A stretch of DNA of 49,263 nucleotides from Desulfarculus sp. (lineage in GTDB: Bacteria > Desulfobacterota > Desulfarculia > Desulfarculales > Desulfarculaceae). Under the pieces are notes generated by a model. That model did no database searches. It was not told the DNA's origin and saw nothing but the letters and a program-made list of their open reading frames with translations. The stretch covers positions 1 to 49,263 of the forward strand of contig JACRDC010000072.1 in the NCBI GenBank assembly GCA_016218705.1, in the 5' to 3' direction. The position numbers were made by a program, and so were the translations under genes. The stretch's first letter is position 1. Every line of letters starts with the position of its first letter. This document shows positions 1 to 49,263 of the stretch, piece after piece.

Positions 1-1
1 G

Positions 2-277
2 ATGCGCCTGCAGCAGGAAATTCTGGAAGGCAAGTACATCCCCTTGGAGCAATACCAGCGGGACCTGGCCACCCGGGCTCGTCTCTTGAAAGCCGACATG
101 CTGGGCTGGGTGCGTCTGTCCATGGAGGAGATCATCTTCCTGGTGGGCGGAGACCCGGCCAAGGCTCCCGAGGCCCTGGCCCTGGCCGAGCGCCAGGTGC
201 AGGACTGGCTGCACCGCTACGCCAGCCAGGGCGAGATCAGGCTGGCCGCTCCCCAGTTATCGCAAGCTCAATCTTAA
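2..277 (+). CDS. Phage terminase small subunit-like protein, 5' end cut by window edge
   Basis: Reading frame open from the left edge to a TAA at 275-277. The ATG at position 2 may be an internal Met, so the true N-terminus, where the DNA-binding HTH would sit, probably lies outside the window. The visible 91 residues are helical and charged (EGKYIPLEQYQRDLATRARLL early, AERQVQDWLHRYAS late), like the C-terminal half of Nu1-type small terminases that dock on the large subunit. It lies directly upstream of a gpA-type large terminase, the position of the small subunit in lambda-like phages. Assignment rests on position and general character; no catalytic motif is expected. It could instead be another small packaging-region protein. 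Confidence 0.55.
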   Translation: MRLQQEILEGKYIPLEQYQRDLATRARLLKADMLGWVRLSMEEIIFLVGGDPAKAPEALALAERQVQDWLHRYASQGEIRLAAPQLSQAQS

Positions 278-333
278 TCAGGCTCTTTAGCAAAGGTCAG
301 CAAATATGCGGCTCCACGAGCAAGGCAGGTAAA

Positions 334-2223
334 ATGCAGGCTCTTGAGAAAGCCCAGGCCGAGTTGTTCCCGGCCGTGACCCTGACCGCCGGCGAGATCG
401 AGGCCTGGCGCCGCAAGGAGCCCTTGAGCGTCTCGCAATGGGCCGAGCGTTTCCGCATGGTCACCGACGGTCCCTGGAAGGGCAACTGGCGCAACGAGCA
501 CACGCCTTACCTCGTCGAGCCCATGGACACCTGGGGCCTGCCCCATGTGCGCGAGGTCTGGGTCATCGGGCCGCTGCAAGGCGGCAAGACCCAGATCGCC
601 TACAACTGCTGGGGCTACGGCCAGCACTACGACCAGGCTTGGGCGCTGTTCGTCATGGCCGACGAGAAGAGCGCCGCCCGGGTGAGCAAGGAACGCCTAC
701 AACCCATCATCAAGACCTCGCCAGCTCTCAGGCAGCTGCTGACCGGCTCGCCCCTGGACCTAGGCAATTACGAGCTGCGCATGCAGGCCTCCATGACCTA
801 CATGGGCTGGCCGCGCTCCGAGGCTTCCCTGGCCACCTTCCCCATACCCCAGGTCTTCCTGGACGAGGTGGACCTGTGGCCGGTGCCGCGCAAGGACACC
901 ATGGACGCCGTGGACTTGTCCAAGGCCCGCACCACCACCTTCCCGCACACCAGCAAGGTGCTGGGGGTGACCACCTGCACCGTGGAGGACGCCCTGGGCT
1001 GGGAGAATCTCGGCAAGTGCCAGGAGGTGCGGGTCTACATGGCCAGGTGCCCGCTGTGCGGCGAGCTCCAAATCATGCGCCGCGAGCAGCTCAAGTGGGA
1101 CGAGGACCTGGAGGCCGAGCCCGACCGCGTGGAGGCCGAGAATTTATCGTGGTACGAGTGCGAGCATTGCGGCGAGCCCTGGGGAGAAATCGAGCGGCGC
1201 CGGGCGGTGCAGGCCGGCGCCTACCGGCCCCACGCCTGGGACGGCAAGGCCCAGTGGTGGGAGCCTCGGCCGGCCATCCGGCGGGCCATCAAGGTGGGCT
1301 TCCACTTCAGTTCCTTCCATAGCCCCTTCGTAACCCTGGGCAAGATCGCCGCCCAGGTAATCAAGGCCCAATCCGACCCCAGGGCGGACGTGACCCTGTT
1401 CAACAAGATGCTGGCCCTGCCTTATCGCAACGAGCAAGCAACCAGGTCGGAAGACGTGATCCTGCAATTATGCGACAACCGCCCGCCGGGCCTGGTGCCA
1501 GCTGACGCCATTGTCTTGATCGCCTGCGTGGACGTGCAACGCGCCGGCTTTTACCTCACCATCAGGGCCTGGGCGCCGGGGCCGGAGCGCGAGTCCTGGC
1601 TGGTGCGCGCCGCCTATTTCGATTCCTGGGCCGCCCTCGGAAAGGCCCTCTTCCAGGATCAGTACCTGGACCCCCAGGGCCGGCCCTGCGTAATCAGCTT
1701 TGGCCTGGTGGACTCCGGCGACGGCGAGATGCAGCGCGAGATATTCGACTGGTGCCAGGTCCACCCGCCCTACATGCCCAGCAAGGGCTTCGAGGGACTA
1801 AAGGCCCAGCCCTTCACCCAGAAGAAAATCGATACTCACCCGGGCCTGATGGCCTTCAACATCAACACCAACTATTACAAATCCGACCTGCTGGACGGCA
1901 AGCTGCGTATAAGCCCCGGCGATGCCGGCGCCTGGCACCTGCATTCCAACTGGCCCGATGATAAGCCCCAGGGTGAGCGGGCCACGGGCTTGCTTACCGA
2001 CTATGCCCGCCAGCTCTGCTCCGAGGAACGCGACGAGCGCGGCCTGTGGCAGAACCCCCGCCGACGGGCCAACCACTACCTGGACTGCGAGGTCCTGCAG
2101 CTGGTCTGCGCCGATTACCTGGGCCTGCGCTACATGGGCAAGGACCAGGAGCCGGAAGAGCAAGCCAGCACAGGCCTTGACGATGACAGCCAACCCCTGA
2201 CAAGGAGTCATAGCAGATGGTAA
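334..2223 (+). CDS. Phage terminase large subunit, lambda gpA family
   Basis: DNA-packaging motor: an ATPase that translocates the genome into the prohead and a nuclease that cuts it to length. The 629-residue size fits the gpA family. Visible motifs are a Walker A (GPLQGGKT, residues 79-86), a Walker B (VFLDEVD, about 174-180), and a zinc-binding-like insert with two CxxC pairs (CPLC at 239-242, CEHC at 276-279). A hydrophobic strand ending in Asp (IACVDVQ, after residue 385) is a plausible start of the RNase H-like nuclease domain. It follows the small-subunit fragment by 56 bp and ends 7 nt inside the next small gene. In lambda the next gene would be gpW; here about 1.9 kb of AT-richer cargo intervenes. 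Confidence 0.93.
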   Translation: MQALEKAQAELFPAVTLTAGEIEAWRRKEPLSVSQWAERFRMVTDGPWKGNWRNEHTPYLVEPMDTWGLPHVREVWVIGPLQGGKTQIAYNCWGYGQHYDQAWALFVMADEKSAARVSKERLQPIIKTSPALRQLLTGSPLDLGNYELRMQASMTYMGWPRSEASLATFPIPQVFLDEVDLWPVPRKDTMDAVDLSKARTTTFPHTSKVLGVTTCTVEDALGWENLGKCQEVRVYMARCPLCGELQIMRREQLKWDEDLEAEPDRVEAENLSWYECEHCGEPWGEIERRRAVQAGAYRPHAWDGKAQWWEPRPAIRRAIKVGFHFSSFHSPFVTLGKIAAQVIKAQSDPRADVTLFNKMLALPYRNEQATRSEDVILQLCDNRPPGLVPADAIVLIACVDVQRAGFYLTIRAWAPGPERESWLVRAAYFDSWAALGKALFQDQYLDPQGRPCVISFGLVDSGDGEMQREIFDWCQVHPPYMPSKGFEGLKAQPFTQKKIDTHPGLMAFNINTNYYKSDLLDGKLRISPGDAGAWHLHSNWPDDKPQGERATGLLTDYARQLCSEERDERGLWQNPRRRANHYLDCEVLQLVCADYLGLRYMGKDQEPEEQASTGLDDDSQPLTRSHSRW

Positions 2224-2423
2224 GAGCAAATTTCCTTATTGGGATGAATGACATAGCTGCTTTTGTTGGATTCAGCGAATCGACAGTACTAAAGCACAAA
2301 AGGAATTACCCCGGTATGCCGATAAGGTTGGAGGGCGGACGCTACATTGGCGATCCGGAGCGTCTGGAGCAATTCTATCGGGACTTGGCCGCCGGGGAAA
2401 CCAGCAAGTGGCTGAAATCATGA
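2217..2423 (+). CDS. Small helix-turn-helix DNA-binding protein
   Basis: 68 residues, overlapping the large terminase stop by 7 nt in another frame. The pattern MNDIAAFVGFSESTVLKHKRN, then GMPIRLEGGRYIGDPERLEQFYRDL, is a winged-HTH/MerR-Nu1-like fold: a recognition helix around residues 18-30, then a wing ending in 'GDPERLEQF'. This layout (HTH, 'MPI', basic loop, 'LE.W/F') also occurs in Nu1 N-termini and excisionase-like proteins. It could be a second small-terminase-type DNA binder or a transcriptional regulator of the downstream cargo genes. Codon and base use are already AT-richer than in the terminase gene, suggesting that it belongs to the inserted segment. I do not know its target. 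Confidence 0.6.
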   Translation: MVRANFLIGMNDIAAFVGFSESTVLKHKRNYPGMPIRLEGGRYIGDPERLEQFYRDLAAGETSKWLKS

Positions 2424-2473
2424 ATGTATAAAAACAACCTGGACAATGCCGCCCTGTTGTAATATTGAAGTAT

Positions 2474-2485
2474 CCCTCCTGAGGG
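2474..2485. promoter_or_regulatory. Palindrome over the upstream leader of the Panacea gene
   Basis: CCCTC (2474-2478) and GAGGG (2481-2485) form a short palindrome that includes the only purine-rich ribosome-binding candidate (GAGGGG, 2481-2486), 13 nt before the ATG at 2500. Type II antitoxins often bind palindromes in their own leader, so this is a possible operator. The stem is only 5 bp with a 2-nt centre, so the evidence is weak. Confidence 0.2.
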
Positions 2486-2499
2486 GTTGAAACTAACCA

Positions 2500-3282
2500 A
2501 TGTCCAACCAAGTGGCCGAAACGGGGCTCATCACCGAGCGCGTGGACTTGCTTATCCAGTTTTGCCTCGCCGTCGCTGGCGACGGCGATCCTGGTGAGCA
2601 GGCCCTCGGTCCCATTCACTTGGTCAAATATGTCTATCTGGCTGATTTAATTCATGCAGAGCGGCATCAAGGGCAAACCTATACTGGAGCACCTTGGAGG
2701 TTCCATCACTATGGCCCGTGGTCCCCGGAGGTGTGGAAGCGAATTGAGCCTGCTGTTACTGCTGTAGGTGCCCTTGCGATAACAATACCCAGCACCAAGC
2801 ATGAAAATGACCCCATTATCTACCAAGCCGGCCCAGACCTCTCACTAAATGAGCTAGATAGAATGCTCCCTTCGGAGATAGCAGTCCATCTGGCCACCTT
2901 AATTAGGAAGTACCGCTCTTTCACTCCAGAATTGCTGCATTATGTTTATGGAACAAAGCCAATGCTGAAAGCTGCTCCAGAGGAGCTGCTGGATTTCAGC
3001 TTTGCTCTAGCGGCAGAAAGGCCGGTTCGGGAAGAAGAAGCGCCTATTTCAAAGGCAAAGCTTAGGCGATTGCAGAAGGCCATTACAGCCGCTAGGGGAA
3101 ATAAAGCTGTCACCAAACAACGCGTGCGAGTTGAACCAGCTACACCTCCGAGATATGACGATGATTTTCATCAGGTTGCTAGGATCATCGAAGATCAGGA
3201 ATGTGGTTTAGAGGCATGTAGTGGAGTCGTTGCTTTTTCGGACGAAGTTTGGAAGTCAAAAGCAAGAGAGGGAGCTGAGTAG
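2500..3282 (+). CDS. Panacea-domain (DUF4065/SocA-like) protein, putative antitoxin
   Basis: 260 residues. The N-terminal half carries the Panacea pattern: a helix with LVKYVYLADL (residues 41-50), then PWRFHHYGPWSPEVW (65-79, the 'F..YGP' signature), then LLHYVYGTKPM (145-155). Panacea domains are known as the shared antitoxin domain of many type II toxin-antitoxin pairs, and also occur in phage-associated GepA/SocA proteins. The C-terminal third is basic, then acidic (KAKLRRLQKAI around 190), and may be toxin-binding. The partner gene starts 20 bp downstream and has a MazF-like fold, which supports the antitoxin call. Codon use is much AT-richer than in flanking virion genes, indicating acquired cargo. 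Antitoxin function is inferred. Confidence 0.7.
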   Translation: MSNQVAETGLITERVDLLIQFCLAVAGDGDPGEQALGPIHLVKYVYLADLIHAERHQGQTYTGAPWRFHHYGPWSPEVWKRIEPAVTAVGALAITIPSTKHENDPIIYQAGPDLSLNELDRMLPSEIAVHLATLIRKYRSFTPELLHYVYGTKPMLKAAPEELLDFSFALAAERPVREEEAPISKAKLRRLQKAITAARGNKAVTKQRVRVEPATPPRYDDDFHQVARIIEDQECGLEACSGVVAFSDEVWKSKAREGAE

Positions 3283-3302
3283 GATTATCGTTAGGTTGGG
3301 GG

Positions 3303-3983
3303 ATGGGAATGCTTCCAGAAGATTCTTTGCAGCACCAATTTTCTCCCTGGTGGGTAGAAGGTAAAGACTCAAACGCTACACGCGGTGACTTGATCCTTGT
3401 ACATATCCCATACATTAATGCCCAGCCATTTCGTCTTGTGCCTACCGGTCGAACTAATCCTATAGCCCATGGAGAGGCTGATTTCAAAGTGGAGCCTCAC
3501 GACGCAAGTAGGCCCCCTTTGCAAACGAGTACACCCGTTGCGGGTCTACCACTCTCAGAAAAGGAAATATTTTACGCCTTTCGCGCCAAAGAGAGACCAG
3601 CCGTGGTTTTAAGCACATGCGGTCCACCTCTTGCTAGTAAAGATCGGGCAGGAACGGCCTCCTGGCGGACCTCGCCTACGTTATTGGTAGCCCCATGTTC
3701 CCGCGCTAGGGGTTTCCCTAAATTGGAGCAAAGAATTAGGTGGTGCGAATGGCCACAGTTTATGTGGAGCCGTTTACCTTTTGGGCGGGGCGAAGATTCA
3801 ATAGTATTAATGAGCCAGATACAGGCCATCGGGAACGACCCGAAAGCTTTTAAAAAGACAAGATATCGACTAAGTTCCAATGCGTTAGAAATTGTGGATG
3901 ACTGGCTTGGCTGGGTGTTCTACGGCACACTCGATGCCGATGGTGATCTTTTTGCATTTAGAGAAGTAATGATGAGTTCGTAG
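3303..3983 (+). CDS. MazF/PemK-fold protein with large insertion, putative toxin
   Basis: 226 residues. Segments match E. coli MazF (recalled from memory) in order: RGDLILV (27-33) against GDLIWV; RPAVVLS (98-104), identical to MazF, with Arg98 at the catalytic Arg position; VAPCSRARGFP (129-139) against VPCTTQSKGYP, with Ser133 where MazF has its catalytic Thr; then EDSIVLMSQIQAI against GVALADQVKSI. MazF is about 111 residues, so this protein has an extra N-terminal 25 or so residues, an insert of about 60 residues between the first strand and RPAVVLS, and a C-terminal extension of about 45 residues. The expected activity is ribosome-independent mRNA cleavage, an inference. It sits 20 bp after the Panacea gene. 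ATG 3309 is an alternative start. The last 20 bp lie in a 50-bp tandem duplication. Confidence 0.7.
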   Translation: MGMLPEDSLQHQFSPWWVEGKDSNATRGDLILVHIPYINAQPFRLVPTGRTNPIAHGEADFKVEPHDASRPPLQTSTPVAGLPLSEKEIFYAFRAKERPAVVLSTCGPPLASKDRAGTASWRTSPTLLVAPCSRARGFPKLEQRIRWCEWPQFMWSRLPFGRGEDSIVLMSQIQAIGNDPKAFKKTRYRLSSNALEIVDDWLGWVFYGTLDADGDLFAFREVMMSS

Positions 3984-4063
3984 GCTTGGTAGATAGCGTC
4001 AAGCACAATAATCAAGTAATGATGAGTTCGTAGGCTTGGTAGATAGCGTCAAGCACAATAATC
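3964..4063. repeat. Perfect 50-bp tandem duplication (two copies)
   Basis: Copy one is 3964-4013 and copy two 4014-4063, identical at all 50 positions. Each begins AAGTAATGATGAGTTCG and ends AATAATC. Copy one contains the last codons and the TAG (3981-3983) of the MazF-like gene; copy two is a non-coding echo of that gene end. The duplication looks recent, since there is no divergence. It may have arisen by replication slippage or mark the edge of the inserted cargo. Confidence 0.97.
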
Positions 4064-4173
4064 CGTAAATAGCCTATAAAAGACCTTAAGTAGGGCTCGT
4101 TTCTCTGCAATACACCCCAAACAGCCATTTCTGCTGAAAACCCAGGTTAGCCTCCTTCCCATAGGAGGCTGCC

Positions 4174-4410
4174 ATGGGCGCTGGCGCATTCACAACCTGG
4201 TCCGATCTTGCCCGCGCCATGCGCGACGACCTGGCCTCGGGCAACTTCCGCACCGTTAGCTCCTACGCCCTCCCCGGCGGCTCTGGCTCCATCACCTACC
4301 GCACCATGAAGGAATTCCTGGACCTGCTGAGCTTGGTCGAGCAGCGGGCCTCCGAGGAAACGGGCGGCTTCGACGGCCAGATTATCACCACCAAGGGCGG
4401 CTACCGATGA
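4174..4410 (+). CDS. gpW-like head-tail connector (head completion) protein
   Basis: 78 residues with a strong ribosome-binding site (AGGAGG upstream of ATG 4174). The protein has an N-terminal helix (WSDLARAMRDDLASG), a central strand pair (FRTVSSYALPGGSGSITYRT) and a C-terminal helix (MKEFLDLLSLVEQRASEE). This is the helix/beta-hairpin/helix layout of lambda gpW, about 68 residues, which seals the portal after packaging and forms the platform for tail joining. It lies immediately before the portal gene with an ATGA overlap, as W-B does in lambda. GC content returns to the virion-gene level here, so this gene marks the right side of the cargo insertion. The call rests on size, layout and position. 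Confidence 0.75.
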   Translation: MGAGAFTTWSDLARAMRDDLASGNFRTVSSYALPGGSGSITYRTMKEFLDLLSLVEQRASEETGGFDGQIITTKGGYR

Positions 4411-5903
4411 GCCGCTGGGCCTACAGGGTGGGCAGCCTGGTTGACGGCCTGGTGGGCATCGTCAGCCCTTCCCGCGAGCGCGCCCGCCAGCATGACCGCT
4501 TCCTGGCCGAAGCCTACCGTGGCTATGCCGCGGCCAAGCAGGACCTGCAAACGGCAGGATTCGGCTCCCACGATCAAAACGTTAACCGCTTGATCGGCCA
4601 CGATGGGCCGCTGATGCGCGCCCGGGTGCGCCAGCTCTGCCGGGACTTCGCCTATTTCGCCCGCGCCGTGGAGGCCGGGGTCAATGTCAGCATCAGCACC
4701 GGCTATCTGTTCCAGTTCAACTGGCCAGAAAACGACAGCCTCAACCAGATGGTGGAAGAGGCCTGGGCCGAATACTGCGAGAGCTTCGACTTCGTGGAGA
4801 CCTGCCGCCTGGCCCGGCGCCAGGAGATCGAGGTGGGGGAGAGCTTCTGCCTGACTCCCTTGGACCCCGAGGACCGCCTGGCCCCGGTCAAGGTGCAGAT
4901 GTACGAACCGGAATGGCTGGGCTGCCATTGGGCCGCTGCCCCGGACCCGGCTAAAGCCGAGGTGATCAACGGGGTGGAGGTGGACAAGAAGTCCGGCCAG
5001 GTGCTGGCCTACCATCTCCAGGACCCCGAGAGCTGGGGCAAGTCCATGCGGGTGGAGGTGGGCAGCGCCATCCACACCTTCCAGAAGCAGCGCCCCGGCC
5101 AGCTCCGGGGAGTGAGCCCCCTGGTTTCCGCCGTGCTGGCCGCCCACGATATAGGGGAGTATGTGGGGGCCGAGGTGGACGGGGCCAAGAAGGCCGCTTC
5201 CTACCTGGCCACCGCCAAGAGCCCCAACCCCGCCCGCTTCGCCGAAATCCACGGCCAGAAACGGGACCAGGACGGCGTGCGGGTGCGCCAGTTGCCCAAC
5301 GGCATCATCGAGGTGCTGCACACCGGCGAGGAATTCAAGCTGCTGGACCACAACCGGCCCGGCGCCCAGTTCGAGCCCACGGTGAACTTCATCACCCGCA
5401 TGATCGCCGTGGCCGCCAACCTGCCCTACGAGATGGTCTCCGGCGATTACCGTGGCCTGAGCTGGTCCAACATCAAGGGCATCCGCTCCGACCTGCTGCA
5501 ACACACCCGGCCCACGCAAAGGCGTTTCGCCAGGCAATTCTGCCAAGTCCTGTTCAGCCGCTGGCTGGACGCCAAGGTGATGATCGGCGCCTTGCGCCTG
5601 CCAGGCTACTGGTCCCAACGAGGCCGCTACCTGCGGGCCGCCACCTGGATCGAACCGGGCATCGAGGGCGTGGACCTGCTGCGGGATGCCCGCGCCGCCC
5701 TGGACCTGATGGCCGGCGGCTTGGAAGCGCCCCAGAACTTCATGGCCAAGCGCGGCCAAGACCCCCGCGACACCTTGAAGGCCATTGCCGCTTTCAAAAA
5801 GCTGGCCAAGCAAGAAGGCGTGGACCTGGCCTGGGGCCGCCAGCCGCTGAAAACCAACCCGGCGGCCCTGGGGGCCTCGGAGGATGCCAATGCCCAAAAG
5901 TAA
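4407..5903 (+). CDS. Phage portal protein, lambda gpB family
   Basis: 498 residues, the usual size. It forms the dodecameric ring at the capsid vertex through which DNA enters and leaves. Family features are the N-terminal basic helix region, NVSISTGYLFQFNWP, the acidic core segment around LARRQEIEVGESFCLTPLD, and the conserved stretch PTVNFITRMIAVAANLPYEMVSGDYRGLSWSNIKGIRSDLL (about residues 332-372), which is diagnostic of lambda-type portals (early residence of a low-complexity A/N/P block, then SYSS/LSWS). Start ATG 4407 overlaps the gpW stop (ATGA), and the 3' end overlaps the capsid gene by 20 nt, implying translational coupling. Confidence 0.93.
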   Translation: MSRWAYRVGSLVDGLVGIVSPSRERARQHDRFLAEAYRGYAAAKQDLQTAGFGSHDQNVNRLIGHDGPLMRARVRQLCRDFAYFARAVEAGVNVSISTGYLFQFNWPENDSLNQMVEEAWAEYCESFDFVETCRLARRQEIEVGESFCLTPLDPEDRLAPVKVQMYEPEWLGCHWAAAPDPAKAEVINGVEVDKKSGQVLAYHLQDPESWGKSMRVEVGSAIHTFQKQRPGQLRGVSPLVSAVLAAHDIGEYVGAEVDGAKKAASYLATAKSPNPARFAEIHGQKRDQDGVRVRQLPNGIIEVLHTGEEFKLLDHNRPGAQFEPTVNFITRMIAVAANLPYEMVSGDYRGLSWSNIKGIRSDLLQHTRPTQRRFARQFCQVLFSRWLDAKVMIGALRLPGYWSQRGRYLRAATWIEPGIEGVDLLRDARAALDLMAGGLEAPQNFMAKRGQDPRDTLKAIAAFKKLAKQEGVDLAWGRQPLKTNPAALGASEDANAQK

Positions 5904-8001
5904 CCCCGCCCCGGCCCTGTCCGCGCGCAGCCAGCCGGAGCAAGACTTCCAGACCCGCGCCGCCTCCTTGCTGCTGGGCCGGGGTGCCCCCTCCACCTTG
6001 GACCCAAAGACCCGCTCGGTGGAGCTGGTGATAGCCACCGAAACCCCCGTGAGGGTGTGGGACAGCCAGCGCTGGGAAGAGGTTGACGAGGTGCTGTTGA
6101 TGAGCGGCTTGCAGCCCATGCCCGGCCAGGTGCCGCTCCTGGACTCCCACAGCCGCTTCACCACCGCCAATGTGCTGGGCAGCGCCCGCGACATCCGCCG
6201 CCAGGGCGAACAACTCATAGCCCGGGCCTTCTTTGCCGGTGCACCCTCCGGTCAGCAGGCCTTTGCCTTGGTGGAGGAAGGGCACCTCACCGACAACTCG
6301 GTGGGCTACCGGGTCAACGCCGCCACCTGGATAGAGAGCGGGCGCACGGTGGAGATCGAGGGGCGCCAGTTCACCGGCCCCAAGAAGGTGGTCACCAACT
6401 GGAGCCTCAAGGAAGTGAGCTTGACCCCCATAGGGGCGGACGAAGCGGCCAAGGTCAGGGCCGCCAACCATAAACGCGAAGGCGAGGAGAGGACCATGAA
6501 CAAGGAACTCAGGGCCTACCTTGAGAAGCTCGGCCTGGCCCAGGACGCCACCGACGAGGAGGCCCAGCGTTACTGGGCCGAGGTGCGACAGCGGGCCGGC
6601 GCGCCAGAGGGCGAGCGCGGCCACCACCGCGAGCCAGCTCCGGCCCCGGCGCCGCCGGCTCCCGAGGGTGGCGGCGCCCCCCCGGCCCCGCCGGCTGGCG
6701 GGGGCGAGGATCAGCGCGCCCAGCAGGCGGCCCAGGCCGAGCGCGCCCGCGCGGCCGAGATCGTGCAGATGTGCCGCGCCCACGGCGTGGAGGACCAGGC
6801 CATGGCCGACATGGTCACCAGCGGCAAGACCCCCGACCAGTGCGGGCGGGAGATCCTGGTCATGGTGGCCCAGCGTGGCGGCATCGGCGGCGGGGGTGGT
6901 TACCGGCCCCCGGTGAACTTCGAGAAGGACGAGCGCGACAAGTTCCGGGCCGCGGCCCTGGACGGGCTTTCGATGCGCGCGGGATTGCCGGTGCCCAAGC
7001 CGGCCCCGGGCCATGAGGAGCTGCGCGGCTACACCCTGGTGGAGATGGCCCGCGAGAGCTTGCGCCGGGCCGGGCAGCCCACCGGCGGCCAGGTCCTGGA
7101 CATGGTGGGCCGGTCGCTCACCACCAGCGACCTGCCCAACGTCTTGGCCGACGTGGCCAACAAGAGCGTGATGCTGGGCTGGGAGGGCTCCCCCGAGACC
7201 TGGCCGTTGTGGGCCGCCGAGGGCAGCACCAACGACTTCAAGCCGGGCAAGGAGGTGCGCCTGGGCGAGTTCGACGACCTGGACGAGATGACCGACGAGG
7301 ACCCCGAGTACACCTATGGCTCCCTCAAGGACGCCATGGAGCAATACGCGGTGGCCACCTACGGCAAGGCCATCCGCATCAGCCGCAAGCTCATCATCAA
7401 CGACGACCTCAACCAGCTGGTCACCGTGGCCCAGGCCATGGGTGAATCCGCCTCGCGCAAGGTGGGCGACGTGGCCTGGGCGGCCCTGATCGGCAACAGC
7501 GCCATGGGCGACGGCAAGGCCCTGTTCCACGCCGACCACTCCAACATCGCCACCATTCCGGCCTTCGACGTGGATGGCCTGGGCCTGGCCATCCAGAAGA
7601 TGAACGCCCAGATGGACCTGCGCAAGAAGCGGCGCATCCGCGTGCCCCCCACCTTCTTCCTGGCTCCCACGGCCTTATATGTCACAGCGGAGAAGTTCTT
7701 CGGCTCCGAGGTGATCGGTACCCAGGCAGAGCCCAACATCAAGAACCCCTTCACGGGCATCTTCCCCCAGCCCAACCGCGTCTACGAGCCGCGCCTGGAC
7801 GACTTCGGCGCCAACATCTTCTTCCTGGCCGGCCCCAAGGGCCGCACGGTGAAGGTCTTCTTCTTGCTGGGCAACAAGACCCCCTACATCGACTGGCAGG
7901 GGGACTGGGACACCGACGGCCGCAAGGGCAAGGTACGCATTGACGTGGGCGCCAAGGCCATGGACTGGCGCGGCCTGGAGCGGGTCACCATCACCGCCTA
8001 A
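5884..8001 (+). CDS. Prohead protease / major capsid protein fusion
   Basis: 705 residues. Residues about 40-195 are a U35-type prohead maturation protease: a strand with LLDSHSR (His89), EEGHLTDNSVGYRV (Ser139) and WSLKEVSLTPIGADE, the usual His/Ser catalytic layout. A linker of about residues 205-300 is rich in Glu, Ala and Pro, like a scaffold/delta domain. The remainder is a HK97-fold shell protein of the 'protease/capsid fusion' type, with NDDLNQLVTVAQAMGESASRKVGDVAWAAL and a C-terminal KVFFLLGNKTPYIDWQGDWDTDGRKGKVRIDVGAKAMDWRGLERV. One polypeptide would supply protease, scaffold and shell and cleave itself during maturation. An internal start at 6496 could make scaffold-capsid without the protease. 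Confidence 0.9.
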   Translation: MPMPKSNPAPALSARSQPEQDFQTRAASLLLGRGAPSTLDPKTRSVELVIATETPVRVWDSQRWEEVDEVLLMSGLQPMPGQVPLLDSHSRFTTANVLGSARDIRRQGEQLIARAFFAGAPSGQQAFALVEEGHLTDNSVGYRVNAATWIESGRTVEIEGRQFTGPKKVVTNWSLKEVSLTPIGADEAAKVRAANHKREGEERTMNKELRAYLEKLGLAQDATDEEAQRYWAEVRQRAGAPEGERGHHREPAPAPAPPAPEGGGAPPAPPAGGGEDQRAQQAAQAERARAAEIVQMCRAHGVEDQAMADMVTSGKTPDQCGREILVMVAQRGGIGGGGGYRPPVNFEKDERDKFRAAALDGLSMRAGLPVPKPAPGHEELRGYTLVEMARESLRRAGQPTGGQVLDMVGRSLTTSDLPNVLADVANKSVMLGWEGSPETWPLWAAEGSTNDFKPGKEVRLGEFDDLDEMTDEDPEYTYGSLKDAMEQYAVATYGKAIRISRKLIINDDLNQLVTVAQAMGESASRKVGDVAWAALIGNSAMGDGKALFHADHSNIATIPAFDVDGLGLAIQKMNAQMDLRKKRRIRVPPTFFLAPTALYVTAEKFFGSEVIGTQAEPNIKNPFTGIFPQPNRVYEPRLDDFGANIFFLAGPKGRTVKVFFLLGNKTPYIDWQGDWDTDGRKGKVRIDVGAKAMDWRGLERVTITA
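6485..6498 (+). promoter_or_regulatory. Internal ribosome-binding site and in-frame ATG inside the protease/capsid gene
   Basis: AGGAG at 6485-6489 lies 6 nt before ATG 6496, which is codon 205 of the 705-residue fusion and exactly at the end of the protease domain. Initiation here would give a 501-residue scaffold-plus-capsid protein. Lambda Nu3 inside gene C is a known precedent for a nested scaffold start. The spacing and position are seen directly; use in vivo is inferred. Confidence 0.55.
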
Positions 8002-8030
8002 CGGCTCCATCAAGAGAAAGGGAGGCCTAA

Positions 8031-8360
8031 ATGGCTACCAACTTCATCCAAGACGGCAAGCGCATCGCCATCACCGCCGGCGCGGAGATCAAGTCCGGCG
8101 ACCTGGTCATGGCCGGCAATCTGGCCGCCGTGGCCCTGGCCGACATAGCCAATGGGGCCAAGGGCACCGCGGCCAGCGAGGGCGTGTGGGAACTGGCCAA
8201 CAAGGACATCGCCGTGGCCATTGGCCAGGGGCAGAAGGTGTACCGGGTCACGGCCACCGGCAAGCTGACCAACCTGTCCGCTGACGCAGATTACGTGGGC
8301 ATCGCCTGGGCGGCGGCTGCCCAGGCCGCCACCACGGTGCGGGTCAAGATCAACGCCTAG
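8031..8360 (+). CDS. DUF2190 family capsid cement/decoration protein
   Basis: 109 residues with a good ribosome-binding site (GGGAGG) upstream. The sequence is small, Ala/Gly/Val-rich and beta-dominated: FIQDGKRIAITAGAEIKSGDLVMAGNLAAVALADIANGAKGTAASEGVWELA. This pattern of 'G..i....ag..i.sGd.v..g...gva..d...G..g....eGv..l' is characteristic of DUF2190, whose members decorate and stabilise capsids after expansion. It sits right after the capsid gene, the position of gpD in lambda. A structural role is well supported by family and position. Confidence 0.85.
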   Translation: MATNFIQDGKRIAITAGAEIKSGDLVMAGNLAAVALADIANGAKGTAASEGVWELANKDIAVAIGQGQKVYRVTATGKLTNLSADADYVGIAWAAAAQAATTVRVKINA

Positions 8361-8401
8361 CAGGTTCCGGCCCCCGCGCGGGGCCGGGCCTAGGGAGCCC
8401 C

Positions 8402-9055
8402 ATGGCCGCTGGCCTTAGCTATAGCGCCCACCTGGACACGGCACAACGTGCCCGCGTGGAGGCCCTGCTGGCCAACACCCGCAACGGCTTCAACCGGGTG
8501 GGCTCTCGCGCCGTGAACCATGTGCGCCCGGGGGTGGGCAAGGAGATGGTCGAGGCGGTGCGCCAAAACGTGCCGCTCAAGGTGTCCGTGGTCAGAAAGG
8601 CCCTGCGCTTCACCCGCGCCACGGTGGCCTTGCCCAAGGCCACCACCTGGCTCAAGGGCTATCCGGTCCCCCTGTCCTTTTTTCCCCACACGCCCAGGAC
8701 CAACTTCCCCTACACCCGGCGTGGCCGGGCCAGCCGCCCGGCCCGGGGTGTCTCGGCCATGCTGGATATCAACAAGGGGGCTAGGGTCATTGATGGCACC
8801 TTCATCGTCAAACGCTCCAACACCTGGAGATTCTCAGGCGGCGCGGCCTTCGAGGTGGTGGAGCGCGTGCACGAAACGCGGCTGCCCATCCGCATCGTGC
8901 ATGGTCCCGCCCCGGGCGAAATCCTGGCACGGGATAAGGGCAGGATCGAAGGCATAGTCAAACGCGCCCGTGACCGCTTGCGGGAACGCATCAACCACGA
9001 ATTGCGATTTGCCTTCCGCCAGGATGGCCTATTGGGTTTTAACCCAAGAGGGTAG
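8402..9055 (+). CDS. Minor tail protein Z-like (gpZ family)
   Basis: 217 residues, basic. The N-terminal region is helical (ALLANTRNGFNRVGSRAVNHV), followed by VRQNVPLKVSVVRKALRF, and the C-terminal region is basic and helical (KGRIEGIVKRARDRLRERINHELRFA). These are features of the gpZ/HK97 gp10-like family, which acts in tail completion and head-tail joining in lambda. It sits between the cement protein and the FII/U-like genes. In lambda the order is FII then Z then U, so Z and FII are exchanged here. The GPZ assignment is from overall pattern and context. Confidence 0.7.
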   Translation: MAAGLSYSAHLDTAQRARVEALLANTRNGFNRVGSRAVNHVRPGVGKEMVEAVRQNVPLKVSVVRKALRFTRATVALPKATTWLKGYPVPLSFFPHTPRTNFPYTRRGRASRPARGVSAMLDINKGARVIDGTFIVKRSNTWRFSGGAAFEVVERVHETRLPIRIVHGPAPGEILARDKGRIEGIVKRARDRLRERINHELRFAFRQDGLLGFNPRG

Positions 9056-9063
9056 CCGAGCCA

Positions 9064-9411
9064 ATGAGCTTCGACTTGACTGAAACCAAGTCCATCTTCT
9101 TCAACCCCGACGAGCTGGCCACCGCCGTGGTGCTCTGGCCCGGCACGCCCCAGGAGCGGACCATCAACGCCATCTGGCGCGAGGCCGCCCACACCGCCAG
9201 CCTGGGCCAGGCCCAGGTGGACGCGGGCAAGCCCGCCATCCTCTGCCACCCCAGCGACCTGGAAGGAGTGAAGGCGGGGCAGGGCAGCACGCCCCTTACC
9301 ATCCCCGCCAATCCCCGCCTGCTGGTTCCCGGCGGCAACTACACCGTGGCCCGCAACCAGCCCGATGGCTCCGGTTTTCGTCTGCTGTACCTGCACGAGG
9401 CCCGGCCATGA
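9064..9411 (+). CDS. gpFII-like head-tail attachment protein
   Basis: 115 residues, beta-rich, starting 8 bp after the gpZ-like stop. FFNPDELATAVVLWPG near the N-terminus, a central acidic-polar loop, and LLVPGGNYTVARNQPDGSGFRLLYLHEA at the end resemble the phage_attach/FII family ('F...Fg..at......g......i.......g......p.l.......v..gd.l.....Y.V......g.g...l.L'). FII joins the tail to the gpW-sealed head. Its 3' end overlaps the next gene by 4 nt (ATGA). The call relies on position, size and the terminal 'GnYtVarnqPDG..f..LyL' pattern. Confidence 0.7.
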   Translation: MSFDLTETKSIFFNPDELATAVVLWPGTPQERTINAIWREAAHTASLGQAQVDAGKPAILCHPSDLEGVKAGQGSTPLTIPANPRLLVPGGNYTVARNQPDGSGFRLLYLHEARP

Positions 9412-9851
9412 GCAGCAAGCGCCAGGGCATCGTGCAGCACGTCAAGGCGGGCCTATTGGCGGCCAACACCGCCGCCGGCCAGCGGGTCCATACCCAGCGC
9501 AAGCTCCCCGCCGATCTCAAGGAGTTGCCACTCCTGCTGGTCTTTGCCCTGCACGAGGAGGTAACCGACGACGCCTTGCTGGGCCAGCCCCGGTCCTATG
9601 GCCGCGAGCTTTTGCTGGTGGTCATCGGCATCGCCGCCGGGCAGGCCGAGGACCTGGAGGGGGAATTGGACGGTCTGGCCCTGGGCATAGAGCAGGTCAT
9701 GCAGGCCGATGAAAGCCAGGGAGGCCAGGCCCGCGCCACGGTCTTGCAGTCCACGGATTTCGACCTGGACGAGGACGGCCCGCTGCCCCTGGGAGCGGTC
9801 ATCCTGACTTACCAGGTTACGTATCGCGCACCCGACATACCGGGAGAGTAG
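9408..9851 (+). CDS. Tail terminator, gpU-like minor tail protein
   Basis: 147 residues. It starts inside the previous stop (ATGA). The N-terminus KRQGIVQHVKAGLLAANTAAGQRVHTQRKLPADLKELPLLLVF, then GRELLLVVIGIA and a C-terminal LPLGAVILTYQVTYRAP, follow the alpha/beta layout of gpU-type terminators, which stop tail-tube growth and form the head-binding end. Size and position (before the tail tube) agree. Codon use matches its neighbours. Confidence is from combined position and pattern. Confidence 0.72.
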   Translation: MSSKRQGIVQHVKAGLLAANTAAGQRVHTQRKLPADLKELPLLLVFALHEEVTDDALLGQPRSYGRELLLVVIGIAAGQAEDLEGELDGLALGIEQVMQADESQGGQARATVLQSTDFDLDEDGPLPLGAVILTYQVTYRAPDIPGE

Positions 9852-9854
9852 CCA

Positions 9855-10067
9855 ATGCCCAAAGTCAAGAACACCGGCTCGGCCCCGCTCACCGTGCTGG
9901 GCCATGGCCAGGCCGCGCCAAGCGGCACCCTGGAGGTGCCCGACCTGGTGGCCCAGGAGCTTGTCGCCAGCGGGGCCTTCGCCATGGTGGTGGAGGGCTC
10001 CTGGGCCGCGCCCCTCAACGCCCAGCCAGCCGGGGAGCCCCCGGCCCCCCCGGACCCGGAGGAATAA
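9855..10067 (+). CDS. Small phage protein of unknown function
   Basis: 70 residues, 3 bp after the gpU-like stop and 3 bp before the tail tube start, so certainly co-translated. The sequence is a short beta domain (VKNTGSAPLTVLGHGQAAPSGTLEVPDLVAQELVASGAFAMV) with a Pro/Glu-rich disordered C-terminus (GEPPAPPDPEE). Small proteins of this type, with an 'n.g..pl.v.g.....G....v.d..a..lv..g' pattern, recur in tail and head gene clusters, but I do not recognise a characterised family. It may be a tail-tube accessory protein. Confidence 0.6.
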   Translation: MPKVKNTGSAPLTVLGHGQAAPSGTLEVPDLVAQELVASGAFAMVVEGSWAAPLNAQPAGEPPAPPDPEE

Positions 10068-10070
10068 GCC

Positions 10071-11225
10071 ATGACCATCCCCACCAATGACCTGGGCCTG
10101 GCCCGCGAGAACATCGCCTTCACCAAGCTGGAGAGCAGCTTTGGCACCCTGGCCAGCTTCGCGGCCACCGACGCCGTGGCCGCCCTGGGGCAGCCCAGCG
10201 TCTCCCAGCCCCTAAGCTTCAGCGACTCCGAGGAAGTGGTCAACAGCCGCTCGCTGCTCACTCGCTTCCGCGACAAGACCCCGGCGGGCAAGTGGAGCCT
10301 GGACCTGTACAGCCGGCCCTCGGGCGCCGCCGGCACCCCGCCGGTGGAGAGCGTGCTGCTGGAGTGCCTGCTGGGCGCCAAGACCATCAACGCCGGGGTG
10401 AGCGTGGTCTACGCTCCGGCGCTCACCCTGCCAAGCTTCTCGTTTGGCAGCAAGCTGGGGCACGTCACCCGCTTCGCCGCCGGCTGCCTGGTGGAGTCCG
10501 GCAAGTTCAGCATCGTGAGCAAGGGCGGCATCAAGTGCTCTTTCAGCGGCCCCTGCCGCCAGGTGATGCAGGCAGGCCGGGCCTCCACCGTGGCCGACAG
10601 CACCACCACGGTGATCAAGCTGGAGGCTGGCGGGGCCAAGCTGTTCGATGTGGGCAGCCGGGTGCAGGTGGGCGCCGCCAACAACGCCGGCGCCGGCTAT
10701 GCGGTCAGCGCCCATGACGAGGTGGCTGACACCATCACCATCACCCCGGCCCTGGCCCAGGCCCCGGCCGCCGACGTTGCCGTGCAGGGCTACCTGCCCA
10801 CCCCCACCCTGGCCGGCGCGCCCCTGGAGGGCCGCCTGGGCTCGGTGAAGTTCGACACCGTGGCGGTCAGCATCACCAGCGCGGACCTGAGCATCACCAA
10901 CAAGCTGAACCTGCTGGAGGACGAGGTCACGCCCGACGACTTCCCCAGCGGCTACGTGCCCGGCGCCCGCTCGGTCAAGGGCGACCTGAGCCTCTATTTC
11001 CTGCGCAAGTACCTGGGCCACTTCCGCCAGGCCAAGAACCAGGCCGACGTGGCCGTGGCCCTGGGCGGCGGCAACACCGCCGGCAGCATCCTGACCGTGA
11101 GCATGGCCAAGGGCCGCCTGGACACCCCCGAGATCAGCGCCAGCAACGACACCCTGATGTCCAAGCTGCCCTTCACCGCCATGGGCAACGCCGGCGAGGA
11201 CGAGATCAGCATCGCCTACACCTAG
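10071..11225 (+). CDS. Major tail tube protein
   Basis: 384 residues, beta-rich with many Ser, Thr and Gly. It lies exactly between the tail terminator and the tail assembly chaperones, the position of gpV in lambda. NIAFTKLESSFGTLASFAATDAV at the N-terminus and the C-terminal run YLRKYLGHFRQAKNQADVAVALGGGNTAGSILTVSMAKGRLDTPEISA, then NAGEDEISIAYT, are typical of long siphovirus tube proteins ('...g..g.~l.i.~p~v~~~~p.~...g~d~~~i.i.f'). It stacks as rings around the tape measure. The family is long compared with lambda gpV (246 residues). Extra domains could be surface-exposed. Confidence 0.82.
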   Translation: MTIPTNDLGLARENIAFTKLESSFGTLASFAATDAVAALGQPSVSQPLSFSDSEEVVNSRSLLTRFRDKTPAGKWSLDLYSRPSGAAGTPPVESVLLECLLGAKTINAGVSVVYAPALTLPSFSFGSKLGHVTRFAAGCLVESGKFSIVSKGGIKCSFSGPCRQVMQAGRASTVADSTTTVIKLEAGGAKLFDVGSRVQVGAANNAGAGYAVSAHDEVADTITITPALAQAPAADVAVQGYLPTPTLAGAPLEGRLGSVKFDTVAVSITSADLSITNKLNLLEDEVTPDDFPSGYVPGARSVKGDLSLYFLRKYLGHFRQAKNQADVAVALGGGNTAGSILTVSMAKGRLDTPEISASNDTLMSKLPFTAMGNAGEDEISIAYT

Positions 11226-11295
11226 ACCGGGTAGGCGGTGAAGCCGAAGTTTTCTCTTTTTGCCAAGTTTGGACCTAAACCCAAAGGAGCCCATT

Positions 11296-11796
11296 GTGAG
11301 CGGAATTGATATCGCGCAATTCATGCAGGGCCGCGAGGCCACCGAGGAACTGACCGCCGAAACCGAGATGCTGCACGGCTTCTTCGTCACCCTGGCCTAT
11401 TGCAGCCCCGAGGCCCTCAAGAAGATCAGGAAAAAGGCCGAGCGCACCACCTACATCGGTCACCAGCCCATCACCAACAGCGATGACAAGGCCCTGCTCC
11501 AAGGCCTGGCCAAGTACGTCAAGGGTTGGCGGGGGCTCACGGTGCGCATGCTCAGCCAGTTCCTGGCGCTCAAGATCAACGAGCTGAGCGAGGAAGAGAA
11601 AGACCAGGAGGTGCCCTTCACCCCGCACAACCTGCAAATGCTGTTGGACAAGCATGAAACCTTCGGCTTCCTGCTTAAGGGCTTGGCGGGCAGCAACGGC
11701 ATCTTCCGGTCGGCCCTGGAGGGCGAAATAAAAAATGTGCCCAGTGGGCCCGTTGGTGGGTCCAGCCAGGACGAGTCTCCTGCCACCAGTGCCTAG
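11296..11796 (+). CDS. Tail assembly chaperone, gpG-like
   Basis: 166 residues from GTG 11296, chosen because AAAGGAG at 11283-11289 sits 6 nt before it; a TTG at 11260 in the same frame lacks such a site. The helical acidic protein (IDIAQFMQGREATEELTAETEMLHGFFVTLAYCSPEALKKI) ends in a low-complexity tail after residue 146, just where the slippery sequence lies. Like lambda gpG, it would coat the tape measure during tube assembly and then leave. The gene lies between tail tube and tape measure, as expected. Function is inferred from position and the frameshift architecture. Confidence 0.8.
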   Translation: MSGIDIAQFMQGREATEELTAETEMLHGFFVTLAYCSPEALKKIRKKAERTTYIGHQPITNSDDKALLQGLAKYVKGWRGLTVRMLSQFLALKINELSEEEKDQEVPFTPHNLQMLLDKHETFGFLLKGLAGSNGIFRSALEGEIKNVPSGPVGGSSQDESPATSA

Positions 11797-12119
11797 AGGT
11801 CCACGAGGAACTGGGGGAGCCGGTTGATTGCGACACATGCGAGCACCCGCCCCCCCTGTTGCCCCGCAACCTCCTGGCCTGGCGGGTCTACCAGCAGGTG
11901 TACGACCAGCTCCGGCCGGGCGAAACCATCACGGTGGTCACTCCCCTGGGCGCCACCAGCACCAGCGGTCCCAAGGTCCTGGACCTGGCCACGGTGATCA
12001 AGATCGTTGAATACCTGGACCCGGACGAGGATGACCGCTTATTGCTGCTGACCAAGGTGCGGCTCTTCCACGACACCATAAGGGGCGAACTGGCTAGGCA
12101 AGATGGGGCAGGACGCTAA
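11296..12119 (+). CDS. Frameshifted tail assembly chaperone, gpGT-like (G plus Cys-rich T domain)
   Basis: A product of about 274 residues made by a -1 shift at 11730-11736. The first 146 residues are the G-like domain. The -1 frame then reads KKCAQWARWW, followed by a stretch with two CxxC pairs (SCHQC and DCDTC), then PRNLLAWRVYQQVYDQLRPGETITVV and a helical end. There is no good independent start for this frame: the only initiator-like codon in its unique part is TTG 11859, after both CxxC pairs. That supports translation as a fusion. The paired CxxC motifs suggest a small zinc ribbon in the T domain. In lambda, GT recruits tail-tube subunits to the tape measure. The gene overlaps the tape measure start by 17 nt. 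Confidence 0.8.
11730..11736 (+). promoter_or_regulatory. Programmed -1 ribosomal frameshift site (A AAA AAT)
   Basis: In the zero frame the codons are ATA AAA AAT GTG (I-K-N-V). The heptamer A AAA AAT fits the X XXY YYZ rule perfectly. Slippage by -1 gives AAA AAA TGT (K-K-C) and enters a frame that stays open to 12119. The zero frame terminates at 11796. The position between tail tube and tape measure is where most long-tailed phages carry such a site. Confidence 0.85.
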
Positions 12120-15100
12120 CAGGGTGGAGATCGAACTGGCGGCCCGCGACACCAGCGGGCCGGTCCTTAGCCAGTTCGGCTCCACCGTCAAGCGCACCTT
12201 CGAGCAGGCCAGCCAGGACGCCGCCCAGGCCAGTAAGGGCGCCAGCCTCCTTGACCGCACCTTCGGCAACCTGGCCGACACGGTGCGGGCCGTGGGCCTG
12301 GCCTTCGGGGCCTACGAGGCGGCGCGCTACGCCCAGCAGGCGGTGATGCTGGCGGCGCGTTACGAGACCCTGGGGGTCACTCTCCAACAGCTTGGCAAGA
12401 CGGCGGGCTACAGCAAGGCCTTCCTGGATCAGCAGGAAGAGGCCCTGCGCAAGGCCGGTATCACGGCCATCGGTTCCCGCGAATCCCTGGCGCGCATGAT
12501 CCAGGCCAACCTGGACCTCAGTAAGAGCGCTCAACTGGCCCGGGTGGCCCAGGACGCGGCGGCCATCTCCGGGGTCAATTCCTCCGAGGCCTACAAGCAG
12601 ATCGTCTATGGCATCCAGTCGGCCCAGGTGGAGATGCTGCGCACGGTCGGCATCAACGTGTCCTTCGAGAACTCCTACGCCGCCGTGGCGGCCCAGACCG
12701 GCCGCACCGCCGCAAGCCTGACCGAGGCCGAGAAGGCCCAGATACGACTCAACGCCGTGCTGGAGGCCGGCAAGGGCATCTCCGGCGCCTACGAGGCGGC
12801 CATGGGCACGGCGGGCAAGCAAATCCTCTCCTTCCAGCGCTATGCCGAGGATTTGCAGGTGGAGCTGGGCAAGGCCTTCGGACCGGCCCTGGCCGACCTG
12901 GTGGGCTTGGCCACCCACAGGATGGCCCAGCTGACCGACATCGCCAAATCAAGCGCGGTGCAGTCCTTCCTGCAAGGCATTGGGTCGGCCACGGTCTTCG
13001 CGGCCCAGCACCTGGACGTGCTAGCCATGGGCCTGGGGGTGGCCGGCGCGGCCTGGCTGGCCTATCAGATGCAGATCAGGGCCGCCACCGTGGCCACGGT
13101 GCTGCATGAGGTGGCGGCCATCGGCCTTAGGAACTCGCTGGTGACCGGGCTTAACCTGGCCATCCTGGGCACCGGGGCCAGCCTGGAGAAGCTGGGCCTG
13201 TGGGTGGCGGCAAATCCCTTGGTGGCCCTGACCCTGGCCGTTGGCACGGCGGCCACGGCCTACGTGGCCTTGCACAAGTCCACCAGCGACTACCTGCGCG
13301 AGGCCCAGCAGGGCACCCAGGAGCTGGCCGAGGCCACCAGGGCCTTTGCCACCTCCCGGAGCGAAATCTCCACCCTGGACGATGCCCTGCGCAAGCTGGA
13401 CGAGTCCATGCGCCTGGCCCAGGGCAACACCCGCCTGGAGCGGCTGGCCATAGAGGAACTGGCCAGCCGGTATCCCCAACTGGTGGGCACCTACAACACG
13501 GTGGGCGAGGCGGTGGCCAACGTCAACGCCAAGCGCCAGGAGTATCTGGCTGGCTTGGAGCGCGAAGCCCAGCTCAAGCAGGTGGAGCTGCTGGAGAAGG
13601 CCCGCCTGAAGATCATCGAGGTGGGCAAGTCCCTGGGTCCCCTGGCCCTTGAGCTGCGCAACTATCAGGCTGGCCTGGATGGCGGCCCCCTGGACTGGTT
13701 GGTTTCCAGGTTCCAGGACGTGAATGTCCTGACAAAGGCCCTGGTGGCCAACCTCAAGGAAGTGCGCGACGCCAACGCCATCAACCCCAGCAACGCGGAG
13801 GAGGGCAGGAAGCTGGAGCGGGTCCTGGAGGACCTGCTGCTGCAACTGAGCAAGATCAAGGGCATCGCCCCGGAGGTGCAGAAGTCCCTGGAGCTGGCGC
13901 TATCGGGGCGCGGCTCCAAGGTGGTGGGCTCCGCCGACGTCAGGCAGTGGGACAACGCCGAGATAGTGCGCCGGGCCGAGCAGATGGATTCCGGGCTGGA
14001 CATGGTGGGAGAGACCGGCAGCCGTAGGCCCCTGCCCGACAAGATGGCCGACCGGATCGCCGGTGAGTGGCAGAAGACCCGCTCCGAGGCCCTGAGCCTG
14101 GGCAAGGCCCCTTCCGAGGCCGCCAGGCTGGCGGCCCTGGAGGAGTTCAACGCCTATTCCGACGAGTTCAAGCGGCTCTATCCTGGCGTGGCCGAGAACA
14201 TCCGGGCCTTGCGGTTGGCCGAGGCGAGCAAGACGGCCGAGGCCGAGAAGGCGGCCCATGCCAAGGGGCAATACGAGATAGGCGCCATCTCGGCCCAGGA
14301 GCTGACGGCGCTTCTCCAGCAGCGCCAAGCCATGCTGGCCGCTGGCAACATCGTGGAGCGGGCCGAGGCCCTATCCCTCCAGAAGGCCATCACCGACCTG
14401 ACCTTGCAGGGTTACCGCGACCGCCAGGCCATCACCGAGGCCGGTTTCAACCTGGGCCGCGAGGGCCAGGGCACCTTGATCGCCGCCTACCAGGCGGAGC
14501 TGGCCATCCTGCCGGCCCTCAAGATGAGTGCCGAGGACCGCGCCCGCCGCGAACTGGAGCTGACCACCAAGATACGCGACGTGAAGGAGCAAGGCTTCAC
14601 CCGCGAGCTGGACCTCAATAAGCAGCGCGTCTCCTGGATGGCCGAGGGCACGGCCAAGCACACGGCCCAGCTGGATATCCAGGAAGCCGAGGAGCGTCAC
14701 CACCTGGAGGTGCTTTTCGCGGCCAACAAGGACCTGCAAGACAAGAAGAAGCAGGTCCTGGAGGACTACGAGAAATTCGCCCAGCGGCGGCGGGAGGAGG
14801 CGGCTTCCAAGGAGCGTCAGCAGGCCCTGGACGTGCAACTCCAGACCGCCAAGCTCTACGGCAACACCCGCCTGGCCAAGGAACTGGAGCTGGCCAAGTA
14901 CGCCGAGTCCCTCAAGACCTCGGGCATCAACCAGATTTACCACGAGCAGCTCATAGCAAACGAGCGGGTGCGCATCAACCGCACCGGCGTGGAATCCATG
15001 CTGTTGCAGTGGAGCGATTTCTACGAGGGCTGGGACAAGATCGGCGAGAACTTCCTGCAAAACATCCAGTCGGAATCCGCCTCGGTCATCAAGAGCATCG

Positions 15101-16875
15101 CCGAGCAAAACGTGACCGTGTGGACGGGCATGTGGACGGCGATGAAGAACATCGCCTACCAGGCCATCGCGGCCATCGGTTCGCGCCTGCTCACCTACGG
15201 CCTGGGCCAGGTGGCCATCAGCCTGGTGCCCGGCCTAGCCGGGCCACTGGGCATGAGCGGAAGTGGCGGTGGCCTGCTGGGCATGGCCTCCAACGCCAAG
15301 GGTGCCTATGACCTATATAGCTGGCTCAGCGGGGGCGGAGGCAGCTCCTTTGGCACGCCGGGCGGCTTTGGTTCCAACCTGTTTACCTGGGGCCAAGGTG
15401 AGGGGGCCATCGGCATAGAGGGCTTGAGTGGTCTGGGCTACGGCGCGGCGGGGATCGGCGGAGCCCTGAGCGGCTGGCAGATCGCCAACCTGCTCTATGG
15501 CGGCAAGGGCTACAGCGGCCTGGGTGGGGCCATTGGTGGGGCTGCTGGTGGCATTGGTGGTGGCTGGCTGGCCGGGTCTGCCGCCGGCCTGGCCCTGGGT
15601 CCATGGGGCGCCGTGGGCGGGGCGCTGCTGGGCGGGCTCCTGGGCGGCACTGGCGGCGGCTTCCTGGGCTCGCTCTTCGGCGAAGACGAAGACACCCCCG
15701 AATACGAGATGGCCGGCCACCCCGAGGCCCACTGGAAGGAACTCAGCGCCCGCGTAGAGGACCTGACCCAGCGGCTCAAGGACGGCAAGCTGACCCAAGA
15801 CGATTTCAACTCCACCCTGGCCGGCCTGGCGCCCCTGGCCGCCGGGGCCGGCGATTACCTGGGCGGTTACGGCAAGATCGTCGGCGGCACCATCGAGGCC
15901 CTGGGCCAGCTCACGCAAGGGACCCAGGAATACGCCGACAAGGTCAACACCGAGCTTAACCCAGCCTGGATCATCGCCACCGGCCTGGCCCAGAACCTGG
16001 CCGATGGCATGGATAAGCTGGACGCCAACAAGAAGGCCCTGAGCGACGCCATAGACGCCCTGGCGGCCAGCTCCGGCCTGAGCGCGGACCAGCAGTCCCA
16101 ATTGGTGGACTTGGTCATCAGGCAGAGCGGCTCGGTGGCCGAGCTGACCGACAAGTACAACCGCTACAACGAGATCAAGCAGCAGCTCGCCAACGCCCAC
16201 GACATGGAGCGCGGCCAGGTGGAGGCCCTGGGGGCCGAGCTGCGCGCCCTGCACGACGAGCTGGGCATAGCGGCCAACCCCATGGACAACCTGACCAAGG
16301 TCACCGGCTCGCTGGACAAGACCATGCAGAGCCTGGAAAAGACCATGCGGGCCATCTTCAACCTGCCCAGCGACAAAGAGTTCAACATCACCACCAATTA
16401 TCATCAAAACGGCACGCCCTCGGCCCATGGCGGCTCCCTGGTCAGCGCGGCCCTGGCCCATGGCTACATCACCCGCCACGGCGGCGGCCCGGCCCCCTTC
16501 TACGCCCACGCCGGCAATCCGGCCTGGGATGCGCCCAAGCCCGGCGAGGTGGATATCCGCGCCCTCATGGGCGAGTGGGTGATCCAGCCGGCGGCGGTGG
16601 ACTTCTACGGCAATGACTTCATGGCCGCCATAAACGACATGCGCGTGCCGGTCAGGACGGGGGCCTCCGGCGGGTCGGTGCCCCTGGCCGCCGCCGGCCC
16701 GCCGGTCATTCAGCCCTACTTCGATTTCCGGGGGGCCAGCTTCGGCTCCGACCCCCAGGAGACGGCCCAGCTCATCGGCGACGCGGTGGATGACCGCCTG
16801 CGCGCCCTCATGGCCGACATGGACTACCGCGGCGAGAACCCCGCCGTGCGCCACCGTATGGGGGTGGACTCATGA
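12103..16875 (+). CDS. Tail tape measure protein
   Basis: 1590 residues, the largest prophage gene. ATG 12103 lies inside the chaperone gene. The protein sets tail length: at the usual ~0.15 nm per residue it predicts a tail near 240 nm, longer than lambda. Features include an N-terminal helical region (NRVEIELAARDTSGPVLSQFGSTVKRTFEQ), hydrophobic stretches around residues 305-400, long charged coiled-coil stretches around 430-990, and a Gly/Ala-rich hydrophobic block around 1130-1190 that may insert in the membrane during DNA ejection. The C-terminus (HGGGPAPFYAHAGNPAWDAPKPGEVDIRALMGEWVIQP) is typical of tape measures of this class. No peptidase or lysozyme domain is obvious. It ends in an ATGA overlap with the next gene. 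Confidence 0.95.
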   Translation: MGQDANRVEIELAARDTSGPVLSQFGSTVKRTFEQASQDAAQASKGASLLDRTFGNLADTVRAVGLAFGAYEAARYAQQAVMLAARYETLGVTLQQLGKTAGYSKAFLDQQEEALRKAGITAIGSRESLARMIQANLDLSKSAQLARVAQDAAAISGVNSSEAYKQIVYGIQSAQVEMLRTVGINVSFENSYAAVAAQTGRTAASLTEAEKAQIRLNAVLEAGKGISGAYEAAMGTAGKQILSFQRYAEDLQVELGKAFGPALADLVGLATHRMAQLTDIAKSSAVQSFLQGIGSATVFAAQHLDVLAMGLGVAGAAWLAYQMQIRAATVATVLHEVAAIGLRNSLVTGLNLAILGTGASLEKLGLWVAANPLVALTLAVGTAATAYVALHKSTSDYLREAQQGTQELAEATRAFATSRSEISTLDDALRKLDESMRLAQGNTRLERLAIEELASRYPQLVGTYNTVGEAVANVNAKRQEYLAGLEREAQLKQVELLEKARLKIIEVGKSLGPLALELRNYQAGLDGGPLDWLVSRFQDVNVLTKALVANLKEVRDANAINPSNAEEGRKLERVLEDLLLQLSKIKGIAPEVQKSLELALSGRGSKVVGSADVRQWDNAEIVRRAEQMDSGLDMVGETGSRRPLPDKMADRIAGEWQKTRSEALSLGKAPSEAARLAALEEFNAYSDEFKRLYPGVAENIRALRLAEASKTAEAEKAAHAKGQYEIGAISAQELTALLQQRQAMLAAGNIVERAEALSLQKAITDLTLQGYRDRQAITEAGFNLGREGQGTLIAAYQAELAILPALKMSAEDRARRELELTTKIRDVKEQGFTRELDLNKQRVSWMAEGTAKHTAQLDIQEAEERHHLEVLFAANKDLQDKKKQVLEDYEKFAQRRREEAASKERQQALDVQLQTAKLYGNTRLAKELELAKYAESLKTSGINQIYHEQLIANERVRINRTGVESMLLQWSDFYEGWDKIGENFLQNIQSESASVIKSIAEQNVTVWTGMWTAMKNIAYQAIAAIGSRLLTYGLGQVAISLVPGLAGPLGMSGSGGGLLGMASNAKGAYDLYSWLSGGGGSSFGTPGGFGSNLFTWGQGEGAIGIEGLSGLGYGAAGIGGALSGWQIANLLYGGKGYSGLGGAIGGAAGGIGGGWLAGSAAGLALGPWGAVGGALLGGLLGGTGGGFLGSLFGEDEDTPEYEMAGHPEAHWKELSARVEDLTQRLKDGKLTQDDFNSTLAGLAPLAAGAGDYLGGYGKIVGGTIEALGQLTQGTQEYADKVNTELNPAWIIATGLAQNLADGMDKLDANKKALSDAIDALAASSGLSADQQSQLVDLVIRQSGSVAELTDKYNRYNEIKQQLANAHDMERGQVEALGAELRALHDELGIAANPMDNLTKVTGSLDKTMQSLEKTMRAIFNLPSDKEFNITTNYHQNGTPSAHGGSLVSAALAHGYITRHGGGPAPFYAHAGNPAWDAPKPGEVDIRALMGEWVIQPAAVDFYGNDFMAAINDMRVPVRTGASGGSVPLAAAGPPVIQPYFDFRGASFGSDPQETAQLIGDAVDDRLRALMADMDYRGENPAVRHRMGVDS

Positions 16876-18404
16876 GCAGCCCGGCCTTCCTGGAGTGGGC
16901 CAACCGCTCGGACCTGCCCCGCGCCTTGGCGGTGACGGTCACCATTACCCGCCGTGGCGACGGCCAGCCTCTTACCCTGTACCTCACCGACAGCGCGGCG
17001 CCAAAGGGCACCTGGGATAACCAGCACAATTGGGTGCGCTGCATCCATCGCCCGCCCTTTATCAGCCACCAGATGCAACAGGCCTTCAATGGCCGCTCCC
17101 TGGCCTCCTTCGGGGACCTGGAGCTGGCCCTGGACGACCGGGCCAAGCTGGGGCCTGACGGCGGCCTGTCCTGGGATGAAGCGCTGAACGATTACCGCTG
17201 GGCCGGCGGCGCCATCCTCTCTCAGGTGGGCGGGCCGGACCTGGCCTGGCCTGACTGGGAGCCGGCCCAGCGGGGCATCCTGGGTCGCCTGACCCAGGAG
17301 CGCGGCCTGGCCAAGGTGCCGGTGTACGGCAAGGCCGCCGGCCTGCAAACCATCAAGATTCCGCCCGACACCTACAGCGAGGCGGAAGGCGTGCCCAGCG
17401 CCACGGTGGGCAAGGTTAAGCCGTGCTGTATCGGCCCCTGCAACAACATCACGCCGGTGCTGATCTCCGAGGCCGGCCCCTGGGTTTACCAGGTGCACGC
17501 CCATGGCCCCATCCAGACCATAACCGAGGTGCGGGTGGCCGACGTGGCCACTGCCTCGGCCACCATCAACCTGGCCAACGGCACCATCTCCTTTGCCGCC
17601 AAGCCCAGCGGCCAGGTGACCTGCGACGTGCGGGGGTGGGCGCGCGGCGGGGTCTACCTGCAAAGCGCGGCCCAGATCATGGAGGCCATCTTGCGCCAGT
17701 GGGGCGGGGCCACGGACGCGGACATTGACGCGGCCGCCTTCGCGGCCATGCACGCGGCCGTGCCGGCGCCCCTGGCCCTTTATCTGACCAGCGCCAGCGA
17801 CATTCGCACCGTGCTGGACAACTGCTGCCTGGGCCTGCCCCTGGTCTGGCTGGACGACGCCCTGGGGCGCTACACCCTGCGCCAGTTCGCGGCGCCCAGC
17901 GGGCAGCCGGTCTTGGAGCTGTATGACCGCACCGTGGGGGACCCCACCTGGGGCGCGGCCATCTGTTGGAACGCGCGCAGCCAGCCGGCTCCCCGCTGGT
18001 GGTCCAAATGCACGGTGCACGGCGACCGCAACTGGACGGTCAACAACAACCCCGCCGCCAGCCTGGGCGCGGACCGCCAGGCCTGGCTCAAGGAAGACTA
18101 CCGCTCCCGCGAGGCCCTGGGCACCGCTCCAACGCTCAACGGCCAGGTGACCGAGGGCGAGTACAAAACCTTCATGGCCTATCTGGCCGATTGCCAGGCC
18201 CAGGCCCTGCGCGAGATCGGCTTGCACGGGGTGGAGCGCAACCTGGTGACCCTGGACTGCCTCTATGCCGCCCTGACCCTCGGCCTGGGCGACGTGGTGC
18301 GGGTATGGTCCAAGGTGGGCGGCATGAGCGGCGGCTGGTCGGGCATGGTGGTGGAGCGCAAGGCCACCCTGCCGGGCCAGGCCTCCGTGAAGCTGTGGGG
18401 CTGA
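16872..18404 (+). CDS. Tail-tip / baseplate hub-like protein
   Basis: 510 residues, directly after the tape measure with ATGA coupling, where distal tail and hub proteins are encoded. It is beta-rich: an N-terminal domain (VTVTITRRGDGQPLTLYLTDS), a central repeat-like part (ITEVRVADVATASATINLANGTISFAAKPSGQVTCDVRGWARGG), and a C-terminal domain (LYDRTVGDPTWGAAICWNARSQPAPRWWSKCTVHGDRNWTVNN, then VRVWSKVGGMSGGWSGMVVERKATLPGQASVKLWG). The middle to C-terminal layout, in which an Ig-like domain is followed by 'a.~il..ll...' and a position-dependent 'G..d.v.v' end, recalls phage hub proteins of the gp27/gpD class. I do not recognise a named family, so a precise role is not assigned. Confidence 0.6.
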   Translation: MSSPAFLEWANRSDLPRALAVTVTITRRGDGQPLTLYLTDSAAPKGTWDNQHNWVRCIHRPPFISHQMQQAFNGRSLASFGDLELALDDRAKLGPDGGLSWDEALNDYRWAGGAILSQVGGPDLAWPDWEPAQRGILGRLTQERGLAKVPVYGKAAGLQTIKIPPDTYSEAEGVPSATVGKVKPCCIGPCNNITPVLISEAGPWVYQVHAHGPIQTITEVRVADVATASATINLANGTISFAAKPSGQVTCDVRGWARGGVYLQSAAQIMEAILRQWGGATDADIDAAAFAAMHAAVPAPLALYLTSASDIRTVLDNCCLGLPLVWLDDALGRYTLRQFAAPSGQPVLELYDRTVGDPTWGAAICWNARSQPAPRWWSKCTVHGDRNWTVNNNPAASLGADRQAWLKEDYRSREALGTAPTLNGQVTEGEYKTFMAYLADCQAQALREIGLHGVERNLVTLDCLYAALTLGLGDVVRVWSKVGGMSGGWSGMVVERKATLPGQASVKLWG

Positions 18405-18406
18405 CC

Positions 18407-19246
18407 ATGGCCGCCAAGTGCCGCATGCTCTGGCGCAACCTGGCCGACGAGGCGGTCTTGACCTCCCCGGCTTACGCCGCCGGCTTCCCGCCGGTGATGC
18501 TCCAGGACCACGACCCCGGCATGCTCTGCAAGGCCAGCGCCGTGGGCGCGGACCTGGTGATAGAGGGCTCCTGGAGCACGCCCCAGACCTGCACCTCCCT
18601 GGCCCTGCTGCGCCACAACCTCACGGTGGCTGGCTCCATCACCCTGACCACCGACAGCGGCCAGACGGTGAGCGGCAAGCCCTGGCTGCCCCTGTACCCC
18701 TTTGGCCGCGGCCCCTTCGGCCAGGGGCCAATTGGCGGCTACCCCTCGGCCCGGGAGCGGCGGGAGATGATGCCCATGCCCCTGGCCATCATCTATTTCC
18801 CCCAGGCCCTGCGCTTCGGCGATTTCACCTTGACGCTCAGCAACCCCAGCAACACCTCCGCCCTGGAGCTGGGGCGGCTCTTCCTGGGCCGCCACCTGGA
18901 GGCCCAGGTCAACTATTCCTGGGGCTACGGCTTCGGCTTCACCGATCCCTCCACCGAGATCAAGCTGCCCACCGGCGCCAAGCGCTACCAGCGAGCCGAG
19001 CGCCTGGCCCGGGGCACCCTGGATTTCCGTTTCATCGACCCGGCCATGGCCTACGGCGATTTCTTGAGGCTGTTCTATGTGCTGGGCAAATCCATCCCCT
19101 TCATCATCGATCCCGAGCCCGAAGGCCCCAACAGCCGGCGTTTCTGGCTGCGGCGCTACGTGCGCTGCCTCAATGATCCGCCCATGCCCGATTTCCAGTA
19201 CATGCACCGGGCCAGCTTCAAGCTCAGCCTGGAAGAGGCCAGATAG
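18407..19246 (+). CDS. Tail-associated protein with discoidin/lectin-like N-terminal domain
   Basis: 279 residues from ATG 18407, 2 bp after the previous stop; a much longer upstream reading frame overlaps the preceding gene and is not used. The N-terminal ~120 residues (MLWRNLADEAVLTSPAYAAGFPPVMLQDHDPG, then TSLALLRHNLTVAGSITLTTDSGQ) follow the galactose-binding/discoidin-like pattern seen in phage tail-tip proteins, with 'N.a..a..~s.......~p..nl.d' and 'alal..hNl...a.i.l'. The C-terminal part (RLFLGRHLEAQVNYSWGYGFGFTDPST, then GTLDFRFIDPAMAYGDFLRLFYVLG) is mixed and ends in a beta domain. It may be a distal tail protein with a glycan-binding role. Function is inferred. Confidence 0.55.
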   Translation: MAAKCRMLWRNLADEAVLTSPAYAAGFPPVMLQDHDPGMLCKASAVGADLVIEGSWSTPQTCTSLALLRHNLTVAGSITLTTDSGQTVSGKPWLPLYPFGRGPFGQGPIGGYPSARERREMMPMPLAIIYFPQALRFGDFTLTLSNPSNTSALELGRLFLGRHLEAQVNYSWGYGFGFTDPSTEIKLPTGAKRYQRAERLARGTLDFRFIDPAMAYGDFLRLFYVLGKSIPFIIDPEPEGPNSRRFWLRRYVRCLNDPPMPDFQYMHRASFKLSLEEAR

Positions 19247-19255
19247 GAGAAGTCC

Positions 19256-20179
19256 ATGGCCAAGTCAATCCAAGAGATCAGGGCCGGCATTCCGGCCGCG
19301 GACCAGGAGCCTTGGGACGGCGATTTCTTCACCCTCGTCAACGACCTGCTGGACCTGAACCAGGCTCTGCTTGACGCCCTTGCCGAGGCCGGTGGCGGCG
19401 CCGCCCTGGTGCTGGCGCCGCGCCCCACCGCCGAGATCATGGCCTACGCCAACCCCTTCCCCGGCCTGCTCTGCCAGGGCAGCGACACGGGGCTTTGGTG
19501 GGCCTATTACGGTGGGGCCTGGCAACTCCTGGACAAGCCGCGCCTCATGGCCTCCCTGGCCGTCACTAGCCTGCTGCCCGACGAACAGGCCTCGGCCGTG
19601 GCCAATACAACCTTTGGCGGTTTGACCTTCGGCAACTCCTCGGCCTGGGCCTGGGGCGATTTCAAGGTTTGGTTGGACGGGGTTGCTTGGCGCGTGGTGC
19701 TGGAAGGCCTCATGACCACGGGCAGCGCTAGCGCCGTGGTCATGCGCGTTGCCTACTTGGTCGCCGGCTCTGGGGCAATCAATGGCCTGGTGAAGACGCG
19801 CTGGGCCGCCAGCACGGCCTACGCCCTCAACGACCTACGTATTCCGTCCGTGCCTAACGGGCACTATTACAAATGCACCACGGCGGGGACATCCGCCGCC
19901 AGCGCCCCCACATGGAACACGGGCTCTGGTGGCACCACCAGCGATGGCGGGGTGGTGTGGACAGAGCAAGGGGTCAGCTTCAAACACCTGGAGGTCAGTG
20001 TCATCGCACCGGCCAACGCCTATCAGCGGTTCAGCGTGGACAGCGCCAACCTGCAAATACCCGCCGCCGAGGTGAGCGTGGGTGATCGTGTCTTTTTCGG
20101 CCTGTGGCGTTCTGGCGGCGACGACCACGGCGGTGACCTGGTGCTGGTCAGCCTCAACATTCAGCCAGTGGAGGCCTAA
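19256..20179 (+). CDS. Tail fibre/adhesin-like virion protein with a chitin-binding-like repeat
   Basis: 307 residues with an AGGAGA ribosome-binding site. Residues 1-45 are helical and could be an attachment region. A central stretch (about 180-240) reads TRWAASTAYALNDLRIPS, then HYYKCTTAGTSAASAPTW and GGTTSDGGVVWTEQG. This 'W.a.t.Y..gd......~g..Y.ct.aGtS....P.w.......~dG.v.W' motif is common in phage tail and fibre proteins and resembles small carbohydrate-binding folds. The C-terminus (VSVGDRVFFGLWRSGGDDHGGDLVLVSLNIQPVEA) is a beta-sandwich end typical of virion surface proteins. Receptor binding is a reasonable inference. Confidence 0.6.
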   Translation: MAKSIQEIRAGIPAADQEPWDGDFFTLVNDLLDLNQALLDALAEAGGGAALVLAPRPTAEIMAYANPFPGLLCQGSDTGLWWAYYGGAWQLLDKPRLMASLAVTSLLPDEQASAVANTTFGGLTFGNSSAWAWGDFKVWLDGVAWRVVLEGLMTTGSASAVVMRVAYLVAGSGAINGLVKTRWAASTAYALNDLRIPSVPNGHYYKCTTAGTSAASAPTWNTGSGGTTSDGGVVWTEQGVSFKHLEVSVIAPANAYQRFSVDSANLQIPAAEVSVGDRVFFGLWRSGGDDHGGDLVLVSLNIQPVEA

Positions 20180-20181
20180 GC

Positions 20182-20721
20182 ATGCTGCAATTGGCTGCTG
20201 GCGGCCCCCTGGTCGAAAGGCGTTTCTTTGTTGATTTCAGCCTGGACATCACCTCCGCTGACTATTGGCTGACCTACACCCTTAACCAGACCCTGGGCAC
20301 TCCCGTGCCCCTGGACCGCACCCTGGTGAGAAGGGTCAATCAGCTTGCCGGGCGGGCCGATGGTGGCGGCAGTGGCGTGTATTGGGTCATCAGCGACGGC
20401 GGGGTGTGGCTGACCAGCTCCACCAATCTGCGCCTGGTCTACGTTGGCCAGTACCACACCTCTCCCTTGACCGGGATGATCTTCCGAGCCGAGATCATCG
20501 TTCTCAAGGCCAAGCCCAAGAGCCTCCAGAACGTGGTGGGCAATGCCGCCGCCGCGCAGACCATCGGTCTGGTCGATCCCAGCCGGGCCATGATTTTCGA
20601 CGCCATGTGCCGGATGCCCAACTCCCATGGCAACACCTACCCCACGGGCATCTCCGCCAACCAAGTCACGTGGTCGAATTCACTCACCGCCAACGACCGC
20701 TACCAGGTCGCGGAATTCTAG
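20182..20721 (+). CDS. Virion-associated protein of unknown function
   Basis: 179 residues, 2 bp after the previous stop, with GGAGG 8 nt before the ATG. The protein is beta-rich (RRFFVDFSLDITSADYWLTYTLNQTLGTPVPLDRTLV, then GVYWVISDGGVWLTSSTNLRLVYVGQYHTSPLTGMIFRAEIIVLKA) and looks like a small structural or adhesion domain. The second half (LQNVVGNAAAAQTIGLVDPSRAMIFDAMCRMPNSHGNTYPTGIS) shows no motif I know. Position next to the fibre-like gene suggests a tail-tip or fibre-assembly protein. Confidence 0.5.
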   Translation: MLQLAAGGPLVERRFFVDFSLDITSADYWLTYTLNQTLGTPVPLDRTLVRRVNQLAGRADGGGSGVYWVISDGGVWLTSSTNLRLVYVGQYHTSPLTGMIFRAEIIVLKAKPKSLQNVVGNAAAAQTIGLVDPSRAMIFDAMCRMPNSHGNTYPTGISANQVTWSNSLTANDRYQVAEF

Positions 20722-20730
20722 GAGGCTGCC

Positions 20731-21354
20731 ATGATCCTAGCTTTTGATCCCACCGGCAAATGCCTGGAGCGCAACACGGTAAGCCCGGCGCCGTCTTTGG
20801 CCGCCTTCCAGGCCAACCATGGCCTGGAAGTGATCCTGTTCACCGTGGACCAGGACCCCTGCCCTGGGGTGCCCCTGGACAAGCTGCGAGGTCTCATGGA
20901 GGCGGGGCAAGTCAAGGCCGTTGAGCCTGACCCCACCTGGATGCCACCCGACCCAACAGAGCCGCCCACGCCGGTTCCGGACCTGCTGGCCGAGTTGGTG
21001 GCCAAGGTGGATAAGCTGCCCGCCGGCACCATCCACGAGACCCGGCTCAGGGACCAGAAAGAATTCCTGAAGCTCTGGGCCATCCCCTGGGTCAAGGCCA
21101 ACCCCGATGCCACCCCGGAAGACGCGGCCCAGGCCATCCTGGCCGCGCTGAGAACCGAGTTCCCGGCTGACCCCATCTGCACCCTGGTTTACGCCAAGGA
21201 CCCCGCCACGGGCCGCGAGGACGGCCTCTTGATGAGCTACGCCGAATCGGCCCACGCGGCGGGGCTCACCCCCGACCCGTCCTGGCAGGCCCTGCGCGGG
21301 CTGATCATCCAGGCCCCGGAGCAACAGCTCCGGGAGGCCCTGCGCAAGCTGTAG
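20731..21354 (+). CDS. Phage protein of unknown function with Pro-rich linker
   Basis: 207 residues, with AGGAGG 6 nt upstream of ATG 20731. Residues 1-65 form a small alpha/beta domain (NHGLEVILFTVDQDPCPGVPLDKLRGLMEAGQVKAVEPDPTW), then a proline-rich linker (MPPDPTEPPTPVPD). The remainder is helical and acidic/basic (LAELVAKVDKL, DQKEFLKLWAIPW, EDAAQAILAAL). It sits between fibre-like and lysis genes. It may be a tail-fibre accessory or assembly protein. I do not recognise a family. Confidence 0.5.
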   Translation: MILAFDPTGKCLERNTVSPAPSLAAFQANHGLEVILFTVDQDPCPGVPLDKLRGLMEAGQVKAVEPDPTWMPPDPTEPPTPVPDLLAELVAKVDKLPAGTIHETRLRDQKEFLKLWAIPWVKANPDATPEDAAQAILAALRTEFPADPICTLVYAKDPATGREDGLLMSYAESAHAAGLTPDPSWQALRGLIIQAPEQQLREALRKL

Positions 21355-21357
21355 GCC

Positions 21358-21705
21358 ATGGAGCAATACATCTCACAAAACCCAGGCCTGGCCCTGGTGC
21401 TGCTGGTGGGCGCCTGGGAGCTGGTGCGCTTCCTGGGCGGCAAGGGTTGGGCCTGGGCAGCCGGCGTGGCCGACAAGAGCGTGGCCAAGAAGGATTGCAG
21501 GAGCTGCAAGGCCGAGATCAAGGCCGAGTTGCGCATGGGTGATGACCTGTTCTTGCTGCTGCTGGAAGGCCAGACCCTACAAACCCGGGCCATCCTGCAT
21601 ATGTGCGACGCCAAGGACGAGAAGTGCCAGAAGATCACCAACGAGCTGGAGGCCCACAACCTCAAGCTGGTCACCCACCGAGAAAGGAGGCATAGCCATG
21701 CCTAG
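21358..21705 (+). CDS. Small membrane-anchored phage protein in the lysis block
   Basis: 115 residues. One hydrophobic N-terminal segment (PGLALVLLVGAWELVRFLGG, about residues 9-28) is followed by a short Trp/Ala stretch and a charged cytoplasmic- or periplasmic-like helical domain with four cysteines (CRSCKAEIKAEL, ILHMCDAKDEKCQKITNELEAH). It starts 3 bp after the previous stop and overlaps the endolysin start by 8 nt. Single-TM proteins just before an endolysin are often holins, anti-holins or i-spanins, and the coiled-coil-like C-terminus would suit a spanin. I cannot choose among these. Confidence 0.5.
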   Translation: MEQYISQNPGLALVLLVGAWELVRFLGGKGWAWAAGVADKSVAKKDCRSCKAEIKAELRMGDDLFLLLLEGQTLQTRAILHMCDAKDEKCQKITNELEAHNLKLVTHRERRHSHA

Positions 21706-22465
21706 CCCTCGCCCGATCAACCAGGCCGGCCTGGAGATCATCAAGCGCCATGAAAGCTGGCGGGACCGGCAATACCTCTGCCCCGCCGGCAAGCCCACCA
21801 TCGGCTGGGGGCACGTCATCCAGCCCGGGGAGCGCTTCCAGGAGCCCATCAGCCAGGCCCAGGGCCTGGCCTTGCTGGCCAAGGACGTGGAATCGGCGGC
21901 GGCCGCCGTGGAGCGCTTGGTGAAGGTGCCCCTGAACGATAACCAGTTCAGCGCCCTGGTGAGCCTGACCTACAACATCGGCGCCGACGAGGACGCCGAC
22001 GACGTGGCCGAGGGCCTGGGCGATTCCACTCTGCTGCGGCTGCTCAATGCCGGTGACACCCTAGGCGCGGCCAACGAGTTCCCCAAGTGGCGCAAGTCCA
22101 GGGGAAAGGTCCTGGCGGGCCTGGTGGAGCGCCGGGCCGAAGAGCGCGAGCTTTTTTTGACCCCCTGCGAGCAACCCAAGGCCGAGGCGGCGTCCAGGGA
22201 GGACGCCGCGCCGGCCCCTTTTACAAAGGAGACGAAAATGGAACTGGCCATGAGGATTGCCCTGCCCCTGATCATGAAGATGCTGCCCAACCTGATTTCC
22301 TTGGTCACGCCCGCCTTGCGGGGGCTGATCTGGAACGGGGTGACGGCCTTCAAGGAGAAGGCCTACGAAACCCCCAACCCGGCGGACAACATCCTGGCGG
22401 ACGCCCTGGAGGGCGTGGTAGTGGGCCTGGGCCTAAATCCCCCGGACTCCCAGCCGGCCTCGTGA
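21698..22465 (+). CDS. Endolysin: GH24 lysozyme with hydrophobic C-terminal extension
   Basis: 255 residues from ATG 21698, which has AAAGGAGG 7 nt upstream. It cleaves the glycan strands of peptidoglycan at lysis. The GH24 active site is visible: Glu19 (IKRHESW), Cys28 in YLCPAGKPTIGWGH, and Thr34 (an E-C-T triad), then LNDNQFSALVSLTYNIG. There is no N-terminal signal or SAR helix, so export would need a holin. The catalytic domain ends near residue 155 (LVERRAEERELFLTP). An Ala/Glu/Pro linker and a hydrophobic tail follow from residue 181. That tail starts at an internal ATG with its own strong ribosome-binding site, so the gene may encode two products. Confidence 0.9.
   Translation: MPSPRPINQAGLEIIKRHESWRDRQYLCPAGKPTIGWGHVIQPGERFQEPISQAQGLALLAKDVESAAAAVERLVKVPLNDNQFSALVSLTYNIGADEDADDVAEGLGDSTLLRLLNAGDTLGAANEFPKWRKSRGKVLAGLVERRAEERELFLTPCEQPKAEAASREDAAPAPFTKETKMELAMRIALPLIMKMLPNLISLVTPALRGLIWNGVTAFKEKAYETPNPADNILADALEGVVVGLGLNPPDSQPAS
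22238..22465 (+). CDS. Nested holin-like protein from an internal start in the endolysin gene
   Basis: ATG 22238 is codon 181 of the endolysin frame and is preceded by AAAGGAG (22225-22231) at 6-nt spacing, a better site than many true starts in this cluster. The 75-residue product begins MELAMRIALPLIMKMLPNLI and includes a second short hydrophobic stretch (GLIWNGVTAF). It ends with the 'TPNPADN...DALEGVVVGLGL' pattern that follows the membrane part of several small phage holin-like proteins. It may be made both as the endolysin's C-terminal domain and as a separate membrane protein. Separate translation is inferred. Confidence 0.5.
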   Translation: MELAMRIALPLIMKMLPNLISLVTPALRGLIWNGVTAFKEKAYETPNPADNILADALEGVVVGLGLNPPDSQPAS

Positions 22466-22599
22466 ACGCGGCCAAGGTGGTGGGGGCCGTGGGTTGGGCC
22501 TGGCTCACCCACGCGCCCGCACCCAAGGATCAAGGCTCATTCCTGCCCGACCAGATGGGGGCGGGCTCACTGGGAGGTGACGACGATGGCATTACCTAA
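22462..22599 (+). CDS. Possible 45-residue small protein (GTG start)
   Basis: GTG 22462 overlaps the endolysin stop (GTGA). The frame runs to TAA 22597-22599, overlapping the next start. It has a short hydrophobic patch (AAKVVGAVGWAWLTHA) and an acidic, glycine-rich end. It would fill an otherwise unused ~120 bp in a tightly packed cluster. There is no clear ribosome-binding site and no recognisable family, so it may be chance. Confidence 0.25.
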   Translation: MNAAKVVGAVGWAWLTHAPAPKDQGSFLPDQMGAGSLGGDDDGIT

Positions 22600-23017
22600 G
22601 AGATGGCTGGCCCTGGCCGTGCTGGGGCTGCTGGTGGCCACCCTGGGCGGCTGCCAGGCCTATTACGACTCCGTGGCCAGAACCAATGAGGCCTGGGCCT
22701 TCAATCCCAGGGTGGCCAGGATCAAGCTGACCCCCGTGGACCCCAGCAAGCCGGCCCAGGTGATCAACGGCACCCTGGAGGCCGAGATACCCCTGGACTC
22801 CTGGCAGCGCCCCATTGATCCCGATTCACCCGGCAAGCAGGTGGGCCAGGTGCTGGACAAGGCCACGCCCCTGGGCACGGCAGTGGCGGTGGGCGACGCC
22901 CTCAAGGCCGTGGCCGGCAAGGGCGGCAGCAGCGTGAACACCAAGGACAGTCATGACGTGACGGGTAGCTACAACCAGGATCGGCATGATTCGTCGGTCA
23001 CCGGCGGGGCTCCCTAG
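22586..23017 (+). CDS. Phage-encoded lipoprotein, last gene of the lysis block
   Basis: 143 residues from ATG 22586, chosen because GGGAGG ends 8 nt upstream; GTG 22577 is in frame but overlaps that site. The signal peptide (LPKRWLALAVLGLLVATLGGC) ends in a lipobox, LGGC, so the mature protein is predicted to be lipid-anchored. The rest is polar (NPRVARIKLTPVDPSKPAQVINGTLEAEIPLDSWQRP) with a Ser/Asn/Asp-rich tail. A lipoprotein downstream of the endolysin could be an outer-membrane spanin (Rz1-like) or a lysogenic surface protein. The beta-rich middle is longer than in most Rz1 proteins. Confidence 0.6.
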   Translation: MALPKRWLALAVLGLLVATLGGCQAYYDSVARTNEAWAFNPRVARIKLTPVDPSKPAQVINGTLEAEIPLDSWQRPIDPDSPGKQVGQVLDKATPLGTAVAVGDALKAVAGKGGSSVNTKDSHDVTGSYNQDRHDSSVTGGAP

Positions 23018-23209
23018 CAGCAAAAGGGAGGGATCACCGCACCCGAAAAGGATGGTTTCGGTCTTGCCGCCTGGAGTCCATGCACTGTGATACTTTTGTG
23101 ATACTGGAAGGCCCCAAAATGGGCCAAAACGGGCCAAAAACCTACACCCCGGTGGGCTGTCTAGCCTGCCGGGGTGTGGTCTATCTAGGCGTAAGCCTTA
23201 TTCTTTTAA
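23018..23209. other. Prophage right-end non-coding region, probable attachment side
   Basis: No gene. The region holds direct repeats: TGTGATACT twice (about 23086-23105) and GGGCCAAAA twice in tandem, with a third related CCCCAAAA just before. Short direct repeats like these resemble arm-type integrase sites. A hairpin follows: ACACCCCGG (23144-23152) with CCGGGGTGT (23169-23177), a 9-bp perfect stem with a further inner GGCT/AGCC pairing. GGTGGGCTG at 23151-23159 also repeats the tRNA 3' end at 23211-23219. The region separates the last phage gene from the tRNA-Lys 3' end. Confidence 0.5.
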
Positions 23210-23285
23210 TGGTGGGCTGCCAGTGGATCGAACACTGAACCTACGGATTAAGAGTCCGTTGCTCTACCAGTTGAGCTAGCAGCCC
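23210..23285 (-). tRNA. tRNA-Lys (CUU anticodon)
   Basis: Read on the minus strand the 76-nt gene has a 7-bp acceptor stem GGGCTGC/GCAGCCC, discriminator A and an encoded CCA end (23210-23212). The D-arm is GCTC..GAGC, the anticodon stem ACGGA/TCCGT encloses loop CTCTTAA with CTT anticodon, and the T-arm contains GTTCGATC. All cloverleaf parts are intact, so prophage integration has not damaged it. It lies 19 bp downstream of the ADP-ribosylglycohydrolase gene on the same strand and could be co-transcribed. Its 3' end faces the prophage, the usual geometry for integration into a tRNA. Confidence 0.97.
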
Positions 23286-23304
23286 GCGCGGAACAAGCGA
23301 ATAT

Positions 23305-24324
23305 CTAACAGTCAGGCCCTGGTTCGTCAACAGGTTTTTGCCCGCAAAGGTTCTGGCAGAGAAGCAGGGCGTAATCCTTGCCTTTTTGGCCGTTTTCCAA
23401 GCCGGCCAACCAGGGGCCGGGCCAAGCCTCCAGGCCCCAGTAGGCCCCGGCCAGGGCGCCGGCCATGGCCCCCAGGGTATCGGTGTCGCCGCCCAGGCTC
23501 ACCGCCAGCACCACGGCCTGGGGGGCGCTCTCGGCGGCCAGAAAGGCCCCCAGGGCCGGGGGCATGGACTCGGCGGCGCGCACATCGCAGGCATAGGTCT
23601 CCGCCAACAGGCGGCGGGCCTGGTCCTCCTGGCCCCGGGGCAGCGCCGGCATGGCCCTGAGCCGGGCGGCGGTGTGCGGGTCCAGGTCTTGCGCCAAGCG
23701 GGCCACCTCCTTCACCACCTGGTCCTGTCTGGGCGTTTTGCCCTCTCTCCCCAGGCGGCGGGCCAGGCCCACTGCCCAGGCCTGGGCCAGGGAGGCGGCC
23801 AGGGCCTGGCGGTGATGGTGAGTGATGCGGCACTGTTCCAGGGCGGCCTGGCGCAGGGCCGCCGGGTCGTGGGCCAGGGCCACCCCCAGCACCCCCACCC
23901 GCATGGCCCCGCCATTGCCAAAGGAGCCGGTGCCGGCTTGGTCCCAGGGCACGCCGGCGGCCAGGCGCGCCATCACCCCCGCGATGCGTCCGCCATAGCC
24001 GCGCCAAGGCTGGAAGTTGGCCACGAAACGCCCCGCCAGGTGCTGGGGTTCCAGGCGGCCTTTCTGGGACAGGCTCTCCAGGATGGCGATCATCATCTGG
24101 GAGTCATCGGTGTAGCTGCCGGCGGGCAGGCGCCCGTCAAGGAAGGTTTCCAGGCGGCCATGGCGCTGGGCAATGGCCTGGGCCGTCCAGCCCTCCACGG
24201 GCATGCCCAAGGCATCGCCGATCATGGTGCCCAGGGCGGCGCCGGCCAGGCGGGAGAAGCAATCCTGGCTCGTGGGCCGGCCGTTCTGGCGGCCCTGGCG
24301 ATCCTGGTCCGGCTGTTTGGTCAT
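23305..24324 (-). CDS. ADP-ribosylglycohydrolase family protein
   Basis: 339 residues from ATG 24324; the longer open frame upstream to 24765 runs back through the repeat element and is not credible. It removes ADP-ribose from modified proteins or small molecules (DraG/ARH family). Family motifs are in order: GDALGMPVEGW (about 37-47), SYTDDSQMMIAIL (about 75-87, metal-binding Thr-Asp-Asp), GSFGNGGAMRVGVLG (about 140-154), and LGGDTDTLGAMAGALAGAYWG (about 290-310, second metal-binding Asp pair). All key acidic residues are present, so it should be active. The partner ADP-ribosyltransferase is not in the window. It is the first chromosomal protein gene beyond the prophage. Confidence 0.92.
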   Translation of the reverse strand: MTKQPDQDRQGRQNGRPTSQDCFSRLAGAALGTMIGDALGMPVEGWTAQAIAQRHGRLETFLDGRLPAGSYTDDSQMMIAILESLSQKGRLEPQHLAGRFVANFQPWRGYGGRIAGVMARLAAGVPWDQAGTGSFGNGGAMRVGVLGVALAHDPAALRQAALEQCRITHHHRQALAASLAQAWAVGLARRLGREGKTPRQDQVVKEVARLAQDLDPHTAARLRAMPALPRGQEDQARRLLAETYACDVRAAESMPPALGAFLAAESAPQAVVLAVSLGGDTDTLGAMAGALAGAYWGLEAWPGPWLAGLENGQKGKDYALLLCQNLCGQKPVDEPGPDC

Positions 24325-24541
24325 GGGTCCTGGCGCCATCCCTCTTTGTCCCTGCCCAGGGGCCGCCCTTGGGGTGGACAGTACTCGGCCCCTCAACCAT
24401 AGCACGGGCTGGCCCTCCCGTCCGGCGCCGTCCACCAGGCCTCGGGCGTAAGGCAGCCTGGCGTTACGCTGGCATCTTGGCCCAGGGCCGGGGCGGTGGT
24501 ATTTTTGCACTGACCCCACCCCCGCCCAGGAGGCCCGCGCC

Positions 24542-24700
24542 ATGGATGTTCCCACCGTGCCTTGCGCCCAGTACCGCAGCGGACGCCGCCTGCTGGCCCT
24601 CAAGCTCCAACTGGAGGAGGACAAGGACCTGGAGCCGGCGCGCCGGGCCGAGATCGAGGCCGAGGTGGCCAGCCTGGAAAGGGAACTAGGACTGGACTGA
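24542..24700 (+). CDS. Conserved-looking 52-residue helical protein
   Basis: Begins MDVPTVPCAQYRSGRRLLAL; a second Leu/Glu-rich helix ends in LERELGLD. AGGAGG lies 5 nt before ATG 24542. The sequence is compact: a short N-terminal region with one Cys and a 'YRSGRRLLALKLQLEED' helix, then a second helix (PARRAEIEAEVASLERE). Together these suggest a two-helix hairpin or short coiled coil. It stands alone between the ADP-ribosylglycohydrolase (divergent) and repeat copy 1, whose first base is the last base of its stop codon. Function unknown. Confidence 0.6.
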   Translation: MDVPTVPCAQYRSGRRLLALKLQLEEDKDLEPARRAEIEAEVASLERELGLD

Positions 24701-24905
24701 TACCAAGTTGCGATCAAACGAGTAGTTTGATCGCAACTTGGTATGCGGGCCAAGAACCACCCCAAAAAAGCCGCGCTTTTTTTTGGGGACCCCGGTGGAT
24801 GGCCCGCCGGGCGCGAAAGCGCCCGGGAGGCCGGGCAAAACCACGTTTTTGCCCGCTCGAGGGCAAATCAAAGAGCCATGAATGGCTTTGATTGCATATT
24901 GGTAT
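24700..24905 (+). repeat. Structured ~205-bp dispersed element, copy 1
   Basis: Same element, same orientation, as 41194-41398. It begins with a perfect 20-bp hairpin (24700-24719 with 24725-24744, loop GAGTA). Next comes an outer stem GCGGGCCA/TGGCCCGC enclosing a CCCC-A6/T8-GGGG hairpin. A GGGCGC-GAAA-GCGCCC hairpin with a GNRA-type loop follows, then a GGGCAAAA/TTTTGCCC hairpin and an AATCAAAG..CTTTGATT hairpin. The last 20 bases (24886-24905) are an imperfect inverted copy (16/20) of the first 20, so the element has MITE-like terminal inverted repeats. No plausible protein is encoded. It starts at the stop codon of the 52-residue gene. Confidence 0.9.
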
Positions 24906-25149
24906 GATCCGCCGTTTCCGGCTTCTTCCTTGCCATCAAGGGCGTTGCATCGCTGGGCCTCCGCCGGGCCAGGGCCCTGGCCCAGGGGCGCTTGGCGCTT
25001 GCCAGCCAGGGGCCATTTGTGTCAGGGTGGTGCCAGGCCAACCAGCGCGGGGCCAGGCCCCATGCTTGGCCAGCGATTCCAGGACCACGGGGGTGCCTCC
25101 CGCCCCCACTCCCCATGCCCGCCTAGACTGCCCAGGAGTAGACCAGCCC
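24906..25149. other. Intergenic region upstream of the PpiC/TPR gene, no gene seen
   Basis: Together with the repeat element this makes a gene-free stretch of about 450 bp. It is GC-rich and Pro/Gly-like in all frames. I see no RNA gene, strong promoter or hairpin terminator. Weak runs of GGCC-type short inverted repeats are expected at this base composition. Confidence 0.4.
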
Positions 25150-26163
25150 GTGAGCCGGCGTTATTGTCTGTTTCCAGTCCTGTTGGCGGTCCTGGCCCTG
25201 ACGCCCCTGGCCGGCGGCCAGGCGGCCTCCACTCCAGAAGGACAGGCCGGCGGCCAGCGCCATTGCCTGCGGTTGTTGATGTTGGACAGCCAGGCCCAGG
25301 CCCAGGAATTGGCCGAGCGGGCCAGGTCTGGGGAGCCCTTCGCGGCCCTGGCCCGCCGGCAGGGGGCCGAGGCCCAGAAGGCGTCCCAGATGCGCTGTCT
25401 GGCGGCCTCCGAACTGAGCCAAGAGGTGTTGGCCGCCATTGGGGAGATCGAGCCGGGGCAGGTGGGCCGGCCCCTGTCCCTGGGCGGCAAGTGGCTGCTG
25501 GTACAGGTCACCACCGATGAGCACTGGCGGCGGGGCGAGGAACTGCACCAGGCGGGGCGCCATCAGGAGGCCAAGGAGGCGCTGCTCCGGGACGCGGCCC
25601 TCAACCCCGACGGCCCGGCCTGGCGGCTCCTGGCCCGCTCCCGGGCGGCGGCCAAGGACCAGGCTGGGGCGCTCCAGGCCCTGGACATGGCCTTGACCTG
25701 GTCGCCCGAGGACGTGGCCCTGCTCAACGACAAGGCCTCCCTCTTGCAGGGGCTGGGCCGGCGGGACGAGGCCCTGGCGCAGTACGAGACGGCCCTGGCC
25801 CTTCAGCCCGACAACCCGGTGCTGCAAAACAACCTGGCCTGGATGCTGGTCAGGCAGAACCAGAAACTGGAGCGCGCCGAGGCCTTGGCCGGGCGGGCCA
25901 CCCAGTTGGATCCGGGGCGGGCCAGCTACTGGGACACCCTGGGCCTGGCCCAGCAGGCCAGGGGCAACCAGGCCGGCGCGGCGGCCAGTTACCACCAGGC
26001 CCTCAAACTGGACCCCGAATTGGCCCCCGCCAAGGCCAACCTGCTCAAATGTCTGCTGGCCCTGGACCAGGCCACCCTGGCGCGCCTCTTGGGCCAGGGG
26101 CCGGAGCCAACCGCCAAGGCCGGGCCAGGGGCGCCCCAGGTGCCCAGGCGCAAAGCGCCCTGA
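25150..26163 (+). CDS. Secreted PpiC-like / tetratricopeptide repeat protein
   Basis: 337 residues from GTG 25150, chosen because it opens directly into a signal peptide (SRRYCLFPVLLAVLALTPLAGGQAA). Residues about 35-125 (LRLLMLDSQAQAQELAERARSGEPFAALARRQG, then LSQEVLAAIGEIEPGQVGRPLSLGGKWLLVQV) follow the parvulin (PpiC/SurA-type rotamase) pattern. The remainder carries at least four TPR units (for example AGALQALDMALTWSPEDVALLNDKAS and EALAQYETALALQPDNPVLQNNLAWMLV). It is probably a periplasmic folding or assembly scaffold. It converges on the SPOR-domain gene with a 25-bp gap that contains a small GGCCA-CTCC-TGGCC hairpin. Confidence 0.8.
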   Translation: MSRRYCLFPVLLAVLALTPLAGGQAASTPEGQAGGQRHCLRLLMLDSQAQAQELAERARSGEPFAALARRQGAEAQKASQMRCLAASELSQEVLAAIGEIEPGQVGRPLSLGGKWLLVQVTTDEHWRRGEELHQAGRHQEAKEALLRDAALNPDGPAWRLLARSRAAAKDQAGALQALDMALTWSPEDVALLNDKASLLQGLGRRDEALAQYETALALQPDNPVLQNNLAWMLVRQNQKLERAEALAGRATQLDPGRASYWDTLGLAQQARGNQAGAAASYHQALKLDPELAPAKANLLKCLLALDQATLARLLGQGPEPTAKAGPGAPQVPRRKAP

Positions 26164-26188
26164 GCGGCCGGCCACTCCTGGCCAATCT

Positions 26189-27286
26189 CTAGGGCTTGAT
26201 GCGCACCACCATGCCCTTGACCCCGCTGACCTGCTCCAGCTTGCGCTGCACCCGCTGGGCCTCGGCCTGGGTGGGCAGGCCGCCGGAGCGCACCTTGTGC
26301 CAGGTCTTGCCGTCCTGGCTCTTGCTGCTCAGCACCTGGACCTTGACGCCCTTGGTTTGCAGCTTGGCGGCCAGGGCCTGGGCCCGGGACGCCTGGCTGA
26401 AGGCCCCGAACTGCACGGCGTAATTGCCCTGGGATGGGGCCGGGCGGCTGGGCGCGGAAGCGGTCTTGGGCGCTGCCTTGGGCTGAGCGGCCGGCGTTTT
26501 GGGGGCCGGGGGCTGGGCGGTGGGGCGGGGCGCTGGCTCGGCCCGGGGCGGCTCCACGGCCTTGGGCGCTGGCTCGGCCCGGGGGGCTGGCTTTTCCGGG
26601 GGCAGGGGGGCCTCCCTGATGGGCATCGGGGCCGTGGCCAAGGGCTGGGCGGCTGGCGAGGGCTGCGCCGCCGCCGGGGGCTGGGCCGGGGGGGTGGGCT
26701 CGCTGATCTTGACCCGGGTGGTGGGGGCCTGGGGGGGCTGGGGGGGGCGATCCAGGGAGGAGCGGTACCACAGCACCAGCACCATGGCCAACACCACCCC
26801 GCCGCCTATCCAGGCCATCTTGGCCGGGGTCAGGGGCCAGGCCGCGCGCGGGGGCTCCTCCGGGGCCGCCAGCGGCTCCTCGGCGGGCGCCTCCTCGGAC
26901 ATCTGCCGCCGCATGCGCACGATGAGACTCTCTTCGTCCTCCACGGGCGCCACCCCCTCCTGGGCCGGCGTCTGGGCGGGGCTGGACGGCTCGGGGGGCG
27001 GCCCCTGGACGGGGCTGGACGGCGCCTCATTCTGGACGGGGATGGCCATGCTCACCTCGGGGAGCGCCTCGGCAGCCGGGGCCGTGGAGGAGGCCGCCTC
27101 CTCCGGGGCCGTGCCCTGGGCCGGCTCCGGGGCGGGTTGACCAGACTTGGAGGGAATGAAGCGGCGGTAGCAGTCCTCGCAGAAATAGGCGCGCCTGCCC
27201 CACAGGCCGGAGATACGCTCCCACGGGGTGCGGGCCGGCGCGGGTTTGGTCTGGTCGGAATGACAGGCCGGGCAACGAACTGGCAT
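26189..27286 (-). CDS. Zinc-ribbon / single-TM / SPOR-domain protein
   Basis: 365 residues from ATG 27286, with GGAGG 8 nt upstream; 24 extra in-frame codons upstream are unsupported. The N-terminus has CPACHSD..CEDCYRRF (two CxxC pairs, residues about 5-45), a zinc ribbon. An acidic Pro/Ala-rich region and a TM helix (MAWIGGGVVLAMVLVLWY, about 180-197) follow, then a long Pro/Ala/Lys linker. The C-terminal SPOR domain (about 285-365) has NYAVQFGAFSQASRAQALAAKLQTKG and KTWHKVRSGGLPTQAEAQRVQRKL. SPOR domains bind denuded septal peptidoglycan. A zinc ribbon in front, on the cytoplasmic side if the TM is N-in, is an unusual partner and might sense or bind something inside. Confidence 0.85.
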   Translation of the reverse strand: MPVRCPACHSDQTKPAPARTPWERISGLWGRRAYFCEDCYRRFIPSKSGQPAPEPAQGTAPEEAASSTAPAAEALPEVSMAIPVQNEAPSSPVQGPPPEPSSPAQTPAQEGVAPVEDEESLIVRMRRQMSEEAPAEEPLAAPEEPPRAAWPLTPAKMAWIGGGVVLAMVLVLWYRSSLDRPPQPPQAPTTRVKISEPTPPAQPPAAAQPSPAAQPLATAPMPIREAPLPPEKPAPRAEPAPKAVEPPRAEPAPRPTAQPPAPKTPAAQPKAAPKTASAPSRPAPSQGNYAVQFGAFSQASRAQALAAKLQTKGVKVQVLSSKSQDGKTWHKVRSGGLPTQAEAQRVQRKLEQVSGVKGMVVRIKP

Positions 27287-27544
27287 GGGCGATAGCCTCC
27301 TGCCCCCCGGTCCCAAGGGAGGGGGTGCGATGATGACTGGCCGGCGGGGCGTCAGCAATGCCCAGCCAGCCCCTGGCCAGGCGGCCCGGGGTGCCAGGCT
27401 TCAGGCCCCAGCCTCCAGGGCTACCATAGCATATTTGCCGCCCGCCGGCAGCGGTCAAACACAACTTATGGCATAAGCCGCCACGGGAGCCCCAACATCC
27501 TGTCGCCAACCAGGTCTTGGCGGGGAGGGCGGCCAGGGGGTATC

Positions 27545-28303
27545 ATGGCCCCGGCCAGGGAGTTTAACGCCATGGTGGACGTGCACGCCCATATTCTGCC
27601 CGGCCTGGATGACGGCCCCTCGGACCTGTCCGCCTCATTGGCCATGTGCCGCCTGGCCGTGGCCGACGGCATCACCCAGATGGCGGCCACGCCCCACTTC
27701 TGCCCGCCCTTTTATCGCCACGCTCCCCGGGAGATAAGCCGGGCCGTGGCCGCGCTGGCCCAGGCCCTGGCCCGGGAGGGCATCCCCTTGCGGCTCTACC
27801 CGGGGGCCGACGTAAGCCAGCGGGCCGACGTCCTGGGCCTGGCCCGCCAGGGACGCCTGCCCACCCTGGCCGGCCAGGGCCGCTATTTCCTGCTGGAGCC
27901 GGTCCAGGGAGGCCTTCGGGCCTTGGCTGGCCTGGCCAGCGAGCTGCGTCCCCTGGGCCTGCGCCCCATCATCACCCACCCCGAGCGCCTGGCCGAGGCG
28001 GGGCGTGGCGGCTGGTCCTGGCTGGAGGGGCTGGTGGAGCGGGGCTGCCTGGTGCAGATCACGGCCATGAGCCTCACCGGCGGCTTCGGCGCCCCGGCCC
28101 AGGAGCGGGCCGAGGACCTCTTGGCCCGGGGTCTGGTGCACCTGGTGGCCAGCGACGCCCACTCCACGGGACGGCGTCCGCCCCTGCTCTCGCCGGCCCG
28201 GGAGCGGCTGATCGAGTTGGTGGGAGAGGCGGGGGCTGAGCGCCTGCTGCGGACTTGGCCCCTGGCGGTGCTGGAGGGAAAAGACCACCTCGCCTCAAAC
28301 TGA
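27545..28303 (+). CDS. PHP-family tyrosine-protein phosphatase, CpsB/YwqE type
   Basis: 252 residues. Manganese-dependent phosphatase that reverses autophosphorylation of capsule/exopolysaccharide chain-length kinases. The metal site is visible: DVHAHILPGLDDGP (residues 12-25), ATPHF (about 58), FLLEPV (about 119), IITHPER (about 143), and SDAHS near the end. ATG 27545 is used; ATG 27572 just before 'VDVHAH' is an alternative, and family members usually begin close to this motif. The upstream AGGGGGT is a fair ribosome-binding site. No capsule genes lie beside it, so its kinase partner is elsewhere. Confidence 0.9.
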   Translation: MAPAREFNAMVDVHAHILPGLDDGPSDLSASLAMCRLAVADGITQMAATPHFCPPFYRHAPREISRAVAALAQALAREGIPLRLYPGADVSQRADVLGLARQGRLPTLAGQGRYFLLEPVQGGLRALAGLASELRPLGLRPIITHPERLAEAGRGGWSWLEGLVERGCLVQITAMSLTGGFGAPAQERAEDLLARGLVHLVASDAHSTGRRPPLLSPARERLIELVGEAGAERLLRTWPLAVLEGKDHLASN

Positions 28304-28327
28304 AAACCATCAAATATATTGGTTGGA

Positions 28328-31300
28328 TCAGGCCTGGGCCGCGCCCGCGCGGCGCTCGCGCCTGCCACTCACCCAGTGGCGCAAGCGGTCCATGTAGAGA
28401 TAGACCACGGGCGTGGTGTAGAGGGTGAGAATTTGGCTGATGATGAGCCCGCCGATGATGGCGATGCCCAGGGGCCGCCTGAGCTCCGAGCCCACGCCGT
28501 GGCCCAGGGCCAGGGGCAGGGCGCCCAGGAGGGCGGCCATGGTGGTCATCATGATGGGGCGAAAGCGTTGCAGGCAGGCCTGGAAGATGGCCTCCTGGGG
28601 GCTCTTGCCATCCCTGCGCTCGGCCTCCAGGGCGAAGTCAATCATCATGATGCCGTTTTTCTTGACGATGCCGATGAGGAGCACGATGCCGATCACGGCG
28701 ATGATGCTCAGCTCGGTCTGGAACAGGAGCAGGGCCAGGACCGCTCCCATGCCCGCCGAGGGCAGGGTGGAGAGGATGGTTATGGGGTGGATGTAGCTCT
28801 CGTAGAGCACCCCCAGCACGATGTACACCGCCACCAGGGCGGCCAGGATCAGGAAGGGCTGGTTGCTCAGCGAGGAGGCGAAGGCCTTGGCCGTGCCCTG
28901 GAAGCTGCCCTGGATGCCCGCCGGCAGGCCCATCTGGCGTGTGGCCGCCTCCACGGCGGCCACGGCGTCTCCCAGGGACGCGCCGGGGGGCAGGTTGAAG
29001 GAGATGGTCACCGCCGGGAACTGGCCTTGGTGGTTCACGGCCAGGGATGCCGTCTTGGTCTCCATGTGGCTGAAGGCGCTGAGCGGCACCAGGCCCCCGT
29101 TCTGGGAGGGCACGTAGATGCCCTTGAGGGTCTCGGGGTCCTGCCAGTGGCGCGGCGCCACCTCCATGACCACGTGATATTGATTGAGCAGGGTGTAGGA
29201 GATGGCCACCTGGCGTTGGCCAAAGGCGTCGTAGAGGGTCTCGTCAATGGCCTGGGTGCGCACCCCCAGGCGGGCGGCGGCGTCGCGGTTGATGACCAGG
29301 GACGATTGCAGGCCCTTGTTCTGCTGGTCGCTGTTGACGTCCACCAGTTGGGGTAGGGTGCGCATCTTCTGGAACACGCGGGGGGCCCAGGTGTTCAGTT
29401 CATCCAGGTCCTCGCCCTGCAGGGTGTATTGATACAGGGCGGAGCTACCCCGGCCGCCGATGCGGATGTCCTGCACCGGCTGCAAAAAGGTGGGCGCCCC
29501 GGGCAGCTTGGCCAGCTTTTTGCGCAGCCGGCTTATCACCTGGCCGGCGCTGGACTTGCGTTCGCCAAATGGCTTGAGGGTGACGAACATGCGCCCGGTG
29601 TTGGTGCTGGCGCCGCCGCCGCCCCCGCCCAGGCCGATGGAGCCGGCCACGTACTCCACCTCGGGATCGCTCCGGATGACCTCTATCACCTGGGTGAGCT
29701 TTTCCTTCATGGCCTGGAAGGAGATGTCCTGGGAGGCCTGGATGAAGCCGGTGAGCCGGCCTATGTCCTGCTCGGGAAAAAAGCCCTTGGGCACCAGCAC
29801 GTAGAGATAGAAGTTGAGGGCCACGGTGCCCACCATCAAAAGCATCATGAAGCGCGCGTGCCTCAATGCCCAGCCCAGGCTTTGTTGATACAGGCCGCGC
29901 AGGGCCAGGAAGAAGCGCTCGATGGCCTGGCTCAGGCGCCCGGGGCCGGCCTGACGCCGGGGCTTGAGCAGGGCGGCGCACATCATGGGCGTGGTGGTCA
30001 GGGACAGCACCAGCGAGACCAGAATGGCCGCCGAGAGCACCACCGCGAACTCGCGGAACAGGCGGCCCACCATGCCGCCCATGAGCAGAATGGGGATGAA
30101 GACCGCCACCAGGGAGCTGCTCATGGACAGCACCGTGAAGGTTATCTCCTTGGCCCCCTCCATGGCCGCCTGCCAGGGCGTCTCGCCCCGCTCAATGTGG
30201 CTGGTGATATTCTCCAGCACCACGATGGCGTCATCCACCACGAAGCCGGTGGCGATGGTCAGCGCCATGAGCGAGAGGTTGTCCAGGGAATAGCCGCAGA
30301 GATACATCACCCCAAAGGTGCCGATGAGCGAGCCCACCACCGCCACCGCGGGGATGATGGTGGCCCTCGGGTCGCGCAGGAAGAAGAAGACCACCAGGAT
30401 GACCAGCAGGCAGGAGATGACCAGCGTCAGCTCTACGTCGCGCAGGGAGGCCCGGATGGGCGGGGTGCGGTCCAGCACCACCGAGAGCTTGACCGAGCCG
30501 GGCAGGCTGGCCTCCAACTGGGGCAATATCTCGCGCACGCTGTCCACGGTCTCGATGATGTTGGCCCCGGGCTGGCGGAAGACGATCATGGTCACCGCCG
30601 GCACGCCGTTGACAAAACCGAAGGCGCGCACGTCCTCCACCGAGTTCTCCACGCTGGCCACGTCGCTTAGGAGCACGGCCCGGCCGGAGCGGTGGGAGAC
30701 GATGAGCGGCATGTACTGCTCGGCGGTGCGCAGTTGGTCGTTGGTCTCGATCTCCCAGGCTAGTTCGCCATCGCTGACCTGGCCCTTGGGCCGGTTGACG
30801 CTGGTCCTGGTCAACACCCCGCGCACCTGCTCCAGGCCGAGCCCGTACTTGTTCAGGGCCTGGGGGTTCAACTCCACCCGCACCGCCGGCAGCGAGCTGC
30901 CGCCCACGATCACCTGGCCCACGCCCTTGACCTGGGAGAGCTTCTGGGCCAGCACCGTGGAGGCCACGTCGTAGGTCCGCGAGGTGGGCACGGTTTCGGA
31001 GGTGAGCGCCAGGAGCAGGATGGGGGCCTCGGCCGGGTTGACCTTGCGGTAGCCGGGGTTGGCCGGCAGGGCGGCGGGCAGGTAGCCCCGGGCCGCGGCG
31101 ATGGCCGCCTGCACGTCGCGGGCCGCGCCGTCTATGTTGCGGTCCAGGTCGAATTGCAGGGTGATGGTGGTGGTGCCCCGATAGCTGGTGGAGGTCATCT
31201 CGGTCACGCCGGCGATGCGGCCGAACTGGCGCTCCAGGGGCGCGGCCACCGAGGTGGACATGGTCTCGGGGTCGGCGCCGGGCAGGTTGGCGGTGACCAT

Positions 31301-31444
31301 GATGGTGGGGAAGTCCACCTGGGGCAGGGGCGAGACGGGCAGCACCCTAAAGGCCAGGATGCCCGCCAGCATCAGCCCCACGGTGAGCAGGGTGGTGGCC
31401 ACCGGCCGCCGTATGAAATGGCTGGCCAGGCTCATGGGGCTCAA
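28328..31444 (-). CDS. mdtC: RND efflux pump inner-membrane subunit, MdtC-like
   Basis: 1038 residues, full length for the HAE-1 family. Proton-driven export of drugs or other amphiphiles through a TolC channel. It starts [37 protein letters not shown], the canonical first TM and loop. The TM4 acidic pair essential for proton relay is present ([16 protein letters not shown]). The C-terminal permease half ends with the typical '[16 protein letters not shown]' motif. Its start overlaps the stop of the neighbouring pump gene by 4 nt (ATGA), so it is translationally coupled. Tandem RND pumps after one adaptor match MdtABC, where MdtB and MdtC form a heterotrimer. It is the last gene of the operon. 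Confidence 0.93.
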
Positions 31445-34400
31445 ATCCGCCGGGCGCGCAGGCGCCGGGCCAGGCGGTCGAAGTAGAGGTAGATCACCGG
31501 CGTGGTGTAGAGGGTCAGCGCCTGGCTTATCACCAGGCCGCCGATGATGGCGATGCCCATGGGCACCCTGAGCTCGGAGCCCACGCCGCCGCCCAGGGCC
31601 AGGGGCAATGCGCCCAAGAGGGCGGCCATGGTGGTCATCATGATGGGCCGAAAACGCAGCAGGCAGGCCTCGAAGATGGCCTCCTCGGGGGGCTTGCCCT
31701 CGTGCCGCTCGGCCTCCAGGGCGAAGTCAATGACCATGATGCCGTTCTTCTTGACGATGCCGATGAGCAGGATCACGCCGATCACCGCGATGACCGTGAA
31801 GTCCAGCTTGAAGGCCATCAAGGCCAACACCGCCCCCACCCCGGCCGAGGGCAGGGTGGAGAGGATGGTGACCGGGTGGATGTAGCTCTCGTAGAGCACA
31901 CCCAGCACGATGTACACCGTCACCAGGGCCGCCAGGATCAAGAGCGGCTGGCTTTTCAGCGAGGCCATGAAGGCCAAAGCCGTGCCCTGGAAGCTCAGGC
32001 GGGCGCTGGCCGGCAGGTCCATGGCCTGGGCGTGGGCCTGGATGGCCTCCACGGCGTGGCCCAGGGAGGAGCCCGGCGCCAGGTCGAAGGAGATGGTCAC
32101 CGCCGGGAACTGGCCCTGGCGGTTGATGGCCAGGGGGCCGGTGGTCTGCTCCAGGCGGGCCACGGCCATGAGCGGCACCTGGCCGCCGCCGGCGCCGCGC
32201 AGGTAGATGGCGTGCAGCCCCTGGGGACCCTGGGACACCCCCGCCCCGGCGGCCAGCACCACGCGGTACTGGTTAAGCTCGGTGAAGATGGTGGAGACCT
32301 GGCGCTGGCCAAAGGCGTCGTAGAGGGCGTCGTCAATGGCCTGTGGGGTGATGCCCAGGCGGGCGGCGGTGGCCCGGTCAATGGTCAACTGGGCGCGCAG
32401 GCCCTGGTCCTGCTGGTCGCTGCTCACCCCGGACAGCTCCGGCCGCTGGTTCAAGGCCTCCACCAGGCGGGGGCCCAGTTGGTTCAGACGCGCCAGGTCC
32501 GGGTCCTCCACGGTCAGCTTGTACTGGGTGCGGCTGACGCGGGCGTCCACGGTGAGGTCCTGCACCGGCTGCATGTACAGGGTGATGCCCCGCACCCGCT
32601 CCAAGGCCGGTTGCAGGCGGCTTATCACCTGGCTGGCGCTCAGGCGGCGCTCGGCCAGGGGCTTCAGGTTGATCTGGATGCGTCCGCTGTTCAGGGTGGT
32701 GTTGGTGCCGTCTATGCCGATGAAGGACGACAGGCTCTCCACGGCCGGGTCTTTCAGTATCTCCACGGCCAGGGCCTGCTGCCGCGCGGCCATGGCCGGG
32801 AAGGAGATGGTCTGGGGCGCCTGGGAGATGCCCATGATGACCCCGGTGTCCTGCACCGGGAAGAAGCCCTTGGGAATGTAGATGTACAGGAGCACCGTCA
32901 GCGCCAGGGTGGCCAGGGCCACCAGCAGGGTGGCCGGCTGATGCCTGAGGACCCACATTAAGGATGTGCCGTAGTGCTCGATAATGCTGTCAAAAGCCGT
33001 TTGGGTCCAGTTGAAGAAGCGGCCCTGCTCGTGGCCGGGCTTGAGTAGCCGCGCGCACATCATGGGGGTGAGCGTCAGGGAGACCGCCGCCGAGATGAGG
33101 ATGGTCACGCCCAGGGTGATGGCGAACTCGCGGAACAGGCGCCCCACCACGTCGCCCATGAACAGCAGGGGAATGAGCACGGCGATGAGCGAGATGGTCA
33201 GCGAGATGATGGTGAAGCCGATCTGCTTGGAGCCCTTGAGCGCCGCCGCCAGGGGGGTGTCGCCCTCCTCCACGTAGCGGGCGATGTTCTCGATCATGAC
33301 GATGGCGTCGTCCACCACGAAGCCGGTGGAGATGGTCAGCGCCATGAGCGAGAGGTTGTTGAGGCTGAAGCCCAGGAGGTACATCACCCCGAAGCTGCCC
33401 ACCAGGGATAGGGGCACGGCCACGCTGGGGATGGCCGTGGCCGGCAGGTTGCGCAGGAACAAAAAAATGACCAGCACCACCAGCACCACGGCCAGCATCA
33501 GCTCGTGCTGCACGTCGGCCACCGAGGCCCGGATGGTGGTGGTGCGGTCGGTGAGCACCGTGACCCGCACCGAGGGGGGCAGGGCCTCTTGCAGTTGGGG
33601 CAGCAGGCGCTTGATGCGGTCCACCACCTCGATGACGTTGGCCCCGGGCTGGCGCTGGATGTTGACGATCACCGCCGGGTCCTGGTTCATCCAGGCCGCC
33701 TGGCGCACGTCCTCGGCGCCGTCCACCACCTCGGCCACCTCGGACAGGCGCACCGGCGCGCCGTTACGGTAGGCCACCACCAGGGGCCGGTACTCGGCGG
33801 CGGTGAAGAGCTGGTCGTTGGCGCCGATGACGTAGGACTGCATGGGGCCGTCAAAGCTGCCCTTGGCCTGGTTGACGTTGGCGGCGGCGATGGCGGCGCG
33901 CAGGTCCTCCAGGGTCAGGCCGTAGGCGGCCAGGGCCAGGGGGTTGGCGTGCACGCGCACGGCCGGACGTTGCCCGCCGCTGATGCTCACCAGGCCCACC
34001 CCGGGCAACTGTGATATCTTCTGGGCGAAGCGGGTGTCGGCCAGGTCGGCCACCTTGGGCAGGGGCAGGGCCTCAGAGGTCAGCGCCAAGGTGAGGATGG
34101 GCGCGTCGGCCGGATTGACCTTGCTGTAGACCGGCGGGTTGGGCAGGTCCTTGGGCAGGAAGGTGAAGGCGGCGTTGATGGCCGCCTGCACCTGCTGCTC
34201 GGCCACGTCCAGGTTCAGCTCCAGGGTGAATTGCAGGGTGACGATGGAGCTGCCGCTACTGCTGGTGGAGGTCATCTGGGTCAGGCCGGGCATCTGGCCG
34301 AACTGGCGCTCCAGGGGCGAGGTGACCGAGGAGGCCATGACGTCGGGGCTGGCGCCGGGGTAGAAGGTGCGCACCTGGATGGTGGGGTAGTCCACCTGGG

Positions 34401-34512
34401 GCAGGGCCGAGACGGCCAACTGGTGGTAGGCCACGGCCCCGGCCAGCAGGATGGCCACCATCAAGAGGGTGGTGGCCACAGGCCGCTCTATGAAGATGCG
34501 GGAGAAGTTCAT
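31441..34512 (-). CDS. mdtB: RND efflux pump inner-membrane subunit, MdtB-like
   Basis: 1023 residues. It pairs with the MdtC-like pump. It begins [41 protein letters not shown] and keeps the TM4 Asp pair ([16 protein letters not shown]), so both pumps look proton-competent by sequence. Porter-domain stretches ([20 protein letters not shown], then [33 protein letters not shown]) are standard for the family. Its start overlaps the adaptor stop by 4 nt, and its stop overlaps the MdtC-like start. Substrate cannot be deduced. Confidence 0.93.
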
Positions 34513-35732
34513 GGGGCCTTGGGGGCGGCGGGGCCGTTGCCTCGTTCCTTGGCCTCCACCTTGGCGCCCTCGCGCAGGCGCTCGGCGCCGTCAATGACCA
34601 CCAACTCGCCGGGCGCCAGGCCCGAGGCCACCACGGTGCGCCCCTCCTGGGTCTGGCCCAGATTGACCTTGCGCATGGCCGCGGTCTGGTCCTCCTTGAC
34701 CACGAAGACATAGACGCCCTGGGGTCCGCGCTGGATGGCCGCCGCCGGCACCACGATGGCGCCCCGCAGGGTCTCCACCAGCAGGCGGGCGTTGACGAAC
34801 TGGTTGGGGAACAGCTCGCCCCCCTGGTTGGGCAACAGGGCCTTGAGCTTGACCGTGCCGGTGCTGGTATCTATTTGGTTGTCCATGGTCAGCAGATGGC
34901 CCTGGGCCAACTTGCGCTGCTGCTCGCGGTCCCATGCCTCCACGGGCAGCTTGCCGCCGGAGCGGTATTTTTCCAGCACCTGGGTCAGGCTGTCCTCGGC
35001 GATGGTGAAGACCACGGCGATGGGCCGCACCTGGGCGATGACCAACAGCCCGCCCTGGTCGCTGGCGCGCACCATGTTGCCCGGGTCCACCAGGCGCAGG
35101 CCCACCCGGCCCTCCACGGGCGCGGTGATGTGGCAGTAGGTTATCTGTAGCCTGGCGTTGTCTATCTGTCCCTGGTCGGCCTTGACCACGCCCTCGTACT
35201 GCCTGACCAGGGCCTCCTGGGTGTCCAGTTGCTGCCTGGGGATGAGGTCCTGGGCCGCCAGTTCCTTGAAGCGCTTGAGGTCCAGGCGGGCGTTTTGGAG
35301 CAGGGCCTGGTCCTTGGCCATCTGGCCCTGGGCCTGGGTGAGCTGCACCTCGAAGGGCCGGGGGTCAATCTTGGCCAACGGTTCGCCCTTCTTGACGTCC
35401 TGGCCCTCCTGGAAATAGACCTCCATGAGGTGGCCGTCCACCCGCGAGCGCACGGTGACGGTGTTGAGCGGCGTGACCGTGCCCAGACCCGCGATATACA
35501 GGTCCACGTCGCTGACCTGGGCCGGCACGGCCACCACCGGCACGGGCAGGCCCCCGCCGGGGCGGCCCTTTTTCTCGGCGGCTGGCTGGGCCTTGCCCAG
35601 GGTGGCGTAGCCGCCGGCGGCCAGCAGCAACAGGACCGCCGCCACGATCCACCATGTACGGCGCCGCGAGGGGGCAGGTGGGGGCGCGGGGGGGCTGGCA
35701 CTGCTTGCTTGATGCTGGGGATCGCTGGACAT
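34509..35732 (-). CDS. mdtA: RND periplasmic adaptor (membrane fusion protein), MdtA-like
   Basis: 407 residues. It bridges the RND pumps and the outer-membrane channel. After a disordered Ser/Pro-rich N-terminus there is a TM anchor ([21 protein letters not shown], about residues 27-47). A lipoyl-like half ([58 protein letters not shown]), an alpha hairpin, and the barrel and membrane-proximal domains ([31 protein letters not shown]) follow. This is an uncleaved-anchor adaptor, like MdtA rather than lipidated AcrA. The gene lies 157 bp downstream of the TolC-like gene and is coupled to the pump genes. Confidence 0.92.
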
Positions 35733-35889
35733 GGCTGGCTGCTTACCGTTTCCTAAGGGGCACTGGAGGAGGGACGAAGAAGGCCAAAGCCGGCGGAGCA
35801 GGGGTGGGGTGCCGTTTCAGCATACTCTTTGACTACCATCTCCACGCAGAATCCACACCAAGGTACCAATAGGCCCATATCGTCAATTC

Positions 35890-37278
35890 TCACCGGGAGC
35901 CGGCGTCCTTGGCTTGTTCGTTAGCCTCTCCCGGCCCGCACTGGGGACCCGAGCATCGGGCGCGCTCCAGGTTGGCCAGGGCCTGCCAGCGCAGGTAGAT
36001 GGCCTGCACCAGGTTGCCCTTGGCCTGGGTGAGCAGGTACTGGGCGTCGCTGTACTCTATGGGGCTGCCCACGCCGGCCTTCCAGCGCCCCTCGGCCAGG
36101 TTCATGTTCTCCTGGGCCTGGCGCAGGGCCACGCGGGCGGCGGCGGTGGCCTCGCCGGTCTGCCTGACGCCCAACAGGGCCACCGAGACGTCCTGGCGCA
36201 CGGCCAGCTCGATCTGCTTGATCTGGGCGTCCACCTTGCGCAAGAGGGCCTTGGCCTCGCTGACCGTGCCCTCGGTCTTGAAGCCGCTGAACAGGGGCCA
36301 GGACAGGCTGGCGCCCACCAGCCAGCCCTCTTGCAAGGGGAAGTCAACGTTGGAGTAGAGGTAGGAGGCGTTGGCGTTGAGGGAGGGGAAGTAGCCTCCC
36401 TGGGCCGTGTCCAACTGGGCCAGGGCGGCCAGCCTCTGGGCCTGTAGGGAGCCCACCTCGGGGCGCTGGGCCAGGGCCTGTTTGAGCAGGGCCTCCAGGG
36501 CCGGGGGGTCGTCCTGGGATTCGGCGACCTTGGCCAGGCGGTAGGGACCCGGGGAGGGGGGGCCGCCCAGGATGGTCTCCAGGTTAACCTTGGCGGTGTG
36601 CAGGGCGTAGGTGGTCTGGATCAGTTGCAGCCGGGTGTTGGCCACGGCCACCTCGGTGTTGGTCACGTCCAGCTTGGCCTTGAGCCCGGTCTGGTAATAG
36701 GCCTGGGCCTGTCTGAGGTGCTCCAGTTGCACCCTCAGGGATGTCTCGTAGACGGTGACCAACTCTTCCTGCTTGAGTATCTCGAAGTAGGCGTTCTTGG
36801 CGTCGCGCACCACGTCGGCCTGGGTCTTGACCAAGCCCTTCTGGGTGGCGTTGAGGGTCTGGCGGCTTTTCTCCACGCGGCCCGGGGTCTGGCCGAAGTC
36901 GTAGAGGTACTGGGAGACCGACAGACTGTTGCTGTAGCTGTTGTACTGGCCGCCGCCGCTGCCGCCCTGGGAGAGCGACTGGCGGGAGTTCTCGTACCAC
37001 TGGCGTTGATAGGCAGACTGGGCGCCCACCTGGGGCCAGTAGGCGCTCCTGGTTTGCACGAGCTGGGCCTGGGCCGTGGCCACGTCCTCTTGGGAGGCGG
37101 CCACGCCGGGGTTGTTGGCCAGGGCCGCCTGCACCACCTGTTCCAGGGTCAGCTCGGGGCCATCGCCGGGGGCGGGATCATCGGCCGCCCCGGCGGGGCC
37201 GGCCAGGGGGGCCGCCAGCAGCCAGGCGGCCAGGAGGGCGATCAGGGACCAAGTTGGAGGCTTGCGTTTCATTTCCAT
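35890..37278 (-). CDS. TolC-family outer-membrane channel protein (RND operon)
   Basis: 462 residues with a cleavable signal (WSLIALLAAWLLAAPLAGPAGAADD). The TolC repeat structure is seen as two similar helical halves: LTLEQVVQAALANNPGVAASQEDVATAQAQLVQTRSAYWPQV near the N-terminus, and LAQRPEVGSLQAQRLAALAQLDTAQGGYFPSL in the second half. Long coiled-coil helices follow each. It forms the trimeric exit duct for the adjacent RND pump. ATG 37278 is used; a second ATG two codons later is equally possible. It is the first gene of the operon, and the 157-bp gap before the adaptor contains a TTGACG hexamer (minus strand, 35881-35886) that might be an internal promoter -35. Confidence 0.9.
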   Translation of the reverse strand: MEMKRKPPTWSLIALLAAWLLAAPLAGPAGAADDPAPGDGPELTLEQVVQAALANNPGVAASQEDVATAQAQLVQTRSAYWPQVGAQSAYQRQWYENSRQSLSQGGSGGGQYNSYSNSLSVSQYLYDFGQTPGRVEKSRQTLNATQKGLVKTQADVVRDAKNAYFEILKQEELVTVYETSLRVQLEHLRQAQAYYQTGLKAKLDVTNTEVAVANTRLQLIQTTYALHTAKVNLETILGGPPSPGPYRLAKVAESQDDPPALEALLKQALAQRPEVGSLQAQRLAALAQLDTAQGGYFPSLNANASYLYSNVDFPLQEGWLVGASLSWPLFSGFKTEGTVSEAKALLRKVDAQIKQIELAVRQDVSVALLGVRQTGEATAAARVALRQAQENMNLAEGRWKAGVGSPIEYSDAQYLLTQAKGNLVQAIYLRWQALANLERARCSGPQCGPGEANEQAKDAGSR

Positions 37279-37449
37279 CCGTCATCAAGTCTGGCCATGG
37301 CTGTGGGCCGCCGCCCGGCTTGGCCGGCGCCAGCCGTGGCGCGGCCAAAAGCAAGGCGGGCCGTCCTCGTGGTCCCCAGCCAGGCGTCAGGCCTGGCTGG
37401 GGTGAGTTCTAGGCCCGCCGGGAGAGCCAGGTGGGGCCGGCGGCCCCGC

Positions 37450-38094
37450 CTAGCCTTGCGGCATGCCGGCCACGGGCACGGTGTACTTCTGGGCCACCCA
37501 TCCCCACAGGCCGTTGGGCATCTGCACGTTGAGCCAGCCAGCGGCGCCTCCGCGCACCGGCATCTGCTGGCCCTGGTTCACCACCGCCACCGCGGGGTAG
37601 TGGGCACCCGGGCCGGAGCGCACGTTGAGCGTGGGGATGGTCACCACCACCATGCCGCCGACCGCGTAGGGCGCCGGGTCGGCCATCACCACCGGCGGCG
37701 GGGCGGAGACCACGGCGCCGGGAGGCGGGTCCACCACCATGTAGCCGCCGGGGGTCTGCTGATAGTAGATACCGTTGTAGGTGTAGTAGGTCAGACCGCC
37801 CAGGACCACGGCGGCGGCGGCAAAGGGCAGGACGTTGAGGAAGAAGCCCCGGGGTGGCCGCGTGCGGTAGTAGTAGCCCCCGCGGTGGTGGTAATAGTGG
37901 CCGCCGTGATAGTAGTAGTTCCTGCCGCCATGGTGATAGCGGTGATGGCCGTGCGGCAGGCTGCGGTACCTGTCATGATGCCCATGGCGGGGCTGGGCTA
38001 GGGCCACGGCCGGCAGGGCCAGGCTCATGGCCATCAGCAGGCATAACCCTCGGCATATCCTTCCCAAGAAACCGCGACCGTTGAGGATGACCAT
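37450..38094 (-). CDS. Secreted SH3b-domain protein with His/Tyr-rich region (DUF6515-like)
   Basis: 214 residues from ATG 38094; a longer frame begins 14 codons earlier but has a poorer start. A signal peptide (ICRGLCLLMAMSLALPAVALA) is followed by a His/Tyr/Gly-rich stretch (HGHHDRYRS to RTRPPRG), then a hydrophobic segment (FFLNVLPFAAAAVVLGGLTYYTYNG). Next is the GIYYQQTPGGYMVVDPPPGAVV pattern typical of DUF6515 proteins, and a bacterial SH3 domain (TLNVRSGPGAHYPAVAVVNQGQQMPVRGGAAGWLNVQMPNGLWGWVAQKY). SH3b domains usually bind peptidoglycan. The His-rich stretch could bind metal. It is a monocistronic-looking envelope protein. Confidence 0.8.
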   Translation of the reverse strand: MVILNGRGFLGRICRGLCLLMAMSLALPAVALAQPRHGHHDRYRSLPHGHHRYHHGGRNYYYHGGHYYHHRGGYYYRTRPPRGFFLNVLPFAAAAVVLGGLTYYTYNGIYYQQTPGGYMVVDPPPGAVVSAPPPVVMADPAPYAVGGMVVVTIPTLNVRSGPGAHYPAVAVVNQGQQMPVRGGAAGWLNVQMPNGLWGWVAQKYTVPVAGMPQG

Positions 38095-38403
38095 GGCCTT
38101 TACTCCAGGCTTATGTTGTAAACCCAAGTTGGCCACCGTCGGGCGCCCTGGCTACCCCCAACCCCCCAAGCAGAAGGCGTGCCAACGGCACCGCGGCGGC
38201 CAGTGCTGACTAATTATAGTTAAATCCGTGTCCTGGGGAAAGGAAAGTTGCGAGGGCAAGTAATGGGCGCGTAGGGGGTGTATAAATAATATGCGCCGAG
38301 GCCCCAAGGGCGCGAAAGTAATACACACCCCTCCAGCGCGCCGCCGGGGGGGCGGCCAGGGGCGAGACTGGCCGCCCTTGGCCCTGGCGCCGCCTGGCCC
38401 TGT
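38095..38403. other. Intergenic region with two inverted-repeat structures
   Basis: 309 bp with no gene. Structure 1: GGGTGTAT (38276-38283) pairs with ATACACACCC (38321-38330, one bulged AC) around an inner GCGCC (38293-38297)/GGCGC (38309-38313) stem. Structure 2: GGGCGGCCAG (38350-38359) with CTGGCCGCCC (38368-38377), a perfect 10-bp stem with an 8-nt loop, just downstream of the minus-strand hydrolase gene that ends at 38404. No U-tract follows it, so it would be an atypical terminator. The AT-rich patch near 38205-38230 may hold the promoter of the SH3b gene's opposite side; none is clear. Confidence 0.5.
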
Positions 38404-39138
38404 TCAGCGCAGCTTGCGCACGCGCACCTCAATGCCCGGCGTGTCCTTCATCAGGGCCAGCAACAGGCCGGGGTCGGTCTGGCCGTAGTGATAGGGGTAG
38501 AGCACCCGGGGTTTGAAGGCCTGGGCCGCGTCGGCCACCATCTCGGGGGTCATGGTGAAGGGCAGGCTCATGGGCAGGAAGGCTACGTCAATGCCCTTGA
38601 GTGCCTTCATCTCGGGGGTGTTCTCGGTGTCGCCGGCCAGGTAGACCTTCCGGCCGCCAAAGGTGACCACGTAGCCGTTGCCCACGCCCTGGGGGTGATA
38701 GGGCAGGCCGGGCTGGCGCATGTGCACCAGGTTGTAGGCCGGCACGGCCTCGATGGTCAGACCCAGAAGCTGGGTTTGTTGCCCGTTGGACAGCACCTGG
38801 CAGCCGGGCAGCTTTTCGGCGCCCGCCTGATTGCAGACCAGCAGGGTCTGGGGGGTGCGAATTTTTTCAATGGCCGCCAGGTCCAGGTGGTCGCGGTGCT
38901 CGTGGGTGACCAGGATGAGGTCGGCCTTGGGCAGGGCGTCATAATCGCCCTGCTGGGTCCACGGGTCCACGTGGATGACCTTGCCGCCATACTCGAAGAC
39001 CAGGCTGGCGTGGCCCACGAAGGTGATGGCCAGGTCTCCGCCAGCGGTGGGGATGACGTCTTGTTCGGGCTGGGCCACGGCCGGGGCGGCCAGGGCCAGG
39101 AGCAGCAACCCACAGACCAGGGCCAACATGCCACGCAT
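38404..39138 (-). CDS. Exported metallo-beta-lactamase-fold hydrolase (UlaG/UPF0173-like)
   Basis: 244 residues with a signal peptide (MLALVCGLLLLALAAPAVAQ) and AAGGAGG just upstream of the ATG. The MBL-fold zinc site is visible: VTHEHRDHLD (HxHxDH, about residues 78-87), later LAGDTENTPEMKAL with the metal Asp, and LYPYHYGQTDPG with the third-site His. UlaG/UPF0173 members hydrolyse lactones and phosphodiester-like substrates; most are cytoplasmic, so the clear signal peptide here is notable. Downstream (to the left) is a perfect hairpin at 38350-38377. Substrate unknown. Confidence 0.88.
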   Translation of the reverse strand: MRGMLALVCGLLLLALAAPAVAQPEQDVIPTAGGDLAITFVGHASLVFEYGGKVIHVDPWTQQGDYDALPKADLILVTHEHRDHLDLAAIEKIRTPQTLLVCNQAGAEKLPGCQVLSNGQQTQLLGLTIEAVPAYNLVHMRQPGLPYHPQGVGNGYVVTFGGRKVYLAGDTENTPEMKALKGIDVAFLPMSLPFTMTPEMVADAAQAFKPRVLYPYHYGQTDPGLLLALMKDTPGIEVRVRKLR

Positions 39139-39216
39139 GGCCGACCTCCTTGCTTGGCCCTCGCGGCTGGTCTGGCCGGAGGGGATTGGGTTGTGGGCGG
39201 GCGGTGGTGGACCCCT

Positions 39217-40449
39217 CTAGGCCAGGATGTCCACCGCCTCGCGCATCAGTTGACCGATGGGCAGCCGCCGGGGGCAGGCCGCCTCGGCGGGGCTGAAATC
39301 GGCGCGCGCCAGCTCCCGGCGCACCTGGCCGGGCAGCTCGGCAAAGCGGTCGCGGGCCAGGCCCGGGTCCTGGTAGGCGCGGTAGTACATAAGGTAGCGC
39401 ATCACGTCGCTCACCGGCAGGGGCTGGCCAATGGCCTGGGAGCACAACTCGCCGCAGCCGGCGCAGTAGTCGCCGCAGGTCTCGGCGGCGTGGCGGGCCA
39501 ACAGCGCCCGGTCGCCCTGGCTGAGTTGCACCTGGCCCACGGCGGCGGCGGCGTTGGCGGCCAGGATGGTCAGGTTGGGCATCTGGGAGCAGATGCTGGC
39601 GATGCGGCTATCCTCCCACACGGCCATGAGCTTGGCCTGGGCGTCGCTGAAGCCCTTCTTCATGAAGCGGCCGGCCATGTTCTCTTCGGCTTCGCTGTCG
39701 CTCTTCACCGGTCCGCCGCCCATGGTCTTCATGGCCGTGAGCCCTATGCCGGCCTGGTGGCAGGCCTCCACGGCGGCCCGCATGCGCCCCTCGTGCATCA
39801 GGCGGTAGTTGTATGTGAACATAACGCCGTCTATCCAGGGCAGAGGCGCGGCGTCCTCCAGGCAGGTCTCCATATTGCTGTGGGTGGAGAAACCGAACAG
39901 GCGTATCTTGCCGGCCTTCTTCATGGCCTGGCCCCACTCCTGCAACTGGGGGGTCATTTCCTCGATGTTCGAGATGCCGTGCACGAAGAACAGGTCCACG
40001 TGGTCGGTGTTCAGGCGCTTGAGGCTGGCCTCCAGCCGTGGAGTGAAGTCGTGCAGGAACTTCACTTGCAGCTTGGTGACCAGGAAGACCTCCTCGCGGG
40101 TGCCGGGGTTCTTGGCGAACCAGCGGCCAATGCCCTCCTCGCTGCGGGTACCGCCGTAGCCCTCGGCGGTGTCCCAGTAGTTCACGCCCCAGTCCAGGGC
40201 CATTTTAAGCATCAGGCGGTTGTTGAGGATGTCGAACATGCCGCCCAGGCTCAAGACCGAGACCATGGTCCCCGAGCGGCCAAAGGGCCGGCGGGGCATG
40301 GGGGCCTTGGGCGCTCTGGCCTCGGCCCTGGCCAGGGGAGCCTGGCCCAACAGGGAGCCGCCGGCGGCGGCCCCCAGGCCCAGTACGGCGGCCTTCTTGA
40401 AGAAATCTCGGCGGTTGCAGCCGGTGTTGTCATGGTTTTGCTTGGCCAT
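39217..40449 (-). CDS. Tat-exported aldo/keto reductase with ferredoxin-like C-terminus
   Basis: 410 residues. The twin-arginine signal (NRRDFFKKAAVLGLGAAAGGSLLG) predicts folded export, fitting a protein that carries a cofactor. The AKR barrel shows DWGVNYWDTAEGYGGTRSEEGIG (catalytic Asp/Tyr), FLVTKLQ (Lys) and HVDLFFVHGIS (His), the catalytic tetrad. The C-terminal Cys-rich region has CGDYCAGCGELC and, about 80 residues later, AACPRRLPI, the pattern of AKR proteins that bind a [4Fe-4S] cluster. AAGGAG lies 9 nt before the ATG. It is probably an envelope redox enzyme in an anaerobe; its substrate is not deducible. Confidence 0.9.
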   Translation of the reverse strand: MAKQNHDNTGCNRRDFFKKAAVLGLGAAAGGSLLGQAPLARAEARAPKAPMPRRPFGRSGTMVSVLSLGGMFDILNNRLMLKMALDWGVNYWDTAEGYGGTRSEEGIGRWFAKNPGTREEVFLVTKLQVKFLHDFTPRLEASLKRLNTDHVDLFFVHGISNIEEMTPQLQEWGQAMKKAGKIRLFGFSTHSNMETCLEDAAPLPWIDGVMFTYNYRLMHEGRMRAAVEACHQAGIGLTAMKTMGGGPVKSDSEAEENMAGRFMKKGFSDAQAKLMAVWEDSRIASICSQMPNLTILAANAAAAVGQVQLSQGDRALLARHAAETCGDYCAGCGELCSQAIGQPLPVSDVMRYLMYYRAYQDPGLARDRFAELPGQVRRELARADFSPAEAACPRRLPIGQLMREAVDILA

Positions 40450-40508
40450 GCCCCATATCTCCTTGCTGAATCGTTAGCCAGCGGGCGCGCTGAGGCGCTT
40501 TGGCCGTG

Positions 40509-41111
40509 CTAGAGCCGCTTGCCGTCCCGCAGGTCGTATCTGGCCGGGAACTTGGCGCCCTGCATGAGGACCTCCTCGGGCACCTTAAGGCTCACCTGTC
40601 CGTCCTCCACCAAAAAGCGCAGCTCCCCGGCGACGGTGAGGCCCTCGGCCATGGCCCGCTCCAGGCCGCTCTGGGTCTGGCCGTAGTAGGCCTTGGCCTT
40701 GCTCCTGTGGTAGGACCTGCGCTCCTCGAACCACTCCTGGGCGTTCTTGTGGGGTAGCACCACGAAGACCCAGTACACCGGTCCGGCCGGGCCGGCGGCC
40801 TCCAGGTAGATGGTGTACTCGAAGTTCTTGCCCTCCTTGGCCAGGCGCTCCTGGCGGGCCGCCTCGGCATCTTCAATGAGCCAGGCCGTGGGGCAGTTCA
40901 GCGACTTGACGAAGTCGGCCACGCTGCCGAAGAGGTAGTGCGGCCCCACCTCGCGGGCCACGAAGTGCCCCTCCAGGAACCAGGCCGGCGGCGCGAAGTC
41001 CACCAAGTCGTTCTGCTGGCGGAAGTCCGGGGAGGCCAGTCCGGCGGTGGGGTGGAGGCCCAACATCAGGACCAGGACCAGCGCGGCCAGGGGCGGCGTC
41101 AATCTAGGCAT
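40509..41111 (-). CDS. Secreted protein of unknown function
   Basis: 200 residues. A signal peptide (LTPPLAALVLVLMLGLHPTAGLAS) is preceded by a good GAGGAAGG site. The mature part is mixed alpha/beta with several aromatic residues: FRQQNDLVDFAPPAWFLEGHFVAREVGPHYLFGSVADFVKSLNCPTAWLIEDAEAARQERL, then YWVFVVLPHKNAQEWFEERRSYHRSKAKAYYG, then a C-terminal ELRFLVEDGQVSLKVPEEVL. I do not recognise a domain. It shares the direction of the AKR and MBL genes (gap 59 bp to the AKR start) and may be co-transcribed with them. Confidence 0.6.
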   Translation of the reverse strand: MPRLTPPLAALVLVLMLGLHPTAGLASPDFRQQNDLVDFAPPAWFLEGHFVAREVGPHYLFGSVADFVKSLNCPTAWLIEDAEAARQERLAKEGKNFEYTIYLEAAGPAGPVYWVFVVLPHKNAQEWFEERRSYHRSKAKAYYGQTQSGLERAMAEGLTVAGELRFLVEDGQVSLKVPEEVLMQGAKFPARYDLRDGKRL

Positions 41112-41193
41112 GGCCTTCCTCGCGGCAAAAATGTTTATTGATTTAGTGTGCCAAAGGCCGGGGCGGCGCGCAACAGGCTTTGCGGGCCGGTTA
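41112..41193. other. Leader of the secreted-protein gene, no gene seen
   Basis: The 358-bp gap between 41111 and 41470 is mostly filled by repeat copy 2. The 82 bp here hold the ribosome-binding site of the minus-strand gene and a mildly AT-rich patch (TTTATTGATTTAG) that could be a promoter -10 for it. The 71 bp on the other side of the repeat (41399-41469) show nothing recognisable. Confidence 0.35.
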
Positions 41194-41398
41194 ATACCAA
41201 GTTGCGATCAAACGAGTAGTTTGATCGCAACTTGGTATGCGGGCCATGTATCCACCCCAAGCAAACTGCGTTTGCTTGGGGACCCCGGGGAATGGCCCGC
41301 CGGGCGCGAAAGCGCCCAGGAGGCCGGGCAAAACCACGTTTTTGCCCGCTCGAGGGCAAATCAAAGAGCCATGGATGGCTTTGATTGCATATTGGTAT
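41194..41398 (+). repeat. Structured ~205-bp dispersed element, copy 2
   Basis: Second copy of the element at 24700-24905, same orientation. The 5' 20-bp hairpin, the GAAA-capped hairpin, the GGGCAAAA hairpin and the AATCAAAG hairpin are nearly identical in sequence. The internal hairpin differs: here CCCCAAGCAAAC-TGC-GTTTGCTTGGGG, a perfect 12-bp stem, against an A6/T8 version in copy 1. Both arms changed and pairing was kept. The outer GCGGGCCA/TGGCCCGC stem is unchanged. The element ends TTGGTAT, inverted relative to its ATACCAA start. It lies between the end of the ABC operon and the secreted-protein gene, with no coding potential. Confidence 0.9.
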
Positions 41399-41469
41399 AA
41401 GGCCATCATCCTGGCCAGCCCTACAGGCTCCCGCTGGAGCGCGTTCGAGGATAATGGATTATCGGGCGC

Positions 41470-42702
41470 CTACTCGTGGCGCAGGGCGGCGGCGGGGTCC
41501 AGGCTGGCGGCGCGCAGGGCCGGGTAGAGCCCCGAGAGGATGCCCACGCCCACGGCCATGCCCAGGGACAAGGCCACGGGCCAGAAGGTGACTACAGACT
41601 TCCAGCCGGCCGCCATGTTGATGACAAGCACCCCCAGCATGCCCAGGACGATGCCCATGAGCCCGCCGCCCAGCGTAAGGAGCACCGCCTCGCCCAGGAA
41701 GTGGGCGGCGATGTGGGCGGCGCTGGCGCCGATGGCCCGGCGGATGCCGATCTCGCGGGTGCGTTCCGAGACGCTTGCCAGCATCATGTTCATGATGCCG
41801 ATGCCTCCCACCAACAGCGAGATGCCGGCGATGCCAAACAGCACCACGTTGAAGACCCGCTGGGTGCGCTGGGCCTGGTTGATGAGCTCCTGGGGCACCA
41901 CCACCTGAAAGTCCTCGAAGCCGCCGTGGCTCTGCATCAGCACCTGGCGGGCCACGGCAGCCGCCGGGCTGACCTGCTCGGCCTGGGCCATGCGCAAGAG
42001 TATCTCGCTCAGCTCGGGCTCGCGCTTGTCGCCCAGGCGGGGGGCGGGCTGGGCGCCCAGGGGCACGAAGATGGCGCGATTGTAGTTGCGGGCGGCGATG
42101 GCCGCGCTCTTGCCCTTGACCCAGCGGCGCTCGCGCAGGATGCCCACCACCAGGAAGGGCCGGTCCTCCAGGCTGACCATGCCGCCCAGGACCCCCTGGG
42201 CACCCAGCAGGCGCGAAGACTCCCAGCCCAGCACGCAGACTTGGTTCTTGTTCAAGACGTCCAGGGGCGCGATGAAGCGGCCCTGGGCCAGGTCCAGGCT
42301 CAAGGCCCGCGGGTAGGCGGCGGTGACCGCCAGCACCTCCAGGGGGTCGTCCTTGCTGGCCGCGGCCACGGCGGCGCGCACCTGCTTGAGCCCGGCCACG
42401 GCGGCTACCCCGGGCACCAGGCGCTCCAAGAGGGCCGCGTCGTCCTGCCTGAGCCCCCGGGAGAGGCGCTCGCGGGCGGCGGCCTCCTGCCCCTGGGTCA
42501 GCGCCGCCTGGCGCACGATGACGTTCTGGGTGCCCAGTTGGCCGATCTGCTCCAGGGTCTCGCGCTTGGCGCCCTCGGCCATGGCCAGCATGGCGATGAC
42601 CGCCATGACCGCGAAGACGATGCCCAGCATGCTTAGCCCCGTGCGCAGCTTGTGCTGCATCAGGGCCTGGCCCGAGGTGATGAGCAGTTTAACCCAGTTC
42701 AC
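41470..42702 (-). CDS. MacB-type ABC transporter permease (FtsX domain)
   Basis: 410 residues from GTG 42702, which overlaps the ATPase stop (GTGA). MacB-type permease: an N-terminal amphipathic/TM region (LLITSGQALMQHKLRTGLSMLGIVFAVMAVIAMLAM), a large periplasmic domain (about 60-265), then three TM helices with the FtsX signature (VVLFGIAGISLLVGGIGIMNMMLASVSERTREIGIRRAIGA) and SGLYPALRAASLDPAAALRHE at the end. MacB uses ATP to drive periplasmic mechanotransmission, pushing substrates through a TolC duct. E. coli MacB is a fusion; here ATPase and permease are separate. It is the last gene of the operon. Confidence 0.92.
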   Translation of the reverse strand: MNWVKLLITSGQALMQHKLRTGLSMLGIVFAVMAVIAMLAMAEGAKRETLEQIGQLGTQNVIVRQAALTQGQEAAARERLSRGLRQDDAALLERLVPGVAAVAGLKQVRAAVAAASKDDPLEVLAVTAAYPRALSLDLAQGRFIAPLDVLNKNQVCVLGWESSRLLGAQGVLGGMVSLEDRPFLVVGILRERRWVKGKSAAIAARNYNRAIFVPLGAQPAPRLGDKREPELSEILLRMAQAEQVSPAAAVARQVLMQSHGGFEDFQVVVPQELINQAQRTQRVFNVVLFGIAGISLLVGGIGIMNMMLASVSERTREIGIRRAIGASAAHIAAHFLGEAVLLTLGGGLMGIVLGMLGVLVINMAAGWKSVVTFWPVALSLGMAVGVGILSGLYPALRAASLDPAAALRHE

Positions 42703-43484
42703 GGGGCCTGCTCCGGGGCGCCCAGGGGCCGGCCGTCCAGCAGGTGGATGGTGCGGCCGGCCCGGGCGGCCACCTGGGGATCGTGGGTGACCACCACCAG
42801 GGTGACGCCTTGGCTGTTCAGCTCCTGGAACAGGGCCAGGATGGCCTGGCTGTTTTGGGAGTCCAGGTTGCCGGTGGGCTCGTCGGCCAATATCAGCCAG
42901 GGCTTGATGGCCAGGGCCCGGGCGATGGCCACCCGCTGCATCTCGCCGCCCGATAGCTGGGCCGGCCGGTGGTCCTGGCGGTGGCCAAGGCCCACGCGGA
43001 TTATGGCCTGCTCCACCTGGTTCTTGACCAACTCGGGGGACTGCTGGCGGTAGAGGAAGGGCAGGGCCACGTTCTCGGCCACCGTGAGCTGGGGTAGGAG
43101 GTTGAAGGTCTGAAAGATGAAGCCGATGTGGTTGGCGCGCAGGCGCGAGAGCTCGCGGTCGCCCATCTGGGAGACGTCCTGGCCGGCCAGGTGGTAGGAG
43201 CCCCGGCTGGGGCGGTCCAGGCAGCCCAAGAGAGTCAGCAGGGTGGACTTGCCCGAGCCCGAGGCGCCCATGATGGCCAGGTACTCGCCGCCGGCCATGG
43301 TCAGGTCCAGGCCTCGCAGGGCCTCCACCTGGCCGTACTGGGTGGGGTAGAACTTGCACAGGCCCTGGGCCAGCACCAGGGGTTGGCCGGCGGGGGGCTC
43401 GGCGGCGGCCTGGGGGAGGGCGGCGGGGCGGAGGAGGTCCTGGCAGAGTTCGCGCAGGGCCGCCAGGGGGGCGCGCTGGGCCAA
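42699..43484 (-). CDS. MacB-type ABC transporter ATPase
   Basis: About 261 residues from TTG 43484, the first acceptable initiator after the adaptor stop; the start is uncertain and may even lie inside the adaptor gene. Nucleotide-binding motifs are complete: Walker A GASGSGKST, Q-loop FIFQTFNLLPQLTVAENV, signature LSGGEMQRVAIARAL, Walker B LILADEPTGNLD, and H-loop VVTHDP. The sequence is of the LolD/MacB class. It powers the permease encoded next. The 3' end overlaps the permease start by 4 nt. Confidence 0.9.
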   Translation of the reverse strand: MAQRAPLAALRELCQDLLRPAALPQAAAEPPAGQPLVLAQGLCKFYPTQYGQVEALRGLDLTMAGGEYLAIMGASGSGKSTLLTLLGCLDRPSRGSYHLAGQDVSQMGDRELSRLRANHIGFIFQTFNLLPQLTVAENVALPFLYRQQSPELVKNQVEQAIIRVGLGHRQDHRPAQLSGGEMQRVAIARALAIKPWLILADEPTGNLDSQNSQAILALFQELNSQGVTLVVVTHDPQVAARAGRTIHLLDGRPLGAPEQAP

Positions 43485-43497
43485 GGGGGCGCGGCCC

Positions 43498-45012
43498 CTA
43501 GGAGCCGGCCGCCGCGGCGGCCTTTTGCTGCATGAGAGGCACCCGCCCCTTGACGCGCTCCTCGGGCGGACGCGACAGGGCCACGCGCTCGCCGTCGCCC
43601 AAGCCGGCACGCACCTGGGCCCAGCTCTCGTTCTGGGTGCCCAGGGAGACCTCGCGCAGCTCGTAGCCCTGGCCACGCTCCACGAAGCAGTAGTCCTTGT
43701 CGCCCTCGCGGAAGACCGCCGAGACCGGCACGCTGAGCGCGTCCTCCACCTGGCCGCAGTCTATGACCAGGCGGCAGGTCATGCCCGGCCGCAAGCGGGG
43801 GTCGCCCTCGGGGATGCTGATGGTGAGCTGGAAGAACTTGTCGGGGCTCTGCACGTCTCCCCGGGTCTTGGCCAGCACGCCGATGAAGTCGGCCTTGCCC
43901 GCCAGGCGCAGGTCGGGGTAGGCGTCCACGGTGATGTGGGCCTGCCGGCCGAGCGATATCTTGTGCAGGTCCACCTCGCGCACCTGGGTCTTGACGATCA
44001 TGCGCGAGACGTCGGGCAAGAAGACCAGGGGCTGGTTCTGCAAGACCATGTCGCCCACCTTGGGCTTCTGCTTCTGGCCGTTGATGAACTCCTCGCGCAA
44101 GACCACCAGGCCCGAGATGGGGGCGCGGATGACGGTGCTGGCCAGGTCCTGGCGGGCCACCCGCACCTCCTCGGTCAAGGTCTGTATCTCCTGCTGGGCC
44201 TGCTTGAGGGCGGCCATGGCCTGGCCCACCTTGAAGCCGGTGCCCTTCTTTTGCTGCTCCAGGTTGGTTTCCAGCTTCTGCACGCCGGTGCGGGCCTTTT
44301 GCAGCGAGGAGGGCAGCACGTGGTCGCGGAAGCTTTCCAGCTTGCGCTTGGCCAGATCGGCCTTGCGTTTGCTCTCCTCGGCCTTTTGCTTGGACTGGGC
44401 CACCTCGGTGGAGTTGGCGAAACCCCGCTTGGCCAGGGCCTCCAGGTCCTCGATGTAGCGGGTCTTCTTCTGAAGGTCCTCGCGGGCGTCCTGGGCCTCG
44501 CCCTCCAGGCGGGCCAGCTCCAGGGGACCGTCGCCCTTCTCCAGCTTGATGAGGTCCAGGCGGGCGGCCTGCAATTCGAATTGCAGGGCCTTCTCCTCGC
44601 GCTCCGACTGGCTGCGCTCCCACTGCACCACCTGCTCCAGGGCTGAGGCCTTGGTCTTGGCCTCTTGGAGCTTGGATTCCAGTTGGTTGGCCTTCTCCTC
44701 GAAGGGGGTGGGGTCCAGGCGCACCAGCACGTCGCCCTGCTCCACCCTGGTGCCGTCCTCGATGATCTGGATGATCTTGCCGCGGTCGCCGCGCACCTCC
44801 GAGCCCAGGACCACGGCCTTGGCCGCCTCCAACTCGCCCACCGAGCGCACCCGCACCTCGAAGCTCAGGCGGGCCACGCGCTCGCTCAGGGTGGCGCCGT
44901 CCTCGCCGCCTGGGCCGCCCTTGCGGGTCAGGCCGATGAGCAACAACAGCACCGCCACTCCCATGAGGGCGGCCATCACCGGCCGGTGCCGCAGCCAATA
45001 GGTAAAGTTCAT
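43498..45012 (-). CDS. HlyD/MacA-like periplasmic adaptor with long coiled coil
   Basis: 504 residues. An N-terminal TM anchor (HRPVMAALMGVAVLLLLIGL) is followed by a lipoyl half (LSFEVRVRSVGELEAAKAVVLGSEVRGDRGKIIQIIEDGTRVEQGDVLVRLDPTPFEEKANQL). A very long charged coiled coil (about residues 105-290) comes next, then the second lipoyl half (STVIRAPISGLVVLREEF), a barrel and a membrane-proximal domain. It is longer than MacA (about 370 residues), mostly from the coiled coil, implying a tall adaptor. It links the MacB-type pump to the TolC-like protein. Stop and start overlap the neighbouring genes (TolC-like stop ATGA). Confidence 0.9.
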   Translation of the reverse strand: MNFTYWLRHRPVMAALMGVAVLLLLIGLTRKGGPGGEDGATLSERVARLSFEVRVRSVGELEAAKAVVLGSEVRGDRGKIIQIIEDGTRVEQGDVLVRLDPTPFEEKANQLESKLQEAKTKASALEQVVQWERSQSEREEKALQFELQAARLDLIKLEKGDGPLELARLEGEAQDAREDLQKKTRYIEDLEALAKRGFANSTEVAQSKQKAEESKRKADLAKRKLESFRDHVLPSSLQKARTGVQKLETNLEQQKKGTGFKVGQAMAALKQAQQEIQTLTEEVRVARQDLASTVIRAPISGLVVLREEFINGQKQKPKVGDMVLQNQPLVFLPDVSRMIVKTQVREVDLHKISLGRQAHITVDAYPDLRLAGKADFIGVLAKTRGDVQSPDKFFQLTISIPEGDPRLRPGMTCRLVIDCGQVEDALSVPVSAVFREGDKDYCFVERGQGYELREVSLGTQNESWAQVRAGLGDGERVALSRPPEERVKGRVPLMQQKAAAAAGS

Positions 45013-46625
45013 GGTCTCACCATGGCGCTGTTCTCCACTTCCTTGGGCAAGGGGGGCCCGCCGCGCTCCACCAGGGTGCCCAGGGCGGCGCGCAGACGGT
45101 AGGTGCCCACGATATAGTCCACCACCAGGGACAACAGCGTGGTCTGGGCCTGGCGCAGGCGGTTCTCGGCCTCCAGCAGGGTGAAGTTGTCGGTCAGCCC
45201 GTGCTGGAATTTTACCTGGGCCAGCTCCAGTTGTCCCTCGGCCTGCCTGATCTGCTCCTGCTGGTTGGCGATGCGCTCCTGGCCGCGCCTGAGGCTGCGC
45301 AGTTCGCGGCGCACCTGGCGGATGACGTCGTCGCGGCGGTCCTCGCGGTTGCGCGTCGCCGCCTGCACGTTCAACAGGCTTCGCTGGAAGTTGGCGTTCT
45401 CGGCGGAGCGGTTAAGGTCGCTGCTGGTCACCAGGCTCAGGCCCCTGCTGTCGCGGTCGAAGAGAAAGCTGTCGTTGATGTTGTCGCCGGTGCTGAAGCG
45501 CTGGTAGCCCAGGGAGAGGTTGAGCTCCGGCAGGGTGCCGTGCTTGGCCACCCGGGAGAGGCGCTGGGTCTCGCTAACCGCGTCGCTGGCCTGCTCCAGC
45601 TCCACCCGCCGCTCCAGGGCCAGCTCCACGGCCTTGTCCTCGGCCAAGCGCAGGCTCTGGTAGGACAGGGGGGCCTCCAGCAGAATGGATTCCTCCTGCC
45701 TCAGCGCCAGGAGCACCTTGAGGTTGTCGGCGGCGTCCTGGAAGCTCTCGCGGGCGTTGGTCAGGCTGTCCTCGGCCTGCTTGAGCTGGATGGAGGCCCT
45801 AAAGACGTCTATGGGGGTGGCCAGGCCGGCCTTTTCCTTGGCCATGGCCGCTTGGGTGAAGCCATTTAGGCGGCGGGCGGCGTCCTCATTGAGGCGCAGC
45901 AACTCCCGCTGGCGGATGACCTCGTAGACCCCGGCCACGGTCTCGACCACGGTGCTGACCTGGTTGAGGTAGAAGCTGCGGCGGGCGGTGCGGTCGTAAT
46001 ACTGTGCCCCGTGCAGGGAGGAGAGGTTGAACTCGGGGCTGGTGCCCCGAAATAGGGGCTGGGTCAGGCGCATGTCCAGGCCGCTCTTGTAGGTGTCCCC
46101 GCTCAGGGAGACCACCGGGGCCACGCTGGCCCTGGTGCCGTAGGATATTTTTTTCTCCAGCTTGAAGCCCAGGGCATAGGTGCTGGCGCCGTCGTCGCTG
46201 TTGGCGGCGTTGAATGAGACCCCGGCCTGGGGATAGATCTTGAGTTCGAAATCTGACTCGGCCACCACGATGCCCAGGCGGGCGCTCTCAAGGTTGTCCT
46301 GGCTGTTGGCCAGGTTGCGGTTGGCCACCAGGGCGCGGTTGATCGCTTCGGCGAGGGTCAGGCGCGTGGGAGCGTCGGGACGGCTGGGCAGGCGGGGCTT
46401 ACGGTCGGCCCCGGGCAACACCACCGGACGCAGCAGGGTCTCGTTTTCCATGGGGGGTGTCTGTTGGGCCGGCGGCGGCCCCGGCTGGCCGGCCATGGCC
46501 GGGCCGGCGGCCAGGGCCAACAGAAGCCACAACGCCAGCAGGCAAAGGGCCACCGGGCGGGGAGGAGAGGGCCTCCTCCCGCCCGGCCTGGCCGGCGTTG
46601 GTCTGGTTGACGCTACTGCGTGCAA
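45009..46625 (-). CDS. TolC-family outer-membrane channel (ABC operon)
   Basis: 538 residues as drawn. The start is uncertain: TTG 46625 lies inside the upstream gene's end and GTG 46553 just before the signal peptide (VALCLLALWLLLALAAGPAMA) is an alternative; neither has a good ribosome-binding site. A proline-rich region precedes the TolC repeats: LTLAEAINRALVANRNLANSQDNLESARLGIVVAESDFELKIYPQAG, and later LALERRVELEQASDAVSETQRLSRVAKHGTLPELNLSLGY. It would form the exit duct for the MacAB-type pump. A GGGAGGAG/CTCCTCCC hairpin lies in its leader and could limit translation. Confidence 0.88.
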   Translation of the reverse strand: MHAVASTRPTPARPGGRRPSPPRPVALCLLALWLLLALAAGPAMAGQPGPPPAQQTPPMENETLLRPVVLPGADRKPRLPSRPDAPTRLTLAEAINRALVANRNLANSQDNLESARLGIVVAESDFELKIYPQAGVSFNAANSDDGASTYALGFKLEKKISYGTRASVAPVVSLSGDTYKSGLDMRLTQPLFRGTSPEFNLSSLHGAQYYDRTARRSFYLNQVSTVVETVAGVYEVIRQRELLRLNEDAARRLNGFTQAAMAKEKAGLATPIDVFRASIQLKQAEDSLTNARESFQDAADNLKVLLALRQEESILLEAPLSYQSLRLAEDKAVELALERRVELEQASDAVSETQRLSRVAKHGTLPELNLSLGYQRFSTGDNINDSFLFDRDSRGLSLVTSSDLNRSAENANFQRSLLNVQAATRNREDRRDDVIRQVRRELRSLRRGQERIANQQEQIRQAEGQLELAQVKFQHGLTDNFTLLEAENRLRQAQTTLLSLVVDYIVGTYRLRAALGTLVERGGPPLPKEVENSAMVRP

Positions 46626-47725
46626 ACCGTGAAGTTCTGCTCGTCGCCCGCCATCAGGGACCAGTTTAGCTTGAAGGGCTTGCCCGGGGCCTGGTCGGTG
46701 AGCAAGAGGGCGCCGCGGTTGGGCGGCTCATCCGAGTGGTTGATGGCCACCACGGTAATGGTGTTGACGCTGGGGCAGGCGTTGAGGCTGATGGTGGTGG
46801 TGGCGCCGGAGTGGTTGAGCACCTCGTTGGCAAAGACGAAGTTGCCGTTGAGCTTGACGTGCACCACCATGTCGTCGTCGCGCACGGTCTCGTCATCCAC
46901 CAGCACGGTGAGGTTGACGGTGGTTTTGGTGACCGTGGTGTCGCCGGTGCACTGGCAACCAGGGGCGGGGGTGCTGCCGCCGCCACCGCCGCCGCCACCG
47001 CCGCCACCACCGCTGTTGGCTGCCGCGATGGCGATACCGCCGCCCACCAGCACGGCGCCGCCAGCCACCAGCAAGGCCGTGGTGGTGGAGATGCCGCCGT
47101 AGGTCACGGGCACGGCGCCGGCAAAGGAGGCCCCGGCGGCCGAGGTGGCGCTGGCCGGGGCGTCGGTCAGGCCGGCCAGGGCGCCGTAGCACTGGGAGGC
47201 GTCGGTGCCGGTGATGCTCAGGTTGTCTTCAAAACCGGTCAGGGTAGTGGGGGTGGGGGTGCGCTCCATGGAGACCGCGATCTTGCGCGCGGAGGTGGCC
47301 GACTGCCAGGAGGGCGTGGACTGATCATACTTGGCCGGCACCAAGAGGTTGCCGGACTTGGCGATGGACCGCTGGCCGTTCACCACCAGGAGGGCGTACT
47401 CGATGCCCGTGGAACCCGAGGCCGGGGCGGGCAGCTCGCCCACGAAGGTGTCACTACCGGTCTTGACCATGTCCACGTGGGCAAAGGGAGTGGAGGTCTT
47501 GGCGGCGCGGAAGTAGCAGCGCACCAACTGCACACCCTTGGGGTCGGTGACCTTGGCCTCTATCTTGATGCGCTTGGCCGGCACCACGAACTCCAGCGGC
47601 TGGTGCTCGATGGCGGTTTCGGCCTTGGCCGCGCTGGCGTAACGGGGGGTGAGCCCCAGCATCATGCTGAGGCATAGTAGGGCCACCAGGGGCGGGCTGG
47701 CAATTTTTTGCAACAACTTCGGCAT
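46613..47725 (-). CDS. Secreted/membrane protein with 12-glycine linker, first gene of the ABC operon
   Basis: 370 residues, with GGAAAGGAA 8 nt before the ATG. A signal peptide (SPPLVALLCLSMMLGLTPRYASAA) is followed by an Ig-like domain (PLEFVVPAKRIKIEAKVTDPKGVQLVRCYFRAA, then YALLVVNGQ), and a Thr/Ala/Ser-rich part. A hydrophobic stretch follows (STTTALLVAGGAVLVGGGIAIAAA), then twelve consecutive glycines encoded by a GCC/ACC-type tract on the + strand (about 46977-47020). The C-terminal domain is beta-rich (TTVNLTVLVDDETVRDDDMVVHVKLNGNFVFANEVLNHSGATTTISL) and has Cys at both ends. It overlaps the TolC-like gene and is co-transcribed with the exporter, so it is a candidate substrate or envelope partner. 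No known family recognised. Confidence 0.7.
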   Translation of the reverse strand: MPKLLQKIASPPLVALLCLSMMLGLTPRYASAAKAETAIEHQPLEFVVPAKRIKIEAKVTDPKGVQLVRCYFRAAKTSTPFAHVDMVKTGSDTFVGELPAPASGSTGIEYALLVVNGQRSIAKSGNLLVPAKYDQSTPSWQSATSARKIAVSMERTPTPTTLTGFEDNLSITGTDASQCYGALAGLTDAPASATSAAGASFAGAVPVTYGGISTTTALLVAGGAVLVGGGIAIAAANSGGGGGGGGGGGGSTPAPGCQCTGDTTVTKTTVNLTVLVDDETVRDDDMVVHVKLNGNFVFANEVLNHSGATTTISLNACPSVNTITVVAINHSDEPPNRGALLLTDQAPGKPFKLNWSLMAGDEQNFTVCTQ

Positions 47726-48244
47726 GTAAGATTCCTTTCCACTGCTGACTCGGTCGTGGTTTATCCGCCCGCCTGGCTGGCGGGCGCGCCTTTATCAATG
47801 CCACGGCCCCCATGTCCCTGGCGCCTTGGCGGGTGCTGCCGTTAACGGGGCATCTGCCCGCGATTTAGTCAAAGAAGTCAGGCTTGGTACGGGGTTGGAC
47901 CGTATTTGGGGAAGGCTCCCAAGTCACGACCCACTACAGGTTGTCTCTTGGAGGACTACCATACACAAAATATGGGAGCAAATCCAGCTTTTCGTGGAGC
48001 TAGCCGGCAGGAATTTTCAGGCCCCGTGCCCGGCGGGCCGGGGCGGTAGGTGGGGTGGGGCATGTAAGAATAAGGAATACTATGTTTTTATGGCATAAGC
48101 CGCTGGCGGGGTCAATCCATGGTTTGGTCCATGCGCGAAAGGATATCCTGGAGCAAGCGGTCGGGCCCGGTGTCCTGGCCAGGACCAGGCAGCCAGGAAA
48201 GGCAATGGAAGCCCGCGCCGCTTCACTGTTCCCCTCGGGGTGGT
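47726..48244. other. Intergenic region, no credible gene
   Basis: About 520 bp. It should contain the promoter of the divergently oriented operon that starts at 47725 (minus strand), but I see no convincing -35/-10. A hairpin GCCCGCC (47767-47773)/GGCGGGC (47779-47785) with a 5-nt loop lies in the operon leader. An open frame on the + strand (47826-48098) has irregular composition and no ribosome-binding site and is not accepted. A short AT-rich patch lies at about 48066-48098. Confidence 0.4.
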
Positions 48245-48628
48245 TCACCCTGGCTGAGAATAATGAAGTCCCGTGGTGCCAGGGCGGCCAACGCGCTGCT
48301 TCGGCAGCCATAGACAAGTTGATAGGCCGCGAAGGGGCGATGGTAGTCCAGCCCGGGGCAGGAGCCGATACTCCAGACGGCGTTCAGACCCACCCCCAGC
48401 ACCCACACCGATGGCAGGCCCAGGGCCACGGCCCAGCGCTGCCAGGCCGAGGCGGTGTTTGGCGAAGTCGCCTTCCCAGGCATGGTGGTAATCCCGGGCG
48501 CCGAAACCCTGGGCTATATCCACGGTGCGGTCGCTGGAGCCGGTGTCCACCAGCACGATCTCGTCCACCCAGGGGCGGGCGCTGGCCAGGCAGGCGCCCA
48601 GGCGCCGCTCCTCGTTCTTGGCGATCAT
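48245..48628 (-). pseudogene. Glycosyltransferase family 2 fragment, truncated and frameshifted
   Basis: ATG 48628 opens the typical GT2 N-terminus: MIAKNEERRLGACL, then WVDEIVLVDTGSSDRTVDIA and YHHAWEGDFAKHR (a GT-A nucleotide-binding start). The stretch just upstream also reads SDASINLC in frame, matching normal family N-termini, but has no start. After DFAKHR (about 48449) the expected 'N..l..a.gdWil.LDaDE' DxD region is missing. Another frame (48223-48449) instead reads WQRWAVALGLPSVWVLGVGLNAVWSIG, then GLDYHRPFAAYQLVYG, which looks like the end of an unrelated membrane protein. The gene is therefore a remnant, perhaps a deletion fusion of two genes. Confidence 0.65.
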
Positions 48629-48823
48629 GCACAGGTTGATGCTGGCGTCGCTTCTGGCAATATGCTGTTTATCCGGCTGGTTGGATCATGGGAGGCGCGC
48701 CGCCGTGCCTCCATGCCCAAGGCCTCGGATGGAGCGTTCGCGGCGGGCGCAAGGCCGACAAGATAATGGTATCCCCGCCATGCGGCTGGAGGGAACAGAT
48801 TATGGCTGGCGAAGGACCGGCGC

Positions 48824-48982
48824 CTAGCGCCAGGGGTCTATGTTCCACTCCAACTCATGGGCGCGGCGCTGGTCGGCGTAGGGGTCGTTATCGGGGCTGT
48901 AGTCGAGAGCGGCGCACCCGGCCAACAGCGTGCCCAGGCCCAGCAACATCAACAGCAACGCAAGCGTAACCTTTGCCCTCAT
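48824..48982 (-). CDS. Small lipoprotein, 52 residues
   Basis: ATG 48982 has AGGAG 7 nt upstream. The signal peptide (MRAKVTLALLLMLLGLGTLLAGC) ends in a clear lipobox LAGC, leaving a mature peptide of about 30 residues that is acidic and aromatic (AALDYSPDNDPYADQRRAHELEWNIDPWR). It resembles tiny entericidin-type or peptidoglycan-linked envelope lipoproteins in size only. It is monocistronic as seen. Function unknown. Confidence 0.75.
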   Translation of the reverse strand: MRAKVTLALLLMLLGLGTLLAGCAALDYSPDNDPYADQRRAHELEWNIDPWR

Positions 48983-49263
48983 TTTCCGCTCCTGGCTTAG
49001 GGGAAGGCCCGTCCTCGCTCAGGGCGTGGGCCTAGGCGCATTGTAAATAGGCGGCGCGCCAATGTCACCTTTTTATAGCCCCCTTGGCCCGCCGAATGCC
49101 TCCGGCGCCACAAGGGCCTGCTGCTGTTGTCAACAAATAGAACTGTCCGGTGTAGTAGCACATAAACTGTCCGGTTTTTTGCGCGAGGGGGAATCCCCGG
49201 AGGGCGTAGCCCGGAGGGGATTTCCCCTCGCGAGCCGCCGTGCGCCCCCCCTATGCGGCGGCC
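48983..49263. other. Right-edge repeat and hairpin region, possible mobile element end
   Basis: 281 bp without a gene to the window edge. AACTGTCCGGT occurs at 49141-49151 and 49165-49175 (11-nt direct repeat, 24-nt period). A TGTTG-T-CAACA palindrome is at 49125-49135, and a CCCTTG/CAAGGG hairpin at about 49083-49116. A long hairpin follows: CGCGAGGGG plus GAATCCCC (49182-49198) pairs with GGGGATTTCCCCTCGCG (49217-49233) with one G-T wobble, 17 bp in all, and an inner GGGC/GCCC. Spaced direct repeats next to a GC-rich hairpin resemble one end of an insertion sequence, but no transposase is visible. Confidence 0.4.

Follow-up and report, generated by a model that had tools for sequence, protein, structure and literature searches.

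Results

A split MacB-type exporter operon headed by a gene for a secreted protein

The window, a 49,263-nucleotide stretch of contig JACRDC010000072.1 from Desulfarculus sp., carries a five-gene operon on its minus strand (positions 41470-47725), in which the open reading frames follow the order lead gene, tolC, adaptor, ATPase and permease. These genes and the parts of the lead protein are:

46613..47725, (-), lead gene: 370-aa secreted two-domain protein (open reading frame and translation)
47630..47725, (-), lead protein residues 1-32: signal peptide region, with a hydrophobic stretch at 8-26 followed by a small-residue cleavage-like site; boundary set by eye
47132..47629, (-), residues 33-198: N-domain, Ig/E-set-like, with a conserved (Y)GxxAGL tail; homologous to L111, L127, L131 and two L027 proteins
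47021..47077, (-), residues 217-235: uncharged hydrophobic segment, mean hydropathy 2.2; recurs in neighbour proteins of related operons
46976..47011, (-), residues 239-250: run of exactly 12 Gly, mixed GGT/GGC codons
46616..46957, (-), residues 257-370: C-terminal beta domain with Cys 257, 259, 317 and 368; AlphaFold pLDDT 62-77 from residue 261
45009..46625, (-), TolC-family outer membrane channel: 538 aa, TTG start; Pfam OEP, E=1e-29
43498..45012, (-), HlyD/MacA-type periplasmic adaptor: 504 aa; Pfam HlyD_D23 and HlyD_3; RND_mfp above cut-off
42699..43484, (-), MacB/LolD-type ATPase: Pfam ABC_tran; start at TTG 43484 or GTG 43376
41470..42702, (-), MacB-type permease: 410 aa; MacB_PCD and FtsX; four hydrophobic helices

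The lead and tolC frames overlap by 13 nt, and both the tolC/adaptor and the ATPase/permease overlaps are 4 nt. Between the adaptor and ATPase genes the gap is 13 nt with the TTG start at 43484 and 121 nt with the GTG start at 43376; a search of the ATPase frame 5' of the conserved part found no ATG. The initial annotation had described a secreted-protein gene that overlaps or adjoins genes for TolC, an adaptor and a split MacB, and all five genes are confirmed where it placed them. Every Pfam family assigned to the TolC, adaptor, ATPase and permease proteins scores over its curated cut-off, including PF12704 (99.7 bits) and PF02687 (71.8 bits) in the permease, and the match of the TolC protein to the NCBIfam type_I_sec_TolC model falls under the cut-off. 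The ATPase sequence holds the Walker A, Q-loop, signature, Walker B and H-loop motifs. Hydropathy peaks in the permease at 23-41, 286-304, 343-361 and 370-396 (the last being two overlapping peaks taken as one) give the helix plan of MacB-family type VII ABC proteins, with one helix before the periplasmic domain and three after it. There is no fused MacB chain, as the ATPase and permease are encoded by two overlapping genes, each of which matches PRK10535 below the cut-off.

The adaptor scores 70.7 bits against the MacA model PRK11578, for which the cut-off is 342. The suggestion that it is unusually long holds against E. coli MacA (a 371-position model) and fails within its own subfamily, where untruncated members, measured from the first possible start, have at least 477 aa and mostly about 480-520 aa; at 504 aa it is therefore not unusual for its kind. 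The gene order TolC, adaptor, split MacB is the same in related loci, and the transporter is found throughout the phylum. Among plasmid records, 301 have an adaptor match, every one of them below 60% identity.

The lead protein has an internal hydrophobic, glycine-rich segment

As the initial annotation noticed, the lead protein contains a hydrophobic stretch, 12 consecutive glycines and a Cys-bounded beta domain, which we place at residues 217-235, 239-250 and 257-370. The segment formed by the first two (217-250 of 370) is thus internal rather than at the extreme C-terminus. Cysteines lie at positions 18, 70, 179, 257, 259, 317 and 368, and the putative mature start, judged by eye, is at about residue 33 (AKAETAIEHQ), the first residue not being glycine. 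No Pfam or NCBIfam model matches the protein above its cut-off (the best in Pfam is DUF3244, at 14.6 bits against 25), and neither a BapA_N nor a Lap-type retention domain was found in either collection at E<=0.1. The AlphaFold model, made from three rows, is poor (mean pLDDT 44.9), and a Foldseek search with it returned nothing under E 0.1. Structure comparison with this low-confidence model finds residues 52-133 weakly similar to the N-domains of alpha-amylases (Z 6.9) and the C-domain weakly similar to CBM60, whose Z of 7.5 is the best obtained and lies in a range where common arrangements also score.

The lead gene is rare and conserved within one genus

Orthologues of the whole lead protein are present in 2 of 59 other relatives, and neither plasmids nor viral contigs yielded any relatives of it. 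The window, L004 and L005 belong to one genus, within which the lead gene is under purifying selection (dN/dS 0.15 against L004 and 0.39 against L005). In the sister genome L004, whose lead, adaptor and permease frames are intact, deletions, a stop or a frameshift interrupt both tolC and the ATPase gene, unless misassembly accounts for this. Provided that the assembly is correct, an intact lead gene beside a broken tolC and ATPase gene is a poor fit to an obligate pair.

Some apparent relatives were set aside. The protein of G296 (L028) shares only an Ig-like domain, and the matches of the three-row lead profile to the segment region across the phylum (L017/L030, L018/L031, L020, L021 and L023) proved to be lipoprotein-type signals with Gly runs, or unrelated frames; the matches in L019, L022, L024 and L025 lie outside the locus-by-locus reading.

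A profile of the N-domain found 15 matches in 10 of the 60 genomes of family f106. Four of these proteins also have the segment (G451 twice, G452 and G488), all in transporter-bearing genomes. Eight lack it, in genomes both without the transporter (G420 twice, G492, G481) and with it (G441, G478, G475 and the third copy in G451), and three were left unclassified (the G457 protein and the second copies in G452 and G488). Loss of the motif with loss of the transporter cannot be read cleanly from this profile, as segment-free N-domain proteins occur in both kinds of genome. A lead-type N-domain joined to the segment also occurs near a distant version of the transporter in L111, and elsewhere in the transporter-bearing genomes of L127 and L131.

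Segment proteins recur beside related operons

Among 34 loci inspected, 17 encode a segment protein no more than about 1.5 kb away from the operon and separated from it by one gene at most (one in L106 and L111), 11 have no such neighbour, and 6 are at contig ends and not classifiable. The segment gene is upstream in seven (window, L004, L005, L061, L094, L106, L111), downstream in eight (L062, L095, L096, L098 with L147, L101, L102, L103, L104) and downstream on the opposite strand in two (L108, L109). For L098 the gene is found behind a permease fragment on a different contig of the genome (L147), and the two contigs probably join. The loci without a neighbour comprise L064, a lone adaptor gene in the absence of the other transporter genes; the T6SS-linked L097 and L099; L112 and L113; and six of a long-adaptor branch (L065, L066, L067, L069, L070, for which the upstream side is out of view, and L071).

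The proteins of the 17 loci share a plan of a signal-like start, an N-part that varies, some 19 small hydrophobic residues, a run rich in Gly/Ser and a beta domain. The lead protein has the same plan: a signal-like start, an internal uncharged hydrophobic segment, a Gly/Ser-rich run and a C-terminal beta domain, encoded by an exporter-linked gene. The segment stays constant as its flanks differ, with N-parts that are Ig-like, CsgG-like or short, and at least five kinds of C-domain. Segment genes occur in tandem in L101, L144 and L145, there are up to three segment matches per genome, and several segment proteins are encoded far from the operon. Gly runs in related segment proteins range from 0 to 11 residues. 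The emphasis that the initial annotation laid on the polyglycine hinge has to be given up: because run length varies (12, 11 and 6 among the lead protein and its two close orthologues, and 0-8 in the further segment proteins for which it was counted, that of L102 lacking even two adjacent glycines), polyglycine alone is not the key feature, and the element that recurs is the hydrophobic stretch with a Gly/Ser-rich run.

Some of these genes lie in a polysaccharide setting. Domain checks place the L106 operon in an exopolysaccharide-type locus (MBOAT, two AlgX-type proteins, an LPG-synthase-type membrane protein, a glycosyltransferase and a sugar transferase) and the L062 operon in another (a polysaccharide pyruvyl transferase and an LPG-synthase-type protein), and the segment genes of L139 and L151 adjoin glycosyltransferases. 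In the window, a truncated glycosyltransferase fragment is the sole such gene nearby.

The segment co-occurs with the transporter within one branch

In a set of 546 length-filtered open reading frames taken from retrieved loci at least 5 kb long, all matches to a segment model at E<0.01 were operon neighbour proteins, and the next match was at 0.012; L102 and L147 are not among the rows of the model. The window's own segment matches this common model weakly even though it is one of the rows (1.1e-5 in the set of reading frames, 0.003 in its own genome). Across the 60 f106 genomes (E<=1e-3) the segment is present in 18 of 24 with the transporter versus 1 of 36 without it (p=2.4e-9), and with the 10 model-source genomes removed in 8 of 14 versus 1 of 36 (p=4.4e-5), these being Fisher tests that treat genomes as independent although they are related. 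Seven genera hold both kinds of genome, and in these, model-source genomes included, the counts are 15 of 21 with the transporter versus 1 of 13 without. The 18 genomes with both transporter and segment have the gene adjacent in 12 (the 10 model sources, G440 and probably G493) and elsewhere in 4 (G452, G465, G474, G482), and contig ends hide its position in 2 (G460, G469). The single transporter-lacking genome with a match is G444, and its best match is a BapA-type adhesin in which the segment directly follows the BapA_N prefix (E 8.1e-9); a Rahnella BapA-type adhesin has a similar segment after the same prefix, with a weak match (0.019).

Across the phylum at the same threshold, 12 genomes have a related adaptor (E<1e-35) and 2 of them carry the segment, both being sources of model rows; among the others the segment is found in 16 of 383, so that it is neither universal nor exclusive. 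Three loci of those 16 were read: L152 (FecR-like by eye) and L155 carry a convincing segment near the C-terminus, and L154 has a lipoprotein signal. The co-occurrence of lead gene and transporter, which the initial annotation had put forward as a check, therefore depends on the level at which it is asked. Most genomes that carry a related transporter lack a whole-protein homologue, the outcome that the initial annotation had named as refuting its proposal, and the architecture does accompany the transporter in one branch, as the 34 loci and the f106 counts indicate.

Discussion

A functional link between segment proteins and this exporter is well supported within the branch. We favour the explanation that the operon encodes a MacB/Aat-like exporter dependent on Sec and, with it, one of the proteins that this exporter carries, although we regard it as evenly poised between right and wrong. 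On this view the lead protein would be cargo rather than a partner, and the stalk would be a membrane anchor or a channel-spanning segment. The original alternatives, cargo or an envelope partner tethered by its linker, are partly supported: a pairing with the exporter appears in one branch at the level of architecture, strict homologues being mostly absent. Sec would move the lead protein into the periplasm, where the hydrophobic Gly-rich segment may tether it to the periplasmic face of the inner membrane, much as an acyl chain is proposed to do for CexE; alternatively, the segment may at a later stage come to lie inside the TolC/outer-membrane conduit, as retained giant adhesins do. By mechanotransmission, the mode proposed for MacB, the split ATPase/permease might then extract the protein and push it through the adaptor and TolC. 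The flexible Gly/Ser/Pro run would permit outside display of the C-terminal beta domain while the segment anchors it, and the N- and C-domains could be swappable binding modules, perhaps for polysaccharide. Counting against this preferred reading are the eleven loci with no segment neighbour, the phylum-wide counts, the weak match of the window's own segment, the segment proteins encoded far from the operon, the segment-free N-domain proteins in transporter-bearing genomes and the broken genes of L004, as well as two general considerations: a signal peptide with a membrane-spanning helix normally leaves the C-domain cytoplasmic, and TolC would not be expected to admit a folded N-domain. More broadly, and as a tentative proposal that we think more likely wrong than right, the segment may be an export-and-anchoring signal read by this branch of MacB-type exporters, by which unrelated Sec-delivered proteins are pulled out of the inner membrane and, by way of TolC, displayed. 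Such a signal would be a protein counterpart of the Aat acyl anchor, with a similar segment in the TolC-spanning part of BapA-type adhesins.

It is conceivable, if unlikely, that the lead protein is instead a fixed envelope partner, a periplasmic or outer-membrane accessory anchored by its segment, and that the true cargo is another molecule, for example a glycolipid or something polysaccharide-linked. The exopolysaccharide-type loci around the L106 and L062 operons and the glycosyltransferases beside the L139 and L151 segment genes would suit such a role, as would a signal peptide and one helix in a membrane-anchored protein, and no folded N-domain would need transport. Partners usually form one conserved family, however, whereas here the N- and C-domains vary around a recurring segment; tandem copies exist, some copies are far from the operon, and the window itself has only the glycosyltransferase fragment. 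A reading we consider rather improbable has the lead protein retained in TolC in the manner of the LapA/BapA giant adhesins, with the N-domain as a periplasmic plug, the segment in the channel, the C-domain outside and perhaps release by cleavage. This is a variant that overlaps with the preferred explanation. It draws on the segments behind the BapA_N prefixes of the G444 and Rahnella adhesins and on retained adhesins, which the portion of PMC13090378 consulted describes as spanning and anchoring in TolC-like channels; yet the two BapA-type examples include a weak one, the lead protein has neither a BapA_N match nor any reported RTX-type repeat, and the exporter is of MacB type.

More improbable still, in our judgement, is that the segment is a generic membrane helix with a flexible linker, and that the lead gene merely happens to adjoin an ordinary MacAB-type pump for drug or stress efflux. 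Hydrophobic stretches with Gly runs do occur in the lipoprotein-like L017, L020 and L021, L152 and L155 carry the segment without this transporter, 16 of 383 phylum genomes without a close adaptor have a match as against 2 of 12 with one, and the window's own match to the model is weak. Against this, the segment is internal, recurs near the operon in half of the loci inspected, remains associated with the transporter in f106 when model-source genomes are excluded, and has no other match at E<0.01 among the 546 reading frames.

To our knowledge, the cargo of MacB-type exporters is known for few of them, and the way in which surface proteins without autotransporter or classical T1SS signals cross the outer membrane remains to be explained. 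Should the pairing hold, the hydrophobic/Gly segment would offer a mark by which to search for what this branch of exporters carries. The exopolysaccharide surroundings of some operons, and a weak resemblance of the domains to carbohydrate-binding modules, would suggest that the proteins help to keep capsule or matrix attached to the cell. Among the matches listed in a search of open PMC papers, we found no description of the pairing of segment and exporter.

Comparison with known systems

The GlyGly-CTERM tag consists of Gly-Gly and a hydrophobic helix at the extreme C-terminus and is paired with a protease, whereas the segment described here is internal and paired with an ABC exporter. A many-to-one pairing of tag and membrane machine, similar to the one proposed here, is set out for GlyGly-CTERM and rhombosortase in the excerpted text of PMC3237569. 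The LapA/BapA adhesins offer a similar hydrophobic/Gly segment in the two BapA-type examples above, but they are very large repeat proteins exported by a T1SS, and the lead protein is without BapA_N. Another parallel is the BapP cluster of Pseudoalteromonas tunicata, where, in the consulted sections of PMC12153261, an adhesin gene lies beside genes for an adaptor, ABC permeases and a LolD-like ATPase, and the adhesin, with a predicted Sec signal and beta-sandwich domains, is the proposed cargo. That adhesin is large and has Ca-binding repeats, its tolC is elsewhere, and those sections do not mention a hydrophobic/Gly segment.

MacAB-TolC shares with the operon a MacB_PCD/FtsX permease, a LolD/MacB-type ATPase, an adaptor and TolC; the operon differs in its split MacB, in an adaptor far under the MacA cut-off (70.7 versus 342) and in the secreted protein next door. 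MacAB-type pumps also export a Sec-delivered peptide, as the available parts of PMC7943197 and PMC8277102 report. For the Aat system (AatPABCD), our domain scan found no AatD-like, Lnt-like acyltransferase among the five operon genes and four downstream genes, and the candidate cargo has an internal hydrophobic/Gly segment where Aat cargo has an acylated N-terminal glycine. Like the operon, the Aat system has, by the account excerpted from PMC7943197, a TolC-like channel, a MacA-like adaptor and a MacB-like split permease and ATPase. The same account gives the Aat cargo pair CexE/Aap as 18% identical and often not adjacent to the operon, and describes Sec-delivered CexE as exported cargo that is picked up on the periplasmic side.

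The exporter operon and its lead protein

The initial annotation described a five-gene exporter operon, and all five genes are present as claimed on the minus strand of the window, which is one entire contig (49,263 bases) of a 4.2-Mb assembly:

46613-47725, minus, lead gene (open reading frame and translation)
45009-46625, minus, tolC
43498-45012, minus, adaptor gene
42699-43484 (start uncertain), minus, ATPase gene
41470-42702, minus, permease gene

A family-profile search of the operon genes gave clear assignments for the last four and no family for the lead protein. This protein begins with a signal-like sequence and continues with an N-domain, a hydrophobic stretch free of charged residues (217-235), 12 consecutive Gly (239-250), and a C-terminal domain containing four Cys. 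The closest protein, 95% identical, is in a Desulfarculus sp. MAG (Desulfarculaceae, Thermodesulfobacteriota), which makes the window's organism a Desulfarculus relative. The orthologues are under constraint, with dN/dS of 0.15 against that of the sister genome (locus L004) and 0.39 against a second close orthologue (L005).

Among 60 relatives, the lead gene occurs in three, counting the window's own genome, and the adaptor (E<=1e-20) in two, both of which carry the lead gene. In the third lead-bearing genome, the L005 contig stops within tolC. The lead gene was not found in three more genomes of the genus (97%, 70% and 54% complete). From this shared pattern of presence and absence, the lead gene and exporter seem to have been gained or lost together, on a basis of few genomes, three from one genus. 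The sister-genome operon (L004:11080-14490) has intact lead, adaptor and permease frames, a tolC with missing parts and an internal stop, and an ATPase gene with a frameshifting deletion; the tolC and ATPase damage is either decay or misassembly.

Two other features of the window lie on the 3' side of the operon. A row of hairpins, these two among them, spans 41194-41407, within a 320-nt stretch (41150-41469) that folds far better than its shuffles (z -7.6):

41194-41238, hairpin with 20-nt perfect arms, its core recurring as an exact copy at 24706-24738
41255-41281, hairpin with 12-nt arms

Further along, on the same strand as the operon, is a second tripartite set (31441-37278), whose adaptor-like and TolC-like members have only distant similarity to the operon's own:

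31441-34512, large RND-like open reading frame, identified by eye
34509-35732, adaptor-like protein
35890-37278, TolC-like protein

A recurring neighbor of the transporter

Related transporters, sought with an adaptor profile, were matched in other families of the phylum, and 12 of 395 phylum genomes, the window's included, score below 1e-35. We inspected 34 loci (the window, L004, L005, L061-L071 and L094-L113), 31 of them newly fetched. Over the stretch that each contig shows, the genes run tolC, adaptor, ATPase, permease at every locus but L064, a lone adaptor gene. At 17 of the 34, no more than about 1.5 kb separates the operon from the gene of a secreted protein bearing an internal hydrophobic segment and a Gly/Ser-rich run (the window, L004, L005, L061, L062, L094, L095, L096, L098, L101, L102, L103, L104, L106, L108, L109 and L111). 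L101 has two such proteins, and the gene assigned to L098 sits on L147, a separate contig of the same genome that starts with a permease end and probably adjoins L098. No nearby segment protein was seen at 11 loci (L064, L065, L066, L067, L069, L070, L071, L097, L099, L112 and L113), among which L070 gives no view 5' of tolC and L099 starts within the adaptor gene; six (L063, L068, L100, L105, L107 and L110) are unscorable because of contig ends.

Some neighborhoods carry further genes. At L097 and L099, where no segment protein is in view, the operon directly adjoins type VI secretion genes (T6SS_VasE, DotU). At L062 (13548-15853), the segment gene is followed by PqqD-like, kinase-like (by eye, with no Pfam match) and NTP_transf_5 proteins, and sequence likeness to L062 places the same set 3' of the segment gene at L095 (3461-5773).

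Segment proteins are modular

The operon-neighboring segment proteins belong to several families rather than one. Their N-terminal parts are Ig-like, as in the window and L111; CsgG-like (L061, L094, L108, L109); or short and apparently unstructured. CsgG scores above cut-off in L109 and in L141, a copy far from the operon, and below it in L061, whose protein is homologous to those two. The C-terminal parts include the Cys domain seen in the window, another that ends WTTHxGPA...YDYV...LDxLxLxR, a further domain in L140, and, weakly and below cut-off, lipocalin-like and Big_5-like domains. The window's N-domain is common to L111, L127, L131 and two L027 proteins (30-35% identity). Across 35 compared proteins, families with no other detected common domain give short matches with the segment at their center (E from about 1e-3 to 1e-11). 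On the adaptor tree, the neighbor types are scattered among several branches, and the Ig type itself appears on two of them.

One genome that lacks the transporter encodes tandem proteins (L027:8936-11416) that join the window's N-domain to the C-domain of the short segment proteins and have no hydrophobic/Gly segment. Two transporter-bearing genomes encode similar proteins as well (L174, L175), about 12-14 kb away from the operon.

Co-occurrence of segment and transporter

A 42-position model built from 14 segments was searched in 60 genomes of one family (f106), 24 of which have the transporter as scored by the G385 adaptor (E<=1e-20). The segment (E<=1e-3) occurs in 18 of these 24 versus one of the 36 without it. 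Dropping the 10 genomes that supplied model rows leaves 8/14 versus 1/36 (p=4.4e-5), a test that is incompletely independent because relatives of the dropped genomes stay in. In the seven genera holding both kinds of genome, row sources included, the counts are 15/21 and 1/13. Among the 18 genomes with both, the segment gene adjoins the transporter genes in 12 (10 being row sources), lies elsewhere in four and is undecided in two. The sole transporter-less genome with the segment is G444 (87% complete); its strongest hit is an adhesin of BapA type, in which both Pfam and NCBIfam recognize BapA_N, and it has a second, weaker hit. A further set of 36 genomes, picked by hand, includes 14 lacking the transporter; none of these reaches 1e-3, and four of them match at 0.007 to 0.03.

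Among the 395 phylum genomes, 18 have the segment at E<=1e-3: two of the 12 with a related adaptor (G161 and G385, both row sources) versus 16 of 383 others; the window's genome itself, at 0.003, falls short of this cut-off. Of three loci read among the 16, L152 and L155 each encode a convincing segment, placed toward the C-terminus, in the absence of this transporter, and L154 is a lipoprotein signal. In the distant adaptor branches (L063/L064 and L065-L071), no segment protein was seen near the adaptor, L063 and L068 meeting contig ends. Together, these counts, L152 and L155, and the segment-less branches place the link within a single part of the transporter family and show that the segment also occurs outside that part.

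Function, mechanism and known systems

Within this branch, segment proteins and exporter are very probably linked in function. That the proteins are the exporter's cargo is the somewhat favored reading, and recognition of the segment itself by the exporter or its channel is a tentative and rather doubtful one. Topology is the main difficulty for export. Once the signal peptide has been cleaved, a true transmembrane helix further on would keep the C-domain on the cytoplasmic side; the segment would thus have to let Sec transfer continue or be pulled out afterwards.

The operons at L062 and L106 lie in a setting of polysaccharide or glycosyltransferase genes, as do the additional segment genes L139 and L151. 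In the window, 5' of the lead gene, 48245-48628 encodes a family 2 glycosyltransferase fragment (PF00535, 32.6 bits, covering only the first third of the profile) that is apparently truncated or frameshifted. The modeled C-domain weakly resembles CBM60 (Z 7.5) and the modeled N-domain alpha-amylase N-domains (Z 6.9), both in the range of common arrangements. That segment proteins hold surface polysaccharide is a guess, and fits the data.

The transporter itself is of a known kind. The papers listed by our literature searches included no report of its recurring pairing with modular hydrophobic/Gly-segment proteins, and this pairing is the part that merits testing. BapA-type adhesins carry a similar segment directly after the BapA_N prefix in both cases read, G444 and Rahnella, the latter a weak match (model scores for adhesins of this type: L146, 8.1e-9; L184, 0.019). 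In the Aat system, an acyl-anchored protein delivered by Sec reaches the cell surface by way of a split MacB-type transporter with TolC and an adaptor (PMC7943197); BapP is a proposed parallel (PMC12153261). Retained adhesins illustrate that a TolC-type channel can keep a polypeptide inside it (PMC13090378).
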